Below, piece by piece: positions 1 through 64,000 of a stretch of 64,000 bases of DNA. Both the position numbers and the translations under genes were made by a program. This DNA is from Arthrobacter sp. ISL-5. GTDB taxonomy: Bacteria; Actinomycetota; Actinomycetes; Actinomycetales; Micrococcaceae. Each line of letters opens with the position of its first letter. Position 1 is the stretch's first letter. Under the pieces are notes generated by a model. That model was given only the letters and a program-made list of their open reading frames with translations. It made no database searches and was not told the origin of the DNA. The stretch is taken from the NCBI RefSeq assembly GCF_018613835.1, contig NZ_JAGGPM010000019.1:1-64000 (forward strand). Reading direction: 5' to 3'.

Positions 1-2
1 CC

Positions 3-2291
<2,289 letters not shown>

Positions 2292-2329
2292 CTGTTGCTG
2301 GTTGAGTTCCCGCTCCGTACAACGAAACG

Positions 2330-2368
2330 ACGACGGCGGCCCTCACCTTCCGGTGGGGACCGCCGTCG
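2330..2368 (+). terminator. Hairpin terminator after aceE
   Basis: The arms CGACGGCGG and CCGCCGTCG, with extra pairs next to the loop, flank a loop containing CTCACCTTCCGGTG. It sits between the aceE stop and the convergent DUF1508 gene, so it may serve both strands. There is no strong T-run. Confidence 0.6.
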
Positions 2369-2392
2369 GGCGTTCCTAAGAGCGCGTTCGAT

Positions 2393-2590
2393 TTACGGTG
2401 AGGTCAGGGACCGGCGCCGGTCCACGATGAAGCCGGTCGCAGCGTTTTCCCGCACTGCAGTGATGCCAGCGACCACCGCCTTGATGTTCGGGAAGCTGGG
2501 TGAAACCGCAACTACCGAGCCATCCTCCGCCGTCAGCCGGAACCGGAATGAACCCATACCCTCGCTCAGTATTTCGAATGTGCCTGCCAT
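2393..2590 (-). CDS. DUF1508 (YegP-like) small protein
   Basis: A 65-residue protein beginning MAGTFEILSEGMGSFRFRLT. It has the FRLTAEDGSVVAVS core followed by a KAVVAGITAVRENA helix, the pattern of a single YegP/DUF1508 repeat. The family is small and cytosolic, often stress-linked, and its biochemical role is not established. The gene is convergent with aceE and divergent from the MocA-like gene. A second DUF1508 protein lies at 30099-30392. The ATG is preceded by AGAAGGAG, a good ribosome binding site. Confidence 0.8.
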   Translation of the reverse strand: MAGTFEILSEGMGSFRFRLTAEDGSVVAVSPSFPNIKAVVAGITAVRENAATGFIVDRRRSLTSP

Positions 2591-2770
2591 CTACGCTCCT
2601 TCTGGGCTGCGCCATTGCAGCCGTCTGTGACCCCCAATTGCCAACACGACGTTTATGAGGTTAGCGGCCATTAACCGGCGTGGCCACCCCTACTATTCAG
2701 TAGTTTTCCGGCGGACACAAGGGCAGACGCTCTCGCCCGACCTCCGGCCCGGTCCCCTAAGGTGGTGATC

Positions 2771-3394
2771 ATGGCAGACTCCGGCATCCCCGCCACCACG
2801 GCTGTCCTGCTCGCCGCGGGCGCCGGGACCAGGCTGGGCCGCGGCCCGAAGGCACTCCTCCCCTACCGGGGCCGCACGCTCGTTGAGGTGCTGGCCGACG
2901 TACTGCTCGACGGCGGCTGCCGCGAAGTGGTGATCGTCCTCGGCGCGGCCGCGGATTCCGTCCGCGCCGGAACCGATCTGAGCCGGCACACCGTGGTGGA
3001 GAACCCCCGCTGGGCCGGCGGCATGGGCAGTTCCTTTAGGCAGGGCCTTTCCTCCGCCCGGGCCGGGGACCACGTGCTCGTGGCGCTCGTGGACCAGCCA
3101 GGGCTGACACCGGAAACCGTGACCCGCCTGCTGACGGCGCACCGGCCCGGCCGGGTGACCGCCGCCGCCTATCAGGATGAAGCGGGCCAACTCCGGCGCG
3201 GGCACCCGCTGCTGCTCGACTCCTCGCTCCGCGCCGAAGCGGCGGAGTCTGCAGCCGGCGACGCCGGAGCACGGTATTTCCTGCAAGCCCACCCGGAGCT
3301 GATCGACCTGGTGGACTGCACCAACCCGTCCGGGGGCAACCAGTCCGGCGGCGAGGACATCGACACCCCGGACCAGCTGCACCTGCTCGGCTGA
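2771..3394 (+). CDS. MocA-like nucleotidyltransferase (molybdenum cofactor cytidylyltransferase family)
   Basis: A 207-residue NTP transferase. The N-terminal nucleotide-binding motif LAAGAGTRLGRGPKALLPY is intact, and the metal-binding region VALVDQPGLTPETV and the substrate-side GHPLLL motif are present. MocA enzymes transfer CMP to molybdopterin to make the dinucleotide cofactor of xanthine-dehydrogenase-family enzymes. The neighbouring xanthine-dehydrogenase-type operon fits that role, although here the gene is convergent with the aldo/keto reductase rather than inside the operon. I chose the ATG at 2771 because AAGGTGG at 2759-2765 is well spaced; an in-frame GTG at 2762 overlaps that site. 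A general sugar-phosphate nucleotidyltransferase is a less likely alternative. Confidence 0.8.
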   Translation: MADSGIPATTAVLLAAGAGTRLGRGPKALLPYRGRTLVEVLADVLLDGGCREVVIVLGAAADSVRAGTDLSRHTVVENPRWAGGMGSSFRQGLSSARAGDHVLVALVDQPGLTPETVTRLLTAHRPGRVTAAAYQDEAGQLRRGHPLLLDSSLRAEAAESAAGDAGARYFLQAHPELIDLVDCTNPSGGNQSGGEDIDTPDQLHLLG

Positions 3395-3422
3395 ATCCCT
3401 GCCCGTCAAAGGCTTCGGGGCA

Positions 3423-4403
3423 CTACCAGCGCGGGTGGATCGCCTCGCGGAAGTAGTGGTCGTAGATCCAGCGCACGCCCTCGTTGAACTCCTCATTCAG
3501 GGAAATTCCGGCCGCGGCCGCGTTGGACCGTGCCTGCTCCACGTTCCGGGCACCGGGGATGACCGAGGTGACGCCGTCCTGGGCGGCGATCCAGGCGATG
3601 GCTGCCTGCGCGGTTCCGGCACCTTCGGGCACCAGCTGCTCGAACTCGGCGACTGCCTTGAGTCCCAGCTGGAAATCGACGCCGGAGAAGGTCTCTCCGA
3701 CGTCAAACGAGTCACCGCTGCGGTTGAAATTCCGGTGGTCGTCCTCGGCAAACGACGTGTCCTTGGTGTACTTGCCGGACAGTAGGCCTGAAGCCAGTGG
3801 CACGCGGGCGATGATTCCCACGTTTGCGGCCTTCGCGGCGGGGAGCACCTTGTCGAGCGGCTTGAGCCGGAAGGCGTTGAGGATGATCTGCACGGATGCC
3901 GTGCCGGCGTGGCTTATCGCTTCCAGGGCTTCGTCCGTCCGCTCCACACTGACGCCGTAGTTCCGGATGGCGCCCTCGGCGACGAGCGTGTCCAGGGCGT
4001 CAAAGACCTCGGCGCTGCTGTAGACGGACGTGGGCGGGCAGTGCAGCTGGACCAGGTCCAGGGAGTCGGTCCGCAGGTTGCGGCGCGAGCGGTCCACCCA
4101 TTCGCGGAAGCTGGCCAGGTTGTAATTCTCCGGGCGCTGTTCCGTCCGGCGGCCCATCTTGGTGGCCACGGTGATGTCCAGCCCCGGGTTGTCCGCCAAG
4201 AACGCGCCGATGGCCTGTTCGCTGCGGCCGTCCCCGTAGACATCGGCGGTGTCGAAGAACGTCACACCGGCCTCAGCCGAGGCCGCGAGGACGGCCTGTG
4301 CCTGTGCCGGATCCACGTTCCCCCAGTCGGCGCCGAGCTGCCAGGTGCCGAGTCCGACGACGGAAACGTTCCGACCGGTCTTGCCTAAGATGCGCTGTTC
4401 CAT
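3423..4403 (-). CDS. Aldo/keto reductase
   Basis: A 326-residue NADPH-dependent oxidoreductase of the AKR TIM-barrel family. The catalytic tetrad is visible: Asp and Tyr in FFDTADVYGDGRSE, Lys in VATKMGRR and His in LVQLHCPP. The C-terminal cofactor segment IPGARNVEQARSN is present. The physiological substrate cannot be told from sequence. It lies downstream of the xanthine-dehydrogenase operon on the same strand, but a hairpin and its own -10 box separate it. GGAGG abuts the ATG with no spacing, and TATAGT lies exactly 6 nt upstream, so the transcript is probably leaderless. Confidence 0.9.
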   Translation of the reverse strand: MEQRILGKTGRNVSVVGLGTWQLGADWGNVDPAQAQAVLAASAEAGVTFFDTADVYGDGRSEQAIGAFLADNPGLDITVATKMGRRTEQRPENYNLASFREWVDRSRRNLRTDSLDLVQLHCPPTSVYSSAEVFDALDTLVAEGAIRNYGVSVERTDEALEAISHAGTASVQIILNAFRLKPLDKVLPAAKAANVGIIARVPLASGLLSGKYTKDTSFAEDDHRNFNRSGDSFDVGETFSGVDFQLGLKAVAEFEQLVPEGAGTAQAAIAWIAAQDGVTSVIPGARNVEQARSNAAAAGISLNEEFNEGVRWIYDHYFREAIHPRW

Positions 4404-4409
4404 CCTCCG

Positions 4410-4415
4410 ACTATA
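4410..4415 (-). promoter_or_regulatory. -10 box TATAGT, probable leaderless promoter
   Basis: TATAGT followed by six bases and the ATG of the aldo/keto reductase. Transcription would start at or next to the A of ATG. The -35 region is not clear. Confidence 0.5.
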
Positions 4416-4443
4416 TGGGTCCGGCCGCCGCCCCCGCGGTAAG

Positions 4444-4483
4444 GCCCCGCCCTCATTACGCGGCAGGCCGCTCCGGGCGGGGC
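4444..4483 (-). terminator. Hairpin terminator of the xanthine-dehydrogenase operon
   Basis: The arms GCCCCGCCC and GGGCGGGGC are 22 nt apart. It begins about 50 nt beyond the stop codon of the fused FeS/molybdopterin subunit. Confidence 0.55.
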
Positions 4484-4533
4484 TCCTTCCCTGCCCGTCC
4501 GGCCGGTTGGCGGAGGCGAAGTGCGCTGCCTGC

Positions 4534-7416
4534 CTAGCGAGCGCGGAGTGCGTTGCCCGCCGTGGCGGGGACCATTCCGGCTTCCTTCAGGCCCAGGTAG
4601 ATCTTGTCCCGGGCGATCGGCAGATCGGCGAAGCGCACCCCGGTGGCGTGGCGGATGGCGTTCGCCAGGGCCGGCGCCACGGGGTTGAACGGGCTCTCGC
4701 TCATGGACTTGGCCCCCAGCGGCCCCAGTTTGTCGTTCGTGTCGGCGAAGTACACCTCGCTGCGCGGCACGTCGGCGAAGGAGGGGATGTGGTACTGCCG
4801 GAGGATGTCCGTGGTGACCCGGCCGGCGTCGTCCACCCTGACCTCTTCATAAAGCGCGGCGCCCAGTGCCTGCGCGATCCCGCCCTCGATCTGGCCGCGG
4901 CACTGCCGCGGGTTCACCACCACGCCTGCATCCGCCGCCTGCACGCTCTGCAGGATCTTCAGCTCCCCTGTCCCGGTGTTGACGGCGACCCGGAACCCGT
5001 GGACGTTGAAGGCCACCGAGCGCGGAGTCCCGCCCCAGCGCCCCTCGGCGGCGAGTTCGACGCCGGCCCGGCTGGCGGCGTCGAAAAGTTCCGTCAGCGG
5101 CACCCGGGTTCCTTCGCAGACCACGGCGTCGCCGTCGAGCACGCAGCCGGATGCCTGGATCTGCCGGCTTCCGGCGGCGAACGCCCGGATCCGGACGGCA
5201 AGCTCCTCCGCGGCGGCGAGCGTGGCCTTGCCCGCCACCACGGTCCCGGCGGAGCCGAAGGCACCGGTGTCGTGCTCGATCAGGTCCGTGTCGGACTGCC
5301 GGACCGCAACCCGGGCGGCCACCGTGGACAGTGCCGTCGCCGCGAGCTGTGCGTGCACCGTGGTGGTGCCGTTGCCGAATTCGGCGGTTCCGACGTCGGC
5401 GGCGTACGTGCCGTCCGCGAGGAGCCTGAGTTTCGAGTGGGCAAAGTGGCCCCGCGGCGGCACGGTGTCGATCATGGACAGCGCCGTGCCCTCCCCGGTG
5501 ACCCAGTCCGGCCCGAGATCCTCCAGCCCGGCGGACCGGTAGCGTTCACGGCCGCGTTCCAGGGCGTCCTGCACCAGCCGCGTGCACTGGTCCAGGCCGT
5601 AGCTGCCGTAGTGGACGTCCTCTTCGGGCTCGGAATGCGTGGAGAGCATGTCATCGCCCTCGCGGACCATGTTGCGGCGGCGGAACTCCAGCGGGTCCAT
5701 GCCGATGCCGACCGCGAGTTCATCCATGGCTGACTCGATGGCGAAGATCATCTGGCTCAGGCCGTAGCCCCGGAAGGCGCCGGAGGGCACCGTGTTGGTG
5801 TACACCGCGAGGGCATCCACCTTCTTGTTGGCGCACCTGTAGACGGCCAGGGATTCGCCGCAGCCGTGGAACATGACGCCGGGCGCGTGGTTGCCGTAGG
5901 CGCCGGTGTTCGTGAGGACGTCCAGCTGCAGCGCCGTGAGCGTGCCGTCGCTGCCGGCGCCTGCCTTGAGCCTGATGGTGAACGGGTGGCGGACGGTGCT
6001 GGCGGTGAACTGTTCGGTGCGGGTGAACTCCAGCTGCACGGGGCGCCCCAGCTTCAGGGCGGCGAGAGCCGCGATGTCCTCGGTCAGCACCTCCTGTTTC
6101 CCGCCGAAGCCGCCGCCCACTCGTCCGGACACGACGTGGACCTGTGTTTCCGGCAGCCCGAAAACGCGGCAGAGCGTGCGGCGCACGAGGAACGGCACCT
6201 GGCTGGACGTGCGCACCTGGAGCCGGCCGGCGTCGTCCACCGAGGCGATGGACGCGTGCGTCTCCAGCGCCACGTGCTGCACACGCTGGGTCCGGTATGT
6301 CTGTTCGTGGATGAAATCGGCCTCGGCAAACCCGGCGGCTACGCTACCGAGTTCCGAATGCAGCTCCGCCACGACGTTCTGCTCGGGCCGGGCGATCCGG
6401 GCCGTGCCGGCGTCCTTGTCCCCGTGGACCGCGGGCGCCCCGGGGCCGGTGGCGTCCTGCGGGGTGAACACCGCGGGGAGTTGTTCGTAGTCCACCCGGA
6501 CGGCGCGGACTCCCGCTTCGGCCGCGGCCACCGATTCGGCCACGACGGCGGCAACCCGCTGCCCGCGGAACCTCACCACGGTGTCCAGCACCCGGGTGTC
6601 GTCGGGGTCGTCGGTGTAGAGCTCGTGCTGGGCGCTGGAAAACAGCTGGTCCGGCGCGTCCTCATGCGTGAGGACGGCCACGACGCCCGGGACGGCCAGG
6701 GCCGCGGCCTTGTCGACGGACAGCACCCGGGCGTGGGCGTGCGGCGAGCGCACCAGCTTCAGATGAAGCAGCCCGGGCAACTCCTCCGCCGGGATATCCA
6801 GCGTGTAGCGCGCTTGGCCGGTGACCACGGCACGGCTGGCGGGGGCCGGCACATCGTCGCCCAGCTGCCCGGGGCGCGGCCCGGGCTGGCCTTCGCCGGC
6901 GATGCCCGAACCCGGTCCGGCGGGATCCGGGTGGCCCTCGTGGCCGCACACGGCGTCGCCGATGGCCCGGTAGCCCGTGCAGCGGCACAGGTTTCCCTTC
7001 AGGCTGCGGGGCAGGTTTTCCTTCTGGGATTCGTCGAAGGTTGCGGCCGTCATCACCATGCCGGCAGTGCAGAAGCCGCACTGGAAGCCCTGCCGGTCCA
7101 GGAACTGCTGCTGCATCGGATGGAGTGTTGCGCCCGCGGGTGTGCTCCTGGCTGCACCGGTGGGTCCGCTTTGGCTTCCGCCTGCGGCTCCGGCCAGGCC
7201 CTCGATGGTGGTGACGGCGTGGCCGTCTGCGCGCACGGCCGGATAGATGCAGCTGTGCACCGGCGTGCCGTCAACGTGGACGGTGCAGGCGCCGCAGTCC
7301 CCGCCGTCGCAGCCCTTCTTGACGCCAAGGTTGCCCTGTTCGCGCAGGAATGTGCGCAGGCACTGGCCGGGGCGCGGCGGAGTATCCACCGCTGCGCCGT
7401 TGATTTCGACGGCCAT
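4534..7416 (-). CDS. Xanthine-dehydrogenase-type oxidoreductase, fused 2Fe-2S and molybdopterin subunit
   Basis: A 960-residue enzyme that hydroxylates purines (hypoxanthine/xanthine to urate is the likely reaction) at a molybdenum centre. Residues 1-80 form a plant-type ferredoxin with Cys36, 41, 44 and 56; residues 100-160 form the helical 2Fe-2S domain (Cys113, 116, 144, 146). From about 190 it is the molybdopterin domain, with GGGFGGKQE and the C-terminal glutamate region AKSMSESP that carries the catalytic Glu. The 2Fe-2S part is more often a separate subunit; here it is fused at the N-terminus. The ATG at 7416 has AGGAAGGAG upstream; the open frame runs further but has no start signal. 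It begins 2 nt after the FAD subunit stop. Purine context favours xanthine, but the substrate is inferred. Confidence 0.9.
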
Positions 7417-7418
7417 GA

Positions 7419-8396
7419 TCAGGCTCCTTCCTGCGGCGTGGGTTCCCGCCGCGGACTCTGCGGCGGCCAGAATTCCCCGGACACGCGGGCGGGCACCGCG
7501 CCCGGCCTCGTGTCCAGTTCGTCCCGGATCTCCTCGGCCAGGCGGTACGTCATGTCGCGCCGCCAGGCCGGCAGGCCGTGAATATCGTCGTGGTACAGGC
7601 TGTCCGGGATGGCCCCGTCCAGCGCGGCTGCGAGGTCCGCCGCGTCCGGCAGCGAACCGAAGCGCAGCTGCACGGGCCGCTTCGTCGCGGCGGTGACGGT
7701 GAGCGTCAGCCGCCCGCCGCCGTCGAGCATTCCGATCAGCAGCACCCCCGACCGGCCGAGGTTGCTCAGCGACAGCCGGCGGAACGCCGCCCGCGAGGAC
7801 AGGGCCGACGCCGGGAGGCTGACGCTGCGGAGCAGCTCGCCGGGTGCCAGCGCGTTCTGCCCGTCGCCGGTGATGAAATCCGCCACCGGCAGCTCCCGGC
7901 TGGAGCCGTCGGGGCTGAGCACCGTGGCGGTGCCGTCCAGCCCGGCGCAGAGCGAGATCATCGGCCCGGCGGGCAGCGACGTGCACAGGTTCCCGCCCAC
8001 TGTGGACATGTTCCAGACCTTGAAGGAGGCCACGAAGGAGTCACAGCAGGGGCGGATGAGGTCCAGCCCGGGCCAGTCGCGGGCGGTTGGCTGTGATCCG
8101 GCCTGTTGTGCTTGGGCCGTCGGTTCTCCGGCTCTCGGTGCTCCGGCCAGCGTGTCCGGCAGCGCGTAGAGTTCGGCGACGGTGCACGTGGCGGCGAGTT
8201 CGATGCCCGCGTCAGTCACCGTGACGGCGGGCCAGCCCGCCGAGCCGAGGTCCAGCAGGCGCCGGAGCGGCTCGGGGCCGAAGGCGGTGCTGCCGTAGGA
8301 GAAAAGCACGGTGCCGCCGGCGAGCCAGGCGTCGCCGGCGCGCCACTCGGCAGGGTCCGCGGTGCGGACCACGGCCTCAATGGTGTTCATGTCCAT
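7419..8396 (-). CDS. FAD-binding subunit of xanthine-dehydrogenase-type enzyme
   Basis: A 325-residue CoxM/XdhB-like flavoprotein that passes electrons from the 2Fe-2S clusters to NAD+ or another acceptor. The FAD-binding stretches [10 protein letters not shown] and [16 protein letters not shown] are present, and the C-terminal CO-dehydrogenase flavoprotein domain ends near RPGAVP. An alanine/glutamine-rich insert at roughly residues 83-100 is unusual. It overlaps xdhC: ATG 8396 has AGGAG five bases upstream, and the alternative ATG 8390 would give an ATGA overlap with the xdhC stop. It is translationally coupled within the operon xdhC - FAD subunit - fused subunit. Confidence 0.9.
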
Positions 8397-9796
8397 GCGG
8401 TCTCCTGGCGTGCTGATTGGGCGCCGAGGCGCTGTTCGTCGGGAAAGTGTTCGTCGGGAAAGTGTTCGGTGGGAAAGTGTTCGCCGCGAAAGCCCCGTTC
8501 GGCGGGAAGATGGTGGATGGGCCCGGTGCCGTCCCTGAGCGGCGGGCAGGCCGCGGCGCCGCTGCGGGCCGCGATGAGTTCGGCGGTGATGGAGACGGCC
8601 ACTTCGGCCGGAGTGACGGCCCCGAGATCCAGGCCGATCGGTGAGTGCAGCCGGGCCAGCTGGTCCGGGGTCACGCCCGCCTCGAGCAGGGCACCGACAC
8701 GCTGCCGGTGGCTGCGCCGCGAGCCCATCGCTCCGACGAACGCCACGTCCAGGCCCAGTGCGGTTTTCAGGAGCGGGATGTCGAACTTGGGGTCGTGGGT
8801 GAGCACGCAGATCACAGTCCTTGCGTCCACGCGGCCCGCGGACGCTTCGGCGGCAAGATACCTGTGCGGCCAGTCGGTGGCCACGTCGTCCGCGGCGGCG
8901 AAGCGGTCCTGTCCGGAGAATGCCGGGCGGGCGTCGCAGAGCGTGACGCGGTAGCCCAGCAGCTTCGCAGCAGGCAGCAGCGCTGCGCCGAAGTCATTGG
9001 CCCCGACAACCAGCATGCGGGCCGCCGGCAGCCTGCTCTCCACGAGTAGAGTGGCCGGCTCCGGGGAGGCCGCGGTTTCCGGCACACCCGTGCCGTGGGC
9101 GCTGCCGCACCCCTCGGGCGGCGCCAGCCGGACCAGCCCGGTCCGGCCGCCGCGGAGCAGCGGCTCCAGCTGGGCCGCCGCCGCCAGCATCGCGGAGCGG
9201 CCGTTGCGCGGATCAGCCTCGCCGAATTGGCCGGCGGTGCCCGTTTCGGCGGTAGCCGTTGCGCCGGCGGTGGCCGTTGTGGCGGCGCAGGTGGCTGCGG
9301 CGCCGAGCCCCAGCAGGCTGGCCAGCTCGGCCGAATCCGCCACCGAAAAAGTCTCAGGATCGGGGACCACCACGGCGCCGCCGCCCCGCGTGTCGATCCG
9401 CCGGATCAGTGCCAGCGGGGCGCCGGGGTCCCCGGCCGAATAGCGGCGGAAGTCCTCCAGCCGCATGCTGCCGGCAACATCGCCCAGCGGCTGGATGTGG
9501 ACGTCCAGCTCGCCGCCGCAGCTTAGTCCGACGGCGAACGCGTCCTCGTTGCTGTAGCCGAAGTGCTCGAGGCGGCTGCCGCCGTCGGCCATCACCTCGA
9601 GCGCTGACTCCACCACGGCTCCCTCAACGCAGCCGCCGGAGAGGCTGCCCAGGATCCTTCCCGTCTCGGAAACCAGCATCGAGGTTCCTGGCGGGCGCGG
9701 TACCGAGCCGCTGGCCGCAACGATCGTGGCCACGGCGCACCGCTCGCCGGACGCCGCTGGGCGCCAGCCGCTCAGAGAAGGCATCAGATCCAGCAT
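8387..9796 (-). CDS. xdhC: XdhC/CoxI family molybdenum-cofactor maturation protein
   Basis: A 469-residue protein. XdhC proteins bind sulfurated molybdenum cofactor and insert it into xanthine-dehydrogenase-type enzymes. The N-terminal XdhC/CoxI domain has the ATIVAASGSVPRPPGTSMLV and GSLSGGCVEGAVVE motifs; the C-terminal Rossmann-like domain has MLVVGANDFGAAL and FVGAMGSRRSH. A low-complexity linker rich in Ala, Thr and Gly lies around residues 165-190. The C-terminus carries a pentapeptide repeat of EHFP(D/T) encoded by a 15-bp tandem repeat. It is the first gene of the operon, with GAGGGAG ahead of the ATG. Confidence 0.92.
   Translation of the reverse strand: MLDLMPSLSGWRPAASGERCAVATIVAASGSVPRPPGTSMLVSETGRILGSLSGGCVEGAVVESALEVMADGGSRLEHFGYSNEDAFAVGLSCGGELDVHIQPLGDVAGSMRLEDFRRYSAGDPGAPLALIRRIDTRGGGAVVVPDPETFSVADSAELASLLGLGAAATCAATTATAGATATAETGTAGQFGEADPRNGRSAMLAAAAQLEPLLRGGRTGLVRLAPPEGCGSAHGTGVPETAASPEPATLLVESRLPAARMLVVGANDFGAALLPAAKLLGYRVTLCDARPAFSGQDRFAAADDVATDWPHRYLAAEASAGRVDARTVICVLTHDPKFDIPLLKTALGLDVAFVGAMGSRRSHRQRVGALLEAGVTPDQLARLHSPIGLDLGAVTPAEVAVSITAELIAARSGAAACPPLRDGTGPIHHLPAERGFRGEHFPTEHFPDEHFPDEQRLGAQSARQETAWT
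8434..8493. repeat. 15-bp tandem repeat, four copies, in the 3' end of xdhC
   Basis: Units start at 8434, 8449, 8464 and 8479 with consensus GTTCGTCGGGAAAGT. The first two are identical and the later ones drift. Read on the minus strand it encodes EHFPD-type pentapeptides. A degenerate fifth unit follows at 8497. Confidence 0.85.
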
Positions 9797-9901
9797 GGCG
9801 GCACTCCCTCTTCCCGTGCGATGGTGCCCATATTCTCATTCCTATCCTCTGTACGGGGAAGCGTTCACCATGGCGCGCGCATCAGTTTGGTTGCAATTGG
9901 T

Positions 9902-9936
9902 GGACCGGGGCAGGCCCCATCTGCCTGCCCCGGTCC
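9902..9936 (-). terminator. Hairpin terminator of the purine permease
   Basis: A perfect 14-bp stem (GGACCGGGGCAGGC against its complement) with a 7-nt loop, 30 bases past the permease stop. It separates the permease from the xdhC operon. Confidence 0.7.
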
Positions 9937-9966
9937 GGTCATAGGGGTCCGGTCCCAGGAGGCCGG

Positions 9967-11484
9967 TTACGCGCCCAGCAGCGCGCTGACGGGGCCGCGG
10001 GCGAAGTAGACCAGGAAGCCGGCCGTCACTACCCACATCAGCGGATGGATCTTCTTGGCCTTGCCGGAGGCTGCCCCGATCACGGCCCAGGACACGAAGC
10101 CCACGCCGATCCCGTTGGCGATCGAGTAGCTCAGCGGCATGGTGACGATGGTCAGGAAGGCCGGGAGGGCCACCGCGAACTTGCTGAACTTGATCTCGCG
10201 GATCTGGGCCATCATCATGGCGCCCACCACCACCAGCGCGGCGGCGGCCACCTCAATCGGCACCACGCTGGTGAGCGGCGTGAGGAACATCGAGCCCAGA
10301 AACAGCGCGCCGGTGACCACCGAGGCCAGACCCGTGCGGGCACCTTCCCCGATGCCCGCGGCGGAGTCGATGTACACGGTGTTGGAGGACCCCGACGTCG
10401 CGCCGCCGGCCACCGCCCCGATGCCCTCCACGATGAAGGCGGACTTCAGCCGCGGGAACGTGCCGTCCTTGTGCGCCACGCCGGCGCTCTTGGCGAGCCC
10501 GGTCATGGTGCCCATGGCATCGAAGAAGTTAGTGAACACGAGCGTGAACACCAGCATGGTCGCGGCGAGTCCGCCGATCCGGCCGAACGCTCCGAACAGG
10601 TCGAACTGGCCCACCAGGCCCAGGTCCGGCGCCGAGACCAGCTGGCCGGACAGCACGGGGGTGTTGAGGTGCCAGCCGCCGGGGTTGGACTCACTCGCGG
10701 GACCGATATGGAGGATCGCCTCCACCACGGCTGCGAGAACGGTGGTGGCCACGATACCGATCAGCAGGCCGCCCTGGACTTTCCGTGCCACCAGGATGCC
10801 CATGACCAGGAGGCCCACGACGAACACCATGGTGGGGATGGACGTGATGGAGCCGTTCTCGCCGAGCTGGACGGGCGGCCCGCCGGTGGTGGCGCGGACG
10901 AAGCCGGAGTCCACGAATCCGATGAACGCGATGAACAGGCCGATGCCCACGGTGATGGCCGCCTTCAGCTCCTTGGGGACGGCCCGGAAAATGGCGGTCC
11001 GGGCGCCGGTGACGCCGAAGAGGACGATCAGGATGCCGTTGATGACCACCAGGCCCATGGCCTCGGCCCAGGTGACTTCCTGGATCACTGCCACGGCCAG
11101 GAAGGAGTTGATGCCGAGCCCCGCTGCCAGCCCGAACGGCAGGTTGGCGATCAGCCCGAAGGCGATGGTCATGACGCCGGCGGTGAGCCCGGTGACGGCA
11201 CCCACCTGCGCCGCGGAAAGCCAGCCACCGGCTACGTCGGTGGGGGCGTTGTCCGCGCTGAAACCGCCCAGGATCAGCGGGTTCAGGATGACGATGTACG
11301 CCATGGTGAAGAAGGTGACCAGCCCGCCCCGCAGCTCGCGCGCCAGGGTGGAGCCGCGCTGGGTGATCTGGAAGAAGCGGTCAAGGAAGGCGTTCGACGC
11401 CGGTGGCCGGGTGTTCGGTGCCTGCTGGCGTTCGCGCTGGGGCGCCACGCGGGGCCCCTCGGGGGTCTGTTCCAGGATTGTCAT
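9967..11484 (-). CDS. NCS2-family purine permease (AzgA type: adenine/guanine/hypoxanthine)
   Basis: A 505-residue integral membrane protein with about 12 hydrophobic segments. The ELRGGLVTFFTMAYIVILNP opening and FGLAAGLGINSFLAVAV are typical of the AzgA/PbuG branch of nucleobase:cation symporters, which import purine bases with protons. The motif GVAHKDGTFPRLKSAF and the SGSSNTVYIDSAAGIGEGAR stretch are also family-like. The ATG at 11484 has GGTGG five bases upstream; GTG 11493 is an alternative. It starts within about 15 bases of the guanine deaminase stop, so the two are probably co-transcribed and bring in guanine for deamination. Confidence 0.9.
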   Translation of the reverse strand: MTILEQTPEGPRVAPQRERQQAPNTRPPASNAFLDRFFQITQRGSTLARELRGGLVTFFTMAYIVILNPLILGGFSADNAPTDVAGGWLSAAQVGAVTGLTAGVMTIAFGLIANLPFGLAAGLGINSFLAVAVIQEVTWAEAMGLVVINGILIVLFGVTGARTAIFRAVPKELKAAITVGIGLFIAFIGFVDSGFVRATTGGPPVQLGENGSITSIPTMVFVVGLLVMGILVARKVQGGLLIGIVATTVLAAVVEAILHIGPASESNPGGWHLNTPVLSGQLVSAPDLGLVGQFDLFGAFGRIGGLAATMLVFTLVFTNFFDAMGTMTGLAKSAGVAHKDGTFPRLKSAFIVEGIGAVAGGATSGSSNTVYIDSAAGIGEGARTGLASVVTGALFLGSMFLTPLTSVVPIEVAAAALVVVGAMMMAQIREIKFSKFAVALPAFLTIVTMPLSYSIANGIGVGFVSWAVIGAASGKAKKIHPLMWVVTAGFLVYFARGPVSALLGA

Positions 11485-11498
11485 TTCAGCCACCGGCC

Positions 11499-11993
11499 CT
11501 AGTAGTCAATCCTGGAGTCGAGCGTGTTCCAGGTGGTGAACGGTTCCAGGATGGCTGGCGCCCCGGGCTCGCCCAGGTCCAGCTTGGACACGGGCATCAG
11601 GGCATCGCGGTCTGCGTTGTCGAAGTACTCGTAGAAGACGGCGTCGTCGAAGCCAACGGAAGCGGCGTCGTGCCGATCCGCGGCAAAGACCACGCGGTCG
11701 ATGCGGGCCCAGAGCGCCGAGGCCAGGCACATCGGGCACGGCTCGCAGCTACTGTAAAGGGTGGCCCCGCGGAGATCGAAGGTGCCGAGTCCGCTGCACG
11801 CGCGGCGGATGGCCGTGACCTCGGCGTGGGCGGTGGGATCGTTGTCGGCGGTGACACGGTTGACGCCGTCGAACGCCTGACCGTCGGCGGTGACGATCAC
11901 GGCTCCGAACGGGCCGCCGCTGTTCAGGACGTTGGCCGTTGCCAACCGGATGGATCTGGCCAGGAAAGCCTCGGCCGTGACGGTGGTACTCAT
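11499..11993 (-). CDS. guaD: Guanine deaminase (cytidine-deaminase fold)
   Basis: A 164-residue zinc hydrolase that converts guanine to xanthine plus ammonia. The zinc and catalytic motif is HAEVTAIRRAC, paired with SSCEPCPMCLASALWARID. Length and the FDDAVFYEYF region fit the small bacterial GuaD-type nucleoside/guanine deaminases rather than tRNA adenosine deaminase, and the purine neighbours support it. It has a GGGAG ribosome site and is divergent from 8-oxoguanine deaminase across a 390-bp regulatory gap. Confidence 0.85.
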   Translation of the reverse strand: MSTTVTAEAFLARSIRLATANVLNSGGPFGAVIVTADGQAFDGVNRVTADNDPTAHAEVTAIRRACSGLGTFDLRGATLYSSCEPCPMCLASALWARIDRVVFAADRHDAASVGFDDAVFYEYFDNADRDALMPVSKLDLGEPGAPAILEPFTTWNTLDSRIDY

Positions 11994-12194
11994 GATGCGA
12001 CTCCCTTTGCTGTGGAAGCCTGTACCCGTGCCGGGACGGAAAGGACCAGTTGCGACGGTTACCAGGCTTCAGCATGTGCTTTTGAAGGTTAAGTTGCGCC
12101 TGGTAGATAGCTTCCCGGTGTCCGGGTGCCCGCCTTTGGCAAGTTCGAGATTAGCACCGGATTGTGGCGTGCGCCATAGTTTTCTGGAAACTTA

Positions 12195-12211
12195 ATTTCG
12201 CGATGTGAAAT
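12195..12211. promoter_or_regulatory. Inverted repeat ATTTC-N7-GAAAT, candidate operator
   Basis: It lies in the 390-bp gap between guanine deaminase and 8-oxoguanine deaminase, about 45 bp upstream of the -35 of the latter. The A/T-rich half-sites stand out from the GC-rich surroundings. The binding protein is unknown. Apart from this and the promoter at 12257, I see no gene in 11994-12383. Confidence 0.35.
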
Positions 12212-12256
12212 CCATGTTTCCGGGCTGTCACTCCGGGCGGTCACAATCCGCGGGCA

Positions 12257-12286
12257 TTGACGCCCTTTCCGGGCCAGCCCTACGCT
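12257..12286 (+). promoter_or_regulatory. Promoter of 8-oxoguanine deaminase
   Basis: TTGACG, 18-nt spacer, TACGCT. A start near 12293 would give a leader of about 90 nt before the ATG at 12384. Confidence 0.5.
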
Positions 12287-12383
12287 GGTGCCGATTCGGC
12301 CCCGTCAGGCGGCCGGCCACCTGGATCAGCAGACAGGCCCCACTGAGCTGGAACGCATCGGCACGCTCAGACAGGAACCGCAC

Positions 12384-13757
12384 ATGGCCCAGACAATTTT
12401 CCGTCCCTCCGAACGCCGGCTCTGGATCCGGAATCCGCTCGCCGCCTACTCCGCCAACGGCCTTGACGCCTCCGGGGGCGTGGTGGTCCGCGGGGGCCGG
12501 ATCACCGAGGTGCTGGGTTCAGGCGAGCATCCGTCCGCGCCCTGCGACGAAACATTCGACGCCGGCAACCACGTCCTGCTGCCCGGCCTGATCAACAGCC
12601 ACCACCACTTCTACCAGACGCTGACCCGCGCCTGGGGGCCGGTGGCCAACGCTCCCCTGTTTCCGTGGCTGCAGAACCTCTATCCGGTATGGGCCCGGCT
12701 CACGCCGCGGGACCTCGAGCTCGCCGCCACGGTGGCGCTCGCCGAGCTCCTCCTGTCGGGCTGCACCACGGCGGCGGACCACCACTACCTGTTTCCGGCG
12801 GGCATGGAGGACGCCGTAGACATCGAAGTGCGGGCCGTCCGCCGGCTGGGGATGCGCGCCATGCTGACCCGCGGCTCCATGGCACTGGGAGAGAGCGACG
12901 GCGGCCTGCCGCCGCAGTCCACCGTTCAGGCGGCGGAGGTGATCCTGGCGGACAGCGAACGGCTGGTCCGCGAGTACCACGAGCGCGGCGACGGCGCCGT
13001 GATCCAGATCGGGCTGGCTCCGTGTTCGCCGTTTTCGGTGACCAAGGAAATCATGGCCGAGAGCGCCTTGATGGCCGAACGGCTGGACGTCCGGCTGCAC
13101 ACACACCTGGCCGAGACCGTGGACGAAGAGAAGTTCTGCCGCGACATGTTCGGGCTGCGGACCGTCGACTACCTCGACAGCGTGGGCTGGCTGACGGACC
13201 GGACCTGGCTCGGCCACGGCATCCATTTCAGCGATGCCGAGATCGCCCGGCTGGGAGCCGCGGGCACCGCCGTCGCGCACTGCCCAACCTCGAACATGCG
13301 CCTGGCTTCGGGCATTGCCCGGGTGCTGGAACTGGAGGACGCGGGTGTCCCCGTGGGGCTGGGAGTGGACGGATCGGCGTCGAACGATGCCTCGAACATG
13401 ATCCTCGAGGCGCGGCAGGCGCTGTGCCTGCAGCGGCTGCGCTACGGGGCGCAAGTCCCGGTGGAGCGGGCACTGGGCTGGGCAACGCGCGGGTCGGCGG
13501 CGGCGCTGGGCCGGACGGACCTCGGCCAGCTGGCACCAGGCATGCAGGCCGATCTGGCCCTCTTCAAGCTCGATGACCTGCGGTTCTCAGGCAGCCACGA
13601 TCCCCTCGCCGCATTGTTGCTGTGCGGTGCGGACCGTGCCGACCGGGTGATGGTGGGCGGGGAATGGCGCGTCGTGGACGGGCAGATCCCGGGACTGGAC
13701 GTGGCCTGGCTGATCGCGGAGCACTCGGCCGCGGCGCGGCGGCTCGTCGCCGGCTAG
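12384..13757 (+). CDS. 8-oxoguanine deaminase (amidohydrolase superfamily)
   Basis: A 457-residue TIM-barrel metal hydrolase. Metal ligands are visible in LPGLINSHHHFYQTLTRAW, HTHLAET, WLGHGIHF and the aspartate of GLGVDGSASNDASNMI. The family hydrolyses 8-oxoguanine to urate plus ammonia; related members act on other aromatic bases, but the HHHFYQTLTRA signature and neighbours favour this call. Its product would feed the uricase encoded 2 kb downstream. The ATG at 12384 follows AGGAACCG; the open frame extends 32 codons upstream without a better start. Confidence 0.85.
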   Translation: MAQTIFRPSERRLWIRNPLAAYSANGLDASGGVVVRGGRITEVLGSGEHPSAPCDETFDAGNHVLLPGLINSHHHFYQTLTRAWGPVANAPLFPWLQNLYPVWARLTPRDLELAATVALAELLLSGCTTAADHHYLFPAGMEDAVDIEVRAVRRLGMRAMLTRGSMALGESDGGLPPQSTVQAAEVILADSERLVREYHERGDGAVIQIGLAPCSPFSVTKEIMAESALMAERLDVRLHTHLAETVDEEKFCRDMFGLRTVDYLDSVGWLTDRTWLGHGIHFSDAEIARLGAAGTAVAHCPTSNMRLASGIARVLELEDAGVPVGLGVDGSASNDASNMILEARQALCLQRLRYGAQVPVERALGWATRGSAAALGRTDLGQLAPGMQADLALFKLDDLRFSGSHDPLAALLLCGADRADRVMVGGEWRVVDGQIPGLDVAWLIAEHSAAARRLVAG

Positions 13758-13774
13758 GCTCCCCCTTCCGGATC

Positions 13775-13850
13775 GGCCCCGTTTCGACGGGTCCCTGCGT
13801 GCTAGATGTTCGCAAACGTCTTGTGCGCAGGGAACCGTCGAAACGGGGCC
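13775..13850. repeat. Long intergenic inverted repeat (25-bp arms, 24/25 paired)
   Basis: The left arm 13775-13799 starts GGCCCCGTTTCGACG and the right arm 13826-13850 is its near-perfect complement; the 26-nt loop includes GTTCGCAAACG. It may terminate the 8-oxoguanine deaminase transcript. One of six loci with long intergenic hairpins in the window. Confidence 0.85.
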
Positions 13851-13874
13851 TATGCCGCGACATCCGATCGTTGC

Positions 13875-13880
13875 TAGCGT
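13875..13880 (+). promoter_or_regulatory. -10 box TAGCGT, probable leaderless promoter
   Basis: TAGCGT, six bases, then the ATG of the LigD-type polymerase. It lies just 3' of the long hairpin. Confidence 0.5.
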
Positions 13881-13886
13881 GGCGGA

Positions 13887-15131
13887 ATGAGCCCGTCGAA
13901 GACCCCGGCCGAGATCCTCAACATTGCGGGCACCGAGGTTCGCATCTCGAGTCCGGACAAGGTGGTGTTTCCCGAGCCCGGGCTGACGAAGCTCGACCTG
14001 GTGCACTACTACCTCGCCGTCGCGGATGGTGCGCTGCGCGGCGCCGGCGGCCGGCCAATGGTGCTCAAGCGCTTCCCGAAGGGCATCGACGCTGAGCCGT
14101 TCTTTCAGAAGCGCGTGCCCGAAAACCACCCCGATTTCATCGACACGACGACGCTGCACTACGCGTCGGGGACGTCGGCTGAGGAGGCCGTCATCCGGGA
14201 TGCTGCGGGCTTGGCCTGGGTCGTGAATCTTGGATGCCTCGACCTCAACCCGCATCCCGTGCGCGCCGAGGACCTCGAGCACCCCGACGAACTTCGGGTC
14301 GACCTCGATCCGATGCCGGGGGTCGACTGGTCCCAGATCGTCGACGTCGCGTATGTCGCGCGGGAGGTGCTCGACGACGTAGGACTGGTGGGGTGGCCGA
14401 AGACGAGCGGGTCGCGCGGACTCCACATCCTGGTGCGCATCGCCCCGCAGTGGTCGTACCGCGACGTGCGGCTCGCAGCCGAGACCCTGGCCCGCGAGGT
14501 CGAAAACCGCGCTCCTGGCCTCGCGACAGCGCGGTGGTGGAAGGAGGAACGCGGCGAGAGTGTGTTCGTCGACTTCAACCAGAACGCCAAGGACCGCACG
14601 GTGGCATCAGCGTACTCGATCCGGCCACTGCCCGACGCCCGGGTCTCGATGCCGCTCGCATGGGACGAGGTCCGCACCGCCCGGCCGGAACAGTTCACGG
14701 TGCGCACGGTGCCCGGGCGCTTCGCCGGCATGGGCGACCCTCACACCGGCATCGACGACGCGGTCGGCACACTCGATGGGCTCCTCGCGCTGGCGGCCGA
14801 GCTCGGCCCCGCCGAGAAGCCGCCGCGCAGCGGTGACGGTTCCGGCCGACGGCAGTCGGTGATGCCGCTCATCGAGGTGGCCCGCACCAAGACCAAGCCC
14901 GAGGCGCTCGCGGCGCTCGACGAGTGGAAGACTCGGCATGCGGACCTAAGCCCGGCCCTGCACCCCGCCGATGTGCTCGTCGACGGAATGCGCGGATCGA
15001 GCTCGCTCTGGTACAGGGTGCGGGTGAACCTGCAGCACGTCCCCGAAGCGGAGCGTCCGCCGCAGGAGGAGCTCATCGCCGACTACGACCCATGGGCCGG
15101 CAAGGAGTGGCCGGGGCGCCCAGGGCAGTAG
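13887..15131 (+). CDS. Stand-alone LigD-type DNA polymerase/primase domain protein
   Basis: A 414-residue archaeo-eukaryotic primase-like polymerase of the NHEJ family. Such domains add ribo- or deoxynucleotides at breaks and gaps. Visible are the catalytic Asp pair in LRVDLDP (Asp139, 141), the His of GSRGLHILV (about 180) and the third Asp in ESVFVDFNQNAKDR (about 229). No ligase or phosphoesterase domain is attached and no Ku or ligase gene is near. The C-terminal tail, about 110 residues past the core, ends in EELIADYDPWAGKEWPGRP. The codon style (many CTC, GTC and CGAG runs) looks different from the neighbours, and it interrupts the purine region, so transfer is possible. It probably has a leaderless start. 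Confidence 0.88.
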   Translation: MSPSKTPAEILNIAGTEVRISSPDKVVFPEPGLTKLDLVHYYLAVADGALRGAGGRPMVLKRFPKGIDAEPFFQKRVPENHPDFIDTTTLHYASGTSAEEAVIRDAAGLAWVVNLGCLDLNPHPVRAEDLEHPDELRVDLDPMPGVDWSQIVDVAYVAREVLDDVGLVGWPKTSGSRGLHILVRIAPQWSYRDVRLAAETLAREVENRAPGLATARWWKEERGESVFVDFNQNAKDRTVASAYSIRPLPDARVSMPLAWDEVRTARPEQFTVRTVPGRFAGMGDPHTGIDDAVGTLDGLLALAAELGPAEKPPRSGDGSGRRQSVMPLIEVARTKTKPEALAALDEWKTRHADLSPALHPADVLVDGMRGSSSLWYRVRVNLQHVPEAERPPQEELIADYDPWAGKEWPGRPGQ

Positions 15132-15133
15132 CT

Positions 15134-15310
15134 CTACGGACGTTGCCGGCCGAACACCGGGAGCGCCCGCAGCCAGCGGGAGAAGCCGCGGGCCTGGCGG
15201 TCGCAGTCGGCCGGGATGTAGAAGTCCGGATCCGTGGCGCCGAACGGCAGGTACAGCTCCTGGCCGGGCGCCGGGAATTCCGCGACGTTGTTCTTATCCT
15301 GCGAGTCCAT
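15134..15310 (-). CDS. Small orphan protein, 58 residues
   Basis: A short gene with a strong ribosome site (GAGGAGG six to seven bases before ATG). It begins MDSQDKNNVAEFPAPGQ and ends RALPVFGRQRP, with central FGATDPDFYIPADCDRQARG. It has no signal peptide or membrane segment. It is convergent with the polymerase, two bases apart stop to stop, and divergent from uricase across a 389-bp gap. I recognise no family. The SD strength and clean frame are the support. Confidence 0.6.
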   Translation of the reverse strand: MDSQDKNNVAEFPAPGQELYLPFGATDPDFYIPADCDRQARGFSRWLRALPVFGRQRP

Positions 15311-15572
15311 CTGTTCCTCCTCGTTCCTCTGTTGGTGCTAAGCTTCGGACTGATTTCACGATCCGGAAAATGTTTATTGTTATGTGGAAAAATTGTAGTG
15401 GCCGCGGCCGCGACGGTCAACACCCCGCGGGCAAGGGGCGCACTCGCCGGGAGGGGCCGCCGGTCATAAGCGGATTTTTCGAATTGTGATGTACACCACG
15501 GCATGGCTGCGCTACGCTGGAAGGCAATTCGTGGCACATGTCACGTAACCTGGGAGCAGCAGGCAGGGTCGT

Positions 15573-15608
15573 AATGAGCTGACATCAACTGATGTCGGCT
15601 CATTTTTT
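15573..15608 (+). terminator. Strong intrinsic terminator/attenuator in the uricase leader
   Basis: A 15-bp stem with one T-G wobble (AATGAGCTGACATCA pairing with 15590-15604), a tiny loop and TTTTTT directly after. It lies about 95 bases upstream of the uricase ATG and far from the end of any plus-strand gene (the polymerase stops at 15131), so it may act as an attenuator. A small second hairpin (CGCGTG-GGAAA-CACGCG) follows at 15631-15647. The rest of 15311-15699 holds no gene I can support. Confidence 0.7.
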
Positions 15609-15699
15609 GTTGGGTCGACGGGACAAGAAACGCGTGGGAAACACGCGCTTAATTTCACTGTGGAACTTTGATTCCACTTACGGAAGTTGGGAACTGACC

Positions 15700-16608
15700 A
15701 TGAGCAACAACATCGTCCTCGGCAACAACCAGTACGGCAAAGCCGAAGTCCGCGTCGTCAAGATCACCCGGGACACCGATCGCCACGAGATCGAAGACCT
15801 GAACGTCACCTCGCAGCTCCGCGGGGACTTCGCCGCGGCGCACCTCGAAGGCGACAACGCCCACGTCGTGGCCACGGATACGCAGAAGAACACCATCTAC
15901 GCTTTCGCCCGCGACGGGATCGGCTCACCCGAAGCCTTCCTGCTGCGCCTCGGCGAGCACTTCACGTCCAGCTTCGAGTGGGTCACCGGCGGACGCTGGG
16001 AAGCAGAGTCCTACCGCTGGGACCGCATCCAGGCCCACGGCAGCGCGCACGACCACTCCTTCGTGCGCAGCGGCCAGGAGGTCCGCACCGCGGTCCTGGT
16101 CCGCGACGGCGCCGCCACCCACCTCATCTCGGGGCTCAAGGACCTGACCGTGCTGAAATCCACGCAGTCCGGTTTCGTTGGCTACCCGAAGGACAAATAC
16201 ACCACGCTGCCGGAGACCACGGACCGGATCCTCGCCACCGACGTTTCCGCCCGCTGGCGCTTCAAGGCAGGAACCGACTTCAACTCGCTGGACTTCAACA
16301 AGAACTACGAGGACGTCAAGGCGCTCCTGCTCGAAGGCTTTACCGAGAAGTACTCGCATGCCCTGCAGCAGACGCTTTTCGACATGGGCACCAAGGTCCT
16401 CGAGGCGCACAACGAGATCGAGGAGATCAGGTTCTCGATGCCCAACAAGCACCACTTCCTGGTTGACCTCTCGCCGTTCGGCCTCGACAACCCCAACGAG
16501 GTCTTCTTCGCCGCCGACCGCCCGTACGGCCTAATCGAGGCCACAGTCCAGCGTGACGATGCCGCGCCGGCAGAGGTCGCCTGGTCCGGCATCGCCGGTT
16601 TCTGCTAA
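15700..16608 (+). CDS. pucL: Urate oxidase (uricase)
   Basis: A 302-residue cofactor-free oxidase that converts urate to 5-hydroxyisourate. It has the tandem T-fold layout: GKAEVRVVKITRD at the N-terminus, the TDTQKNTIYAFAR segment with the catalytic Thr, the SFVRSGQEVRT region, the FVGYPKDKYTTLPETTDRI motif and the C-terminal half beginning near YSHALQQTLF. Length matches the family. The ATG at 15700 is the first Met after a long leader; the frame is open earlier without a credible start. It is followed by a nested hairpin and a purine permease on the same strand. HIU hydrolase and OHCU decarboxylase are not adjacent. Confidence 0.95.
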   Translation: MSNNIVLGNNQYGKAEVRVVKITRDTDRHEIEDLNVTSQLRGDFAAAHLEGDNAHVVATDTQKNTIYAFARDGIGSPEAFLLRLGEHFTSSFEWVTGGRWEAESYRWDRIQAHGSAHDHSFVRSGQEVRTAVLVRDGAATHLISGLKDLTVLKSTQSGFVGYPKDKYTTLPETTDRILATDVSARWRFKAGTDFNSLDFNKNYEDVKALLLEGFTEKYSHALQQTLFDMGTKVLEAHNEIEEIRFSMPNKHHFLVDLSPFGLDNPNEVFFAADRPYGLIEATVQRDDAAPAEVAWSGIAGFC

Positions 16609-16620
16609 TTAGCCTAGGTG

Positions 16621-16669
16621 CCGCGCCCGGAGTCTCTCTTTCCCGCACGGGAAAGCGCACCGGGCGCGG
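16621..16669 (+). terminator. Nested hairpin terminator after uricase
   Basis: The outer arms CCGCGCCCGG and CCGGGCGCGG enclose an inner perfect hairpin CTTTCCCG-CA-CGGGAAAG. Confidence 0.65.
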
Positions 16670-16746
16670 ATGCCCCGCCGGCCCGGTCCGGCCCCAAGTT
16701 TTCACACTGTTAGCCAGACATTGTTAGCCAGACGAAGGCGTCTGCC

Positions 16747-16770
16747 ATGAACCAAGAAAGTCTGCCATGA
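16747..16770 (+). other. Seven-codon leader ORF (MNQESLP) coupled to the permease start
   Basis: ATG 16747 reads seven codons and stops with TGA at 16768-16770, overlapping the permease ATG as ATGA. GAAGGCG precedes it, whereas the permease start itself has only AAGAAAG. The leader comes from a direct duplication: GTCTGCCATGAAC occurs twice, and TTGTTAGCCAGAC occurs twice just upstream. Translation is inferred. Confidence 0.4.
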
Positions 16771-18248
16771 ACACGAAGAAGAAAGTCCGCCCAGCGGCAG
16801 CCCGCCCCGAAGACCAGAAACTGCCCATCGGCAGCACCTTCGCCTACGGGTTCCAGCACGTTCTCACCATGTACGGGGGCATCATTGCCCCGCCGCTGAT
16901 CATCGGTGCGGCCGCCGGCATGTCCTCGCAGGACATCGGCCTGCTGATCGCCGCCTGCCTGTTCGTCGGCGGCCTGGCCACGATCCTCCAGACCGTCGGC
17001 ATCCGATTCTTCGGATCCCAGCTGCCCCTCGTCCAGGGCGTCTCCTTTGCGGGCGTTTCCACCATGGTGGCGATCGTCCACGGCGGCGGAGGCATCCAGG
17101 CGGTCTTTGGCTCGGTCATCGCGGCTTCGCTGATCGGGCTGCTGATCACGCCGCTGTTTTCCAAGATCATCCGATTCTTCCCGCCTGTGGTCACGGGCAC
17201 GGTGATCACCACCATCGGCCTGACACTGATGCCGGTCGCGGCCAACTGGGCCATGGGCGGCAACAGCAAGGCGCCGAACTATGGCAGCGTGGCCAACATC
17301 GGCCTGGCCGCGGCGACCATGGCGATCGTCCTCCTGCTCAGCAAGGTCGGCAGTGCCGCGATCTCCCGGCTCTCCATCCTGCTGGCCATGGTGTTGGGCA
17401 CGGTGATCGCCGTCGCCTTCGGAATGGCTGATTTCTCCAAGGTGGGCCAGGGCGAAATCGTGGCCTTCCCGACGCCATTCGCGTTCGGCGCCCCCACGTT
17501 CGAGATCGCCGCGATCGTCTCCATGCTGATCGTCATCCTGGTGACCCTCACGGAGACCTCAGCGGACATCATTGCCGTGGGCGAGATCGTGGGCACCAAG
17601 GTGGACTCCAAGCGGATCGGCGACGGCCTGCGGGCGGACATGCTCTCCAGCGCCATCTCCCCGCTGTTCAACTCCTTCACCCAGAGCGCGTTCGCCCAGA
17701 ACGTGGGACTAGTGGCCATCACGGGCGTCAAGAGCCGGTTCGTGGTCAGCGCCGGCGGCCTGATCCTCGTCGTCCTTGGCCTGCTGCCGGTGCTTGGCCG
17801 GGTGGTCGCAGCGGTGCCGACTCCCGTCCTGGGCGGCGCCGGCGTCGTACTCTTTGGAACGGTTGCCGCCAGCGGCATCCGGACGCTTGCCAAAGTGGAG
17901 TACAAGAACAACATGAACCTGATCATCGTGGCGGCGTCCATCGGCTTCGGCATGATTCCCATCGCCGCCCCGGCGTTCTACGACCAGTTCCCCTCCTGGT
18001 TCGGCACCATCTTCCACTCGGGCATCAGCTCGGCCGCGGTCATGGCCATCCTGCTGAACCTCCTGTTCAACCACCTCAAGGCCGGCAACTCGGAGAACCA
18101 GTCGGTGTTCGTGGCCGGAACGGGGCGCGTGGTCCGTGAGGAGGATCTGAAGTGCCTGGCCGACGGCGACCGCTACGAGGGCGGCAAGCTGATCGACTGC
18201 GACGGCAACGAAGTCCCGGTCCAGTCCTCCACAACGTCGGAGCACTAA
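16767..18248 (+). CDS. NCS2-family xanthine/urate permease
   Basis: A 493-residue integral membrane symporter with about 12-14 hydrophobic helices. The family signatures are GFQHVLTMYGGIIAPPLIIG near the start, QTVGIRFFGSQLPLVQGVSF and the NCS2 motif region TETSADIIAVGEIVG. It resembles the UraA/PbuX/UacT branch; a position next to uricase favours urate or xanthine. The C-terminal 60 residues are hydrophilic (VREEDLKCLADGDRYEGG). Translation may be coupled to the mini-ORF that overlaps its start. It ends before a perfect 23-bp hairpin. Confidence 0.9.
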   Translation: MNTKKKVRPAAARPEDQKLPIGSTFAYGFQHVLTMYGGIIAPPLIIGAAAGMSSQDIGLLIAACLFVGGLATILQTVGIRFFGSQLPLVQGVSFAGVSTMVAIVHGGGGIQAVFGSVIAASLIGLLITPLFSKIIRFFPPVVTGTVITTIGLTLMPVAANWAMGGNSKAPNYGSVANIGLAAATMAIVLLLSKVGSAAISRLSILLAMVLGTVIAVAFGMADFSKVGQGEIVAFPTPFAFGAPTFEIAAIVSMLIVILVTLTETSADIIAVGEIVGTKVDSKRIGDGLRADMLSSAISPLFNSFTQSAFAQNVGLVAITGVKSRFVVSAGGLILVVLGLLPVLGRVVAAVPTPVLGGAGVVLFGTVAASGIRTLAKVEYKNNMNLIIVAASIGFGMIPIAAPAFYDQFPSWFGTIFHSGISSAAVMAILLNLLFNHLKAGNSENQSVFVAGTGRVVREEDLKCLADGDRYEGGKLIDCDGNEVPVQSSTTSEH

Positions 18249-18263
18249 GCCACACCCCAGCAC

Positions 18264-18318
18264 GCGCGAACGAACACTTGAGGCCCTGTTTCCAAGGGCC
18301 TCAAGTGTTCGTTCGCGC
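18264..18318. repeat. Perfect 23-bp inverted repeat (GCGCGAACG/ACACTTGAGG family)
   Basis: The arms at 18264-18286 and 18296-18318 are fully complementary with a 9-nt loop TGTTTCCAA. The arm starts GCGCGAACGAACACTTG and differs at one base from the arms at 55926-56020. It lies between the permease and the RpiR regulator and could act as a terminator. Confidence 0.9.
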
Positions 18319-18376
18319 TCTTCCATCGCTCCGCCGCCTGATGTCGCGGATGCGGCCCGCGTGAGACGGTTGTTTC

Positions 18377-19201
18377 ATGAGGATCGACGAACGAATCGAA
18401 CGGCACTATGCGGAGCTCAGCCCCCAGGAACAGAAAGCTGCCGATACCCTCCTTGACCGCCTCGGCGATCTCGCTACCTACAACGCCGCCGAACTCGCAA
18501 GGCTCAGCGGCGTCTCCAAGGCAACCATGAGCCGGCTGTTCCGGCGGCTCGGCTTCGAGGATTTCAACGAGGTCAAAGAACACACGCGGTCCATCCGTTC
18601 CGGCGGCATGCCTCTCGGTCCGCAGTCGTCCGACGGCGGCCTGGCCGCCCATCTGGGGCAGGAACAGGAAAACCTGCGCCGCCTGGCGGAATCCTTCGAC
18701 GAGGACAAGCTGTCGGCGGCCAGCAGCACGCTCGCGAGCGCCGGAACCGTGCTGTTGCTCGGCTTCCGCAACAGCTATCCGGTGGCCCTGCATTTACGGC
18801 AGCAACTGCTCCAGTGCCGCAAGGGCGTGGCAGTAGCACCGCAGCCGGGGCAGAGCCTTGGCGAAGAGCTCGCCGGGCTGGGATCCGGGGACGCGGTGGT
18901 CCTCTTCGGCTTCCGACGGCGGCCCGCTGAGTTCCGCAAAGTCCTCCAGGCAGCTTCGGCCACTGGGGCGGCGACCATTCTGATCGGGGACCCGAGCGCC
19001 CGCCGACTGGCTGCCGACGCCACCAATTGGCTCGAGTGCCCGGTGGACGGCGCGCACGCCTTTGACAGCTACGCGGCGGCGATGAGCCTGGTCAGTGTCC
19101 TGGCGAACGGTGTGCTCGTGGTGCTGGGACGTGCCGGCCGCGAGCGGGTGCGGGCGGTCGCGGGCCTGTTCGACTCGCTGGGCGAGATCGAGGCTCGCTG
19201 A
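18377..19201 (+). CDS. MurR/RpiR-family transcriptional regulator
   Basis: A 274-residue DNA-binding regulator. Residues 1-75 form the HTH_6 domain (NAAELARLSGVSKATMSRLF is the helix-turn-helix), and roughly 115-245 are a SIS sugar-phosphate or effector domain (TVLLLGFRNSYPVALHLRQQ). SIS-containing RpiR proteins usually sense phosphosugars, but some regulate purine/ureide genes, and the location between two purine-type transporters suggests that role. Two similar 16-bp palindromes lie just downstream, before the NCS1 permease. Confidence 0.88.
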   Translation: MRIDERIERHYAELSPQEQKAADTLLDRLGDLATYNAAELARLSGVSKATMSRLFRRLGFEDFNEVKEHTRSIRSGGMPLGPQSSDGGLAAHLGQEQENLRRLAESFDEDKLSAASSTLASAGTVLLLGFRNSYPVALHLRQQLLQCRKGVAVAPQPGQSLGEELAGLGSGDAVVLFGFRRRPAEFRKVLQAASATGAATILIGDPSARRLAADATNWLECPVDGAHAFDSYAAAMSLVSVLANGVLVVLGRAGRERVRAVAGLFDSLGEIEAR

Positions 19202-19245
19202 GAGACCGGCACGAAGTAAGGCAACGAACAGAAGTAAAGAGGATT

Positions 19246-19281
19246 TGTTCCTGCAGAAACAGCCTTGAAACATTGGTTCCA
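19246..19281 (+). promoter_or_regulatory. Two tandem 16-bp near-palindromes, candidate RpiR operators
   Basis: TGTTCCTGCAGAAACA (19246-19261) and TGAAACATTGGTTCCA (19266-19281). Each is a palindrome with one mismatched pair, and both use the half-site G(A/G)AAC. They are 60-95 bp upstream of the NCS1 permease start. Assignment to the adjacent RpiR protein is inferred. Confidence 0.45.
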
Positions 19282-19340
19282 TCTAATTGAAAGCGTGAAA
19301 CGGCCGGACCGGCGGCTGTCCTAATCTTTCAGAGGAATCC

Positions 19341-20903
19341 ATGACAGAGTCCGCAATGGCCGCAGCCCGGGTTGAAACGACCGCCCGCGCCGGCCAGCTC
19401 CCCGATTACGATCCCCAGCTCAGCAACGAGGACCTCGTACCGCTGCAGAACCAGCGCTGGACCAGCTACAACCTGTTCGCCTTCTGGATGTCAGACGTCC
19501 ACAGCATCGGCGGCTATGTCACCGCAGGAAGCCTCTTTGCGCTCGGCCTGGCCAGCTGGCAGGTCCTGGTAGCCCTGCTGGTCGGCATCGTGATCGTCAA
19601 CGTCTTCTGCAATCTCGTGGCCAAGCCCAGCCAGCTCACCGGCGTCCCGTACCCCGTCATCAACCGGGCAGTCTTCGGCGTCAAGGGCGCCAACATTCCG
19701 GCCATTATCCGCGGGTTGATCGCAGTGGCCTGGTACGGCGTCCAGACCTTCCTTGCGTCGGAGGCGCTGGTGATCGTCTTCCTGAAGTTCTTCCCCAGCA
19801 TGGCACCGCTGTACGACGTCGAGCAGAACGGCTTCCTGGGGCTCTCCGCACTCGGCTGGATCTGCTACGGCATCCTCTGGGTGGCCCAGGCCGCGCTCTT
19901 CTGGAACGGCATGGAGAGCATCCGCAAGTTCATCGACTTCGCCGGCCCCGCCGTCTACGTGGTGATGCTGGTCCTGGCCATCTACCTGGTCTCGCAGGCC
20001 GGCATCGGCAACATCAGCCTGAGCCTGTCCAGCGGTGAACCCCTGGACTTCGCGGCCTCCATCCCCGTGATGATCTCCGCAATCGCCCTGGTGGTGTCCT
20101 ACTTCTCCGGCCCGATGCTCAACTTCGGTGACTTCGCTCGCTACGGCAAGAGCTACCAGGCGGTCAAGAAGGGCAACTTCCTGGGGCTGCCGGTGAACTT
20201 CCTGTTCTTCTCGCTCCTGACCGTCATCACCGCTTCCGCGACCATCCCGGTTTTCGGCCGCCTCATCACGGACCCGGTCAAGACCGTCCAGGAAATCGAC
20301 ACGGTGTTCGCCGTACTGCTCGGCGGACTCACCTTCGTCATCGCCACCGTGGGCATCAACATCGTCGCCAACTTCATCTCACCGGCGTTCGACTTCTCCA
20401 ACGTCAGCCCGCAGAAAATCAGCTGGCGGGCAGGCGGCATGATTGCCGCCGTCGGCTCTGTCATCCTGACCCCGTGGAACTGGTACTCCAACAACGATGC
20501 CATCCACTACACGCTAGGCGTCCTGGGCGCGTTGATCGGGCCTCTGTTCGGCATCCTGATCGCCGGGTACTACGTGGTCAGTCGCCAGAAGGTGTGGGTG
20601 GATGACATGTACACGCTGAAAGCCACCGGCCGGTACTGGTTCCGGAACGGCTACAATCCGAACGCCGTCAAGGCCGTGGCCATCAGCGGAGCAGTCTCCA
20701 TCGCTTCTGTGCTGATCCCCAAGATCCTGCTCGACACCGGCGCCACCTCCGTGAACGCCACGTGGATAGGGAACTACAGCTGGTTCCTCGGATGCGCTCT
20801 CGGCTACTTCGCCTTCTGGGCCCTGGAGCGCAAGACCCCGATGATCTCGCTCGAACCCACCGGCGAGGAGATCGGCACCGTCAGCGACGGAACACTGGTC
20901 TAG
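19341..20903 (+). CDS. NCS1-family permease (allantoin/purine/cytosine type)
   Basis: A 520-residue membrane symporter with about 12 hydrophobic segments. NCS1 signatures include LQNQRWTSYNLFAFWMSDVH near the N-terminus, GVPYPVINRAVFGVKGANIP and NWYSNNDAIHYTLGVLGALI late in the protein. Members move allantoin, hydantoin, uracil or cytosine with Na+ or H+. Position upstream of the IclR/ureide operon suggests allantoin or a related purine product, but the substrate is inferred. Promoter-proximal palindromes probably bind the preceding RpiR regulator. Confidence 0.9.
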   Translation: MTESAMAAARVETTARAGQLPDYDPQLSNEDLVPLQNQRWTSYNLFAFWMSDVHSIGGYVTAGSLFALGLASWQVLVALLVGIVIVNVFCNLVAKPSQLTGVPYPVINRAVFGVKGANIPAIIRGLIAVAWYGVQTFLASEALVIVFLKFFPSMAPLYDVEQNGFLGLSALGWICYGILWVAQAALFWNGMESIRKFIDFAGPAVYVVMLVLAIYLVSQAGIGNISLSLSSGEPLDFAASIPVMISAIALVVSYFSGPMLNFGDFARYGKSYQAVKKGNFLGLPVNFLFFSLLTVITASATIPVFGRLITDPVKTVQEIDTVFAVLLGGLTFVIATVGINIVANFISPAFDFSNVSPQKISWRAGGMIAAVGSVILTPWNWYSNNDAIHYTLGVLGALIGPLFGILIAGYYVVSRQKVWVDDMYTLKATGRYWFRNGYNPNAVKAVAISGAVSIASVLIPKILLDTGATSVNATWIGNYSWFLGCALGYFAFWALERKTPMISLEPTGEEIGTVSDGTLV

Positions 20904-20980
20904 CACCCGCCGTCGTCGGACTCCAGACCAGGCCACCTGCAAGCCAAGCGCGTTCGCGCTCGAAGGCACGGGAAACCTGA

Positions 20981-21043
20981 GCGCGAACTGGCAGCTAATG
21001 CCCTCAAAACCCGCGTTTGAGGGCGTTAGCTGCCAGTTCGCGC
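20981..21043. repeat. Long inverted repeat, 28-bp arms (27/28 paired), convergent gene gap
   Basis: The left arm 20981-21008 starts GCGCGAACTGGCAGCTAA and the right arm is 21016-21043; the loop is ACCCGCG. It lies between the NCS1 permease and the convergent IclR gene, so it is probably a bidirectional terminator. It shares the outer GCGCGAAC word with the 18264 and 55926 elements but not the rest. Confidence 0.9.
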
Positions 21044-21065
21044 GGGAAGAACGACGGCGGAGCGA

Positions 21066-21821
21066 TCAGTTCTGGTTGAGCTCGTCCGAGATCGCCTGGG
21101 CTGCTTCGCGGAGCAGCGGCACGGCACGGTCGGCGAAGGACTGGTCCACGCGGGACACCGGCCCGGACACCGAGATGGCCGTCGGCGTCGGGGCGTTGGG
21201 CACGGCCATGGCGAAGCAGCGGACTCCGAGCTCCTGCTCCTCCTCGTCAATGGAGTAGCCGCGCTCGCGGATGCGGTTCAGGTCCGCAATAAGGGAATCG
21301 AAGTCGCCGATGCTCTTGGGCGTGGGCGTGGGCATTCCCGTCCGGGTGACGATCCCGCGGACCACCTCGTCGTCCAGCTGCGCCAGGATGGCCTTGCCCA
21401 CGCCGGTGTCATGGGTGTGCGCGCGGCGGCCCACCTCGGTGAACATGCGCATGGAGTGCAGCGACGGCACCTGGGCCACGTAGATCACCATGTCCGAGTC
21501 GAGCACGGCCATGTTGGAGGTCTCGCCCAGCCGGTCCACGAGGGACTTCAGCTGCGGCCGCGCTAGGGCGCCGAGCTGCTTGTTGGCGCCTTCGCCGAGC
21601 CGGATCAGCCGCGGGCCGAGTGCGTAGCGGCGGTTGGGCAGCTGGCGGATGTAGCCCAGCGTGACCAGGGTGCGCAGGAGCCGGTGGATCGTCGGCAGGG
21701 GCAGATCCGTCGAGGAGGAGAGTTCACTGAGCGTGACGTCGCCGCCGGCGTCGGTGATCAGTTCCAAAAGTTCAAAGACGCGCTCAACCGACTGCACGCC
21801 TCCGGGGGCTTTTTCAGCCAT
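21066..21821 (-). CDS. IclR-family regulator (AllR-like)
   Basis: A 251-residue regulator. The N-terminal winged helix has VTLSELSSSTDLPLPTIHRL and is followed by a C-terminal effector domain with GETSNMAVLDSDMVIYVAQV and the HTHDTGVGKAILAQ and CFAMAVPN motifs typical of IclR/AllR/KdgR. AllR-type members sense glyoxylate or allantoin and repress ureide genes; being divergent from the malate synthase/AllE operon makes that the best guess. The ATG at 21821 has CAGGAG eight bases upstream; the open frame begins 15 codons earlier without one. Confidence 0.9.
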   Translation of the reverse strand: MAEKAPGGVQSVERVFELLELITDAGGDVTLSELSSSTDLPLPTIHRLLRTLVTLGYIRQLPNRRYALGPRLIRLGEGANKQLGALARPQLKSLVDRLGETSNMAVLDSDMVIYVAQVPSLHSMRMFTEVGRRAHTHDTGVGKAILAQLDDEVVRGIVTRTGMPTPTPKSIGDFDSLIADLNRIRERGYSIDEEEQELGVRCFAMAVPNAPTPTAISVSGPVSRVDQSFADRAVPLLREAAQAISDELNQN

Positions 21822-21937
21822 GTAGCAATCTCCTGCTTGCTCGGTTCCGACAACTCTTATCCGCATCGTGAAAAGAACTGCTTAGAAAGCCAAAGATACA
21901 GCACCGCAACGCCGGCGTCGATGCGCCCCCGGGGGCT

Positions 21938-21971
21938 TGTGTTTCCATAAAGTAGATAATAATATCCATAA
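21938..21971 (+). promoter_or_regulatory. Promoter with direct repeat TCCATAA, candidate IclR operator
   Basis: TTGTGT (21938) and TAATAT (about 21960) form a plausible promoter in a strikingly AT-rich patch. TCCATAA occurs at 21944-21950 and 21965-21971, exactly 21 bp (two helical turns) apart. It lies in the divergent gap between the IclR gene and malic enzyme. Confidence 0.45.
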
Positions 21972-22031
21972 TACGAAAACATTCATCGGAATGAACCAGC
22001 CCAGCGATGGGCCCAAACAGGAGGACATTCA

Positions 22032-23510
22032 ATGGCGAACCCGAGCCCCGGAAATTCGATCACCTTGCGCGTGGAAGCGCCGTCCAGCTTCTCCGCCACC
22101 AGCGAACTCGCCGCCGCCGTGGGCGCAGCCGGCGCGGCCATCACCGCATTGGACGTCACCGAGTCGCACCACGAAACACTCGTTGTTGACGTCACCTGCA
22201 ACACCACCGACGACGACCACGCCAACCGCGTGAAGGACGCCCTCAACGCGCTCGACGGCGTCACGGTCCGGAACGTCTCGGACCGCACCTTCCTCATGCA
22301 CCTGGGCGGCAAGCTCGAGGTCGTCCCCAAGGTGGCCCTGCGCAACCGTGACGACCTCTCCCGCGCCTACACTCCCGGCGTCGCGCGCGTCTGCCTTGCC
22401 ATCGCGGAGAACCCCGACGCCGCCCGGAACCTGACGGTCAAGCGGAACACCATCGCCGTGGTCACCGACGGCTCGGCCGTCCTGGGCCTGGGCAACATCG
22501 GCCCGGCCGCGGCGCTTCCGGTCATGGAGGGCAAGGCCGCCCTGTTCAAGCAGTTCGCCAACGTGGACGCCTGGCCGGTCTGCCTGGACACCCAGGACAC
22601 CGAAGAAATCATCAAGATCGTCAAGGCCATCGCCCCCGTGTACGGCGGCGTGAACCTCGAGGACATTGCGGCCCCGCGCTGCTTCGAGATTGAGAACCGG
22701 CTCCGCGAGGAGCTGGACATCCCCGTGTTCCACGACGACCAGCACGGCACCGCAATCGTCACCCTGGCAGCCCTCGTCAACGCGCTCCGCGTCGTGGGCA
22801 AGAAGCTCGACGAGGTCCGGATCGTGGTCTCCGGCGTGGGCGCGGCGGGTTCGGCCATCATCCAGCTGCTCAAGGCCCAGGGCGCGCGGCACATCGTGGC
22901 CGCCGGCCGCTCCGGCGCCATCCACTCCGGCGAGCAGTACAACGACGAGCACCGCAGCTGGATTGCCGCCAACACCAATGAGGAGGGCTTCTCCGGAACC
23001 CTGCACGAGGCACTCAAGGGCGCCGACGTGTTCATCGGCGTCAGCGCCCCGCACGTGATCGGCGAGGAGCAGGTTGCCTCGATGGCCAAGGACGCGATTG
23101 TTTTCGCCATGGCCAACCCGACGCCGGAGATCGATCCCGCCGTCGCGTCCAAGCATGCCGCCGTCGTGGCCACGGGCCGCAGCGACTTCCCGAACCAGAT
23201 CAACAACGTGCTGGCCTTCCCGGGATTCTTCCGCGGGCTCCTGGACGCCGGGGCGTCGGACATCACGCCCGAGATGCTGGTGGCCGCGGCCGAGGCCATT
23301 GCCAACCGCGTTGCTGACGACGAGCTCAACGCAAGCTACATTATCCCCAGCGTCTTCGACCCCCACGTGGCCGCGGACGTCGCAGCAGCAGTCGCCGCCG
23401 CAGCCCAGGCCGCAGCCGGCGTCCGCACGTCACCGGCGGCATCGGGGGACACAATGGAAGCAGCAGCATCTGCAGCCGCAAACACAGCAGCAGCCTTCGC
23501 CAACGCCTGA
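22032..23510 (+). CDS. NAD-dependent malic enzyme with N-terminal ACT-like domain
   Basis: A 492-residue enzyme that oxidatively decarboxylates malate to pyruvate. Residues 8-80 resemble an ACT regulatory domain (SITLRVEAPSSFSATSELAA). The catalytic part has SRAYTPGVARVCLAI, VTDGSAVLGLGNIGPAAALP, the metal site FHDDQHGTA and the Rossmann motif VVSGVGAAGSA. The tail after about residue 455 is Ala-rich. GGAGG precedes the ATG. As first gene of the operon with malate synthase and AllE it drains malate formed from glyoxylate. Confidence 0.93.
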   Translation: MANPSPGNSITLRVEAPSSFSATSELAAAVGAAGAAITALDVTESHHETLVVDVTCNTTDDDHANRVKDALNALDGVTVRNVSDRTFLMHLGGKLEVVPKVALRNRDDLSRAYTPGVARVCLAIAENPDAARNLTVKRNTIAVVTDGSAVLGLGNIGPAAALPVMEGKAALFKQFANVDAWPVCLDTQDTEEIIKIVKAIAPVYGGVNLEDIAAPRCFEIENRLREELDIPVFHDDQHGTAIVTLAALVNALRVVGKKLDEVRIVVSGVGAAGSAIIQLLKAQGARHIVAAGRSGAIHSGEQYNDEHRSWIAANTNEEGFSGTLHEALKGADVFIGVSAPHVIGEEQVASMAKDAIVFAMANPTPEIDPAVASKHAAVVATGRSDFPNQINNVLAFPGFFRGLLDAGASDITPEMLVAAAEAIANRVADDELNASYIIPSVFDPHVAADVAAAVAAAAQAAAGVRTSPAASGDTMEAAASAAANTAAAFANA

Positions 23511-23536
23511 TTTCGCAGCCCTGGAAAGGACCCACA

Positions 23537-25135
23537 ATGGCTATCACAGTCACAGACCCCCGGCCGATCGAGCGCGCGGAGGAGATCCTCACCCCTAAGG
23601 CGCTGGCCTTCGTGGAGGAACTCCACAAGCGCTTCGCCGGCACCCGCTCGGACCTCCTCAAGGCCCGGGCCGCCAAGCGCGAGCATGTGGCCCGGACCGG
23701 CAGCCTGGATTTCCTGCCGGACACCCAGGACGTGCGCGACGGCGACTGGAAGGTCGCGCCGGCGCCGGCGGCCCTGCGGGACCGCCGGGTTGAGATGACG
23801 GGCCCCGCCTCCCCGGCGAAGATGGCCATCAACGCGCTGAACTCCGGCGCCAAGGTGTGGCTCGCGGACCTCGAGGACGCGAGCACCCCCACGTGGGCCA
23901 ACGTCATCGACGCCATCCTGAACCTCCGCGACGCCGCCACGGGAACACTGAGCTACACCTCCCCCGAGGGCAAGGAGTACCGGCTCCGTACCGACGCCCC
24001 GCTGGCCGTGGTGGTGGCCCGCCCCCGCGGCTGGCACATGGAGGAACGGCACCTGCTGATCGACGGCGCACCCGCCATGGGTGCCCTGGTGGACTTCGGC
24101 CTGCACTTCTTCCACATCGCCAAGCAGCTGGTGCTGAACGGCCAGGGCCCGTACTACTACCTGCCCAAGATGGAAAGCCACCTCGAGGCCCGCCTCTGGA
24201 ACGAGGTCTTCGTGTTCGCGCAGGACTTCCTGGGCATCAACCAGGGCACCATCCGCGCCACCGTGCTGATCGAGACCATCCCGGCTGCCTTCGAGATGGA
24301 CGAGATCCTCTACGAAATCCGCGACCACGCCTCCGGGCTGAACGCCGGCCGCTGGGACTACCTGTTCAGCATCATCAAGTACTTCCGCGACGCCGGCGCC
24401 AGCTTTGTGCTGCCGGACCGGGCCACGGTGGCCATGACCGCGCCCTTCATGCGTGCCTACACGGAACTGCTGGTCAAGACCTGCCACCACCGCGGCGCCT
24501 TCGCGATGGGCGGCATGGCCGCGGTCATCCCGAACCGGCGCGAGCCCGAAGTCACCGCACAGGCCTTCGAGAAGGTCCGAGCGGACAAGACCCGCGAAGC
24601 GAACGACGGCTTCGACGGCTCCTGGGTGGCGCACCCGGACCTCGTCCCGGTCTGCAAGGAAGTGTTCGACTCGGTCCTCGGGGACCGTCCCAACCAGCTG
24701 GACAAGCAGCGCCCGGAAGTTTCCGTGACCGCGGGCCAGCTGCTGGACATCGCCTCCGCCGACGGCCAGGTCACGGAAGCGGGCCTGCGCCTGAACCTGT
24801 ACGTCGCGGTCGCCTACACGGCCGTATGGATCTCTGGCAACGGTGCGGTGGCCATCCACAACCTGATGGAGGACGCCGCCACGGCCGAGATCTCCCGCTC
24901 GCAGGTGTGGCAGCAGATCCGCAACGAGGTGGTCCTCGCCGACACCGGCAACACGGTGACGCGCGAACTGGTCACGAAGATCCTGGCCGAGGAGACCGAG
25001 AAGCTGCGCGGCGAGGTGGGCGAAGTAGCGTTCCAACGCTACTACCAGCCGGCCAGCACCCTGATCGCGGACATCTGCCTTTCCGAGGACTACACGGACT
25101 TCCTCACCACCCCGGCCTACGAACTGGTGGGCTGA
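23537..25135 (+). CDS. aceB: Malate synthase A
   Basis: A 532-residue enzyme that condenses glyoxylate with acetyl-CoA to malate. The signatures are ITVTDPRPIERAEEILTPKA at the N-terminus, MTGPASPAKMAINALNSGAK, WLADLEDASTPTW, the catalytic Arg region VVVARPRGWHMEERH and the magnesium-binding VLIETIPAAFEMDEILYE. Length matches AceB. No isocitrate lyase lies beside it, and its operon partners are malic enzyme and AllE, so its glyoxylate probably comes from ureides rather than the glyoxylate shunt. It starts 26 bases after malic enzyme. Confidence 0.95.
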   Translation: MAITVTDPRPIERAEEILTPKALAFVEELHKRFAGTRSDLLKARAAKREHVARTGSLDFLPDTQDVRDGDWKVAPAPAALRDRRVEMTGPASPAKMAINALNSGAKVWLADLEDASTPTWANVIDAILNLRDAATGTLSYTSPEGKEYRLRTDAPLAVVVARPRGWHMEERHLLIDGAPAMGALVDFGLHFFHIAKQLVLNGQGPYYYLPKMESHLEARLWNEVFVFAQDFLGINQGTIRATVLIETIPAAFEMDEILYEIRDHASGLNAGRWDYLFSIIKYFRDAGASFVLPDRATVAMTAPFMRAYTELLVKTCHHRGAFAMGGMAAVIPNRREPEVTAQAFEKVRADKTREANDGFDGSWVAHPDLVPVCKEVFDSVLGDRPNQLDKQRPEVSVTAGQLLDIASADGQVTEAGLRLNLYVAVAYTAVWISGNGAVAIHNLMEDAATAEISRSQVWQQIRNEVVLADTGNTVTRELVTKILAEETEKLRGEVGEVAFQRYYQPASTLIADICLSEDYTDFLTTPAYELVG

Positions 25136-25138
25136 GGC

Positions 25139-26473
25139 ATGGCGGTACCCTCAGGTTCCCTCAGCCCCAACGATCTTGCGCAGATCGACGCCCAGCTGGC
25201 CCCAACTGACCAGCTGCTGGAGCAGAACTACCCCGGCGACGACGGCTCCCGCCAGCCCGTCCACACCGTCTACGTCCCCGCGGACCGTTTCACGCCGTCG
25301 CTCGCCTCTGAATGGGGCGCCCAGGCGCTCGCGACGGCGGACGCCCACGGCGGCCTCGACCGGCTGGGCCACCTGCTGGGCCAGGACGCAGAACTCGCCG
25401 AGGCGGTTGCGTCACGTGTCCAAGCGAAGCTGGAAAGCGAACCGATCGAGGACCTGCGCCTTGACTTCGAGGACGGGTTCGGGGATAGGGGCGACGACGC
25501 CGAGGACGCCGCCGCTGTTGCTGCGGCTTCCGCCGTGGCCGCCGCAGTTGCGGCCGGCACAGCGCCCCCGTTCATCGGCATCCGTTTCAAGTGCTTTGAG
25601 GCGGCCACCCGTGCCCGCGGCCTGCGAACGCTGGACCTGTTCGTCTCCGGCCTGGCCGCCGCGGGCGAGCTGCCGCAGGGCCTGATCCTCACCCTGCCCA
25701 AGGTCACCACCGTGGCGCAGGTCAGGGCCATGGACTTCGCCGTCTCCCGACTGGAGGAAGCGCACTCGTTTCCGGCGGGCCGGCTGCGGTTCGAGGTGCA
25801 GGTGGAGACGCCGCAGCTCATCCTGGGCCCGGACGGCACGTCACCGGTGGCGCAGCTTGCGCACGCTGTCCCAGGCAGGATCAGCGGCCTGCACTACGGC
25901 ACGTACGACTACAGCGCCTCGCTGCAGATCTCGGCCGAGTACCAGTCCATGGAGCATCCCGTGGCCGACTTCGCCAAGGAAGTCATGCAGCTGGCTGTGG
26001 CTGGTACGGGCATCCGCCTTTCGGACGGTTCCACCAACATCATTCCGGTGGGCGACGCCGTGGAGGATGCCTGGAAACTGCACGGGCGGCTGGTTCGCCG
26101 CTCGCTGGAGCGGGGCTACTACCAGGGCTGGGACCTGCACCCGGCCCAGTTGCCCAGCCGTTTCGCGGCGACCTACGCGTTCTACCGCCAAGGGCTGCCG
26201 GCCGCGGCGGCCCGGCTGCGCAACTACGTGGACCGCACCGAAGGCGGGGTCATGGACGAGCCCGCCACCGCCCGGGCGCTGGCCGCATTCGTGCTGCGCG
26301 GCGTCCAGTGCGGCGCCGTGGGCGCCGAAGACGTCCAGGCGCTTGCCGGCGTGGGGGTCCCCCAACTCACCGGGCTGGCCCACCCAAGGCTGGCCCAGTC
26401 CTCCCTGGCCGAGTCCTCACTTGCCGAGTCCGGCCTGTCCCGCATCTCCAACTCCCAAGGAGCCCATTCATGA
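25139..26473 (+). CDS. HpcH/HpaI aldolase/citrate-lyase-like protein of unknown reaction (probably DUF6986)
   Basis: A 444-residue TIM-barrel protein. The acidic motif IEDLRLDFEDGFGDRGDDAE and the metal-binding stretch LRFEVQVETPQLILGPDG resemble HpcH/HpaI and CitE-like lyases. ISGLHYGTYDYSASLQI and YQGWDLHPAQLPSRFAATYA are further conserved-looking blocks. It starts 3 bases after malate synthase and overlaps allE by ATGA, so it is a committed operon member. The natural reaction is not known to me; aldol or lyase chemistry on a glyoxylate-derived or ureide substrate is an inference. The C-terminus has three SLAES-type pentapeptides. Confidence 0.8.
   Translation: MAVPSGSLSPNDLAQIDAQLAPTDQLLEQNYPGDDGSRQPVHTVYVPADRFTPSLASEWGAQALATADAHGGLDRLGHLLGQDAELAEAVASRVQAKLESEPIEDLRLDFEDGFGDRGDDAEDAAAVAAASAVAAAVAAGTAPPFIGIRFKCFEAATRARGLRTLDLFVSGLAAAGELPQGLILTLPKVTTVAQVRAMDFAVSRLEEAHSFPAGRLRFEVQVETPQLILGPDGTSPVAQLAHAVPGRISGLHYGTYDYSASLQISAEYQSMEHPVADFAKEVMQLAVAGTGIRLSDGSTNIIPVGDAVEDAWKLHGRLVRRSLERGYYQGWDLHPAQLPSRFAATYAFYRQGLPAAAARLRNYVDRTEGGVMDEPATARALAAFVLRGVQCGAVGAEDVQALAGVGVPQLTGLAHPRLAQSSLAESSLAESGLSRISNSQGAHS
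26387..26431 (+). repeat. 15-bp tandem repeat, three copies, at the 3' end of the aldolase gene
   Basis: Codons for RLAQS, SLAES and SLAES in consecutive 15-bp units. The two SLAES units share most bases. Confidence 0.75.
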
Positions 26474-27282
26474 GCAACTATTTCTACCCCGAAGGCGGCC
26501 TGCCGCCGCAGACGCAGCTCCTCACGGACCGGGCCGTGGTCAAGGAGGCCTACACGGTCATCCCCAAGGGCGTGCTGCGGGACATCGTCACCAGCAACCT
26601 TCCCGGCTGGACCAACACCCGCGCCTGGATCATCGCCCGGCCCATCGCCGGCTTCGCCACCACGTTCTCCCAGCTCATTGTTGAGGTGGCACCCGGCGGC
26701 GGATCCCGGAAGCCCGAAGCAGAGGCCGGCGTCGAAGGCGTCGTCTTCCTCACCAAGGGCAAGCTGGACCTGAGCCTCGACGGCGAAATCCACCACCTCG
26801 AAGAGGGCGGCTACGCCTACCTCGCTGCCGGCGCCGACTGGTCCGTCAAGAACGACTCCGACGACATCGCCAGCTTCCAGTGGGTCCGCAAAGCCTACGA
26901 GCCGCTGGAAGGCTTCACCGCAAAGTCCTTCGTGACCCGCGACCAGGATGTGGAGCCGCGGCCGATGCCCGGAACCAACGGCGCCTGGGCCACCACCCGG
27001 TTCGTGGACCCGGACGACATGGCGCACGACATGCACGTCAACATCGTCACCTTCCAGCCCGGCGCGTCCATCCCGTTCGCCGAGACCCACGTCATGGAGC
27101 ACGGCCTTTTCGTCCTCGAAGGCAAGGCCGTCTACCGGCTCAACGACGACTGGGTTGAAGTGGAGGCCGGCGACTTCATGTGGCTCCGCGCCTTCTGCCC
27201 GCAGGCCTGCTACGCCGGCGGCCCGGGCAACTTCCGCTACCTGCTGTACAAGGACGTCAACCGGCAGATCCGCCTGACCTAG
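26470..27282 (+). CDS. allE: (S)-ureidoglycine aminohydrolase
   Basis: A 270-residue bicupin that hydrolyses (S)-ureidoglycine to (S)-ureidoglycolate and ammonia, a manganese-dependent step of the ureide pathway. It starts MSNYFYPEGGLPPQTQLLTD, has the N-terminal cupin block GVVFLTKGKLDLSLDGE and the C-terminal cupin with the metal site ETHVMEHGLFVLEGKAVY. Length and ends match AllE. The ATG overlaps the aldolase stop (ATGA). Allantoinase, allantoicase and ureidoglycolate lyase are absent here, so the pathway must be completed elsewhere. Confidence 0.93.
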   Translation: MSNYFYPEGGLPPQTQLLTDRAVVKEAYTVIPKGVLRDIVTSNLPGWTNTRAWIIARPIAGFATTFSQLIVEVAPGGGSRKPEAEAGVEGVVFLTKGKLDLSLDGEIHHLEEGGYAYLAAGADWSVKNDSDDIASFQWVRKAYEPLEGFTAKSFVTRDQDVEPRPMPGTNGAWATTRFVDPDDMAHDMHVNIVTFQPGASIPFAETHVMEHGLFVLEGKAVYRLNDDWVEVEAGDFMWLRAFCPQACYAGGPGNFRYLLYKDVNRQIRLT

Positions 27283-27318
27283 CCCTGCCGCAGGCCCGTC
27301 CTGCCGTACCTGCGCCGC

Positions 27319-27377
27319 CGAGATCGCCGGAAGCCTGCTGGTTCCTTCCTGAACACAGCAGGCTTCCGGCGATTTCG
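27319..27377. repeat. Long inverted repeat (18-bp perfect core)
   Basis: ATCGCCGGAAGCCTGCTG (27323-27340) pairs perfectly with 27356-27373, extended by imperfect CGAG/TTCG pairs; the loop is GTTCCTTCCTGAACA. It lies 40 bases after allE and probably terminates the ureide operon. Confidence 0.85.
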
Positions 27378-27419
27378 CGTTTCCGACGAACCCGCTGCGG
27401 TTCCCGCCGCTTGGCGCAG

Positions 27420-27425
27420 TATCCT
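27420..27425 (+). promoter_or_regulatory. -10 box TATCCT, probable leaderless promoter
   Basis: TATCCT, six bases, then ATG 27432 of the lipoprotein gene, which lacks a ribosome site. Confidence 0.45.
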
Positions 27426-27431
27426 GATGCC

Positions 27432-28589
27432 ATGCCAGGGCTCCGGCTTCCGGGCTCCCTTCTGCGGTGCGCTGCAGCTGCGGTTGCAGCCATGCTGGCC
27501 GTCGCCCTTGGCGGCTGCACCCCGGCGCCCGAGCCGCCCGACCACCAGACACCGCCAAGCTGGATATACGCAGACCTGCTCGATTTCAGCCAGACAATGC
27601 GGGAGGAGGGCGCTCCGGCCGTCCTCGTTCAGGCAAAGAACAACAGCGTGGAGTGGACTCACGCCGAGGGTATCAGGACCCTCGAGGAGCGGCAGCCGGT
27701 GCAGCTGTCCGATCCGGTCCACATGGGCGGGCTCACGACGTCCATGATCGCCGTTTCCGTGCTGAAGCTCGCGGAGGAAGGGAAGCTGGAGCTCGACGCG
27801 CCGGTTCAGAGCTATTTTCCGGACTTCGTCCGCATCATGAAACCTCCCGGGCCGGTGACAGTGCGCCAGCTGCTGGACCAGGAGTCGGGCATCCCGGACT
27901 ACAGCGGCGAACTGTGGACATCCGCCCCGCTCCGCCAGGTCTTCGATACGCCCTTCACCTTGCGGGACCGGTTGGCGTTCGCCGCCCGCCTGCCCTGGGA
28001 GTACAGACTCGCCCAGCCCTTCGAGCCTTCCGGATCGAACTTCGTCGCCCTCGCCCTGGTCATAGAACAGCTCAGGGGACATCCATTCGCCGAGGTTCTG
28101 CGGTCAGACATCATCGAACCGCTGGGGCTCACAGGTACGTTCATCACCAACGGAGGACCTCCGAAAGAGGATCTTCTCCACGGCTACCTCACCGTCGAGG
28201 ACAAACGGTTCGACGTCGCCAATCCCCGGGTGTACATCGACGCGCCGGGCGGCATGGTTTCCACCGTCCGGGATGCCAACACTTACTATTCGGCACTGCT
28301 GCAGGGAAAGCTCCTGAAGCCCTCCACCCTTGCACAGATGAAAGAAGCGGTTTACTCCGACTTCAAACTCGGGATGTCTCGGTGGAACGACACCTGCACC
28401 AACGACTTCTACTACGGCAACATCGGCGACGTGCAGGGCTACGGGATGGTCTCGATGACCAGCGCCGACGGAAAGCGGCAGATCTCCATGGCGATGACCT
28501 ATCCGCCGTCGCCGTTCGTGGCCTTTCTCCACCCGCTGGTGCCCGAGATGGCTGATCTGGCCCAGCAACTGCTGAACGACTGGTGCTAG
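27432..28589 (+). CDS. Lipoprotein with degenerate serine beta-lactamase/PBP-like fold
   Basis: A 385-residue exported protein. A signal peptide with lipobox LGGC (Cys about residue 29) anchors it outside the cell. Residues 45-380 align by eye to class C beta-lactamase-like hydrolases (LKLAEEGKLELDAPVQSYFP, VTVRQLLDQESGIPDYSG, DIIEPLGLTGT). However, the usual SxxK is replaced (MGGLTTSMIA), the YxN site reads PSGSN, and the late HxG reads NIG. All three catalytic motifs are lost, so it is probably not a hydrolase; a binding role is possible. The fold is inferred from family landmarks. Confidence 0.75.
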   Translation: MPGLRLPGSLLRCAAAAVAAMLAVALGGCTPAPEPPDHQTPPSWIYADLLDFSQTMREEGAPAVLVQAKNNSVEWTHAEGIRTLEERQPVQLSDPVHMGGLTTSMIAVSVLKLAEEGKLELDAPVQSYFPDFVRIMKPPGPVTVRQLLDQESGIPDYSGELWTSAPLRQVFDTPFTLRDRLAFAARLPWEYRLAQPFEPSGSNFVALALVIEQLRGHPFAEVLRSDIIEPLGLTGTFITNGGPPKEDLLHGYLTVEDKRFDVANPRVYIDAPGGMVSTVRDANTYYSALLQGKLLKPSTLAQMKEAVYSDFKLGMSRWNDTCTNDFYYGNIGDVQGYGMVSMTSADGKRQISMAMTYPPSPFVAFLHPLVPEMADLAQQLLNDWC

Positions 28590-28645
28590 GGCCGGCCCGG
28601 CCGCCAACCCTTGCATCGGGACTGGACGCGCGGAAGCATGAAGGC

Positions 28646-29002
28646 ATGCTGACGATCGGAACAACTGTCCTCGGTGTCAACGACGTCGCCCGCGCCACCG
28701 CGTTCTGGTGTGATGCCCTGGGGTACGTCCCCCGGGAGGAAGGCGACGAGACGTGGGTGGTGCTGGTTCCGCAAAGAGGCGAGGGCGCCCGGCTCGCCCT
28801 CATGCTCAGTGAGACGCCCGTGCAGGCGCACCCGCGCATGCACCTGGATCTCTACGCCGATGACCAGCCCGGTGAAGTGGAACGGCTCGTGGAACTCGGA
28901 GCTTCCCGCGTGGACTGGGACCTCTACCCGGACGACCCCGACTTCGTCGTCCTGGAAGACCCGGACGGAAACCGCTTCTGCGTTGTGGACGCCGGCGCGT
29001 AG
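28646..29002 (+). CDS. VOC (glyoxalase/bleomycin-resistance) family protein
   Basis: A 118-residue protein with two beta-alpha-beta-beta-beta modules: GTTVLGVNDVARATAFWCDA at the N-terminus and a second module ending FVVLEDPDGNRFCVVD. Metal ligands typical of VOC (His/Glu near the motif ends) are plausible (MHLDLY, LEDPDGN). Members include dioxygenases, glyoxalases and drug-binding proteins; no specific substrate is suggested. The start is chosen at ATG 28646 because the VOC module begins three residues later. Confidence 0.8.
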   Translation: MLTIGTTVLGVNDVARATAFWCDALGYVPREEGDETWVVLVPQRGEGARLALMLSETPVQAHPRMHLDLYADDQPGEVERLVELGASRVDWDLYPDDPDFVVLEDPDGNRFCVVDAGA

Positions 29003-29106
29003 CCGCCCGGCATGCCAAAGATAAGCCACCTTGCTTTTTCTCTTGTTTCGGCAGCGGAACGCTCCTAGCGTATGAACTGTCCCCGCCCCCGAGGAAAGGC
29101 CCAATC

Positions 29107-29391
29107 ATGACGCTGCACCAGCCCGAGCCCGTGGAGATTTCGACCCGGATGCGGCCCGGCGAATGGACGGAATCCAGCCTTGAGGAGCTGGTGACCACCT
29201 ACCGCGCCAAGATTCTGGCCATGGGGGCGGCAGTTCCTGAGGTCGTCACCGAAGTGGTCAGGAACGACGACGGCTCACTGGCGGTTTCGGTGTCATGGAA
29301 CAAGGGCGACTACGCCGACGAACCGGCAGGCGGTGCGTTTACGGAGGGTGGCCACCGTCGGGCGGGGCCGGGATCTGAAACCGGGGCCTAG
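29107..29391 (+). CDS. Hypothetical protein, 94 residues
   Basis: I do not recognise a family. It starts MTLHQPEPVEISTRMRPGEW and has a helical middle (SLEELVTTYRAKILAMG) and a strand-like VVTEVVRNDDGSLAVSVSW; the Gly-rich C-terminus looks disordered. GAGGAAAGG gives a strong ribosome site, and TTGTTT-N17-TAGCGT upstream (about 29045-29073) is a plausible promoter. Its stop codon overlaps the stop of the convergent HAD gene. Confidence 0.6.
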   Translation: MTLHQPEPVEISTRMRPGEWTESSLEELVTTYRAKILAMGAAVPEVVTEVVRNDDGSLAVSVSWNKGDYADEPAGGAFTEGGHRRAGPGSETGA

Positions 29392-30086
29392 CGTCCCAGC
29401 AGCCGTCCGATGGCGCTGTCCCGGAGGCTGTCCAGGAGCTCGCCGGGACCTTCGTAGACCTCGACGGCGCCGGCCGCGCGGAGTTCAGCCTCGCTCGTGC
29501 CGCCACATGTGACCCCGATGGTGGGGATGCCGAGCTTGTTGGCGGCCAGCACGTCCCACACGGCATCCCCCACGTAGACAACATCGGCCGCCGCGAGGCC
29601 CACCGCGCGGAGCGCCGCCACCAGTATGTCCGGCGCGGGTTTGCTTTCCGTGGCATGGCTGGCGCTCGTGGCCGCATGGATGAAGGAATCGGCGGCGAGC
29701 GTGGATCGGAGGGCTTTGAGGTCCTCATCCTTCGCGGAGGAGGCCAGCGCCACGGCCAGCCCGCTCTCATAGCACTGGGCCAGCAGATTCCGGGCTCCGT
29801 CGAACGCGCGAAGGGACGGCCAGTACGTACCGAAAATCCCTGAGTGGGCCGACAGGACGGCGTCGTCGCGGGCCTTGTCGCGCTCCTCCGGCAGCAGGTG
29901 GTCCACCAGCCGCGGCCCGCCCATTCCCACGCAGCGGTGGATCCGGGCCATGGGCACGTCAAAGCCGGCCTGGCGGAACGCCTGCCACCAGGCGATCGTG
30001 TGGATGTAGGAGGAGTCAACGAGAGTCCCGTCCACGTCGAACAGGACTCCCTTGCTGCACCGCCCTTCAGCCTTATGGCTCGGCAT
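29388..30086 (-). CDS. HAD-superfamily phosphatase (phosphoglycolate-phosphatase/beta-PGM-like)
   Basis: A 232-residue Mg-dependent phosphohydrolase. Motif I is FDVDGTLVDS (nucleophile Asp about 17), the cap is alpha-helical (residues 25-90), motif II is ALASSAK, motif III Lys is in SKPAPDI and motif IV is YVGDAVWDV. The substrate is unknown; small sugar phosphates are typical. It is convergent with the 94-residue hypothetical gene and 12 bases downstream of the DUF1508 gene on the same strand. Confidence 0.88.
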   Translation of the reverse strand: MPSHKAEGRCSKGVLFDVDGTLVDSSYIHTIAWWQAFRQAGFDVPMARIHRCVGMGGPRLVDHLLPEERDKARDDAVLSAHSGIFGTYWPSLRAFDGARNLLAQCYESGLAVALASSAKDEDLKALRSTLAADSFIHAATSASHATESKPAPDILVAALRAVGLAAADVVYVGDAVWDVLAANKLGIPTIGVTCGGTSEAELRAAGAVEVYEGPGELLDSLRDSAIGRLLGR

Positions 30087-30098
30087 CCCTCCGCGGCC

Positions 30099-30392
30099 TC
30101 AGTGCCCGGCCGGCGAGCGCGGCGTCTGCAGGGCGGGCGTGCGGGGCGCGCCTGCCGCTGCCGCCTTCCGTGCGGGCTTGGTGGTGTGGACCGCGGGCCG
30201 CTTTACTGCGTCTTTGCAGTGGTCGCGGACCAGGCCCATGCCGGCAATCTCACGGGCGCGCGCCACGCCGGCCACGGCGGCGCGCTTGGTGGGAAAGGTG
30301 ACAGAGACCGCCATCAGCGCTCCCGATCCGTCGAGCAACCGGATCCTGTAGCCTCCGTCGGGAGCGTCCACCAGTTCGAAATATCCAGCCAT
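30099..30392 (-). CDS. DUF1508 (YegP-like) protein with basic tail
   Basis: A 97-residue protein. Residues 1-55 are a YegP/DUF1508 unit (MAGYFELVDAPDGGYRIRLL, then RAAVAGVARAREIAGMG), and residues 60-97 form a Lys/Arg/Ala/Pro-rich tail. The ATG at 30392 has AGGAGGAAGG, one of the strongest ribosome sites in the window. A perfect TAAGTATACTTA palindrome lies 50 bases upstream. The function of the family is unknown; it parallels the gene at 2393-2590. Confidence 0.75.
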   Translation of the reverse strand: MAGYFELVDAPDGGYRIRLLDGSGALMAVSVTFPTKRAAVAGVARAREIAGMGLVRDHCKDAVKRPAVHTTKPARKAAAAGAPRTPALQTPRSPAGH

Positions 30393-30441
30393 TGCGCCTT
30401 CCTCCTCTATCACACGCTGATCTACTGCACGGCGAATATTA

Positions 30442-30455
30442 GTAAGTATACTTAC
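30442..30455. promoter_or_regulatory. Perfect palindrome GTAAGTATACTTAC
   Basis: A 14-bp perfect palindrome upstream of the DUF1508 gene. A close relative, ATAAGTATGCTTAT, precedes the lipoprotein gene at 61006. It is a candidate binding site of a common regulator. Confidence 0.5.
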
Positions 30456-30492
30456 CGACGCTCCCAAAATAAGAGGCAAAATCAGGGCGGCC

Positions 30493-32298
30493 TCAGGCCC
30501 GGCCAGCCCTGGACGCCAGGGGCCGGTCACTCCGCCTGGCCCGCTGCTCATGAAGTTCCAGGGCGGTCGTCACGAGCGCGAAGTGGCTGAAGGCCTGGGG
30601 TGTGTTTCCCAGGTGCCGCGCACTCTTGACACCCCATTCCTCACTCAGCAGGCCGACGTCGTTGCGGAGCGCCAGCAGCCGCTCGAAGAGCTCGGTGGCC
30701 TGGCGCCGGCGGCCGGCACCGAGCAGCGCTTCCACGAGCCAGAACGAACAGGCGAGGAAAACGCCTTCGTCACCGGGGAGGCCGTCGTCGCTTTCCTGGG
30801 GCCGGTACCGGAGCACGAACCCGTCCTCGGTGAGCTCCCGCAGGATGGCGTCGATGGTGCCGATGACGCGGGGATCATCCGGCGGCAGGAAACCCACGCG
30901 CGGAATGAGCAGCAGGCTGGCATCCAGCTCGGGGCGGTCGTAGGACTGGGTGAAGGTGTTCCGTTCCGCGTCGAAGCCGTGCGTCATCACGTCCTCGCGG
31001 ATGGTGTCCCGCAGGACCTCCCAGCGGTCGGCGGGCCCGGGAAGGCCTGAATCCCGGACGCCCCGTACCATCCTGTCCGCCGCAACCCAGGCCATGATCT
31101 TCGAGTGGGTGAAGTGGCGCCGCGGCCCGCGCATTTCCCACAGCCCGTTATCCGGCTGGTCCCACGCGCCTTCCAAGTATTCCATCAGCGCCACCTGGAC
31201 ATCCCAGGCTTCGTCCGTGTGCTTTAACAGGGAGTTGCGCGTGAGTGACAGGCAGTCCAGCACCTCCCCCCAGACATCCAGCTGCAGCTGGCCCGCAGCG
31301 CCGTTGCCGATGCGGACCGGCGACGAGCCCTCGTACCCCGCGAGCCAGGGGATCTCCATCTCGGGAAGCCGGCGTTCGCCGTGGATGCCGTACATGATCT
31401 GCAGGTCGGCCGGATCCCCCGCAACGGCGCGCAGCAGCCAGTCCCGCCAGGCAGCCGCTTCCGCCGTGTAGCCGGCGGCAAGCAAAGCCTGCAGCGTCAG
31501 GGTCGCGTCGCGGAGCCAGCAGAAGCGGTAATCCCAGTTCCGCGGGCCGCCCAGCTGCTCCGGGAGTGATGTGGTCACGGCCGCGACGATGCCCCCGGTG
31601 GGAGCGTAGGTGAGGGCCTTGAGCGTGATCAGCGACCGCTCCACGGCGTCCTTGTAAGGGCCGGTCACCTTGCACTGCCCGGCCCATTCCCGCCAGAATT
31701 TCTCGGTGGACTCCAGCACCTTCTCGGCGTCCACGGTCCGGGGCCGGTGGACGTGGCTCGGCGCCCAGGTCAGCACGAACGGCACCCGTTCGCCGGCCTT
31801 CACGGTGAACTCGCTGACAGTCTGCATGTGCTGGCCCCGAAGCGGCGCCTCCGTCACGAGGTATGCGGAATCCGGCCCGGCGATGGCATGGAGTCCGTGG
31901 CTGTCGCGGCGCACCCAAGGCATGATGTGGCCGTAGTCGAAACGCAGGGCCAGCTGCCCCTTCATCCTGACCTTGCCATGCAGACCCACCACGATTCTCA
32001 CGATGTCCGCCACTTCGTCACGCGGGGGCATGAAGTCGATGACCCGCACGGCTCCGTCGTCGGTCTCCCAATCTGTTTCCAGGATCAGCGTGTGGCGCCG
32101 GTAGCGGCGGCGCGTACATTCACCGCCGCCCTCGGGGGCCAGGATCCACCGGCCCGACTCGGGGGTATCAAGGAGCGCGTTGAAGCACGCCGACGAATCG
32201 AAGCGCGGCAGGCAAAGCCAGTCTATGGATCCTTCAGTGCTGATCAGGGCCGCAGTGTGCAGATCGCCTACCACCGCGTAATCCTCGATGCGTACCAT
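30493..32298 (-). CDS. GH15 family trehalase/glucoamylase-like protein
   Basis: A 601-residue glycosidase. The N-terminal beta-sandwich (IEDYAVVGDLHTAALISTEG, IDWLCLPRFDS) precedes an (alpha/alpha)6 barrel with PRNWDYRFCWLRDATLTL and the C-terminal catalytic-base region GLLSEEWGVKSARHLGNTPQ. This layout is typical of actinobacterial GH15 trehalases. No signal peptide is seen, so it is cytosolic; intracellular trehalose is the likely substrate, with glucan as an alternative. I chose ATG 32298, where the conserved domain begins; extending to 32400 would leave no room for the promoter of the divergent DUF72 gene. The start may be leaderless (CACTGT six bases upstream). Confidence 0.88.
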   Translation of the reverse strand: MVRIEDYAVVGDLHTAALISTEGSIDWLCLPRFDSSACFNALLDTPESGRWILAPEGGGECTRRRYRRHTLILETDWETDDGAVRVIDFMPPRDEVADIVRIVVGLHGKVRMKGQLALRFDYGHIMPWVRRDSHGLHAIAGPDSAYLVTEAPLRGQHMQTVSEFTVKAGERVPFVLTWAPSHVHRPRTVDAEKVLESTEKFWREWAGQCKVTGPYKDAVERSLITLKALTYAPTGGIVAAVTTSLPEQLGGPRNWDYRFCWLRDATLTLQALLAAGYTAEAAAWRDWLLRAVAGDPADLQIMYGIHGERRLPEMEIPWLAGYEGSSPVRIGNGAAGQLQLDVWGEVLDCLSLTRNSLLKHTDEAWDVQVALMEYLEGAWDQPDNGLWEMRGPRRHFTHSKIMAWVAADRMVRGVRDSGLPGPADRWEVLRDTIREDVMTHGFDAERNTFTQSYDRPELDASLLLIPRVGFLPPDDPRVIGTIDAILRELTEDGFVLRYRPQESDDGLPGDEGVFLACSFWLVEALLGAGRRRQATELFERLLALRNDVGLLSEEWGVKSARHLGNTPQAFSHFALVTTALELHEQRARRSDRPLASRAGRA

Positions 32299-32402
32299 GC
32301 CCTTACAGTGCCACAGCTGCTCCTGCGGCACGAGGGGAAGCCCGGTGTAGCCTGAGTTGAGGTAAAGAGCCGACCGTCCAAGGACTGAGAGCGGGGGCAC
32401 GG

Positions 32403-33134
32403 GTGACGGTGTACATAGGCACGTCCGGCTGGAGCTATGACCACTGGGAAAACGTGCTGTACCCGCCGGGCCTTCCCGCCCGGGACAGGCTGCAGCACTA
32501 TGTGGCGCGGTTCAGGACCGTGGAGCTGAACGCGAGTTTCTACCGCTGGCCGCGGGACACGTCCTTCGCCAGCTGGCGGCGCCGGCTGCCCGATGGATTC
32601 GCCCTGTCCGTCAAGGCGCCCCGCGGCCTGACCCATGGCAAGAAGCTCTACGGCCCGGAGGTGTGGATCGAGCGGATCACGCGGTGCTGGCATGAGCTTG
32701 GCGACAAGCGCGCTGTGCTGCTGGTCCAGTTGCCGCCGGATCTGGGGCGCGACGACGCCCGCCTTGCCTACTTCCTGGCCGCGGTGCCGGAGTGGATCCG
32801 GGTCGCGGTGGAGTTCCGGCACCCCAGCTGGGACCATCCCGACGTGTACGGCCTGCTGGAGCGGCATCAGGCCGCGTACTGCGTCATGAGCGGCGCCAAC
32901 TTGCCCTGCATCCTGCGCGCCACCGCCCCTTTCGTTTACGTCAGGCTGCACGGTCCGGACCACCAGCACCTGTACGGCGGATCGTACTCGGATGACGAGC
33001 TGCGATGGTGGGCTGAGAGGATCCGCGAGTGGCGGGGCGCCGGCAAGGATGTGTACGCCTATTTCAACAACGACGGCGGCGGCAATGCCGTGCGGAACGC
33101 GGAGACCCTGCGGTGGCTACTGGGGGACGGCTGA
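32403..33134 (+). CDS. DUF72 family protein
   Basis: A 243-residue TIM-barrel protein beginning (GTG) with YIGTSGWSYDHWENVLYPPG, the DUF72 hallmark. It also has TVELNASFYRWPRD, FALSVKAPRGLTHGKKL, the VAVEFRHPSWDHPDVYGLL block and YAYFNNDGGGNAVRNAETL. The biochemical role is not known; nuclease-like or sugar-isomerase-like ideas are unproven. It is divergent from the GH15 gene. Confidence 0.9.
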   Translation: MTVYIGTSGWSYDHWENVLYPPGLPARDRLQHYVARFRTVELNASFYRWPRDTSFASWRRRLPDGFALSVKAPRGLTHGKKLYGPEVWIERITRCWHELGDKRAVLLVQLPPDLGRDDARLAYFLAAVPEWIRVAVEFRHPSWDHPDVYGLLERHQAAYCVMSGANLPCILRATAPFVYVRLHGPDHQHLYGGSYSDDELRWWAERIREWRGAGKDVYAYFNNDGGGNAVRNAETLRWLLGDG

Positions 33135-33226
33135 CGGGGCCGGCGCCCGCGCCGCCCGCCCGGGGGCTGAAGGTAACAGAGCAGGACTGCGACCCGCCGG
33201 ACCCCGGCCTGTGGCAGAGTGAAGGA

Positions 33227-34285
33227 ATGGACACGGCGTCACACCAAACATCCCTGTCAGGCAAGCGCGTCTTCCGCCTGGCCCATTGGCTTTCAGACTC
33301 GATAAATGCCACGCGCCTGAAACTTGCACGGCGCTGGAAGTTTGAACCCAAAACGATTGCCTACCAGGGCTACGGCTCCACGGAGTGGGTCCGCGTCCTC
33401 GGCAGGGTGGTGCTGGCCAGCAAACCGGTGCCGGGCAGCCGCGCCGAGCACGCCGCCCAGAACGGCAATGAAAACGTGCGCGGCTGGCGGGCGTTTACGA
33501 GCGTGCCCATCCCGCGTTCCGAGGTGGAGATTGAGATCGGCGGAACGGTCACGAAGGTCACGGCTGACCGGGGCGGACTGATTGACATTGATGTCCAGGT
33601 ATCCCTCGAGCCGGGCTGGCACACCGCCGTCCTCCGCTCGGACGGCACCGAGCCGGCCGAAGCCCGCATCTTTGTCATTGGCCCCGAAACCAACTTCGGG
33701 ATCGTGTCCGACATCGACGACACTGTCATGGTCACGGCGTTGCCGCGGCCCTTCCTTGCCCTGTGGAACACGTTTGTGCTCAGCGAGCGCGCCAGGATGG
33801 CCACCCCGGGAATGGCCGTGCTGCTGGACCGGCTGACGGTCGAGCACCCCGACGCGCCGGTGATCTACCTTTCCACAGGCCCGTGGAACGCGGCGCCCAC
33901 CCTCGGCCGGTTCCTCAACCGCAACATGTACCCGTCCGGCGCCCTGCTGCTGACCGACTGGGGGCTCACCCAGGACCGCTGGTTCCGCAGCGGCCAGGAC
34001 CACAAACTCGGGAACCTTCAGCGCCTCTCCGCCGAATTTCCGCACATGCGCTGGCTCCTGATCGGCGACAACGGCCAGCACGACGAGCAGATCTACTCGG
34101 AGTTCGCCCAGGAGCACGCTGACAAGGTGGCGGCCATCGCCATCCGGCAGCTGTCCGTGAGCGAGTCAGTGCTTGCCGGCGGGCATTCCGAGGACGGCGA
34201 CCACAGCGCGTCGTCGGTGTCGTGGATCTACTCCCCTGACGGCGCCGGCATGGCCCGGCAGCTCAAGGAGCTTCAGCTCATCTGA
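33227..34285 (+). CDS. App1-like phosphatidate phosphatase catalytic-domain protein (DUF2183)
   Basis: A 352-residue HAD-like protein. Residues 25-140 form a beta-rich N-terminal domain. The catalytic DxDxT is in GIVSDIDDTVMVTAL (about 167-181), followed by VIYLSTGPWNAAPTLGRFL and the C-terminal WLLIGDNGQHDEQIYSEFA, all typical of App1. App1 dephosphorylates phosphatidate in yeast; the bacterial substrate is uncertain. CAGAGT lies six bases before the ATG, and GAAGGA abuts the ATG with no spacing, which suggests a leaderless transcript. Confidence 0.85.
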   Translation: MDTASHQTSLSGKRVFRLAHWLSDSINATRLKLARRWKFEPKTIAYQGYGSTEWVRVLGRVVLASKPVPGSRAEHAAQNGNENVRGWRAFTSVPIPRSEVEIEIGGTVTKVTADRGGLIDIDVQVSLEPGWHTAVLRSDGTEPAEARIFVIGPETNFGIVSDIDDTVMVTALPRPFLALWNTFVLSERARMATPGMAVLLDRLTVEHPDAPVIYLSTGPWNAAPTLGRFLNRNMYPSGALLLTDWGLTQDRWFRSGQDHKLGNLQRLSAEFPHMRWLLIGDNGQHDEQIYSEFAQEHADKVAAIAIRQLSVSESVLAGGHSEDGDHSASSVSWIYSPDGAGMARQLKELQLI

Positions 34286-34304
34286 CGGCGCTATCGCCGG
34301 CCGG

Positions 34305-35879
34305 TCAGAACCCCCGCGGCGGCGCGCCGCCGTCGGACATTCCGGCATCCCCGCCGCCCGGCTCAGCGCCGGCAATGGCGGACGGAACCGATTCCGGCAC
34401 TACGGCCGCGGCGACGGCGGCTTCCGCCGCGGCCACAAGCTTCCGTTCTTCAAGGAGTTCCTGGAGCCAGTAGTAGGACGCCTTCGGCGTCCGCTCCAAG
34501 GTCTCGAAGTCCACGTGCACCAGCCCGAACGGCTGTTTGTAGCCGCCGGACCACTCGAAATTGTCCATCAGGGACCATACGTAGTAGCCGCGAAGGTCGA
34601 TCTTTTGCGCCACGCCGCCCGGGGCGGTGGCCTGGAGTGCAGTGCCCAGATGGTCCGACAGGTAGCGCAGGCGCCGCTCGTCCGGGATGAACCTGCGGTT
34701 GGTCGACTTGTCCGTCACGATGATGTCCTCGAAGCTCGCGCCGCCTTCGGTAATGATGACGGGCGGAAGGTTCGGATAGCGGTCCGCCATTTCCTTGAGT
34801 GCGACCGCCATGTACTTTGGCTTCACCGGCCAGCCGTAGGCGGTGGTCTCAGTGTCCGGCCAGGGCTCAATGTGCAGCGGGGCGACGGGCGCGGCGGCGC
34901 TGAGATCGTCCCCAATGGCCTCCGCCATGGCCGCGGGCACCGGGCTGTCGCCGGCGCCGGCCGCCACCCGCGTGGGCATGTAATAGTTGAGCCCGTAGAA
35001 GTCCATCGGCTGGGAAATGATGGCCATGTCCTCGTCCGGATGCTCAAAAGACGAAAAGAACTTTCCGACGCGGATGAGGTCCGGGTATCTTCCCGTCAGG
35101 ACCGGGTCCGCGTACAGGCGGTTTTGGGCCACATCCATTGCTCCGGCGCTCATCCAATCCAGCGGATTGCCGGAATGCGCCACCATGGGTGAGTAGACGT
35201 TGCTCATGCCGATTTCGCCAGGCACGTTGGACGCCCGCAGCACCTGCAGCGCGAGCCCGTGACCCAGCAGCTGGTGATGGACGGTGGGCAGCCCGTTCGC
35301 GAACTCCGCCTTGCCCGGCGAATGCAGGCCGAGCGCATAGCCGTTGGTGGTGACGGTTGCGGGCTCGTTGATGGTCACCCAGCGGGCCACCCTGTCCCCG
35401 TACGCGGCTGCGGCGATGGCTGCGAATTCCGCCAGCCGGTAGGCCGTATCCCTATTCAGCCAGCCGCCCGCCTCGTCCAGGGGCAGGGGCGTGTCCCAGT
35501 GGTAGAGGGTCACCATCGGGGAGATCCCGTTGGCCAGGAGCTCGTCCAGCAAGCGGTCGTAAAAGTCCAGCCCGGCACGGTTCACCGGTCCGCTGCCGTC
35601 CGGCTGGATCCGCGGCCACGAAAGGGAAAACCTGTACGAGTCGATGCCCAGTTCCTTCATGAGGGCAACGTCCTCGGGCATCCGGTGGTAGTGGTCGCAC
35701 GACACGGCCGGGCTATGGCCGTCCACGATCGCGCCGGGCTTGGCAGCAAAGACATCCCAGCCTGCCGGTCCGCGGCCGTCCTCGTCGAGCGCGCCTTCGA
35801 TCTGGAAAGCGGCCGTGGCCACTCCGAGCGTGAAAGCCGACGGAATGGTGGCGGCCAACTCTTTGGCGGACGTGTGCAT
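34305..35879 (-). CDS. GH1 family beta-glucosidase
   Basis: A 524-residue retaining glycosidase. The N-terminal GH1 signature is FTLGVATAAFQIEGALDEDG, the acid/base Glu is in WVTINEPATVT and the nucleophile Glu in PVIITEGGASFED. Most GH1 enzymes read TENG at the nucleophile; TEGG is a variant. The aglycone-side block YVWSLMDNFEWSGGYKQPFG is intact. The C-terminal 50 residues are Ala/Gly-rich and probably disordered. No signal peptide, so it acts on imported disaccharides. It is convergent with the App1-like gene. Confidence 0.93.
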   Translation of the reverse strand: MHTSAKELAATIPSAFTLGVATAAFQIEGALDEDGRGPAGWDVFAAKPGAIVDGHSPAVSCDHYHRMPEDVALMKELGIDSYRFSLSWPRIQPDGSGPVNRAGLDFYDRLLDELLANGISPMVTLYHWDTPLPLDEAGGWLNRDTAYRLAEFAAIAAAAYGDRVARWVTINEPATVTTNGYALGLHSPGKAEFANGLPTVHHQLLGHGLALQVLRASNVPGEIGMSNVYSPMVAHSGNPLDWMSAGAMDVAQNRLYADPVLTGRYPDLIRVGKFFSSFEHPDEDMAIISQPMDFYGLNYYMPTRVAAGAGDSPVPAAMAEAIGDDLSAAAPVAPLHIEPWPDTETTAYGWPVKPKYMAVALKEMADRYPNLPPVIITEGGASFEDIIVTDKSTNRRFIPDERRLRYLSDHLGTALQATAPGGVAQKIDLRGYYVWSLMDNFEWSGGYKQPFGLVHVDFETLERTPKASYYWLQELLEERKLVAAAEAAVAAAVVPESVPSAIAGAEPGGGDAGMSDGGAPPRGF

Positions 35880-35961
35880 CGGTGGGACCTCTGTGGTGTT
35901 GTAGGGACTGCTGGGCGGAAGGAGCTGTCTGCCTAATCTACGATTTGCTGAATGTACACCG

Positions 35962-36042
35962 TCAGGACATCCCTCCCGCACTGATCACCGAAAGGACGTT
36001 TCCCGCCGGGTCCTTGAACCAGGCGATGTCCGGCCCCATCGA
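35962..36042 (-). pseudogene. Remnant of a VOC-family gene (C-terminal fragment)
   Basis: About 26 codons read MGPDIAWFKDPAGNVLSV followed by ISAGGMS and a stop, the typical C-terminal VOC strand pair. The frame closes immediately upstream (TGA), and no VOC N-terminus is recoverable in one frame, so this looks like a decayed gene. The rest of the 35880-36226 gap holds only the promoters of the GH1 and AAA genes. Confidence 0.5.
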
Positions 36043-36214
36043 CGCTCAAGCTGGAAAACGAACCCCTTGGCGTGAACATGGCCTTCTCCTTCGATGGCTC
36101 CGTGGATTGCGGTACCTTCCAGAATGGCACAGGCGGTGAAGGCTGACGAGGGCTTCCTGCACCGACCGATTGGCGCGAAAAGTGAGATCCGCAGGCTTCG
36201 GCTGATTGCACTGG

Positions 36215-36220
36215 TAGGGT
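36215..36220 (+). promoter_or_regulatory. -10 box TAGGGT, probable leaderless promoter
   Basis: TAGGGT, six bases, then ATG 36227 of the AAA ATPase, which has no ribosome site. Confidence 0.5.
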
Positions 36221-36226
36221 CTGCGC

Positions 36227-37696
36227 ATGGATGAAAATTTGGGGAAGTTCATCGACAATTTTGCTCAGCTGGTGGAGCTCGCGCAGTCGGGTCAGCACCG
36301 GGTCCGGGCCGGAACCCAGCTACTGACGACGCTTACGGAGCACCTGGGGACGCCCGCCGAATCACTGTCCGTTGTGGTGGAGGAGATTCCGCCGCACCGG
36401 TTCGTGGATGCGGACATCCTGATGGCCGAGCTGGCCGGGGAAGATGAGGATTTCCAGCTTGTGGGCATCGGAGGCGGGGACCAGCGCCACCACCAGTCAC
36501 TGAGCGACATGCTCCAGCAATCCCAGTTCTTCCCCCAGTTCCCGCTGTCCCAGCCCGATTACACCAACCTCGCTGTGGGGCCGGACGAGCAGCGGCAGGC
36601 GGTGGCGCTCGGGCTGTGGCTCTTCAGGCACGGCGGCAGGCCAGTCGCCGTACTCCAGCGGGATGCCAACCCCCGGTACGGACGGCAATCCGCCTCCCTC
36701 GAGGTCCTGGCAGGCGACACCACAAACGCCGCGGGCTTCCTTTCCGAGTTCCGCCGGCAGATGAAGCACCGCAGTGTCCTGAAAGGCCAGATCATTTCCC
36801 TGGTCATGGGCGAGTACGGTCCCAGCGCCGCCGGGGTGACATTCCATGCCCGGCCAGCCCTGGCTGCCTCTGATGTCATCCTGCCGGACGGCCTGCTGCA
36901 AAAGGTGTCGGACCACGCCCTCGGCATCGCCGAGCACCGTGAATCGCTCAGCGAATACGGGCAGCACCTCAAGCGGGGCATCCTGCTCTACGGCAAGCCG
37001 GGCACGGGAAAGACTCATACGGTGCGGTATTTGTTGAGCCAGAGTGAAGGCGCCACCGCCATCCTCCTGTCCGGCGGATCACTGGCCAGAATCTCGGAGG
37101 CCGCCACCATGGCCAGGGCACTGCAGCCCTCCATCGTGGTACTTGAGGACTGCGACCTGATCGCCGAGGACCGGAGCTTTGGGCACGGACCACAGCCGCT
37201 GCTGTTCGAGGTGCTGGACGCCATGGACGGCCTGGACAGCGACGCCGACGTCGCGTTCGTCCTCACCACGAACCGTGTGGACATGCTTGAGCGCGCCCTG
37301 GCACAGCGTCCGGGCCGAGTGGACCTCGCCGTGGAGATCCCCCTCCCGGCTCCGGCAGAGCGCACCGAACTGGTGAAACTGTATGCCTGCGGGATCCCCT
37401 TCAGTCCCGCTGCGGTGCAGGATGCTGCCGAGCGCACCGAGGGCACCACGGCCTCGTTCGCCCGCGAACTCGTGCGCCGCGCCGTGGTGGCCGCCGCGTT
37501 GGACGGCGTGCCCGTAGCCGACGGGCACCTGGGCAGGGCGGTGGACGGGCTGATGGCCGACAGCGAGGCCCTCACCCGCAGCCTCCTTGGCAGCGGACCG
37601 GGGTTCGGCGGCCCGGGCTTCGGCGGCCCGGGCTTCGGCGGACCAGGCTTCGGCGGACCAGGCTTCGGCGGACCAGGCTTCGGCGGACCGGTCTAA
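36227..37696 (+). CDS. AAA family ATPase with C-terminal GPGFG repeats
   Basis: A 489-residue ATPase. Residues 1-250 are an unrecognised N-terminal region, partly a cupped alpha/beta domain by composition. The AAA core has Walker A LLYGKPGTGKTHTVRYLL (about 257-270), Walker B IVVLEDCDLIAED, sensor region FVLTTNRVDMLERAL and arginine finger RPGRVDLAVEIPLP. The C-terminus is six GPGFG pentapeptides. AAA core order resembles CDC48/FtsH-type remodellers; the substrate is unknown. The stop overlaps the stop of the convergent 128-residue gene. Confidence 0.85.
   Translation: MDENLGKFIDNFAQLVELAQSGQHRVRAGTQLLTTLTEHLGTPAESLSVVVEEIPPHRFVDADILMAELAGEDEDFQLVGIGGGDQRHHQSLSDMLQQSQFFPQFPLSQPDYTNLAVGPDEQRQAVALGLWLFRHGGRPVAVLQRDANPRYGRQSASLEVLAGDTTNAAGFLSEFRRQMKHRSVLKGQIISLVMGEYGPSAAGVTFHARPALAASDVILPDGLLQKVSDHALGIAEHRESLSEYGQHLKRGILLYGKPGTGKTHTVRYLLSQSEGATAILLSGGSLARISEAATMARALQPSIVVLEDCDLIAEDRSFGHGPQPLLFEVLDAMDGLDSDADVAFVLTTNRVDMLERALAQRPGRVDLAVEIPLPAPAERTELVKLYACGIPFSPAAVQDAAERTEGTTASFARELVRRAVVAAALDGVPVADGHLGRAVDGLMADSEALTRSLLGSGPGFGGPGFGGPGFGGPGFGGPGFGGPGFGGPV
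37595..37684 (+). repeat. 15-bp tandem repeat, six copies, encoding GPGFG
   Basis: Six consecutive 15-bp units (consensus GGACCAGGCTTCGGC) starting 37595, 37610, 37625, 37640, 37655 and 37670. The last units are nearly identical, which suggests recent expansion. Confidence 0.9.
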
Positions 37697-38079
37697 TGCA
37701 CCGGAGGCGGGCCGAAGAGAAAATCCTTGGCGTGGGCCACGGCCTTCTTATAGGCGTCGTTCCGGAGGGCGACGAGGTGTTCGGAGGCCGGTTCGCCCGG
37801 CTCAAGGTATCCCGTGAAACCGGGGCGGAGCACCCAGATATCTCCTGCCGGAGGCAAATAAAAGACGCCGAAGGAACGGTTCTGGCGGTCGTCATCGCTC
37901 CAGATGGGCACAACGGCCAGGGCAGCGCCGGTTACGGGGTTGACCCACTGTGCGCGGGGAAGCGGCTCCTCGTGGGCTTCCGGATCCAGGAACGGCGCGG
38001 TGCCCTTGCCCCAGCGCGCCTCGAACCGCTCATGGAATGCCGGGATCAAGTGGGAGTCGTAGCGGCGCCAGTCGCTCAT
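37693..38079 (-). CDS. Uncharacterised protein in the J-domain/Hsp20 operon
   Basis: A 128-residue soluble protein beginning MSDWRRYDSHLIPAFHERFE, rich in aromatic residues (FGVFYLPPAGDIWVLRPGF). I do not recognise a family. GGAG precedes the ATG. It lies 28 bases after the J-domain gene on the same strand, so it is probably co-transcribed with the chaperone genes and could be heat- or stress-induced. Confidence 0.65.
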   Translation of the reverse strand: MSDWRRYDSHLIPAFHERFEARWGKGTAPFLDPEAHEEPLPRAQWVNPVTGAALAVVPIWSDDDRQNRSFGVFYLPPAGDIWVLRPGFTGYLEPGEPASEHLVALRNDAYKKAVAHAKDFLFGPPPVH

Positions 38080-38107
38080 GATGTTCGGTCTCCTTTGATG
38101 TAGGGGT

Positions 38108-38443
38108 TCAAGCCCACGGGCCGCTCTCCCACCGGACGGGGGTGGCCCGCAGCGTCGGATCCTTGTGAGGGATGACCCGGACGGGGATAGTCCGCGAATG
38201 GCCGATATCGCGGTCGGCGGCGGCACGGGCGGTTTCCTGGTCATAGGCTCTGCGGCGTCCCGGGTCCCGAAGGACGGCGAAGGCCTGCATGATGCGTTCC
38301 AGCTCGGCGGGCACGGCTTCCCCGCTGTCCAGGTCAGGGTGGTGTGTGCGCATCAGGGAACGGTAGGCGCGGGCGATCTCCCGCTGCGTCGCACTGCGGG
38401 AAACGTGCAACACCGCGTAGTGATCCGGAGGGGTGCTGGACAT
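38108..38443 (-). CDS. J-domain (DnaJ-like) protein
   Basis: A 111-residue protein. Residues 5-70 are a J-domain with helix II and the HPD tripeptide in SLMRTHHPDLDSG, followed by IMQAFAVLRDPGRRRAYDQ. No G/F, zinc or C-terminal domain, so it is a minimal type III J-protein that would stimulate an Hsp70. No dnaK is in the window. The ATG at 38443 has AAGGG upstream; the gene starts 90 bases after the hsp20 gene. Confidence 0.85.
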   Translation of the reverse strand: MSSTPPDHYAVLHVSRSATQREIARAYRSLMRTHHPDLDSGEAVPAELERIMQAFAVLRDPGRRRAYDQETARAAADRDIGHSRTIPVRVIPHKDPTLRATPVRWESGPWA

Positions 38444-38533
38444 GAGGGGCCCTTGCTGGGGAGTTTGGGGGCGGCTTCCGGTTCCACCCGAAGCCCGAGG
38501 CCGGAAACCGGAGGCCGCACCCAAGCGACGATG

Positions 38534-38959
38534 CTAGGTTTCGAGCTGATGCTGCTGGCCCTTGCTTTCAATCTCGATCTTGCGGGGCTTAGCCTGTTCG
38601 GCTACCGGGATCCGGAGTGTCAGCACCCCGAAATCATAGGTGGCCTTGATGTTCTCGGTGTCGAGAGTGTCGCCGAGTATGAGCTGGCGGCTGAACACAC
38701 CGCGCGGCCGCTCGGCAACGACGAGCTCAACATTGGGCTGCGTGGGGTCACGGCGCTCGGCCCGGACTGTCAGGACGTTCCTTTCGACGTTCAGGTCCAC
38801 GGTGTCGGGCGCAACGCCGGGCAGGTCGAAGGCGACGACGAACTCCCCGTCTTCCTGCCACGCGTCCATGGGCATGGCAGCCGGACGTGCCGCGGTTCCA
38901 AAGACCTGCTGGGTGAGCCGGTCGAGCTCACGGAACGGGTCGGTACGGATCAACATCAT
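38534..38959 (-). CDS. Hsp20/alpha-crystallin small heat-shock protein
   Basis: A 141-residue chaperone holdase. The alpha-crystallin core runs from [20 protein letters not shown] to the [20 protein letters not shown] motif, with the C-terminal IPV anchor residues. AAGGAG six bases before ATG 38959 decides the start; an in-frame ATG 45 bases upstream lacks a site. It is divergent from a MerR-type gene and leads the J-domain operon. Confidence 0.9.
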
Positions 38960-39006
38960 TTCCCACTCCTTCAGCGTGTAGGTGTTCATGGCAACCCACC
39001 CCATGG

Positions 39007-39028
39007 ATCTATGGTGGTGGATATAGAT
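39007..39028. promoter_or_regulatory. Inverted repeat ATCTAT-N10-ATAGAT, candidate operator
   Basis: It lies in the gap between hsp20 and the MerR gene. The classical HAIR element (CTTGAGT-N7-ACTCAAG) of HspR is not seen. AT-rich TTTTTTATAG follows at once. Confidence 0.4.
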
Positions 39029-39095
39029 TTTTTATAGCACCGGTGACAAACTGGTGCAAGAGACAATTCCGAAAATTTCCAGACCGGGGGCAACG

Positions 39096-39407
39096 GTGGC
39101 AGATCAGGACGACGACCGGGGGCTGTACGCCATTTCAGTGGTGGCGCAACTCCTCGGAACCGGCCAGCAAAACATCCGGCTCTACGAGCGCCGCGGCCTG
39201 CTCACCCCGGTGCGGACGTCAGGCGGCACGCGGCAGTACAGCGAATCGGATCTGGCGGTGCTGCGCCGCATCGGAGAGCTCCTGGACGAAGGGCTCAACC
39301 TGGCGGGAGTGGCAAAAGTGCTCGAGCTCGAACTGGACAACGCAAGGCTCCGACGGCAGCTGGAACGGGCCCGTTTCCGGAACCCCCAGCGGCCCGGCGG
39401 CGCCTGA
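39096..39407 (+). CDS. MerR/HspR-like transcriptional regulator
   Basis: A 103-residue regulator. The winged helix-turn-helix YAISVVAQLLGTGQQNIRLY, ERRGLLTPVRTSGGTRQYSE and the coiled NLAGVAKVLELELDNARLRR match HspR more than metal-sensing MerR, and no cysteine cluster is present. HspR-type proteins repress heat-shock genes; divergence from hsp20 supports this. GTG 39096 (GGGGG five bases upstream) is preferred because the domain begins soon after; GTG 39054 is an alternative. Confidence 0.8.
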   Translation: MADQDDDRGLYAISVVAQLLGTGQQNIRLYERRGLLTPVRTSGGTRQYSESDLAVLRRIGELLDEGLNLAGVAKVLELELDNARLRRQLERARFRNPQRPGGA

Positions 39408-39452
39408 GCTCCACGGCGGCTCCCGCCCAGCTCCGCGGCGGCCTGCTGCCGC

Positions 39453-39758
39453 TCAGCTCCGTCCGCCAGCGAGCAGGAAGGAGTCCTCCAGCAGTTCGGC
39501 GAGTTCGTCGCCGTCGAGCCTTGAAAGCCGGACCAGCACCAGCTGCGGCGACCTCTCATGGTGCGGCGTCCAGAAGTACGTCTCCGGATCCGTGCCCGCG
39601 AGCGCCTCGCGCTCCCCGGTTTTGACCGTCAGCACGCCCTCTTCCCAGATCCGGGCCATCAGCGTCTTCGCGAACCAGGCCGGTTGGCCCCAGCTGGGAC
39701 GTTCCGTGACACCCGGCAGCGAGAGGCAGATGCGGCGGACATCGGCTTCAGTGGCCAT
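39453..39758 (-). CDS. MmcQ/YjbR family protein
   Basis: A 101-residue protein with the CyaY-like fold of the YjbR family: DVRRICLSLPGVTERPSWGQ at the N-terminus, then FAKTLMARIWEEGVL. Often called DNA-binding, but the role is not well established. It is a single-gene unit between the MerR gene (convergent) and the PAP2 gene. Confidence 0.85.
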   Translation of the reverse strand: MATEADVRRICLSLPGVTERPSWGQPAWFAKTLMARIWEEGVLTVKTGEREALAGTDPETYFWTPHHERSPQLVLVRLSRLDGDELAELLEDSFLLAGGRS

Positions 39759-39821
39759 GCCCTACTGTGGCACCCTGCACCGGCCACGGCAATCTCCGCG
39801 CGGGCATTCGCGAGCCGGCGG

Positions 39822-40601
39822 TCAGTCCGAGGGGGAATCAGCCTTGGACAGCTCGCCGGTGACCGCCTCACCCCGGACCCTGGCAGTACGCCAGGTATCG
39901 ACCGCGATGACGGCGCCCACCACCACGAGGGATAGCGCCACGGAAGCCACGGCGTCGCTCACCCAGTGGTACCCCAGGTAGAGCCGGCTGACCGATGCCA
40001 GGAACACTCCGATAATGGCGAAGGCGAATGCGACGACGGCCGACCGGGAGTTCTGCCGCCGGGAAAACACCAGGAACGTGGTCACCAGCAGGAAATCCGA
40101 GGCACCCAGGACGTGTCCGGAAGGAAAGGAAAAGGTGTGGTCGGCGCCGAAGAGCATCAGATCCACAGGCGGACGGTCACGCTCAACGGAACGGCCGATG
40201 AGCTGTGCCAGCCCCACGCCCGTGAGCATCGCCGCAGCCAGCAGAATGGGCCGCCAGGCGTGCTTGGCCATGATCCCCCACGCGACAGTGACCACCAGGA
40301 CGATGATGGGCAGCGCCACAGGCCCGAATATGACCGCCAGGACAATCATGACGGCGGTCAGAGCATCGGAGCGCAGCGTCAGCAGCCACCGTCGTGCTGA
40401 CTCGTCGGCGCTCGCCAAACCGTCCTGCTGAAGGACGGCGGCCAGGGTCCCGAAGAAGACGGCGGCGCCCACCAGAACCATAACTATCGCGGTAATGTAG
40501 AGCGCTTTTCTCGCACTGGAGTCGATATAGCGTTCCTCGACCACGAACTTGTCGTGGAACGTCCGCCACCAGCCCGCCTTGCCCGCTGATCCTTCTGCCA
40601 T
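39822..40601 (-). CDS. PAP2-family membrane phosphatase
   Basis: A 259-residue integral membrane protein with about six hydrophobic segments. The acid-phosphatase signature parts are RSVERDRPP, SFPSGHVLGAS and SRLYLGYHWVSD, with active-site His in both later motifs. Members dephosphorylate undecaprenyl pyrophosphate or lipid phosphates at the outer face. ATG 40601 is the first Met before the soluble N-terminal tail; the open frame extends far upstream without a start signal. Confidence 0.88.
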   Translation of the reverse strand: MAEGSAGKAGWWRTFHDKFVVEERYIDSSARKALYITAIVMVLVGAAVFFGTLAAVLQQDGLASADESARRWLLTLRSDALTAVMIVLAVIFGPVALPIIVLVVTVAWGIMAKHAWRPILLAAAMLTGVGLAQLIGRSVERDRPPVDLMLFGADHTFSFPSGHVLGASDFLLVTTFLVFSRRQNSRSAVVAFAFAIIGVFLASVSRLYLGYHWVSDAVASVALSLVVVGAVIAVDTWRTARVRGEAVTGELSKADSPSD

Positions 40602-40763
40602 TGGAAGCCTGCCTGTGCGCCGAGGGGAAAAGTACTTTGATGAAGAATATCCCCGTTCCGGACATGCCGGGCGGGAAATGGCATTTCCCGGCGGCGCCTT
40701 ACGGATGGACCGCGCCGCTGTTACCGTGAAGTACCCAGCCACTGCAAGGTCCCAGGAGACACC

Positions 40764-40925
40764 ATGAGCACTGAAGGAACCGGAGCCGGCCCGGACGATC
40801 AGCCTGACGCGGCGGCGCGGAAGGACGGCAGCGCAGCACGTCCCCACAACGACCCCAAAGTGGCCACGGCCGAAGAGACTGAAGACGTCGAAGACACTCC
40901 TGTGGACACCACCGAGCCGAGCTGA
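40764..40925 (+). CDS. Small acidic hypothetical protein, 53 residues
   Basis: ATG 40764 has AGGAG five bases upstream and the frame runs to TGA at 40923. The protein is strongly acidic and low-complexity (TEETEDVEDTPVDTTEPS-like end), probably disordered. A GC hairpin follows immediately. No family recognised. Confidence 0.55.
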   Translation: MSTEGTGAGPDDQPDAAARKDGSAARPHNDPKVATAEETEDVEDTPVDTTEPS

Positions 40926-40928
40926 CCC

Positions 40929-40951
40929 TCCCGGCCGCGTCCCGGCCGGGA
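40929..40951 (+). terminator. Hairpin terminator after the acidic small gene
   Basis: TCCCGGCCG pairs with CGGCCGGGA across a 5-nt loop, three bases after the stop. Confidence 0.55.
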
Positions 40952-41068
40952 CCCGGCTCAGGCGTCCCGGGTCAGGGCGCCGCATCCTGGATCCGTGGCC
41001 CTGTCCCACGGCAGGTCCCCGGTGGATAATGGACTCACATTGGTGGCGACGCAGCTACGGAGGATGCC

Positions 41069-41266
41069 ATGAGGATCGTCGGAACGCTATTGATCATCTG
41101 GCTCCTCATCGGGGCCTTCGCTGCATTCCAGCGCGGTTACTTCGGCGGTTCGCCTGAGTCGTGTGCCGAGGCCGGCACCGTGGCGGTGACCATCGCCGCC
41201 GGGCCGCTGAACTACATGGGCGCCAACCCCAAAATCGCCTGCGAAGTCCCGCAGCCCTCGAAGTAG
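41069..41266 (+). CDS. Small single-span membrane protein, 65 residues
   Basis: MRIVGTLLIIWLLIGAFAAF is a transmembrane helix at the N-terminus, followed by a short extracytoplasmic-type segment with two Cys (SCAEAG, KIACEV). GGAGG lies seven bases before ATG. No family recognised. Confidence 0.65.
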   Translation: MRIVGTLLIIWLLIGAFAAFQRGYFGGSPESCAEAGTVAVTIAAGPLNYMGANPKIACEVPQPSK

Positions 41267-41332
41267 CCGGACGGCACGTTTGCGTTCACTCGCGATTCAC
41301 GCGCGCGTCCTCGCCTGTCCAAACGGGCTGGC

Positions 41333-41338
41333 TAGGTT
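41333..41338 (+). promoter_or_regulatory. -10 box TAGGTT, probable leaderless promoter
   Basis: TAGGTT, six bases, then ATG 41345 of the PhoD gene. Confidence 0.45.
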
Positions 41339-41344
41339 CGGGCC

Positions 41345-42922
41345 ATGGACATTACGCGCAGAACGCTCATCACCACCGGCCTCGGTGCCGGACTCGTCAT
41401 CGCCCTGCCTGGAACCGCCATCGCCGACCAGCGGAACTCGGAGGCAAGCCTCCCTGCAGACCCCTTCACCCTCGGCGTCGCCTCGGGTGACCCGTGGCCT
41501 GACGGCTTTGTGATTTGGACCCGCCTTGCGCTCAGCCCGCTGGCGGAGGACGGGCTGGGCGGCATGCCGTCCCGCACCGTCGCCGTGGAGTGGGAAGTGG
41601 CCGAGGACCCGGCCATGCGGAGGGTTGTGCAGCTCGGCGTCGAGCAGGCGGTGCCGGCGGGCGCCCACTCCGTGCATGCCGAGCTGCGCGGGCTGAAGCC
41701 CGGCCGTGAATACTTCTACCGCTTCCGCGCCGACCGCCACATCAGCCCGGTGGGCCGCACGCTGACCAGCCCGGCGTGGAACGAGACGCCTGCGGCGCTG
41801 GCCATGTCCTTCGCCAGCTGCGCCCAGTACGAGCACGGCTACTTCACCGCCTACCGGCGCCTCGCCGAGGACCAGCCGGACCTCGTCCTCCACCTCGGCG
41901 ACTACCAGTACGAATACAAGAAGGGCTCCTACGTCACCGCGGGCGGCAACGTCCGCGACCACGAGGGGCCGGAGACGGTGACGCTCGAGAACTACCGCCA
42001 GCGCCACGCGCAGTACAAGGCCGACGCCGACCTCCAGGCCGCGCACGCGGCGGCACCGTGGCTGGTGGTCTGGGACGACCACGAGGTGGACAACAACTGG
42101 GCAGACGAGGTGCCGGAGAACGCGGACCCTGCCCAGCTGAATGACACCACGGCAAACTTCCGCCGGCGCCGGGCTGCGGCTTTCCAGGCCTATTACGAGA
42201 ACATGCCCCTGCGCGCGCCCTCCATTCCCGCAGGCACGGACATGAAGATCTACCGCACCGTGCAGTGGGGACAGCTGGCGAACTTCCACATGATGGACAC
42301 CCGCCAGTACCGGGATGACCAGCTGGCCGGCGACGGCTGGCGCAAGAACGTCCAGGAGCGCCTGGCAGAGAACCGCACCATCACAGGCGCTGAGCAGGAG
42401 CAGTGGCTGCTGGACGGGTTCCGGAAGTCCAGTGCCCGCTGGGACGTCCTGGGCCAGCAGGTGTTCTTTGCCGAACGCGACCGCAACGCGGCCGCGGACA
42501 TCGATGAGATGTCCATGGACGGCTGGGACGGCTACGCCGCTTCCCGCCGCCGGATCACCCAGGGCTGGGTGGACGCGAAGGTGCGCAACGCCGTCGTGCT
42601 TACCGGCGACGTCCACCGCAACTGGGCCAACAACATCAAGGTGGACTACAAGAACCCCGATGCGCCCGTAGTGGGATCGGAACTGGTATGCACCTCCATC
42701 ACCTCAACCGGCAACGGAACAGGCTCCGTCACGGATCCCACCATGGCCTGGAACGAACACCTGAAGTTCTTCAACGACCAGCGCGGATATGTCAGGACCA
42801 CCATCACCAAGGACTCGATGAAGGCCGACTTCCGGGTCCTGGACTACGCGGCCGCCCCCGGTTCGCCGGTGAGCACCAAGGCCTCCTTCCAGATCCACGA
42901 CGGCGTGCCGGGACTGCAGTAG
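41345..42922 (+). CDS. phoD: PhoD-family alkaline phosphatase/phosphodiesterase
   Basis: A 525-residue secreted metallophosphoesterase. It begins with a twin-arginine signal ITRRTLITTGLGAGLVIALP. The N-terminal PhoD domain (DPFTLGVASGDPWPDGFVIW) is followed by the catalytic core with metal ligands in FASCAQYEHGYF, LHLGDYQYEY, VVWDDHEVDNNW and VVLTGDVHRNWANNI. It would release phosphate from organic esters outside the cell; Ca/Fe dependence is a family property. No Pho box was identified. Confidence 0.93.
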   Translation: MDITRRTLITTGLGAGLVIALPGTAIADQRNSEASLPADPFTLGVASGDPWPDGFVIWTRLALSPLAEDGLGGMPSRTVAVEWEVAEDPAMRRVVQLGVEQAVPAGAHSVHAELRGLKPGREYFYRFRADRHISPVGRTLTSPAWNETPAALAMSFASCAQYEHGYFTAYRRLAEDQPDLVLHLGDYQYEYKKGSYVTAGGNVRDHEGPETVTLENYRQRHAQYKADADLQAAHAAAPWLVVWDDHEVDNNWADEVPENADPAQLNDTTANFRRRRAAAFQAYYENMPLRAPSIPAGTDMKIYRTVQWGQLANFHMMDTRQYRDDQLAGDGWRKNVQERLAENRTITGAEQEQWLLDGFRKSSARWDVLGQQVFFAERDRNAAADIDEMSMDGWDGYAASRRRITQGWVDAKVRNAVVLTGDVHRNWANNIKVDYKNPDAPVVGSELVCTSITSTGNGTGSVTDPTMAWNEHLKFFNDQRGYVRTTITKDSMKADFRVLDYAAAPGSPVSTKASFQIHDGVPGLQ

Positions 42923-43032
42923 CCCGGCAAGCCGCTTCAGACGCCAGCAGGGCCAGCCGATTTCGGCCGGCACCCCGCCTTCAAACCGCTCCCTTCCTCC
43001 CGTGGCGCGGCCAGTGCGGCGGGGCTCCAGTG

Positions 43033-43089
43033 TGTGAGTTGACTCACAAGCAGGGATTGCGCTATTCTCAAATTTGTTAGCGCTCACAA
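43033..43089 (+). promoter_or_regulatory. Promoter with two LacI-type operators for the chvE-mmsAB operon
   Basis: TTGACT (43039-43044), 18-nt spacer, TATTCT (43063-43068). A perfect palindrome TGTGAGT-TG-ACTCACA (43033-43048) covers the -35, and TTGTTAGCGCTCACAA (43074-43089), a one-mismatch palindrome with the AGCGCT centre of LacI-family operators, covers the start site. The regulator gene is not in the window. Confidence 0.65.
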
Positions 43090-43189
43090 TGTGATCGCAA
43101 AACCCAACTGCCGGTTCCCGTCGGAAGGCGCAGATGCCTTTCGACCCAGCACCAATTCGCGGCACGAGTCAGCCGCGGAAGGAGAACAA

Positions 43190-44314
43190 GTGCGTATCAA
43201 GAAACTTCTGGGCGCCTTTGCGGTCGTCCTCGCCGTCACCGTGGGGGCAACCGGCTGCGGCAGCCGGCCCGGCGCCGCCGCCCCGTCCGGCAGCGCAGAT
43301 GCTGCCGGCGCCCTGGTGGGCATCTCCATGCCCACCCAGACATCGGAACGGTGGATCGCCGACGGCAAGAACGTCTCCGAGTCCGTCGCCAAGCTCGGCT
43401 ACAAGGCAGACCTTCAGTACGCCAACGACGACATCCCCACGCAGGTCTCGCAGATCGAAAACATGCTCACGAAGGGCGCGAAGGCACTGATCATCGCGGC
43501 CATCGACGGCACCACCCTGACGGATGTCCTGGCCAAGGCGAAGGAACAGAACGTCAAGGTCATCGCCTACGACCGCCTGATCAACGGCACGCCGAACGTC
43601 GACTTCTACACCACCTTCGACAACTACACGGTGGGCGTCCAGCAGGCGACGTCCCTCCTGACCGGACTGGGCCTCATGGACGCCAGCGGCAAGAAGGTGG
43701 ACGGCAAGGGCCCGTTCAACGTGGAACTCTTCGCCGGCAGCCCGGACGACAACAACGCGAACTTCTTCTGGACCGGCGCCATGGACACCCTGAAGCCGTT
43801 CATGGACGCGGGCACCATCAAGGTGCCCAGCGGCCAGACCAAGTTCGAGCAGGCAGCCATCCTCCGGTGGCAGGCACCCGTCGCGCAGAAGCGCATGGAG
43901 GACATCCTCACCGCCGCCTACAGTTCAGGCAAGAAGCTCGACGGCGTGCTGTCGCCTTATGACGGGTTGTCGATCGGCATCATTTCAGCCCTGACCAGCA
44001 CCGGCGGCTACTCCAAGGGCAGCCTGCCGGTCGTGACCGGCCAGGACGCGGAGAAGGGCTCGGTGAAGTCCATCATCGCCGGGGAACAGTACTCCACCAT
44101 TTTCAAGGACACCCGCAAGCTGGGCGAGCAGGCCGTGAAGATGGTTGACGCCGTCCTCAAGGGCCAGCAGCCTGAAACCAACGACACCGAGACCTACAAC
44201 AACAAGGTCAAGGTGGTCCCCGCCTACCTGCTGAAGTCCGTGATCATCACCAAGGACAACTACAAGCCGGAACTCATCGACTCCGGCTACTACACGGACG
44301 CCGACATCAAGTAG
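43190..44314 (+). CDS. chvE: ChvE-like sugar-binding lipoprotein of a monosaccharide ABC transporter
   Basis: A 374-residue type I periplasmic-binding-fold protein. The lipobox is ATGC after a 25-residue signal; the mature part starts [19 protein letters not shown]. Sugar-binding landmarks are [24 protein letters not shown] and [16 protein letters not shown]. ChvE relatives bind arabinose, glucose, galactose, xylose or fucose. GTG 43190 with GGAAGGAG upstream decides the start. Confidence 0.9.
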
Positions 44315-44412
44315 CCGCCGTGACGGGTGCGGCCGGGCGTCCGCCTGGCCGCACCCTCCCGGGGCCCTGCATCCGCAGGAGTCCGGCTCCAACCAATCTG
44401 CGGGAATTGAAC

Positions 44413-45942
44413 ATGAACGTACCCATTCTTCAAATGCGGGGAATCACCAAGACCTTCCCCGGCGTGAAAGCCCTCCAGGACGTCACCCTGGACGTGAACC
44501 GCGGCGAAGTCCACGCCATCTGCGGTGAAAACGGGGCAGGGAAATCCACCCTCATGAAAGTGCTGTCGGGCGTGTACCCGCACAACACGTTCGACGGCGA
44601 CATCCTCTTTGAAAACGAGCCGTGTGACTTTTCCACCATCAGCGACAGCGAAAAGCGCGGCATCGTCATCATCCATCAGGAACTGGCGCTCAGCCCGTAC
44701 CTGTCCATCGCGGAGAACATCTTCCTCGGCAACGAACTGGCTTCCCGCGGCTGGGTGGACTGGCGCAAGACCAACCTTGAAGCCGCCAAGCTGCTGGCCC
44801 GGGTGGGGCTCAGCGAAAACCCGGTGACCCCGATCCAGCACATCAGCGTCGGGAAGCAGCAGCTGGTGGAGATCGCCAAGGCGCTCTCCAAGGAGGTAAA
44901 GCTGCTCATCCTGGACGAGCCCACGGCCGCGCTGAATGACGAGGACTCCGGCCACCTGCTGGACCTCATCCTGCACCTGAAGGGCCAGGGCGTCACCAGC
45001 ATCATCATCAGCCACAAGCTCAACGAGATCCGGAAAGTGGCCGACGCCGTCACCATCATCCGGGACGGCAGGACCATCGAGACCCTCCGGCTTGACCAGG
45101 GGCAGATCACCCAGGAGCGCATCATCCGCGGCATGGTGGGCCGCGACCTCGAAAGCCTCTACCCGGACCGCACGCCCAGCATCGGCGAGGAAGTCCTCCG
45201 GATCGAGGACTGGACCGTGCAGCACCCCCAGGACCACAGCCGCACCGTGGTTCACAACGCCAGCCTCAATGTCCGCAAGGGCGAGGTCGTCGGGCTCGCC
45301 GGCCTGATGGGGGCGGGCCGGACCGAGCTGGCCATGAGCGTCTTCGGCCGGACGTACGGCCGCGCCGTGTCCGGGAAGGTGTTCAAGCACGGGCAGGAAA
45401 TCAACACCTCCACCGTGTCGGAGGCAATCCGCCACGGGATCGCCTACGCCACGGAGGACCGCAAGCACTACGGCCTGAACCTCATCGAGGACATCAAGCG
45501 CAACGTCTCGATGGCTGCCCTCCGCAAGCTGGCCAAGCGTGGCTGGGTGGACGGGAACGAAGAGACCATCGTGGCCAACCGGTACCGGACCAGCATGAAC
45601 ATCAAGGCCCCCTCGGTTGCGGCCATCACGGGAAAGCTGTCCGGCGGCAACCAGCAGAAGGTGGTCCTGAGCAAGTGGATGTTTTCGGACCCGGACGTGC
45701 TGATCCTCGATGAACCGACCCGCGGCATCGACGTGGGCGCCAAGTTCGAGATCTACACCATCATCGCGGAACTCGCCGCCGAGGGTAAGGCCGTCATCGT
45801 GATCTCCTCCGAGCTCCCCGAACTCCTGGGCATCTGCGACCGGATCTACACGCTGTCCGCCGGGCACATCACCGGCGAGGTGCCGATCGCAGAAGCCACC
45901 CAGGAATCACTTATGCACTACATGACCCAAGAGAAGGAATAG
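44413..45942 (+). CDS. mmsA: Monosaccharide ABC transporter ATP-binding protein, two ATPase domains
   Basis: A 509-residue tandem ATPase. Domain 1 has Walker [17 protein letters not shown], signature [15 protein letters not shown] and Walker [12 protein letters not shown]. Domain 2 has the degenerate Walker [20 protein letters not shown], signature [15 protein letters not shown] and [15 protein letters not shown]. Layout and length match MmsA/GguA/XylG. It is the middle gene of chvE-mmsA-mmsB, 98 bases after chvE and 5 bases before mmsB. Confidence 0.93.
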
Positions 45943-45947
45943 CGAAC

Positions 45948-47273
45948 ATGTCCGCCCTACGAGAATCCCTGGGCTTCCTCACAAGCCGCCTCCGCCAGGT
46001 TGGCATCTTCGTCGCCCTGATCCTGATCGTCCTGCTCTTCCAGGTCCTGACCGACGGGATCCTGCTGCAGCCCCAGAACGTCACCAACCTGGTGGTCCAG
46101 AACAGCTACATCCTGATCCTGGCCATCGGCATGGTGATGGTGATCATTGCCGGCCACATCGACCTCTCCGTCGGCTCCATTGCAGGCTTCATCGGGGCCG
46201 TATCAGGCGTGATGATCGTCCACTGGGGCTGGGCCTGGTGGATCGCCATCCCGGCCTGCCTGCTGGTGGGCGCGCTCGTCGGGGCCTGGCAGGGCTACTG
46301 GATTGCCTACGTGGGCATCCCCGCGTTCATCGTGACGCTGGCGGGCATGCTCATCTTCCGCGGCCTGACGCTGATCACGCTCAAGAACCAGCAGATCACC
46401 CCGTTCCCGGACGAACTCCGGGCCTTGGGCGGAGGCTTCCTCCCGGACATCTCCGGCGGCACCTCGATGCTGGAGTGGCTGACGGTCATCCTCGGCGTCG
46501 GAGGCACCGCCGCGATCCTGTTCCAGTCCATCAAGGAACGCCGGGTCCGCCGGAAGTTCAACCTCGAAAACGAGCCCATGGCCTGGTTCGCCACCAAGAC
46601 CGCCTTCATCGCGGTGCTCATGCTGACCATCACGTTCCTCCTCGCCAGCTACCGCGGCACTCCGATCGTGCTGATCGTCCTCGCCGTCCTGGTGATCGCC
46701 TACTCGGCGCTGATGAGCAACAGCATCTTCGGCCGGCACACCTACGCAATCGGCGGCAACCTCCACGCGGCCGAGCTCTCCGGCATCAAGACCAAAGCCG
46801 TGACGTTCCGGCTGTTCGTGAACATGGGCGTGCTCGCCGCCCTGGCAGGCCTCGTGTTCACGGCGCGCCTGAACTCGGCCCAGCCGGCGGGCGGCACGGG
46901 CTTCGAGCTGGACTCCATCGCGGCGGCGTTCATCGGCGGCGCCGCAGTCCAGGGCGGGATCGGCACGGTGGCCGGAGCCATGATCGGCGGCCTCATCATG
47001 GGCGTCCTCAACAACGGCATGTCCATCCTGGGCCTGGGCACCGACTACCAACAGCTCATCAAGGGCCTGGTGCTCCTGCTCGCAGTGGGCTTCGACATCT
47101 TCAACAAGAACCGCAGCGGCGGCGGATCGACCATCGCCAAACGGTTCAAGTGGAAGACGGCCCCGTCCGACAGCGCCGAGGAACCCCGGCCGGCAGCCAA
47201 GACGCCCGCGGCCGTTGCCGCCGTCGCCAAACCTGCGGAAGCCCAGCCCGTGGGTGCCGTCGAAAACCCCTGA
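45948..47273 (+). CDS. mmsB: Monosaccharide ABC transporter permease
   Basis: A 441-residue membrane protein with about ten hydrophobic segments, of the BPD_transp_2 family. The block GHIDLSVGSIAGFIGAVSG and the late GGAAVQGGIGTVAGAMIGGL are typical of RbsC/XylH/MmsB permeases; TYAIGGNLHAAELSGIKTK is the coupling region. It has a 40-residue cytosolic tail rich in Ala and Pro. The operon ends at a long hairpin. Confidence 0.93.
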   Translation: MSALRESLGFLTSRLRQVGIFVALILIVLLFQVLTDGILLQPQNVTNLVVQNSYILILAIGMVMVIIAGHIDLSVGSIAGFIGAVSGVMIVHWGWAWWIAIPACLLVGALVGAWQGYWIAYVGIPAFIVTLAGMLIFRGLTLITLKNQQITPFPDELRALGGGFLPDISGGTSMLEWLTVILGVGGTAAILFQSIKERRVRRKFNLENEPMAWFATKTAFIAVLMLTITFLLASYRGTPIVLIVLAVLVIAYSALMSNSIFGRHTYAIGGNLHAAELSGIKTKAVTFRLFVNMGVLAALAGLVFTARLNSAQPAGGTGFELDSIAAAFIGGAAVQGGIGTVAGAMIGGLIMGVLNNGMSILGLGTDYQQLIKGLVLLLAVGFDIFNKNRSGGGSTIAKRFKWKTAPSDSAEEPRPAAKTPAAVAAVAKPAEAQPVGAVENP

Positions 47274-47287
47274 TCCGACCAGCCCGA

Positions 47288-47353
47288 CCCAACTGAGTAG
47301 CAGCACGCGCCGTTCCCAGCGCCCAGAACAGCGGGTGCTGCTACTCAGTTGGG
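47288..47353. repeat. Long inverted repeat after mmsB (22/23 paired)
   Basis: The left arm 47288-47310 starts CCCAACTGAGTAGCAGCAC and the right arm is 47331-47353; the 20-nt loop is CG-rich. Probable terminator of the chvE operon. Confidence 0.88.
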
Positions 47354-47383
47354 CAGGCTCGGCGCCGCACGGAAGGAACACGC

Positions 47384-47581
47384 ATGTCCCACTCCAGCGA
47401 CGACTGGAACCTGTTGGTCGGACGCACTGTTGAGCTGCTGCGCGACGGCCAGCACGTCCGCACTGCCGAGGTGGAGGACGCGTCCTGGGATTCGTCGGTG
47501 ATGTGGTTGCGCTTCGACGGCAACCACGGCCGGCAGCTGATCGCGAAGACCGACGGCTTCGAGGTGCGGCCGGTGTCCTGA
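47384..47581 (+). CDS. Small hypothetical protein, 65 residues
   Basis: It begins MSHSSDDWNLLVGRTVELLR and reads as a small beta-rich domain (VMWLRFDGNHGRQLIAKTDG). AAGGA precedes ATG. It fits a conserved-looking compact fold but I recognise no family. A bidirectional hairpin overlaps its stop. Confidence 0.65.
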   Translation: MSHSSDDWNLLVGRTVELLRDGQHVRTAEVEDASWDSSVMWLRFDGNHGRQLIAKTDGFEVRPVS

Positions 47582-47597
47582 GCGTACTCAGGACACC
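47572..47597. terminator. Perfect 11-bp hairpin at the convergent junction
   Basis: GGTGTCCTGAG-CGTA-CTCAGGACACC overlaps the stop of the small gene and lies 46 bases past the ManD stop on the other strand. Confidence 0.7.
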
Positions 47598-47642
47598 AGC
47601 CGGCGCAGGGCTTAGCGGCGCAGGCCCGTCACCTGTTGTGGC

Positions 47643-48872
47643 TCACCAGTCATGGACGGTGCCGTCGACGAGGCGGTTATAGGGCAGGTAGGCCTGCTGG
47701 TAGGGGTAGGCCGCGGCGGCCTCCTCGTTGAATTCGACGCCGATGCCCGGCCTGTCCCCCGGATGCAGGTACCCGTCCACAAAGGTCATCGACTGCTCGA
47801 ACACCGTGTTCGTGGCATCGGAGTGCTGCATGTATTCCTGGATGCCGTAGTTGTGGATCGCCAGGCCCACGTGCAGCTGCGCCGCGAACCCGACCGGGGA
47901 AATGTCCGTGGGCCCGTGGAAGCCGGACTTGATCTGGTACTGCGCGGCGAAATCCATCACCTTCTTCAACGGCGAGATCCCGCCGAAATGCGTCGACGCG
48001 GCCCGGACGTAATCGATCAGCTGCTCCTTGATCAGGGTCTGGTAATCGAACACGGTGTTGAAGATCTCCCCGATCGCCAGCGGGGTGGTGGTGTGCGCCC
48101 GGACCAGGCGCAGCGCCTCCTGGTTCTCCGCCGGCGTGCAGTCCTCCAGCCAGAACAGGTCATACGGCTCCAGCGCCTTGCCCAGCTTCGCCGCCTGGAT
48201 CGGCGTCATCCGGTGATGCCCGTCATGCAGCAAAGGCAGCTCCGGGCCGAACTCGTTCCGCACCGCCTCAAACACCGACGGCAAATGCCGCAGATAGGCC
48301 CGGGTGTCCCAGTCCTCCTCCACCGGGAACGCCCCCCGCCCGGCCGGCTCATAGTCATACCGCTCCCCCGAGGCCTGCGCCTGCGCGGCCACCCCGTACA
48401 CCGCCTTGATCCCCGGCACCGCGGTCTGGATCCGCACCGACCTATAGCCGAGCTCCAGATGCTCCCGGACCGAATCAAACAACGACGGAATATCCGCACC
48501 CGAGGCGTGCCCGTACGCCCGCAAACCGTTCCGCGACGCACCCCCAAGCAACTGATACACCGGCATCCCCGCCAGCTTGCCCTTGATATCCCACAACGCC
48601 ATGTCCACCGCCGCGATCGCGGCCATCGTCACCGGACCCCGCCGCCAATACGAAGACCGGTACAGGAACTGCCAGGTGTCCTCGATCCGGTGCGGATCCT
48701 TCCCGATCAGCAACTGCGCGACATGCTCCTTCAAATACGCCGCCACCGCCAGCTCACGCCCGTTCAACGTCGCATCCCCGATCCCGGTCACCCCGTCCTC
48801 GGTGGTGATCCGCAACGTCACGAAATTACGGGAGGGGCTCGTCACGAACACTTCCGCGGCAATGATTTTCAC
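47643..48872 (-). CDS. manD: ManD-like mannonate/gluconate dehydratase (enolase superfamily)
   Basis: A 409-residue TIM-barrel dehydratase that would form 2-keto-3-deoxy sugar acids. Metal and catalytic residues are in [18 protein letters not shown] (Asp, His), [15 protein letters not shown] (Glu) and [14 protein letters not shown] (Glu), with the capping [20 protein letters not shown]. ManD members act on D-mannonate and/or D-gluconate. GTG 48872 is the start. It is last in the minus-strand operon, 85 bases after the kinase. Confidence 0.88.
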
Positions 48873-48957
48873 AACAGGTCCAGGCTTTCTTTCGGTCGAC
48901 AATAAACGTTCCGGCCTCCCGGCCGGCAGGGAAGCGTGGGCGCTCCCGGCAGTGTGG

Positions 48958-49950
48958 CTAGCGTTGGGTGCTGCCGGCAACGTGGTTGCCCAGCAGCGCG
49001 AGCTCCCCGGCGCGCGGGAGGCCTTCCCAGTCACCGGCGGTGCTGACGGCGAAGGCTCCCGCGAGGGCGCCGCGCTGCAGCCGCCCGGCGACGTGTTCGC
49101 CGTCGAGCAGCGCAGAGAGGTAGCCGGCCGTGAAGGCATCCCCGGCGCCGACGGTATCGATGCTGGTCACCGGCACGGCCGGCACCTCCCAGCGCCCGTC
49201 GGCGGTGTAGGCGCCGGCACCGGCGGCACCCCGCTTGACCACCACCTCCCGCACGCCCTGTTCCAGCAGCCGCTTCGCGAGGAGGTCCTCGGCGGCGTCG
49301 GAAAGGCCCGCTGCCGGATCCGCGCCGGCATCCAAAGTCGGAGCTGCCACGAGGTCCAGTTCATCCTCAGAGGCGATCACGATCGTGGCGTGCCGGGCGA
49401 TCCGGGCGAGGGCGGCGCGCGCCTCGTCCCGTGACCAGAGCTTGGCCCGGTAGTTGACGTCCAGCGAAACCAGGATACCTTCGCCGGCAGCGCGTTCGGC
49501 GGCGTACTCCACTGCGCGCCGCGCCTCGGGGCTGAGGGCGGCGGTGATTCCGGTCAGGTGGACCACCCTGGCTCCGCCCCGCAGCGCCGCGTCCACGTCG
49601 GGGATGCCGAGCGTGGACCCGGCCGATCCCGAGCGGTAGTAGTACGCGCGGCTGACATCTGCGGTCCGCTGCTCCAGGAACATCACCCCGGTGCTGCGCG
49701 ACGCATCCTCGCGGTGATGCAGTCCGATGCCTTCGGAGCGCAGCTGGCGCACGATGAACTGGCCGTGCGGGTCACTTCCCACCACGCCTGCCCACGACAC
49801 TCCGTGGCCGAGGCGTGCCACACCCACTGCAACGTTGGACTCGGCGCCGGCCACGTGCATCGTCAGGGTGCCGCCGGCGGACAGCGGGCCGCCCGCTCTC
49901 AGCGACACCATGGATTCACCCAGGGTCAGGAGGTCGACGGCGGCAGTCAC
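48958..49950 (-). CDS. kdgK: PfkB-family sugar kinase (2-keto-3-deoxygluconate/galactonate kinase)
   Basis: A 330-residue ribokinase-fold enzyme. The N-terminal [20 protein letters not shown] and [16 protein letters not shown], and the anion-hole/catalytic [17 protein letters not shown], are typical. It phosphorylates KDG or KDGal made by the dehydratases for the adjacent aldolase. Its GTG start overlaps the aldolase stop (GTGA). Confidence 0.88.
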
Positions 49951-50621
49951 CGGGAGCCTGCCTCAGCGGTCCGGCCGCCGAAACCGGCGGCCAGGCCAAC
50001 GAAGCTGCGGGCTCGCTCCCGTACCGGGGCCAGGTCCCCGCCCGAGCCGGCGTCGCCGAACAGCGGCCCGCCCAGTCCGACGGCGACGGCACCGGCTTCC
50101 CAGTAGCCCGCCGCTTCGTCGAGCCCCACGCCGCCCACCGCGATGAACGGGATGTCCGGAAACGGATCACGGAGCGCCTTGAGGTAGCGCGGCCCGCCGA
50201 TGGAGGCGGGGAAGAGCTTGACGGCCGTGGCGCCGCGGTTCATTGCCTCGTAGGCCTCGGTGGGGGTCAGGGCCCCGGCCAGGACGGGGATGCCCCGCCG
50301 GGCCGATTCAGCGATGGACTCCGCGAGCGCCGGCGTCACCATGAACTGGCCGCCGGCGTCGGCGACGCGCTCCACGTCCGGCACGGTGAGGACGGTCCCG
50401 GCCCCCACGAAGCAGCCCTCGGGCGCCGCCGCCCGCACATCGCGGATTGCCTCCAGCGCTCCGGGCGTGGTCAGGGCAATTTCGACGAACCGGAAGCCTT
50501 CCTCCATCGCGGCGAGGGCCGCCTTCGCGGCAGCCGCGCCGTCCGTGCCCCGCACGATCGCGACGAGCCGGGCCTCCCGGATTCCATCGAGCAATAACTC
50601 GGGGGTCATGTTTTCCGCCAT
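49947..50621 (-). CDS. KDPG/KDPGal-type class I aldolase
   Basis: A 224-residue TIM-barrel aldolase that cleaves 2-keto-3-deoxy-6-phospho sugar acids to pyruvate and glyceraldehyde-3-phosphate. AIVRGTDGAAA, CFVGAGTVLTVPDV and the Schiff-base Lys in GATAVKLFPASIGG are intact. ATG 50621 has GGAGAAG six bases upstream; an upstream GTG (50690) would run through a 14-bp repeat and lacks a site. Confidence 0.88.
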   Translation of the reverse strand: MAENMTPELLLDGIREARLVAIVRGTDGAAAAKAALAAMEEGFRFVEIALTTPGALEAIRDVRAAAPEGCFVGAGTVLTVPDVERVADAGGQFMVTPALAESIAESARRGIPVLAGALTPTEAYEAMNRGATAVKLFPASIGGPRYLKALRDPFPDIPFIAVGGVGLDEAAGYWEAGAVAVGLGGPLFGDAGSGGDLAPVRERARSFVGLAAGFGGRTAEAGSR

Positions 50622-50681
50622 GGCGGTCTTCTCCATTCCGTGCTTGGCCAAACTGCCGGTCACCACTCCGCGCTCACTGTC

Positions 50682-50719
50682 GGTGCTCACCGATCGGTGC
50701 TCACCACCAGGCGCTCACC
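50682..50719. repeat. 14-bp tandem repeat at the dgoD 3' end
   Basis: GG(T/C)GCTCACC recurs at 50682, 50696 and 50710, a 14-bp period. It overlaps the dgoD stop and the gap before the aldolase. Confidence 0.6.
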
Positions 50720-51863
50720 ACTCGGCGAACGCGCCGTCGGGGTGCCGCCACACGGGTCCGCGCCACGCGTGTCCCTGCTTGTCCGCCGCCCGGACCACCG
50801 CTTCGTCGATCTCGATGCCCAGGCCGGGCCCGGTCAGGCGCTCGATGTGCCCGTCCACGAACTTCAGAGGTGACTTGTCCACCACGTAGTCGAGGACTTC
50901 CGCGCCCTGGTTGTAGTGGATGCCGATGCTCTGCTCCTGGATCAGGAAGTTGGGCGTCGCGAAGCCCACCTGCAGGCAGGCGGCCAGGGCCAGCGGGCCG
51001 AGCGGGCAGTGCGGCGCCAGCTGGACCTCGTACACCTCGGCCAGGGAAGCGATCTTGCGGACCTCGGTGATGCCGCCGGCGTGCGAGAGGTCAGGCTGCG
51101 CCACGGCAATTCCGGCCTGCAGCGCGGGCAGGAACTCCTGCCGGCTGTAAAGCCGCTCCCCCGTGGACACCGGCGTCGTGGTGGAGGAGGTGAATTCGCG
51201 CAACAGGTGGGTGTTCTCCGGAACCACGGGTTCCTCGAGGAAGAACGGCCGGTACGGCTCCAGGAGCGGCGCCACGCGGCGCGCGTTGGCGAGGCTGAAG
51301 CGGCCGTGGAAGTCGACTGCCACGTCCCGGTGGTCCCCCAGGACTTCCCGGGCGGCGGCCACCCGGCGGACCACGCCGTCGAGCTCTGCCACCGAGGCCA
51401 CCGGGCTCATCCGGCCGCTGGCGTTCATCTTGACCGCGGTGAGCCCGACTTCCAGCTGGGCGCTGATCTGGTCGGCCACCTCGTTGGGCTCGTCGCCACC
51501 CACCCAGCCGTACATCCGGATGCGGTCGCGGACCGGGCCGCCCAGCAGCTGGTGGACCGGGGCGTTGAAGTGCTTGCCGGCGATGTCCCACAGCGCCTGG
51601 TCCAGCCCGGACACGGCGCTGGCCAGGATGGGGCCGCCGCGGTAGAAGGAGCCCTTGGTCATGACCTGCCAGTGGTCCTCGATCCGGAGGGCGTCCTGGC
51701 CGATCAGCAGCTCGGAGAGCTGGTCGACGGCGGTGCGGACGGTTTCGCTGCGGCCCTCGCAGCTTGCCTCTCCCCAGCCGACGATCCCGCTGTCGGTTTC
51801 GATGCGGACGAACAGCCAGCGCGGCGGGACCAGGAAGGTTTCTATTCTGCTGATTCGCGTCAT
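50715..51863 (-). CDS. dgoD: D-galactonate dehydratase (enolase superfamily)
   Basis: A 382-residue dehydratase converting galactonate to 2-keto-3-deoxygalactonate. Metal ligands and acid/base residues are in VAVDFHGRFSLANARRV (Asp, His), FFLEEPVVPENTHLL (Glu), TPVSTGERLYSRQEF (Glu) and LAPHCPLGPLALAACLQVGF (His), the DgoD signature. It follows the permease genes and precedes the aldolase, completing a De Ley-Doudoroff route. Gluconate-type alternatives in the superfamily are less likely. Confidence 0.9.
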   Translation of the reverse strand: MTRISRIETFLVPPRWLFVRIETDSGIVGWGEASCEGRSETVRTAVDQLSELLIGQDALRIEDHWQVMTKGSFYRGGPILASAVSGLDQALWDIAGKHFNAPVHQLLGGPVRDRIRMYGWVGGDEPNEVADQISAQLEVGLTAVKMNASGRMSPVASVAELDGVVRRVAAAREVLGDHRDVAVDFHGRFSLANARRVAPLLEPYRPFFLEEPVVPENTHLLREFTSSTTTPVSTGERLYSRQEFLPALQAGIAVAQPDLSHAGGITEVRKIASLAEVYEVQLAPHCPLGPLALAACLQVGFATPNFLIQEQSIGIHYNQGAEVLDYVVDKSPLKFVDGHIERLTGPGLGIEIDEAVVRAADKQGHAWRGPVWRHPDGAFAEW

Positions 51864-51872
51864 GGTGCTTCC

Positions 51873-52754
51873 CTAGCCCTTGGTGGCGCCGGCGGTCATG
51901 CCGGACACGATGTATTTCTGCGTGAAGAGCGCAATGATCATGATCGGGATGGTCACCACCGTGGCCGCGGCCATCAGTCCGCCCCAGTCGATGCTGGCGT
52001 AGGAGACGAAGTCGAAGATGGCCACGGGCAGCGTCTTCGTCTTCGAACCCGACAGGACCAGGGCGAACATGAAGTTGTTCCACGAGAAGATGAAGGACAG
52101 GATCCCGGCGGTGGCCATGCCGGCCACGGACAGCGGCAGGGTGATGCGGCGGAACGCGCCGATCGGCGTGAGCCCGTCCACCTGCGCCGACTCCTCGAGT
52201 TCCAGCGGCAGGCCGTCGAAGTAGCTCATCATGATGTACACGATCAGCGGCAGGGCCACGAACATGTGGCTAAGGATCAGCACCTCGAAGCCGCCCACCA
52301 TCTTCAGGTTGGAGAAGACGTAGTACCAGGGCACCAGCAGGGAGACGCCCGGGATGACGCGGGCCATCAGGACCACCAGTGCCGAGCGGTGCATGGTGAA
52401 GCGGCTCATGGCGTAGGCGGCCGGGACGCCCAGGACCAGCGACAGGGCCGTGGACACGAAGGCCACCCAGAAGCTGTTGAAGATGAAGACGAAGTAGTTG
52501 TTGCGCTGCAGCACGTTGGCGTAGTTCTCGCCGGTGGGCGTGAACAGGAAGGACTTGCCGGCGTCGTAGATGTCCACGTTGGTCTTGAAGGAGGCCAGCA
52601 GCATCCAGAACAGCGGCGCGATCAGGAACAGCACCACCGCGATCAGGGCTACGACGCGGAAGGTCTTGTAGGCGCGGCTGCGCAGCGGCTTCTTGCGGCG
52701 TGCCACCTGCGGCCGTTGCCGCGCCGGTGCCTGGGGTTCAGTCAGGAGGGTCAT
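51873..52754 (-). CDS. Carbohydrate ABC transporter permease (MalG-like)
   Basis: A 293-residue membrane protein with about six helices. The EAA-type coupling loop reads LELEESAQVDGLTPIGAFRR. The N-terminal 20 residues are basic and cytosolic. Its ATG overlaps the stop of the upstream permease (ATGA). No ATPase gene is present, so it probably shares an MsmK-type ATPase encoded elsewhere. Confidence 0.92.
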   Translation of the reverse strand: MTLLTEPQAPARQRPQVARRKKPLRSRAYKTFRVVALIAVVLFLIAPLFWMLLASFKTNVDIYDAGKSFLFTPTGENYANVLQRNNYFVFIFNSFWVAFVSTALSLVLGVPAAYAMSRFTMHRSALVVLMARVIPGVSLLVPWYYVFSNLKMVGGFEVLILSHMFVALPLIVYIMMSYFDGLPLELEESAQVDGLTPIGAFRRITLPLSVAGMATAGILSFIFSWNNFMFALVLSGSKTKTLPVAIFDFVSYASIDWGGLMAAATVVTIPIMIIALFTQKYIVSGMTAGATKG

Positions 52755-53689
52755 TTGCTTACCGCTTTCTTGCGCATGGTCAGTAGCCACATGGTGCCAA
52801 CGATGATCATGAAGAACAGGATCAGCACGGCCGAGGACAGCCCGTACTGGTTGTAGTCGAAGCTCAGTCCGTAGGCGTAGACGTTCAGGGTCTCCACCTC
52901 GTGGAAGGAACCGCCCCCCTTGCCCTTGGTGGCGTAGAGGATGTCGAAGGTCTTCAGGGCATCAATGCCGCGAAGCAGGATGGCCACGATGACCGTAGGC
53001 ATCATGAGCGGCAGCGTGACATAGAAGAAGCGCTGGAACGCGTTGGCGCCGTCCATGCGGGCGGCCTCGTCCGGCTCGTCGGAGAGTGATGTCAGTCCGG
53101 CCAGGAGGATGAGCACCACCATGGGGGTCCACTGCCAGACGTCCATGAAGATGGTGGTGGGCAGTGCGGAATCCTGCCCGGAGAGCCACGGCTGCGGCGG
53201 AATGCCGACGAGGCCCAGCAGCTGGTTGGCGAAGCCGATGTTCGGGTCGAAGATCAGCCGCCACATCATGCCCACTGCCACGGGAGTGGCCACGAGCGGC
53301 AGCAGGATGGCCACCCGGACCCACTTTTCGCCGCGGAACGGACGCCACAGGAGCAGGGCGATGCCCATGCCGAGGATGACTTCGCAGCCGAGCGCCACGA
53401 GGGTGAAGGACAGTGTGCGGCCCACGGCCGGCCAGAAGCGCTCGGTGTCGGTGAGGACCGTGAGGTAGTTCTCGAGGCCCACGAAGTCCGACGCCGCGCG
53501 CACCGACCCCTGGGAATCGGTCAGGCTCAGGTAGAGGGTCCAGGCGAGCGGAAAGATGATGAGGACGCCCACGAAGATCATGGCGGGCGCTGCGAACAGC
53601 CACTTCCGGTGGCGGTTGGCCCAGGCGGAGAAATTCTCCTGGGCATTAACCGTTCGTCCGGAGGTCCGGGCAGGGGTCAGTACAGACAT
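52751..53689 (-). CDS. Carbohydrate ABC transporter permease (MalF-like)
   Basis: A 312-residue membrane protein with six helices. FVGLENYLTVLTDTERFWPA is typical of MalF/UgpA-type permeases, and the EAA loop is DEPDEAARMDGANAFQRFFY. It lies 89 bases after the binding protein, across a stable hairpin. Confidence 0.92.
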   Translation of the reverse strand: MSVLTPARTSGRTVNAQENFSAWANRHRKWLFAAPAMIFVGVLIIFPLAWTLYLSLTDSQGSVRAASDFVGLENYLTVLTDTERFWPAVGRTLSFTLVALGCEVILGMGIALLLWRPFRGEKWVRVAILLPLVATPVAVGMMWRLIFDPNIGFANQLLGLVGIPPQPWLSGQDSALPTTIFMDVWQWTPMVVLILLAGLTSLSDEPDEAARMDGANAFQRFFYVTLPLMMPTVIVAILLRGIDALKTFDILYATKGKGGGSFHEVETLNVYAYGLSFDYNQYGLSSAVLILFFMIIVGTMWLLTMRKKAVSK

Positions 53690-53726
53690 GGTTCACCTAA
53701 GAAGTTGGGGGTGAAATCTTCAGCGG

Positions 53727-53766
53727 ACGACGGCGGGACAACAGCCTGGCGGGTGTCCCGCCGTCG
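53727..53766 (-). terminator. Intercistronic hairpin between the binding protein and permease genes
   Basis: CGACGGCGGGACA pairs with TGTCCCGCCGTCG (13 bp) across a 14-nt loop. Probably a partial terminator or mRNA-stabilising stem that keeps the binding protein more abundant than the permeases. Confidence 0.65.
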
Positions 53767-53778
53767 CGCTTTAGTTAC

Positions 53779-55059
53779 TTACTTTTCGTCGTCCAGGAAC
53801 TTCTGGAACGCGGTGTGGGCCGTGTCAGCTGCTGCAGACGCATCGGCACCGGTGATGGAGGCGACGATGGGGCCGCCCACGATTTCGCGGGCCTTGCCCA
53901 CGGTGAGGACCTGCGGGCGGTCGTGGCCGACGCCGTTTTCAGCGCTCACCGCGATGGCGGCGGCGAGGTCCTTCGGGTAGGTGGAGGTTCCGGCGGGATC
54001 TGACCAGACCGAGGCGCGCGGCCCGGGGACGCCGGCCTTCTGCGCCTCCAGGGTGCGCTCCTTGCTGGTGGCCCACTTGATGAATTTCCACGCGTTGTCC
54101 TGGTTGGCCGACGCCTCGTTGACCGCGAGGCCCCAGGACGGGATGTTGTACGGCTTGGAACCGGCGGGGCCGGCCGGCAGCGGCGCGAAGCCCACGGTGT
54201 CAGCCACCTTGGACTTGGCCGGATCCGTGGCGTTCTTGTAGAGGGAATCGGCCTCGGTGTAGAAGGCGGCCTTGCCCTGGGTGAAGATTGCCATGGCCTC
54301 GGGCCAGCTCATGTCCGTGCTGACGTTCTTGGGGCCGTAGTTCTTGATGAGGCCGCCGTAGAAGGCGTAGGCCTTCTTGGCTTCGTCGCTGCCGACGGCG
54401 GACTTGCCGCTTTCGTCGGTGAAGTCGCCGCCGAAGCTGTACAGGAAGCTGGAGAACTGGGTGACGGCTGCCGACTTGCCGGTGCGGGCAACGAACCCTG
54501 CGGTGTCCGCAGAGGAAATCTTCTTGGCAGCGGCCTCGAGCTCCTCCATGGTCTTGGGAACTTCGATGCCCGCGGCCTTCAGCAGGTCCTTGCGGTAGTA
54601 GAGCACTTCGCGTTCGGTGATGATGGGAACGCCCGTCACCTTGTCCTCATACGAGGTGGCCTTGACGGGGCCGTCCTGGTAGTCCTTCCAGTTCCAGTCG
54701 GCATCTTCTGCCACTTTGCTGGTCAGGTCGGCGAGGTAGCCGTTGCGGGCAAACGCCTTGCCCTCCTGGAGCGGGCGGTACATCATGACGTCGATTTCGT
54801 CGCTGCCCGCGTTGAGCTTGACGTTGTACTGGTCGGAGAGCTGGTCTTCGCCGAGCTGGGTGAGCTCCACCTTCAGTCCGGTGGACTTTTCGAACTCCGG
54901 AATCGCTGCCTTGATGCCCTCGGTCCAGACGTGGTTGGCAAGGGTGACCCGGACGGTTTCCGAACCCTTGGACTCGCTGCTTCCACCTCCGCAGGCGGTC
55001 AGCCCGAGTGAGAGGGCCGCGGCGACGGCCGCATACTTCACTACTGAACGTCGCTTCAT
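53779..55059 (-). CDS. Extracellular sugar-binding lipoprotein (ABC transporter family 1)
   Basis: A 426-residue solute-binding protein. Signal peptide with lipobox LTAC (Cys about 23), then a short Gly/Ser linker and a type II binding fold (VRVTLANHVWTEGIKAAIPE, WKFIKWATSKERTLEAQKAG). Ligand inferred from the operon: an aldonate or a sugar-acid-containing oligosaccharide. AGGAG precedes ATG. First gene of the minus-strand operon down to manD. Confidence 0.9.
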   Translation of the reverse strand: MKRRSVVKYAAVAAALSLGLTACGGGSSESKGSETVRVTLANHVWTEGIKAAIPEFEKSTGLKVELTQLGEDQLSDQYNVKLNAGSDEIDVMMYRPLQEGKAFARNGYLADLTSKVAEDADWNWKDYQDGPVKATSYEDKVTGVPIITEREVLYYRKDLLKAAGIEVPKTMEELEAAAKKISSADTAGFVARTGKSAAVTQFSSFLYSFGGDFTDESGKSAVGSDEAKKAYAFYGGLIKNYGPKNVSTDMSWPEAMAIFTQGKAAFYTEADSLYKNATDPAKSKVADTVGFAPLPAGPAGSKPYNIPSWGLAVNEASANQDNAWKFIKWATSKERTLEAQKAGVPGPRASVWSDPAGTSTYPKDLAAAIAVSAENGVGHDRPQVLTVGKAREIVGGPIVASITGADASAAADTAHTAFQKFLDDEK

Positions 55060-55133
55060 TACGACTCCTAAAAATCATGGCCGGATCATGCCCGGCCGCC
55101 CGCAAACGCATCTTTGCATCTGCTCTGGAAGCG

Positions 55134-55194
55134 ATCATAGGTAAATAAAGCAGACTTAAACAACCCCCTGCGCCCCACCCGTATGATTTATTTA
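55134..55194. promoter_or_regulatory. Divergent control region: aldonate operon promoter and TTTATTTA operator pair
   Basis: On the minus strand TTGTTT (55158-55163), 18-nt spacer, TATGAT (55134-55139) drives the binding-protein operon. TAAATAAA at 55142-55149 sits in the spacer and its inverted copy TTTATTTA at 55187-55194 overlaps the GntR start codon, 45 bp apart. On the plus strand TATGAT (55182-55187) lies six bases before the GntR ATG, so that gene is probably leaderless. Confidence 0.6.
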
Positions 55195-55943
55195 TGAAAT
55201 CTCCAAAGGCGGAGCCCACTGCGAACCTGCACGCATCACTTCTGCATCGGCTCGGCCTTGCGATAGCCGACGGCACGCTGGCACCGAACAGCATCCTCAG
55301 GCTCGACGAACTGGAAGCCCAGCACAGCGTTTCCCGGTCCGTGGTGCGGGAGGCCGCGCGGGTGCTCTGCTCCATGGGGATGCTCGAGTCCCGGAGGCGC
55401 CTCGGAACGGTGGTCCAGGAAGAGGACTGCTGGAATCTCTACGATCCGCAGGTCATCCGCTGGCGCCTCGCTTCCTCGGGGCGGCTTGACCAGCTGCGTG
55501 CGCTGAACGAGCTCCGCGGCGCGATCGAACCGCAGGCTGCCCGGCTGGCTGCGAACCGGATTTCACTGGACGCCGGGAGCGATCTGGTCTCCCAGGCGGC
55601 GCGGCTGTGGGCGGCGGGCCAAGGAGGAAATCATGAACAGTTCCTGCTCCTGGACATCGATTTCCACGCCGCCGTGCTCAAGGCCTCCGGCAACCCGATG
55701 TTCTCGCAGCTGCACAACCTGGTCACGGAAGTCCTCACCGGCCGCACCGAACACGGCCTGATGCCGCACCTTCCGCACCACGAGGCACTCCAGCTGCATG
55801 TGGACGTGGCCAGCGCCGTCCAGCGAGGCGAAGCCGAGGCGGCCCACGCGGCGATGAGCCGGATCGTGGAGCAGTCCACCGAGGAAATGGGCGACATCTG
55901 GTCCAAGACCTACGAGGACAGTTCCGCGCGAACGGACACTTAA
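55194..55943 (+). CDS. GntR-family (FadR/FCD) regulator, DgoR-like
   Basis: A 249-residue regulator. The winged helix is ILRLDELEAQHSVSRSVVRE, then ARVLCSMGMLESRRRLGTVV; the C-terminal FCD effector domain has metal-binding His in FHAAVLKASGNPMF and LQLHVDVASAVQRG. Such proteins often bind KDG, galactonate or gluconate, and divergence from the aldonate operon supports that. The last five codons (ARTDT) are part of an intergenic hairpin repeat, so its C-terminus may have been added by the repeat. Confidence 0.9.
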   Translation: MKSPKAEPTANLHASLLHRLGLAIADGTLAPNSILRLDELEAQHSVSRSVVREAARVLCSMGMLESRRRLGTVVQEEDCWNLYDPQVIRWRLASSGRLDQLRALNELRGAIEPQAARLAANRISLDAGSDLVSQAARLWAAGQGGNHEQFLLLDIDFHAAVLKASGNPMFSQLHNLVTEVLTGRTEHGLMPHLPHHEALQLHVDVASAVQRGEAEAAHAAMSRIVEQSTEEMGDIWSKTYEDSSARTDT

Positions 55944-56020
55944 GCCCCCTCCCGAAAGCGCGAACGGACACTTGGGGCCCGGGGTCGGCCCTCGGAAGGG
56001 CCTCAAGTGTCCGTTCGCGC
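55926..56020. repeat. Hairpin repeat plus an extra half copy (same family as 18264)
   Basis: The main arms are 55958-55980 and 55998-56020 (22/23 paired, one G-T wobble). A third, partial arm at 55926-55948 starts GCGCGAACGGACACTTAAG and overlaps the GntR stop. It lies between convergent GntR and aldo/keto reductase genes. Confidence 0.88.
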
Positions 56021-56033
56021 CGGGTGGCCTTGG

Positions 56034-57065
56034 CTAGCGGCCGCCGGCGATCTTCCTGCTGCGCTGCTCCTGCGCCATCGGCCCGTACGGATAGACCCCG
56101 ACACGCGGCTGGCTGGCTTCGGTGAGCCGCTCAGTTTCCTCCGGGGTCAGCTCGAGGTCCGCCGCGGCCAGGTTATCCGCCAGCTGCTCCGTGGTCCGGG
56201 CACCCAGGATGACGGACGTGACGGCCGGCCGGTCGGCGAGCCACGCCAGGGCAACCTGCGAGGCCGTCACTCCGTGGTCCGCGGCGATCTTCTCGACGGC
56301 GCCGATCACCTGCCAGGTGCGGTCGTCGTCGTTCCTGGCCTGCCAGGCCTCCATGCCCCGCGCGGGGTTTTCGCCCAGGCGGGTGGCACCGGCCGGCGGC
56401 TCGTCCCGCTTGTACTTGCCGGACAGCCAGCCGCCGCCCAGCGGCGACCACGGCAGCAGCCCGATGCCCGCATCCAGCGACGCGGGCACGATCTCCGACT
56501 CGATCTCGCGCACCAGTAGGCTGTACTGCGGCTGCAGGGTCACCGGCGGGCTCCACCCGTGCGCCTTCGCGAGATGGACGGCCTTGGTCAGCTGCCAGCC
56601 CAGGAAGTTCGAGAAACCGTAGTACGCGATCTTTCCGCTGCTGACCGCGTCGGTGAGGAAGCGCAGGGTCTCCTCCAGCGGGGTGACGGGGTCCCAGGAG
56701 TGCATCTGGTAGAGGTCCACCTGCTCCACGCCGAGCCTCCGCAGCGAATCGTCGAGGGACTTGGTGAGGTGGCGGCGGGAGGTGCCGAGATCGTTGGGGC
56801 CCTTCCCCATCGGGAAGCGGCCCTTGGTGGCCAGGACCACCTGGTCCCTGGCTTCGGGCCGCTTCGCCAGCCAGCGGCCGATGATTTCCTCCGAAACACC
56901 CGCGCTGTACACGTCGGCGGTATCGATCAGGTTGCCGCCCGCGGCCACGTAGTCATCCAGGATGGCGAAGGAGGCTTCCTCGGTGGCCTCGGCGCCGAAC
57001 GTCATGGTGCCCAGCGCGTAGTTGGACACGACGGCGCCGCTGTTGCCCAGGGTGCGGTATTGCAT
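56034..57065 (-). CDS. Aldo/keto reductase
   Basis: A 343-residue AKR. Catalytic residues in LIDTADVYSAGVSEEIIG (Asp, Tyr), VLATKGRF (Lys) and LYQMHSWDP (His). SVILGARTTEQLADNLAAAD is the cofactor-binding end. It could reduce or oxidise a sugar linked to the neighbouring aldonate genes, but the substrate is unknown. It shares the strand with the downstream SDR gene and is convergent with GntR. Confidence 0.9.
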   Translation of the reverse strand: MQYRTLGNSGAVVSNYALGTMTFGAEATEEASFAILDDYVAAGGNLIDTADVYSAGVSEEIIGRWLAKRPEARDQVVLATKGRFPMGKGPNDLGTSRRHLTKSLDDSLRRLGVEQVDLYQMHSWDPVTPLEETLRFLTDAVSSGKIAYYGFSNFLGWQLTKAVHLAKAHGWSPPVTLQPQYSLLVREIESEIVPASLDAGIGLLPWSPLGGGWLSGKYKRDEPPAGATRLGENPARGMEAWQARNDDDRTWQVIGAVEKIAADHGVTASQVALAWLADRPAVTSVILGARTTEQLADNLAAADLELTPEETERLTEASQPRVGVYPYGPMAQEQRSRKIAGGR

Positions 57066-57127
57066 GGTTCTCCTCAGTCGTTGGGGTCGATTTTCGGGGT
57101 CAGTCTTGGGGGTGCTCAGTCGCCAGG

Positions 57128-58000
57128 TCAGTCTTCGGTGGGGGTGGTGCGGTTCGAGTGGTAGGTCCGCCAGCTGTGCTCGGGGGCGAATCCGAGGAGC
57201 CGCCTGGCCTTGTCGATGGAAAGCATGGTCTCGTGCTCACCCAGTTCCTTGGTCACCTTGACGTTGGGGAACACCTCGGCGGCCAGGCTGGCGCTGGAGC
57301 GGCTCATCACGGTGTCTTCATTGGCGATGATGAAGGCCTCAAATCCGGGCTTGCCGTTCTCCAGGGCACGCGCCACCGCCTGGGCACCGTCGCGTCCGTC
57401 GATGTAGCCCCAGAGGTTCCATTTACGCAGGGACGCGTCAGCATCGAAGGACGGGAAGTCCTCGTAGTCCCCGGCATCCATGACATTGGAGAACCGCAGG
57501 CCGGTAATACTGAGCTCGGGATCCCACCGCGTCATCTCGATCGCCATCTGTTCCTCCAGGTGTTTCACGAGGGAGTACGTGCTTTCCGGCCGCGCCGGGT
57601 ATTCCTCGTCCACCGGGATGTATGGAGGGTCGACGTCGAACGGAAGTCCCAGCACCGTCTCACTGGAGGCGTACACGATTTTCTTGATGCCGGCCCTGCG
57701 GGCCGCCTGAAACACGTTGTACGTGGAGAGCATGTTGTTCTCGAACGTAGCGGCGTCCGGAAATAGGCCCGGAGCCGGGATAGCGCCCAGGTGGACGATC
57801 GCGTCGAAGCCCTGGTGCCTGTCGTCCAGGCCCAAGACGACATCCAGGACCTGGCCGTAGTTGCGCAGGTCCACGACCGCCAGTTGAGCGCTCCTCTCCC
57901 CTGCCCGGTCCAGGTTGAGGACGGCGTGGCCGTCCTCAACCAGCCTGCGGACCACGTGGCGTCCAAGCTTTCCGCTCCCGCCGGTTACGGCAATCCTCAT
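57128..58000 (-). CDS. NAD-dependent epimerase/dehydrogenase (extended SDR)
   Basis: A 290-residue Rossmann enzyme: MRIAVTGGSGKLGRHVVRRL has the GxxGxxG dinucleotide motif, AIVHLGAIPAPG and the catalytic SSETVLG and YSLVKHLEEQ (Tyr-x3-Lys). It is similar in size to UDP-glucose epimerases and uronate dehydrogenases; the sugar-acid neighbourhood makes a uronate- or aldose-type dehydrogenase plausible. GGAGACCACC precedes the ATG. Confidence 0.82.
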   Translation of the reverse strand: MRIAVTGGSGKLGRHVVRRLVEDGHAVLNLDRAGERSAQLAVVDLRNYGQVLDVVLGLDDRHQGFDAIVHLGAIPAPGLFPDAATFENNMLSTYNVFQAARRAGIKKIVYASSETVLGLPFDVDPPYIPVDEEYPARPESTYSLVKHLEEQMAIEMTRWDPELSITGLRFSNVMDAGDYEDFPSFDADASLRKWNLWGYIDGRDGAQAVARALENGKPGFEAFIIANEDTVMSRSSASLAAEVFPNVKVTKELGEHETMLSIDKARRLLGFAPEHSWRTYHSNRTTPTED

Positions 58001-58235
58001 GGTGGTCTCCTCTGGTTGGTTTGGCAGCGCGCCTGTTCAGCGCACGGTGGGCGCGCCATGGCAGGCTCCGCCGGTCAACATCCTTACCCAGCCTAGGGGC
58101 GGCGGCCCCGCTGCACAGCCCTTTTGGCAGGCCCTCTGAGTCCTAGGAAAACCGCAGCCACCCGGGCTGGACGGGCGGCAAGCCAGCCATGTTCATTGTC
58201 CGGACTTGCTGTCATAATGCCCCCGATCAGATGTA

Positions 58236-58241
58236 TATAAT
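58236..58241 (+). promoter_or_regulatory. -10 box TATAAT upstream of the GAF-ANTAR gene
   Basis: A consensus TATAAT in an AT-rich patch (ATGTATATAATTT). No -35 at standard spacing. The 58001-58378 gap otherwise holds no gene I can support. Confidence 0.45.
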
Positions 58242-58378
58242 TTCTCGGTACGGTTTAGCAGAAGGCCGTTGGATAGTTGTTCGATCCGGCCTTTGCTGCC
58301 GCTACCCGTCCCGGTTCCGGGCAATCTGCGCTGCGTCTGCCGGCTCGTCTTGACCTGAGCGAAACGGTACCGGGAATC

Positions 58379-59122
58379 GTGGCCAGCGAGTCGACCGCAA
58401 AATCTGAAACGTCCATTACGGAGCACCTGAACGAAAAGGTGCTTGCCAGCGCCGATGTGGAGGAATTCCTCCACGAGCTTGCCCGGGTTTCCGCCCGCAG
58501 CCTGTCCGAACCAGGCGACGAAGTCCTCTGTGGAATCACGCTGCTGCGGCACCGGAAGGCCGCCACAGTGGCCAGCAGCAGCCCCGAGGCCCAGGCCATG
58601 GACGAGATCCAGTACGACTTCGGTGACGGCCCCTGCATGACGGCATCGCGGGAGCAGGTGACCGTCCACATCACGGACCTTGAAGAAACCGAAAGCTGGC
58701 CCCAATATTCAGGCGAGGTCCTGGGCCACGGCGTCCGGTCCATCCTGGCCATTCCGTTTCAGCTCGAAGGCGACACGCGGGCAGCCCTGAATCTCTACTC
58801 GCACAGGCCGGGCCGCTTCGAGGGGCGTGTCCTGGAACTGGCCGAGGATTTTGTCAGCCAGACTTCGATGGCATTGCGTCTTGCTGTCCGTTTCGCCCAC
58901 TACAGTGACGCCGCGGCGAACCTCAAGGCCACCCTGGAGACACGAACGGTGATCGACGTCGCCGTGGGGGTCATCATGGCGCAGAACAGGTGCAGCCAGC
59001 AGGAGGCATTCGAGCTGCTGAAGGCAGCATCCAGTGCCCGCAACACCAAGCTGCACAGCGTGGCCGCGGCGATCGTCGCTGCGCTGGGTCAGGGCCCGGC
59101 GAAGACCCATTACGAGGGATAA
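58379..59122 (+). CDS. GAF-ANTAR antiterminator protein
   Basis: A 247-residue RNA-binding regulator. Residues 25-165 are a GAF sensor domain (FGDGPCMTASREQVTVHITD, SILAIPFQLEGDTRAALNLY); residues 175-230 are an ANTAR domain (ETRTVIDVAVGVIMAQNRCS, QQEAFELLKAASSARNTKLH). ANTAR proteins bind dual-hexaloop RNA hairpins to stop termination. The start is uncertain: GTG 58379 is chosen because the conserved part starts soon after, TTG 58277 is an alternative. Confidence 0.82.
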   Translation: MASESTAKSETSITEHLNEKVLASADVEEFLHELARVSARSLSEPGDEVLCGITLLRHRKAATVASSSPEAQAMDEIQYDFGDGPCMTASREQVTVHITDLEETESWPQYSGEVLGHGVRSILAIPFQLEGDTRAALNLYSHRPGRFEGRVLELAEDFVSQTSMALRLAVRFAHYSDAAANLKATLETRTVIDVAVGVIMAQNRCSQQEAFELLKAASSARNTKLHSVAAAIVAALGQGPAKTHYEG

Positions 59123-59125
59123 ACG

Positions 59126-59154
59126 CCCGCTCAGCGGGATTATTGCTGAGCGGG
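59126..59154. terminator. Bidirectional hairpin terminator
   Basis: CCCGCTCAGC-GGGATTATT-GCTGAGCGGG, followed by TTT on the plus strand. It overlaps neither gene's domains and serves the convergent GAF-ANTAR and Hsp20 genes. Confidence 0.75.
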
Positions 59155-59155
59155 T

Positions 59156-59644
59156 TTAGTACGGCCCGGCGGGCGCCTGTTGACCGGATCCCTGCTGACC
59201 GGATGCCTGCTGACCGGCCGCCCCGGAGAACTCCGATCCGCGGGAGACGTGGATCTTCCTTGATCCGGCGGCGGATTCCTCAGGCAGCGGGACGCGGACT
59301 TCGAGGATGCCGTCCGTGTAGGAAGCGCGGATGTCGGCCTGGTTTACGGGAGCGGGAAGGCTCACAGTGCGGGTAAAGGTGCCATACCGGAACTCGGAGC
59401 GGTAGCCTTCCTTGTCCTTGTGCTCGGAGCGTTCTTCGCGCCGCACGCTGATCTGCAGCTGGTTGCCTGCCAAGGTGATGTCAACGTCCCGGTCCGGATC
59501 GATGCCCGGGACCTCGGCTTTGACCACCAGGAACCCGGCATCACGGTATTCCTCCACGCGGAGCCAGGTGTCCAGATCGCCTTCCAGGAAGCGCCGGAAA
59601 GGCTCCGGAATATCGACGCCCGCGCGGCGAAGAATGTTGGTCAT
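59156..59644 (-). CDS. Hsp20/alpha-crystallin protein with GQQ(A/G)S tail
   Basis: A 162-residue small heat-shock protein. Core AGFLVVKAEVPGIDPDRDVD to GILEVRVPLPEES, with the conserved IPV-type anchor reading RVPLP. The last 25 residues are a GQQAS/GQQGS pentapeptide repeat made by a 15-bp tandem repeat. It lacks the MerR/J-domain partners of the other Hsp20. Confidence 0.9.
   Translation of the reverse strand: MTNILRRAGVDIPEPFRRFLEGDLDTWLRVEEYRDAGFLVVKAEVPGIDPDRDVDITLAGNQLQISVRREERSEHKDKEGYRSEFRYGTFTRTVSLPAPVNQADIRASYTDGILEVRVPLPEESAAGSRKIHVSRGSEFSGAAGQQASGQQGSGQQAPAGPY
59177..59221. repeat. 15-bp tandem repeat, three copies, at the 3' end of hsp20
   Basis: CTG(C/T)TGACCGGATSC units at 59177, 59192 and 59207; read on the minus strand they encode GQQxS-type pentapeptides. 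Confidence 0.8.
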
Positions 59645-59973
59645 CGCTGTTACCTCCTGTTTGCTTCCGGCCCTTTTGGCCGATTCGCCCGGGGCCGGGG
59701 ATGGGTTCCAACACCACCAAAACTACGCCCCCGCCACCACGTTGTTAAGGCCGTGAAGGCAACCGCGGTTCCGGTGGATTTCACTATGAAAATCCCGGAA
59801 GTTTCTGGTGGAAACCCTGCTCACGGGGGGTGCGGGGGCCCATCCGTCGCCCCGGCCCCCCATTACTCACCTCCCTCACCGGATCGAGGGGCTCGCCAAC
59901 CGAGGTTTTCACAGGAGACGCACGGGATACTGGCGGCATCCAGTCATTCGAGCCATTCGATAAAGGAGCCCCG
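59645..59973. other. Intergenic region (329 bp), no gene seen
   Basis: Divergent gap between Hsp20 (minus) and the secreted protein at 59974. It includes AT-rich GTTGTTAAGG near 59740, a G-run and C-run (59826-59864), and GGTTTTCACAGGAG near 59909 that may be part of the downstream promoter. I see no supported gene here. Confidence 0.4.
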
Positions 59974-60456
59974 ATGAAGAAGTTGTTACTCCTTGGTCTT
60001 CCATTGGTTACACTCGCAGGGCTCAACGTTTGGAGCCAGGCGGTGGCGGAACCGGCCCACATCCAGGGCCCGGGCGTGGTGGTGCGGGATGGCGCAGGCC
60101 CCGACCTGGCAGCGGACGTCCGGGCGGCAGAGATTCCCAGCGCAGCTGCCGCTCAGAGCACCGCCGAAACCACCGCGACGACCACGGCGAAGCACCCCGC
60201 GAAGGACCCCGCGACGAACCCCGCGGTCACTCGTGCGGCGGCCCCCGCCTCCGATCGGACACCCGCGCCAGCGTCACCGCCGCTCCTGGACGCAGCCGGA
60301 TCCGTGGACAGGATCACAGTGTTCGTGCCCGCCGTCCCGGCGCGGATCAGCAGTCAGGATGCCGCGGACGACGACGGCGGTTCCAGGGGCCGCGGGCGGG
60401 GCGGGAAGTCCGAAGGCGGCCGTAGCGGTCACCAAGGCGGCCGCGATGACGGCTAG
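59974..60456 (+). CDS. Secreted or membrane-anchored low-complexity protein
   Basis: A 160-residue protein. MKKLLLLGLPLVTLAGLNVW is a signal or anchor helix; the rest is Ala/Thr/Pro/Lys-rich with an acidic and Gly/Arg-rich end (DDDGGSRGRGRGGKSEGG). It fits an exported, probably disordered protein. AAAGGAG precedes ATG. It overlaps the next gene by 11 bases. No family recognised. Confidence 0.6.
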   Translation: MKKLLLLGLPLVTLAGLNVWSQAVAEPAHIQGPGVVVRDGAGPDLAADVRAAEIPSAAAAQSTAETTATTTAKHPAKDPATNPAVTRAAAPASDRTPAPASPPLLDAAGSVDRITVFVPAVPARISSQDAADDDGGSRGRGRGGKSEGGRSGHQGGRDDG

Positions 60457-60904
60457 ATTCCGGGGCCGGGAGGAACCTGAATTGCACGCAGGCGCCCCGG
60501 CCCTCCGAGCACTCGCGCTTGACGGATTCGATGCTGACGGATTCGACGCTGATGCCTTCAAGAGCCCCTCTGCGTTCTTCGCTTCGTTGGGCGTCACTGA
60601 ACGGACAGTGATGCGCCACCAGGTGGTCGAGCTCATCCTCGATATCCTTGCGGCCACCGATCCGGGGTCCGAGGTACGGCTGCGCCTGCTGCGCCATCTT
60701 GTCGCCCACCCGGGATGCCCCGAACAGGCACTCCTGTGCCATCTGCGGGAGAACGCACTGCTGCCGCTGTCTGCAGTGCCCGGTTTCGCCCCGGCAGAGG
60801 CCTCCGACGACCTGAGCGAACATGCCGCCGGGGGCCGGAGCCCGGGCCGCCAGTCGCCGGAATGCCCCGATTCGCGAACGGGCCTGCTGCGACTCCCCGA
60901 TTGA
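60446..60904 (+). CDS. Hypothetical protein overlapping the secreted gene
   Basis: A 152-residue protein starting MTARFRGREEPELHAGAPAL. A pentapeptide repeat DGFDA/DGFDA near residues 26-35 comes from a 15-bp tandem repeat; the middle VVELILDILAATDPGSEVRL is helical. ATG 60446 overlaps the upstream stop, which suggests translational coupling, but no site of its own is seen. No family recognised; whether it is expressed is uncertain. Confidence 0.45.
   Translation: MTARFRGREEPELHAGAPALRALALDGFDADGFDADAFKSPSAFFASLGVTERTVMRHQVVELILDILAATDPGSEVRLRLLRHLVAHPGCPEQALLCHLRENALLPLSAVPGFAPAEASDDLSEHAAGGRSPGRQSPECPDSRTGLLRLPD
60521..60550 (+). repeat. 15-bp tandem duplication
   Basis: GACGGATTCGAYGCT twice, encoding DGFDA DGFDA. 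Confidence 0.75.
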
Positions 60905-60906
60905 AG

Positions 60907-60920
60907 ATAAGTATGCTTAT
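60907..60920. promoter_or_regulatory. Palindrome ATAAGTATGCTTAT
   Basis: Near-perfect match to the GTAAGTATACTTAC palindrome at 30442. It lies about 85 bases before the amber-split lipoprotein gene. Confidence 0.45.
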
Positions 60921-61005
60921 GATCTACGGGTTGGCGTCGCAGGACAGCGGCACTGGCACCTGACAGTGGTGACCCTGCGTCATTCGGTGAAGGCTTGGAG
61001 GAACA

Positions 61006-61560
61006 TTGGAGTTACTAGGCGGCAAGGCGGGCAGTCCGCGCGGAATCGGCTTGATGGCTTTTGCCGGAAGCCTCGCCGCTGCACTGGCAGGCTGCGCCCC
61101 TTCGGCCCCGGATTTGGATTCAGGGACCGGCAAAGAGCTGCAGTCGCAGGTTCTGGCGGTCAGCAGGGCGGCGGCCGCGGAGGACCCCGCCACGGGGCTG
61201 CGGTCCCTCGATGGGCTCGTCGGGCGCCTGACCGCCGCCGCGGCCAACGGCTAGGTGTCTTTCAAGCGCCACTACAGCATCATGAAGGCGGTGGAGGCGG
61301 TGCGCGCCGATCTCCTGGCGGCCCAGGCAACAAAGGCTGCGGCAGCCAAAGCCGAGGCAGAACGGGCGGCTGCTGCGAAAGCCTCAGCGGCCAAGGAGGC
61401 AGCAGCCAAAGCCGCCGCCGAGGCCTCAGCCGCACAATCCGCCGTCGTCAATCAGGCCCCGGCCACGGGGCCCGGGTCCGCCGTGAGCACGCGGCCTGCC
61501 GGCGGAGGCCGGGACAGCGGTTCCAACAAGGGCAAAGGCAAAGGCGGGGAGGATGATTAG
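61006..61560 (+). pseudogene. Lipoprotein gene split by an in-frame amber codon
   Basis: TTG 61006 has GGAGG four bases upstream. Codons run to TAG at 61252-61254 and then continue in the same frame to TGA-free coding until TAG at 61558. Part 1 (82 residues) has a signal with lipobox LAGC and a helical segment ending RLTAAAANG. Part 2 (101 residues) begins VSFKRHYSIMKAVEAVRADL and continues as an Ala/Lys/Glu coiled coil. The junction looks like a continuous Micrococcaceae surface lipoprotein with one sense codon changed to TAG. Readthrough or re-start at the GTG cannot be excluded. Confidence 0.7.
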
Positions 61561-61585
61561 CCGCCGGCCAATGCCGGCCGCGGCC

Positions 61586-62200
61586 CTAGTTCCGGTGGTG
61601 GTCGATCAGCCAGCCGGCCATCTGCTGGGCCCGCTTGGACGCCAGGAAATCACCTTCCGTGGCCGAGATGATCGAGCCCTTCATCAGGATGTGCCAGGAC
61701 CGGGCAAAGTCGTCGGTGCGCTGGAGGCCGGCTTCTTCAGCGAGCGCCGTGATGTGCCCGCGGATCCTGGCGAGGTAGCCGATGCTGGCCTCCCCGAGCG
61801 GATGCTCCGGCCCCATTTCAAGGAGGACATTGATGAACGTGCAGGCTTCGAAATCGTCGCGCTGAAACCAGTCTCCGAACACGTCGAAAACGGCCAGCAG
61901 CCGTTCCTCGGGCGTATTTCCGCGGCGCCTTGCTTCCGAAATGATGAGGTCGACCGTCCACACCTGGTCGCGTACCGCCAGGAAGGCAAGAACCAGCGCA
62001 TCCTTGGAGGGAAAGTGACGGTAGAAGGTCGATTTGGCCACACCGGAACGATCTATCAGCTCGTTAATCCCGACGTCGCGGACACCGCGGCGGGAGAACA
62101 GCTCGTAGGCAGTGGCCAGTATCCGGTCCACTGGTTCGCTATGACCGGTCCGCACCTCATTAGGCAGCAAGGCGTCCCCGGTTGAATCAGGTGCACTCAT
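61586..62200 (-). CDS. TetR-family transcriptional regulator
   Basis: A 204-residue regulator. N-terminal helix-turn-helix ILATAYELFSRRGVRDVGIN, ELIDRSGVAKSTFYRHFPSK. The C-terminal effector domain (residues 75-200) resembles TetR_C_33-type drug or lipid sensors by length only. A perfect 16-bp palindrome lies 32 bases upstream, a likely self-binding operator. No neighbouring efflux gene is seen, so the target may be elsewhere. Confidence 0.9.
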   Translation of the reverse strand: MSAPDSTGDALLPNEVRTGHSEPVDRILATAYELFSRRGVRDVGINELIDRSGVAKSTFYRHFPSKDALVLAFLAVRDQVWTVDLIISEARRRGNTPEERLLAVFDVFGDWFQRDDFEACTFINVLLEMGPEHPLGEASIGYLARIRGHITALAEEAGLQRTDDFARSWHILMKGSIISATEGDFLASKRAQQMAGWLIDHHRN

Positions 62201-62231
62201 CAAGGAAACAGTCTACCTTGGGACTGGCAGA

Positions 62232-62247
62232 GACAGACTTGTCTGTC
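62232..62247. promoter_or_regulatory. Perfect TetR-type operator GACAGAC-TT-GTCTGTC
   Basis: A perfect 16-bp palindrome in the 142-bp gap between TetR (minus) and the 78-residue gene (plus). Its shape matches TetR-family sites. Confidence 0.65.
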
Positions 62248-62342
62248 CTATTCTATCTATCAACACGACGCACGCCTCGGGATAAGCAGTCCCCCCGGCG
62301 TAGCTGGCGTTACTGCAATGGAGCAGAGATGGGAGTAAAGCG

Positions 62343-62579
62343 ATGGACGATGACGACATCCGTGCGGTGGAGGAAGCCGTGGCGACGTTGGAGTCCGCCA
62401 GCGCAGAGCACGAGCCTGCGGCGATAAGCCTGCAAACCGCGGTGGCGGCAGCCGTGACCCACGGCAAGCCGATCCGCGAGGTGGCCGAAGCGGCGCACAT
62501 GACTGCGCTGGAAGTCCTGGACGCAGCCGACGCCGTCATGTACCCGCGGCAAGCGCTTCAGCCCTCGTCTCCGGCCTAG
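62343..62579 (+). CDS. Hypothetical protein, 78 residues
   Basis: It begins MDDDDIRAVEEAVATLESAS and is mostly helical (VAEAAHMTALEVLDAADAVM). GGAG lies eight bases before ATG. It may be controlled by the TetR palindrome upstream. No family recognised. Confidence 0.6.
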   Translation: MDDDDIRAVEEAVATLESASAEHEPAAISLQTAVAAAVTHGKPIREVAEAAHMTALEVLDAADAVMYPRQALQPSSPA

Positions 62580-62750
62580 CAACCTAGCAAACGGCGCAGC
62601 CGGGAAGGCTCGCCTTCGGGAAACTTGATCGGATCCTGAGGAAAAGCCGCGGCAAGGCTGATCCGCCCGCGCCACTCTTAAATGCATCAGCCCGTGGAGA
62701 GATCCTCCCAGGGGATAGCAGGCAAGTGCAGCTAGGAAGCGTGGGGCACC

Positions 62751-63251
62751 ATGACTACGGCAGCAACTCTCGAAGCGGTCACCGACGTCGGTGGCGTCAT
62801 CACGGATCCGCAGCCCGTGGACTTCCACCGGCTGGGGCTGGCCGGATGCATCGACAGGCTGACGGCACCGTTGCGCCGCCAGGGAATGTGCGTTCACTGG
62901 GAGACGCCCCACCACGGACTCGAGATCTCGTCCAGCTGCGCCTCGCTGCTGTACCGGACCGCGCAGGAGGCCCTGAGCAACACGTTCAAGCGCGGGGATG
63001 CCACCGATGTCACAGTCCGTCTCGCCGCCGTTTTCCACGGGATCCGCCTGACCGTCGCCGACAACGGCACGGGCTTCGAGGGCACCGGCCCGGCGGCGGT
63101 GCCGTCCGCCCATAAGCCTGCCTGCAGTGGAGGCCAGAGTGCCGGGCTCCGCACCATGTCCGTCGCGGTGCAGGACGCCGGCGGGACAGTGGCCATCGAC
63201 TCAGCGCCCGGCACGGGCACCGCCGTCACCGTCACCATTCCGCTGGACTGA
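62751..63251 (+). CDS. Stand-alone histidine-kinase-like ATPase domain (HATPase)
   Basis: A 166-residue protein with the GHKL fold: N-box RTAQEALSNTFKRGDATDVT and G1-box LTVADNGTGFEGTGP, then a G2-like GGQSAGLRTMSVAVQDAGG. It looks like the C-terminal half of a NarL-type sensor kinase without the phosphoacceptor histidine or sensor. It may be a truncated kinase, an anti-sigma-type kinase or an adapter; no response regulator is adjacent. Confidence 0.8.
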   Translation: MTTAATLEAVTDVGGVITDPQPVDFHRLGLAGCIDRLTAPLRRQGMCVHWETPHHGLEISSSCASLLYRTAQEALSNTFKRGDATDVTVRLAAVFHGIRLTVADNGTGFEGTGPAAVPSAHKPACSGGQSAGLRTMSVAVQDAGGTVAIDSAPGTGTAVTVTIPLD

Positions 63252-63282
63252 ACACACGCGGAGCATGCGCGGCGCACTGGCC

Positions 63283-63288
63283 TAGGAT
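63283..63288 (+). promoter_or_regulatory. -10 box TAGGAT, probable leaderless promoter
   Basis: TAGGAT, six bases, then ATG 63295. Confidence 0.5.
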
Positions 63289-63294
63289 GCTTCC

Positions 63295-63960
63295 ATGACA
63301 GTGCGCAACGTCCGGCCCTTGGCGGTCCGGGCCTTCGAATCCCCGGACATACAGCAGGCCGTCGCCGGGCTGCGCAGCAAACTGGCCGCAGGGCATCGGG
63401 TTCTCCTCGGCGTGGCCGGCGCACCGGGCTCCGGAAAGTCCACCTTCTCTGCCTGCCTGGCGGAAGCGCTGGGTCCCGGATCGGCCCTCGTGGTCCCCAT
63501 GGACGGGTTCCATCTGGGCAATGCCATCATTGACGGCACCCCGCTGAAGCAGCGCAAGGGCGCTCCGGACACGTTCGACGCCGGCGGTTATCTCTCGCTG
63601 CTGCGGCGGCTCGCGCAGCGGGACGAGGAAGTTGTCTACGCGCCGGACTTCCGCCGCTCCATCGACGAGCCCGTGGCCGCATCGATTGCCGTGCCGGCCG
63701 CCGTTCCGCTGATCATCACCGAGGGAAACTACCTGCTCGCCGACGGGCCCCAATGGCAGCAGGTGAGGTCCCAGCTGGACGAGGTCTGGTTTGTTGACAC
63801 TCCCCGGGAGCTTCGCCTGTCCCGCCTCGTGGAACGGCACATGCTCTTCGGCATGGACCGGCCCGCCGCCGAGGCCTGGGCCTCGGGGTCCGACGAAGCC
63901 AATGCCCGGATTATCGAGGCCACCCGCCACCGGGCAGACCGGATCATCCGCTGGGACTGA
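63295..63960 (+). CDS. P-loop nucleoside/nucleotide kinase family protein
   Basis: A 221-residue kinase similar to uridine kinase and the PanK/CoaE-like group. Walker A is LLGVAGAPGSGKSTFSACLA; ALVVPMDGFHLGNAIID holds the catalytic Asp region, and VPLIITEGNYLLADGPQWQQ follows. VWFVDTPRELRLSRLVERHM is the LID-like part. The substrate is not determined; fructose- or nucleoside-type alcohols are family possibilities. Confidence 0.85.
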   Translation: MTVRNVRPLAVRAFESPDIQQAVAGLRSKLAAGHRVLLGVAGAPGSGKSTFSACLAEALGPGSALVVPMDGFHLGNAIIDGTPLKQRKGAPDTFDAGGYLSLLRRLAQRDEEVVYAPDFRRSIDEPVAASIAVPAAVPLIITEGNYLLADGPQWQQVRSQLDEVWFVDTPRELRLSRLVERHMLFGMDRPAAEAWASGSDEANARIIEATRHRADRIIRWD

Positions 63961-64000
63961 CGCGGCCAGCCGCGGCGCGGAGCTTCAGTCTATGCACGCC

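Follow-up and report, generated by a model that had tools for sequence, protein, structure and literature searches.

We analyzed a window of 64,000 nt, meaning the whole stretch from position 1 to 64,000 of an Arthrobacter sp. ISL-5 contig (NZ_JAGGPM010000019.1), in which a gene for a DUF6986 protein lies in an operon of ureide breakdown. The genes and features of the window considered here are:

12288-13757, + strand: 8-oxoguanine deaminase-type amidohydrolase, purine catabolism (NF006055, 677 bits)
15592-16608, + strand: uricase, urate to 5-hydroxyisourate (TIGR03383, 376 bits)
16767-18248, + strand: NCS2 xanthine-type permease (TIGR03173, 512 bits)
19341-20903, + strand: NCS1 permease, purine/allantoin kind (PF02133)
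21066-21866, - strand: IclR-family regulator, divergent to the operon (PF01614, PF09339)
21942-21980, no strand: conserved operator-like stretch between the IclR and malic enzyme genes (recurring 8-mers)
22032-23510, + strand: malic enzyme, malate to pyruvate (PF00390, PF03949)
23537-25135, + strand: malate synthase A (TIGR01344, 743 bits)
25139-26473, + strand: DUF6986 protein, proposed ureidoglycolate lyase (PF22484, 611 bits; invariant residues, model, and fold)
26470-27282, + strand: AllE-type bicupin (500 bits against the (S)-ureidoglycine aminohydrolase model)

The DUF6986 ORF is intact and encodes 444 aa from an ATG start codon. The stop codon TGA of malate synthase A (25133-25135) is followed by the three bases GGC and then by the ATG at 25139, and the DUF6986 stop codon TGA (26471-26473) overlaps the start of allE in the sequence ATGA. 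The ORF coordinates thus bear out the spacing given in an earlier note on this DNA, and its naming of the neighbors as AllE, malate synthase, and malic enzyme is upheld by the scores and profiles listed above. The AllE-type cupin is also above the cut-off of the NCBI model "bifunctional allantoicase/(S)-ureidoglycine aminohydrolase". Within the operon the bicupin is expected to supply ureidoglycolate and malate synthase A to consume glyoxylate. The malic enzyme is extended at its N-terminus by a stretch that weakly resembles an ACT domain (15.7 bits, below the cut-off) and is possibly regulatory.

Profile searches showed that the rest of the genome encodes allantoinase (566 bits), HIU hydrolase, urease, and urea carboxylase. 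The allA gene (PF04115), which the earlier note had proposed to look for, gave no match in the whole genome. With OHCU decarboxylase left out of the search, ureidoglycolate cleavage is the only step examined between urate and glyoxylate that has no known gene. As for amidohydrolases, three M20 proteins score above allantoate-amidohydrolase models (there is also one short fragment match), and no ureide genes were recognized among their scanned neighbors. One of the three has formimidoylglutamate deiminase as its neighbor, another lies near a type III glutamine synthetase and a glutamate-synthase-type protein, and the remaining one is near methylmalonate-semialdehyde dehydrogenase.

By profile the protein is a member of DUF6986 (PF22484), with 611.2 bits against a cut-off of 27 and residues 21-417 aligned to positions 2-407 of the 408-position profile. 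The earlier description of the gene as HpcH/HpaI-like holds for the fold (see below) and fails for the profile, PF03328 reaching 17.1 bits against a cut-off of 25. Neither AllA (PF04115) nor Peptidase_M20 (PF01546) matched the protein at E ≤ 1, no Pfam malate synthase domain was matched in it, and a PDB search with the single sequence gave nothing useful (best E 0.11). When a profile was built from 37 DUF6986 sequences picked for spread out of 101 loci, malyl-CoA lyase was found at E 3.6e-5, and profile comparison aligned the family with the operon's own malate synthase A at E = 1.2e-4. On these sequence profiles malate synthase A is a distant homologue of DUF6986. The AlphaFold model (pLDDT 87, pTM 0.83) has the TIM barrel plus C-terminal domain of the CitE-like/malyl-CoA lyase proteins (4L80/4L9Y), and its best Foldseek matches were CitE-like proteins and malyl-CoA lyase (E 4e-9 to 6e-9). 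It superimposes on 4l80_B with Z 26.6 and rmsd 3.2 over 305 aligned residues, on 4l9y_A (with glyoxylate) with Z 26.5 and rmsd 3.1 over 290, and on a malate synthase A structure with Z 25.7.

According to PMC3832036, the residues D42, E44, D45, R76, E141, D168, and D299 (R. sphaeroides numbering) are conserved in the superfamily, with one group having Asn for D42 and another Glu for D299. The counterparts of these seven residues in DUF6986 are D109, E111, D112, R149, E223, D257, and D373, all invariant in the 37 aligned sequences. E223 and D257 were placed by profile alignments. For D109, E111, D112, and R149 the basis is a motif together with a single weak profile alignment (3r4i, E 0.058), and for D373 it is the likeness, by eye, of MDEPATA to MEDAATA of malate synthase. 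Other invariant residues are specific to the family and include Q39, H252, Q269, H273, Q329, W331, and D332; they are candidates for holding a ureido group.

Next, we surveyed 296 Actinomycetes genomes from 114 genera. DUF6986 was counted at E ≤ 1e-40 because an earlier PF22484 survey had found near full-length matches (379 bits or more) in only 25 of 113 matching genomes; the matches in the other 88 were weak and for the most part covered only a portion of the profile, resembling CitE-type paralogues, with the exception of genome G013, which has genuine-looking fragments. AllE was counted only above its curated cut-off (19 of 65 matching genomes). With these thresholds DUF6986 is present in 106 genomes, allantoicase (PF03561) in 93, and AllE in 19, and no genome among the 296 has allantoicase and AllE together. 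All DUF6986 genomes except one (105/106) encode a producer of ureidoglycolate, either allantoicase (86) or AllE (19). Conversely, DUF6986 is found in 105 of the 112 genomes with allantoicase or AllE (Fisher p 2e-70, overstated as kinship is uncorrected). At the genus level, 40 of 40 DUF6986 genera have allantoicase or AllE (p 4e-30 over 114 genera, which kinship again makes overstated), and a single further genus, g8, has allantoicase without DUF6986. Since allantoicase and AllE are unrelated and have ureidoglycolate as their common product, this co-occurrence points to the ureidoglycolate step. In the DUF6986 tree a single change, on a branch of weak support (57), explains the allantoicase/AllE label, and the idea of many independent swaps from allantoicase to AllE was dropped for this reason. 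Genus g13, which has both types, seems to have received an AllE-type cluster.

AllA was above the cut-off in four of the 296 genomes, and one match is strong. The strong one (about 82-85 bits) is in G389, a genome without DUF6986, allantoicase, or AllE. There a genuine AllA gene (L142:9313-9894) is directly followed by a xanthine-dehydrogenase-type molybdenum subunit. Two further matches, in G378 (33 bits) and G288 (28 bits), were set aside as probable cupin look-alikes, with no ureide gene recognized around them (L144, L145), and the fourth is a 26-bit match in G468. The lone DUF6986 genome without allantoicase or AllE is G422. The seven allantoicase genomes without DUF6986 comprise five of genus g8 (G038, G074, G429, G552, and G560) and two of genus g220 (G310 and G530). 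The absence from G310 may be an assembly gap, because the contig with its allantoicase cluster ends about 1 kb past the HIU hydrolase gene. In the five g8 genomes neither a full-length DUF6986 nor AllA was found; PF22484 gave weak, partial matches in G038 (36 bits) and G074 (41 bits). Ureidoglycolate must therefore have another fate in this genus. In the g8 loci L138, L140, and L141 (G038, G074, and G560) allantoicase adjoins a polysaccharide-deacetylase (PuuE-like) protein, and none of the three has DUF6986 or AllA. L140 has an aminotransferase and urease nearby, and L141 looks alike. At L139:7402-10321 (G038) a 2OG-Fe(II) oxygenase-family protein comes after an allantoinase-allantoicase pair, at the place that DUF6986 takes in other genomes.

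The gene neighborhoods tell the same story at closer range. Among the window's close kin (the best 80 of 558 related loci), 78 have AllE no more than 200 bases downstream of DUF6986 and 71 have malate synthase no more than 150 bases upstream of it; the operon arrangement is not due to chance. In the full set of 119 DUF6986 loci, which includes these 80, at least one of six ureide genes was found in 107 and allantoicase or AllE in 100, counting the fetched flanks only. The 12 loci without a ureide gene are L115, L116, L117, L127, L149, L150, L152, L153, L154, L160, L161, and L166, and four of them are urease-linked. The diverged loci L128, L129, L131, and L133 share the order allantoinase, allantoicase/OHCU decarboxylase, HIU hydrolase, uricase, and DUF6986. 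As these loci have one activity for each other step, only ureidoglycolate cleavage remains for DUF6986. Locus L126 reads DUF6986, uricase, OHCU decarboxylase, HIU hydrolase, allantoinase, AllE, and no M20 gene was recognized in this cluster when gene starts alone were read; its pathway is complete only if the cupin accepts allantoate itself or an allantoate amidohydrolase is encoded elsewhere. An AllE-type cupin (as at 26470-27282, in L126, and in L148) may indeed make ureidoglycolate from allantoate alone, given that AllE and allantoicase exclude each other, that L126 has no recognized M20 gene, and that the NCBI model is named "bifunctional". Two plasmids carry related arrangements. In Tsukamurella the DUF6986-AllE pair occurs with xanthine dehydrogenase, guanine deaminase, and allantoinase, and in Paenarthrobacter DUF6986 is flanked by an NCS1 permease and a polysaccharide-deacetylase protein, presumably a PuuE-type allantoinase.

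Urease genes adjoin DUF6986 in five loci. In L165 (genome G247) allantoinase, allantoicase, OHCU decarboxylase, HIU hydrolase, uricase, DUF6986, ureA, ureC, and ureG are co-directional (the ureA-ureC gap, where ureB is expected, was left out of the reading). On plasmid p174 of Gordonia polyisoprenivorans (L150) DUF6986 is directly before urease gamma, beta, and alpha, ureF, ureG, and ureD, and same-strand urease genes follow it in L153, L154, and L166 (UreA unmatched in L166). The five loci belong to two lineages far apart in the phylum, with family f6 and Gordonia on one side and family f31 on the other. This linkage points to urea as a product of DUF6986. We had expected urease or urea carboxylase in every AllE genome, and this expectation failed: urease alpha was matched in 9 of the 19 (G000 is among the 19; one match is marginal) and urea carboxylase was above the cut-off in two, none of them among the ten genomes without a urease alpha match. 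The result counts against urea as the product, less heavily in view of the loci linked to urease; AllE genomes without urease may excrete urea or use it in another way. On p174 a PaaI-family thioesterase gene (L150:8522-8956), ahead of the urease genes, overlaps the DUF6986 start by 4 bases, an overlap that would suit a CoA substrate and counts against a lyase.

Regulation was examined in eight genomes of genus g7, which appears to be Streptomyces-like from its malate synthase-IclR-allB-allantoicase cluster (L143). Three g7 loci were read, two of them (L115 and L117) cut off by a contig edge, and no recognized ureide gene lies alongside DUF6986 in them. When the DUF6986 upstream region of genome G193 was compared with those of allB and malate synthase, the palindrome TTCCGTACAGCGGAA ranked first, with two mismatches of 16 to the allB upstream region and four to that of malate synthase. 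The pattern TTCCG-N5-CGGAA is found near the unlinked DUF6986 start in seven of the eight genomes (five with exact arms, two with one mismatch) and was not found there in G171. The longest possible DUF6986 ORF of G193 and G107 includes the site, which is probably upstream of the likely start. The IclR-allB spacer has the exact site in L143 and L172 and the site with one mismatch in L167, L169, and L171; it is absent from this spacer in L170, and L168 has no site anywhere, IclR and allB also not being found there. Exact sites number 8-21 per 7-10 Mb genome, against 0-5 for the reversed pattern, which by our arithmetic makes a chance match in a given 200-base promoter about 3 in 10,000. The IclR-family regulator beside allB is probably AllR of Streptomyces coelicolor, as a citation in PMC12772271 suggests. 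Of 67 IclR-malic enzyme spacers in Micrococcales, most of them from close kin, 51-58 share 8-mers of the conserved stretch. The right part of 21942-21980 (TATCCATAATACGAAAAC) resembles the Streptomyces-type site by eye, and the stretch gave neither an exact nor a one-mismatch match to that pattern. Over the window the pattern does not occur exactly; allowing one mismatch gives 17 occurrences where 5.8 would be expected, and the operon's promoter has none of these.

We concluded that DUF6986 is most likely, as far as sequences and a predicted model can tell, a Mg2+-dependent ureidoglycolate lyase (the EC 4.3.2.3 reaction) that replaces AllA and is not an AllA homologue. The earlier note had left open whether the aldolase fills the step from ureidoglycolate to glyoxylate, bypasses it, or works beside it; the co-occurrence, the clusters including those with urease, the promoter site, and the glyoxylate/Mg-type residues favor the first of these. 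From the observed family, co-occurrence, clusters, shared promoter site, predicted fold, and residues we infer the substrate, products, metal, and residue roles.

The main competing explanation has DUF6986 as an acyl-CoA or 2-oxoacid aldolase that consumes or releases glyoxylate after ureidoglycolate has decayed or been hydrolyzed in another way. It would account for a fold and catalytic residues of the malyl-CoA lyase/malate synthase kind, for the shared operon with malate synthase in most Micrococcales loci, and for the thioesterase gene on p174. We consider it unlikely, as the disposal of glyoxylate near DUF6986 varies (malate synthase and malic enzyme, both with Gcl, malic enzyme with Gcl, or none), yet DUF6986 is kept whichever route is nearby. 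Gcl is clustered with DUF6986 in L059, L060, L062, and L079, and none of malate synthase A, malic enzyme, and Gcl was found nearby in L126, L128, L129, L131, and L133 (malate synthase G was left out). An aldolase of this type also leaves the five urease links aside, and nearly all of the 40 genera would have no AllA gene to deal with ureidoglycolate, unless a hydrolase outside the survey acts.

It is still less likely that an M20 ureidoglycolate amidohydrolase encoded elsewhere releases two NH3, CO2, and glyoxylate and that DUF6986 is accessory to it. The tight co-occurrence of DUF6986 would then be left without explanation, the neighbors of the three M20 proteins in the ISL-5 genome are those described above, and no M20 gene was recognized in L126 from gene starts. 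In favor of such an enzyme are these three proteins themselves, which could include a ureidoglycolate amidohydrolase, and the ten of 19 AllE genomes without a urease alpha match. Least probable of all is an upstream role (on 5-hydroxyisourate, OHCU, allantoin, or allantoate) or that of a non-catalytic partner, which is conceivable in that operon membership alone does not define a step and the allantoate step in L126 has no classical gene nearby, but which conflicts with the presence of HIU hydrolase, OHCU decarboxylase, allantoinase, and allantoicase beside DUF6986 in L128, L129, L131, and L133 and with the invariance of the Mg/glyoxylate-type residues.

For a ureidoglycolate lyase, the chemistry could follow that of the relatives closely. 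Ureidoglycolate, HO-CH(COO-)-NH-CO-NH2, is malyl-CoA, HO-CH(COO-)-CH2-CO-SCoA, with NH in place of CH2 and NH2 in place of the thioester. In the proposed mechanism E223 and D257 would hold Mg2+ (with waters held via E111 and D112), and the 2-hydroxy-carboxylate of ureidoglycolate would chelate the metal. R149, oriented by D109, would accept the hydroxyl proton, the C-N bond would be cleaved as has been proposed for the C-C bond of malyl-CoA, and D373 of the C-terminal part would protonate the leaving urea, which is released in place of an enolate. The products would be glyoxylate and urea, and glyoxylate would pass to malate synthase and malic enzyme here and perhaps also to Gcl in related clusters. 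DUF6986 is likely to be the ureidoglycolate lyase of Actinomycetota in general. As a member of the malate synthase/malyl-CoA lyase superfamily it would break a C-N bond, and it would have been recruited for the likeness of its substrate to malyl-CoA, of which ureidoglycolate is the aza-analogue. To our knowledge it would be the first breaker of a C-N bond in this superfamily.

Actinobacteria often carry genes for urate and allantoin breakdown, and in the literature found the gene that releases glyoxylate from ureidoglycolate is without assignment; in the genome paper of Arthrobacter strain Rue61a the ureidoglycolate-to-glyoxylate gene was not assigned. A full-text search for "DUF6986" returned no paper within a coverage that excludes most subscription journals. 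Among the matches listed for ureidoglycolate cleavage, no title or abstract start gives the reaction to an aldolase-type protein, and a prior assignment may exist in the subscription journals, which were mostly outside the search. According to PMC3793230, which also includes a continuous AllA assay, nitrogen is released from ureidoglycolate by AllA/DAL3 (urea, nickel) or UAH (ammonia), with the dehydrogenase AllD besides. If the lyase assignment is true, the last unassigned step of purine degradation would be closed in dozens of genera. With a name, what is now a domain of unknown function would become an enzyme family, and the ureide pathway would be complete in 40 of the 114 sampled genera. 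Annotations as "aldolase/citrate lyase family protein" would be corrected, and a well-studied superfamily would gain a further bond type.

Compared with known systems, DUF6986 resembles malyl-CoA lyase (R. sphaeroides MCL, 4L9Y; C. aurantiacus MCL, 4L80) in its predicted fold and in having counterparts to the seven catalytic residues that PMC3832036 describes, and its proposed reaction likewise frees glyoxylate from a 2-hydroxy acid. It differs in sequence (16-20% identity), in its own invariant residues listed above, and in a proposed substrate without CoA in which no C-C bond is cleaved. With malate synthase A it shares the metal ligands and a W..HP stretch that align (DUF6986/malate synthase E223/E246 and D257/D274), whereas its length is 444 residues against 532. 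UAH (EC 3.5.3.19), which we take to be an M20-family enzyme, acts on ureidoglycolate, the substrate proposed for DUF6986; unlike DUF6986, which has no M20 match, it frees ammonia. The proposed overall reaction is that of the nickel-dependent AllA/DAL3 (PF04115, EC 4.3.2.3), with Mg2+ expected in DUF6986 rather than Ni2+. Thus DUF6986 is outside the AllA family and very probably works like AllA.
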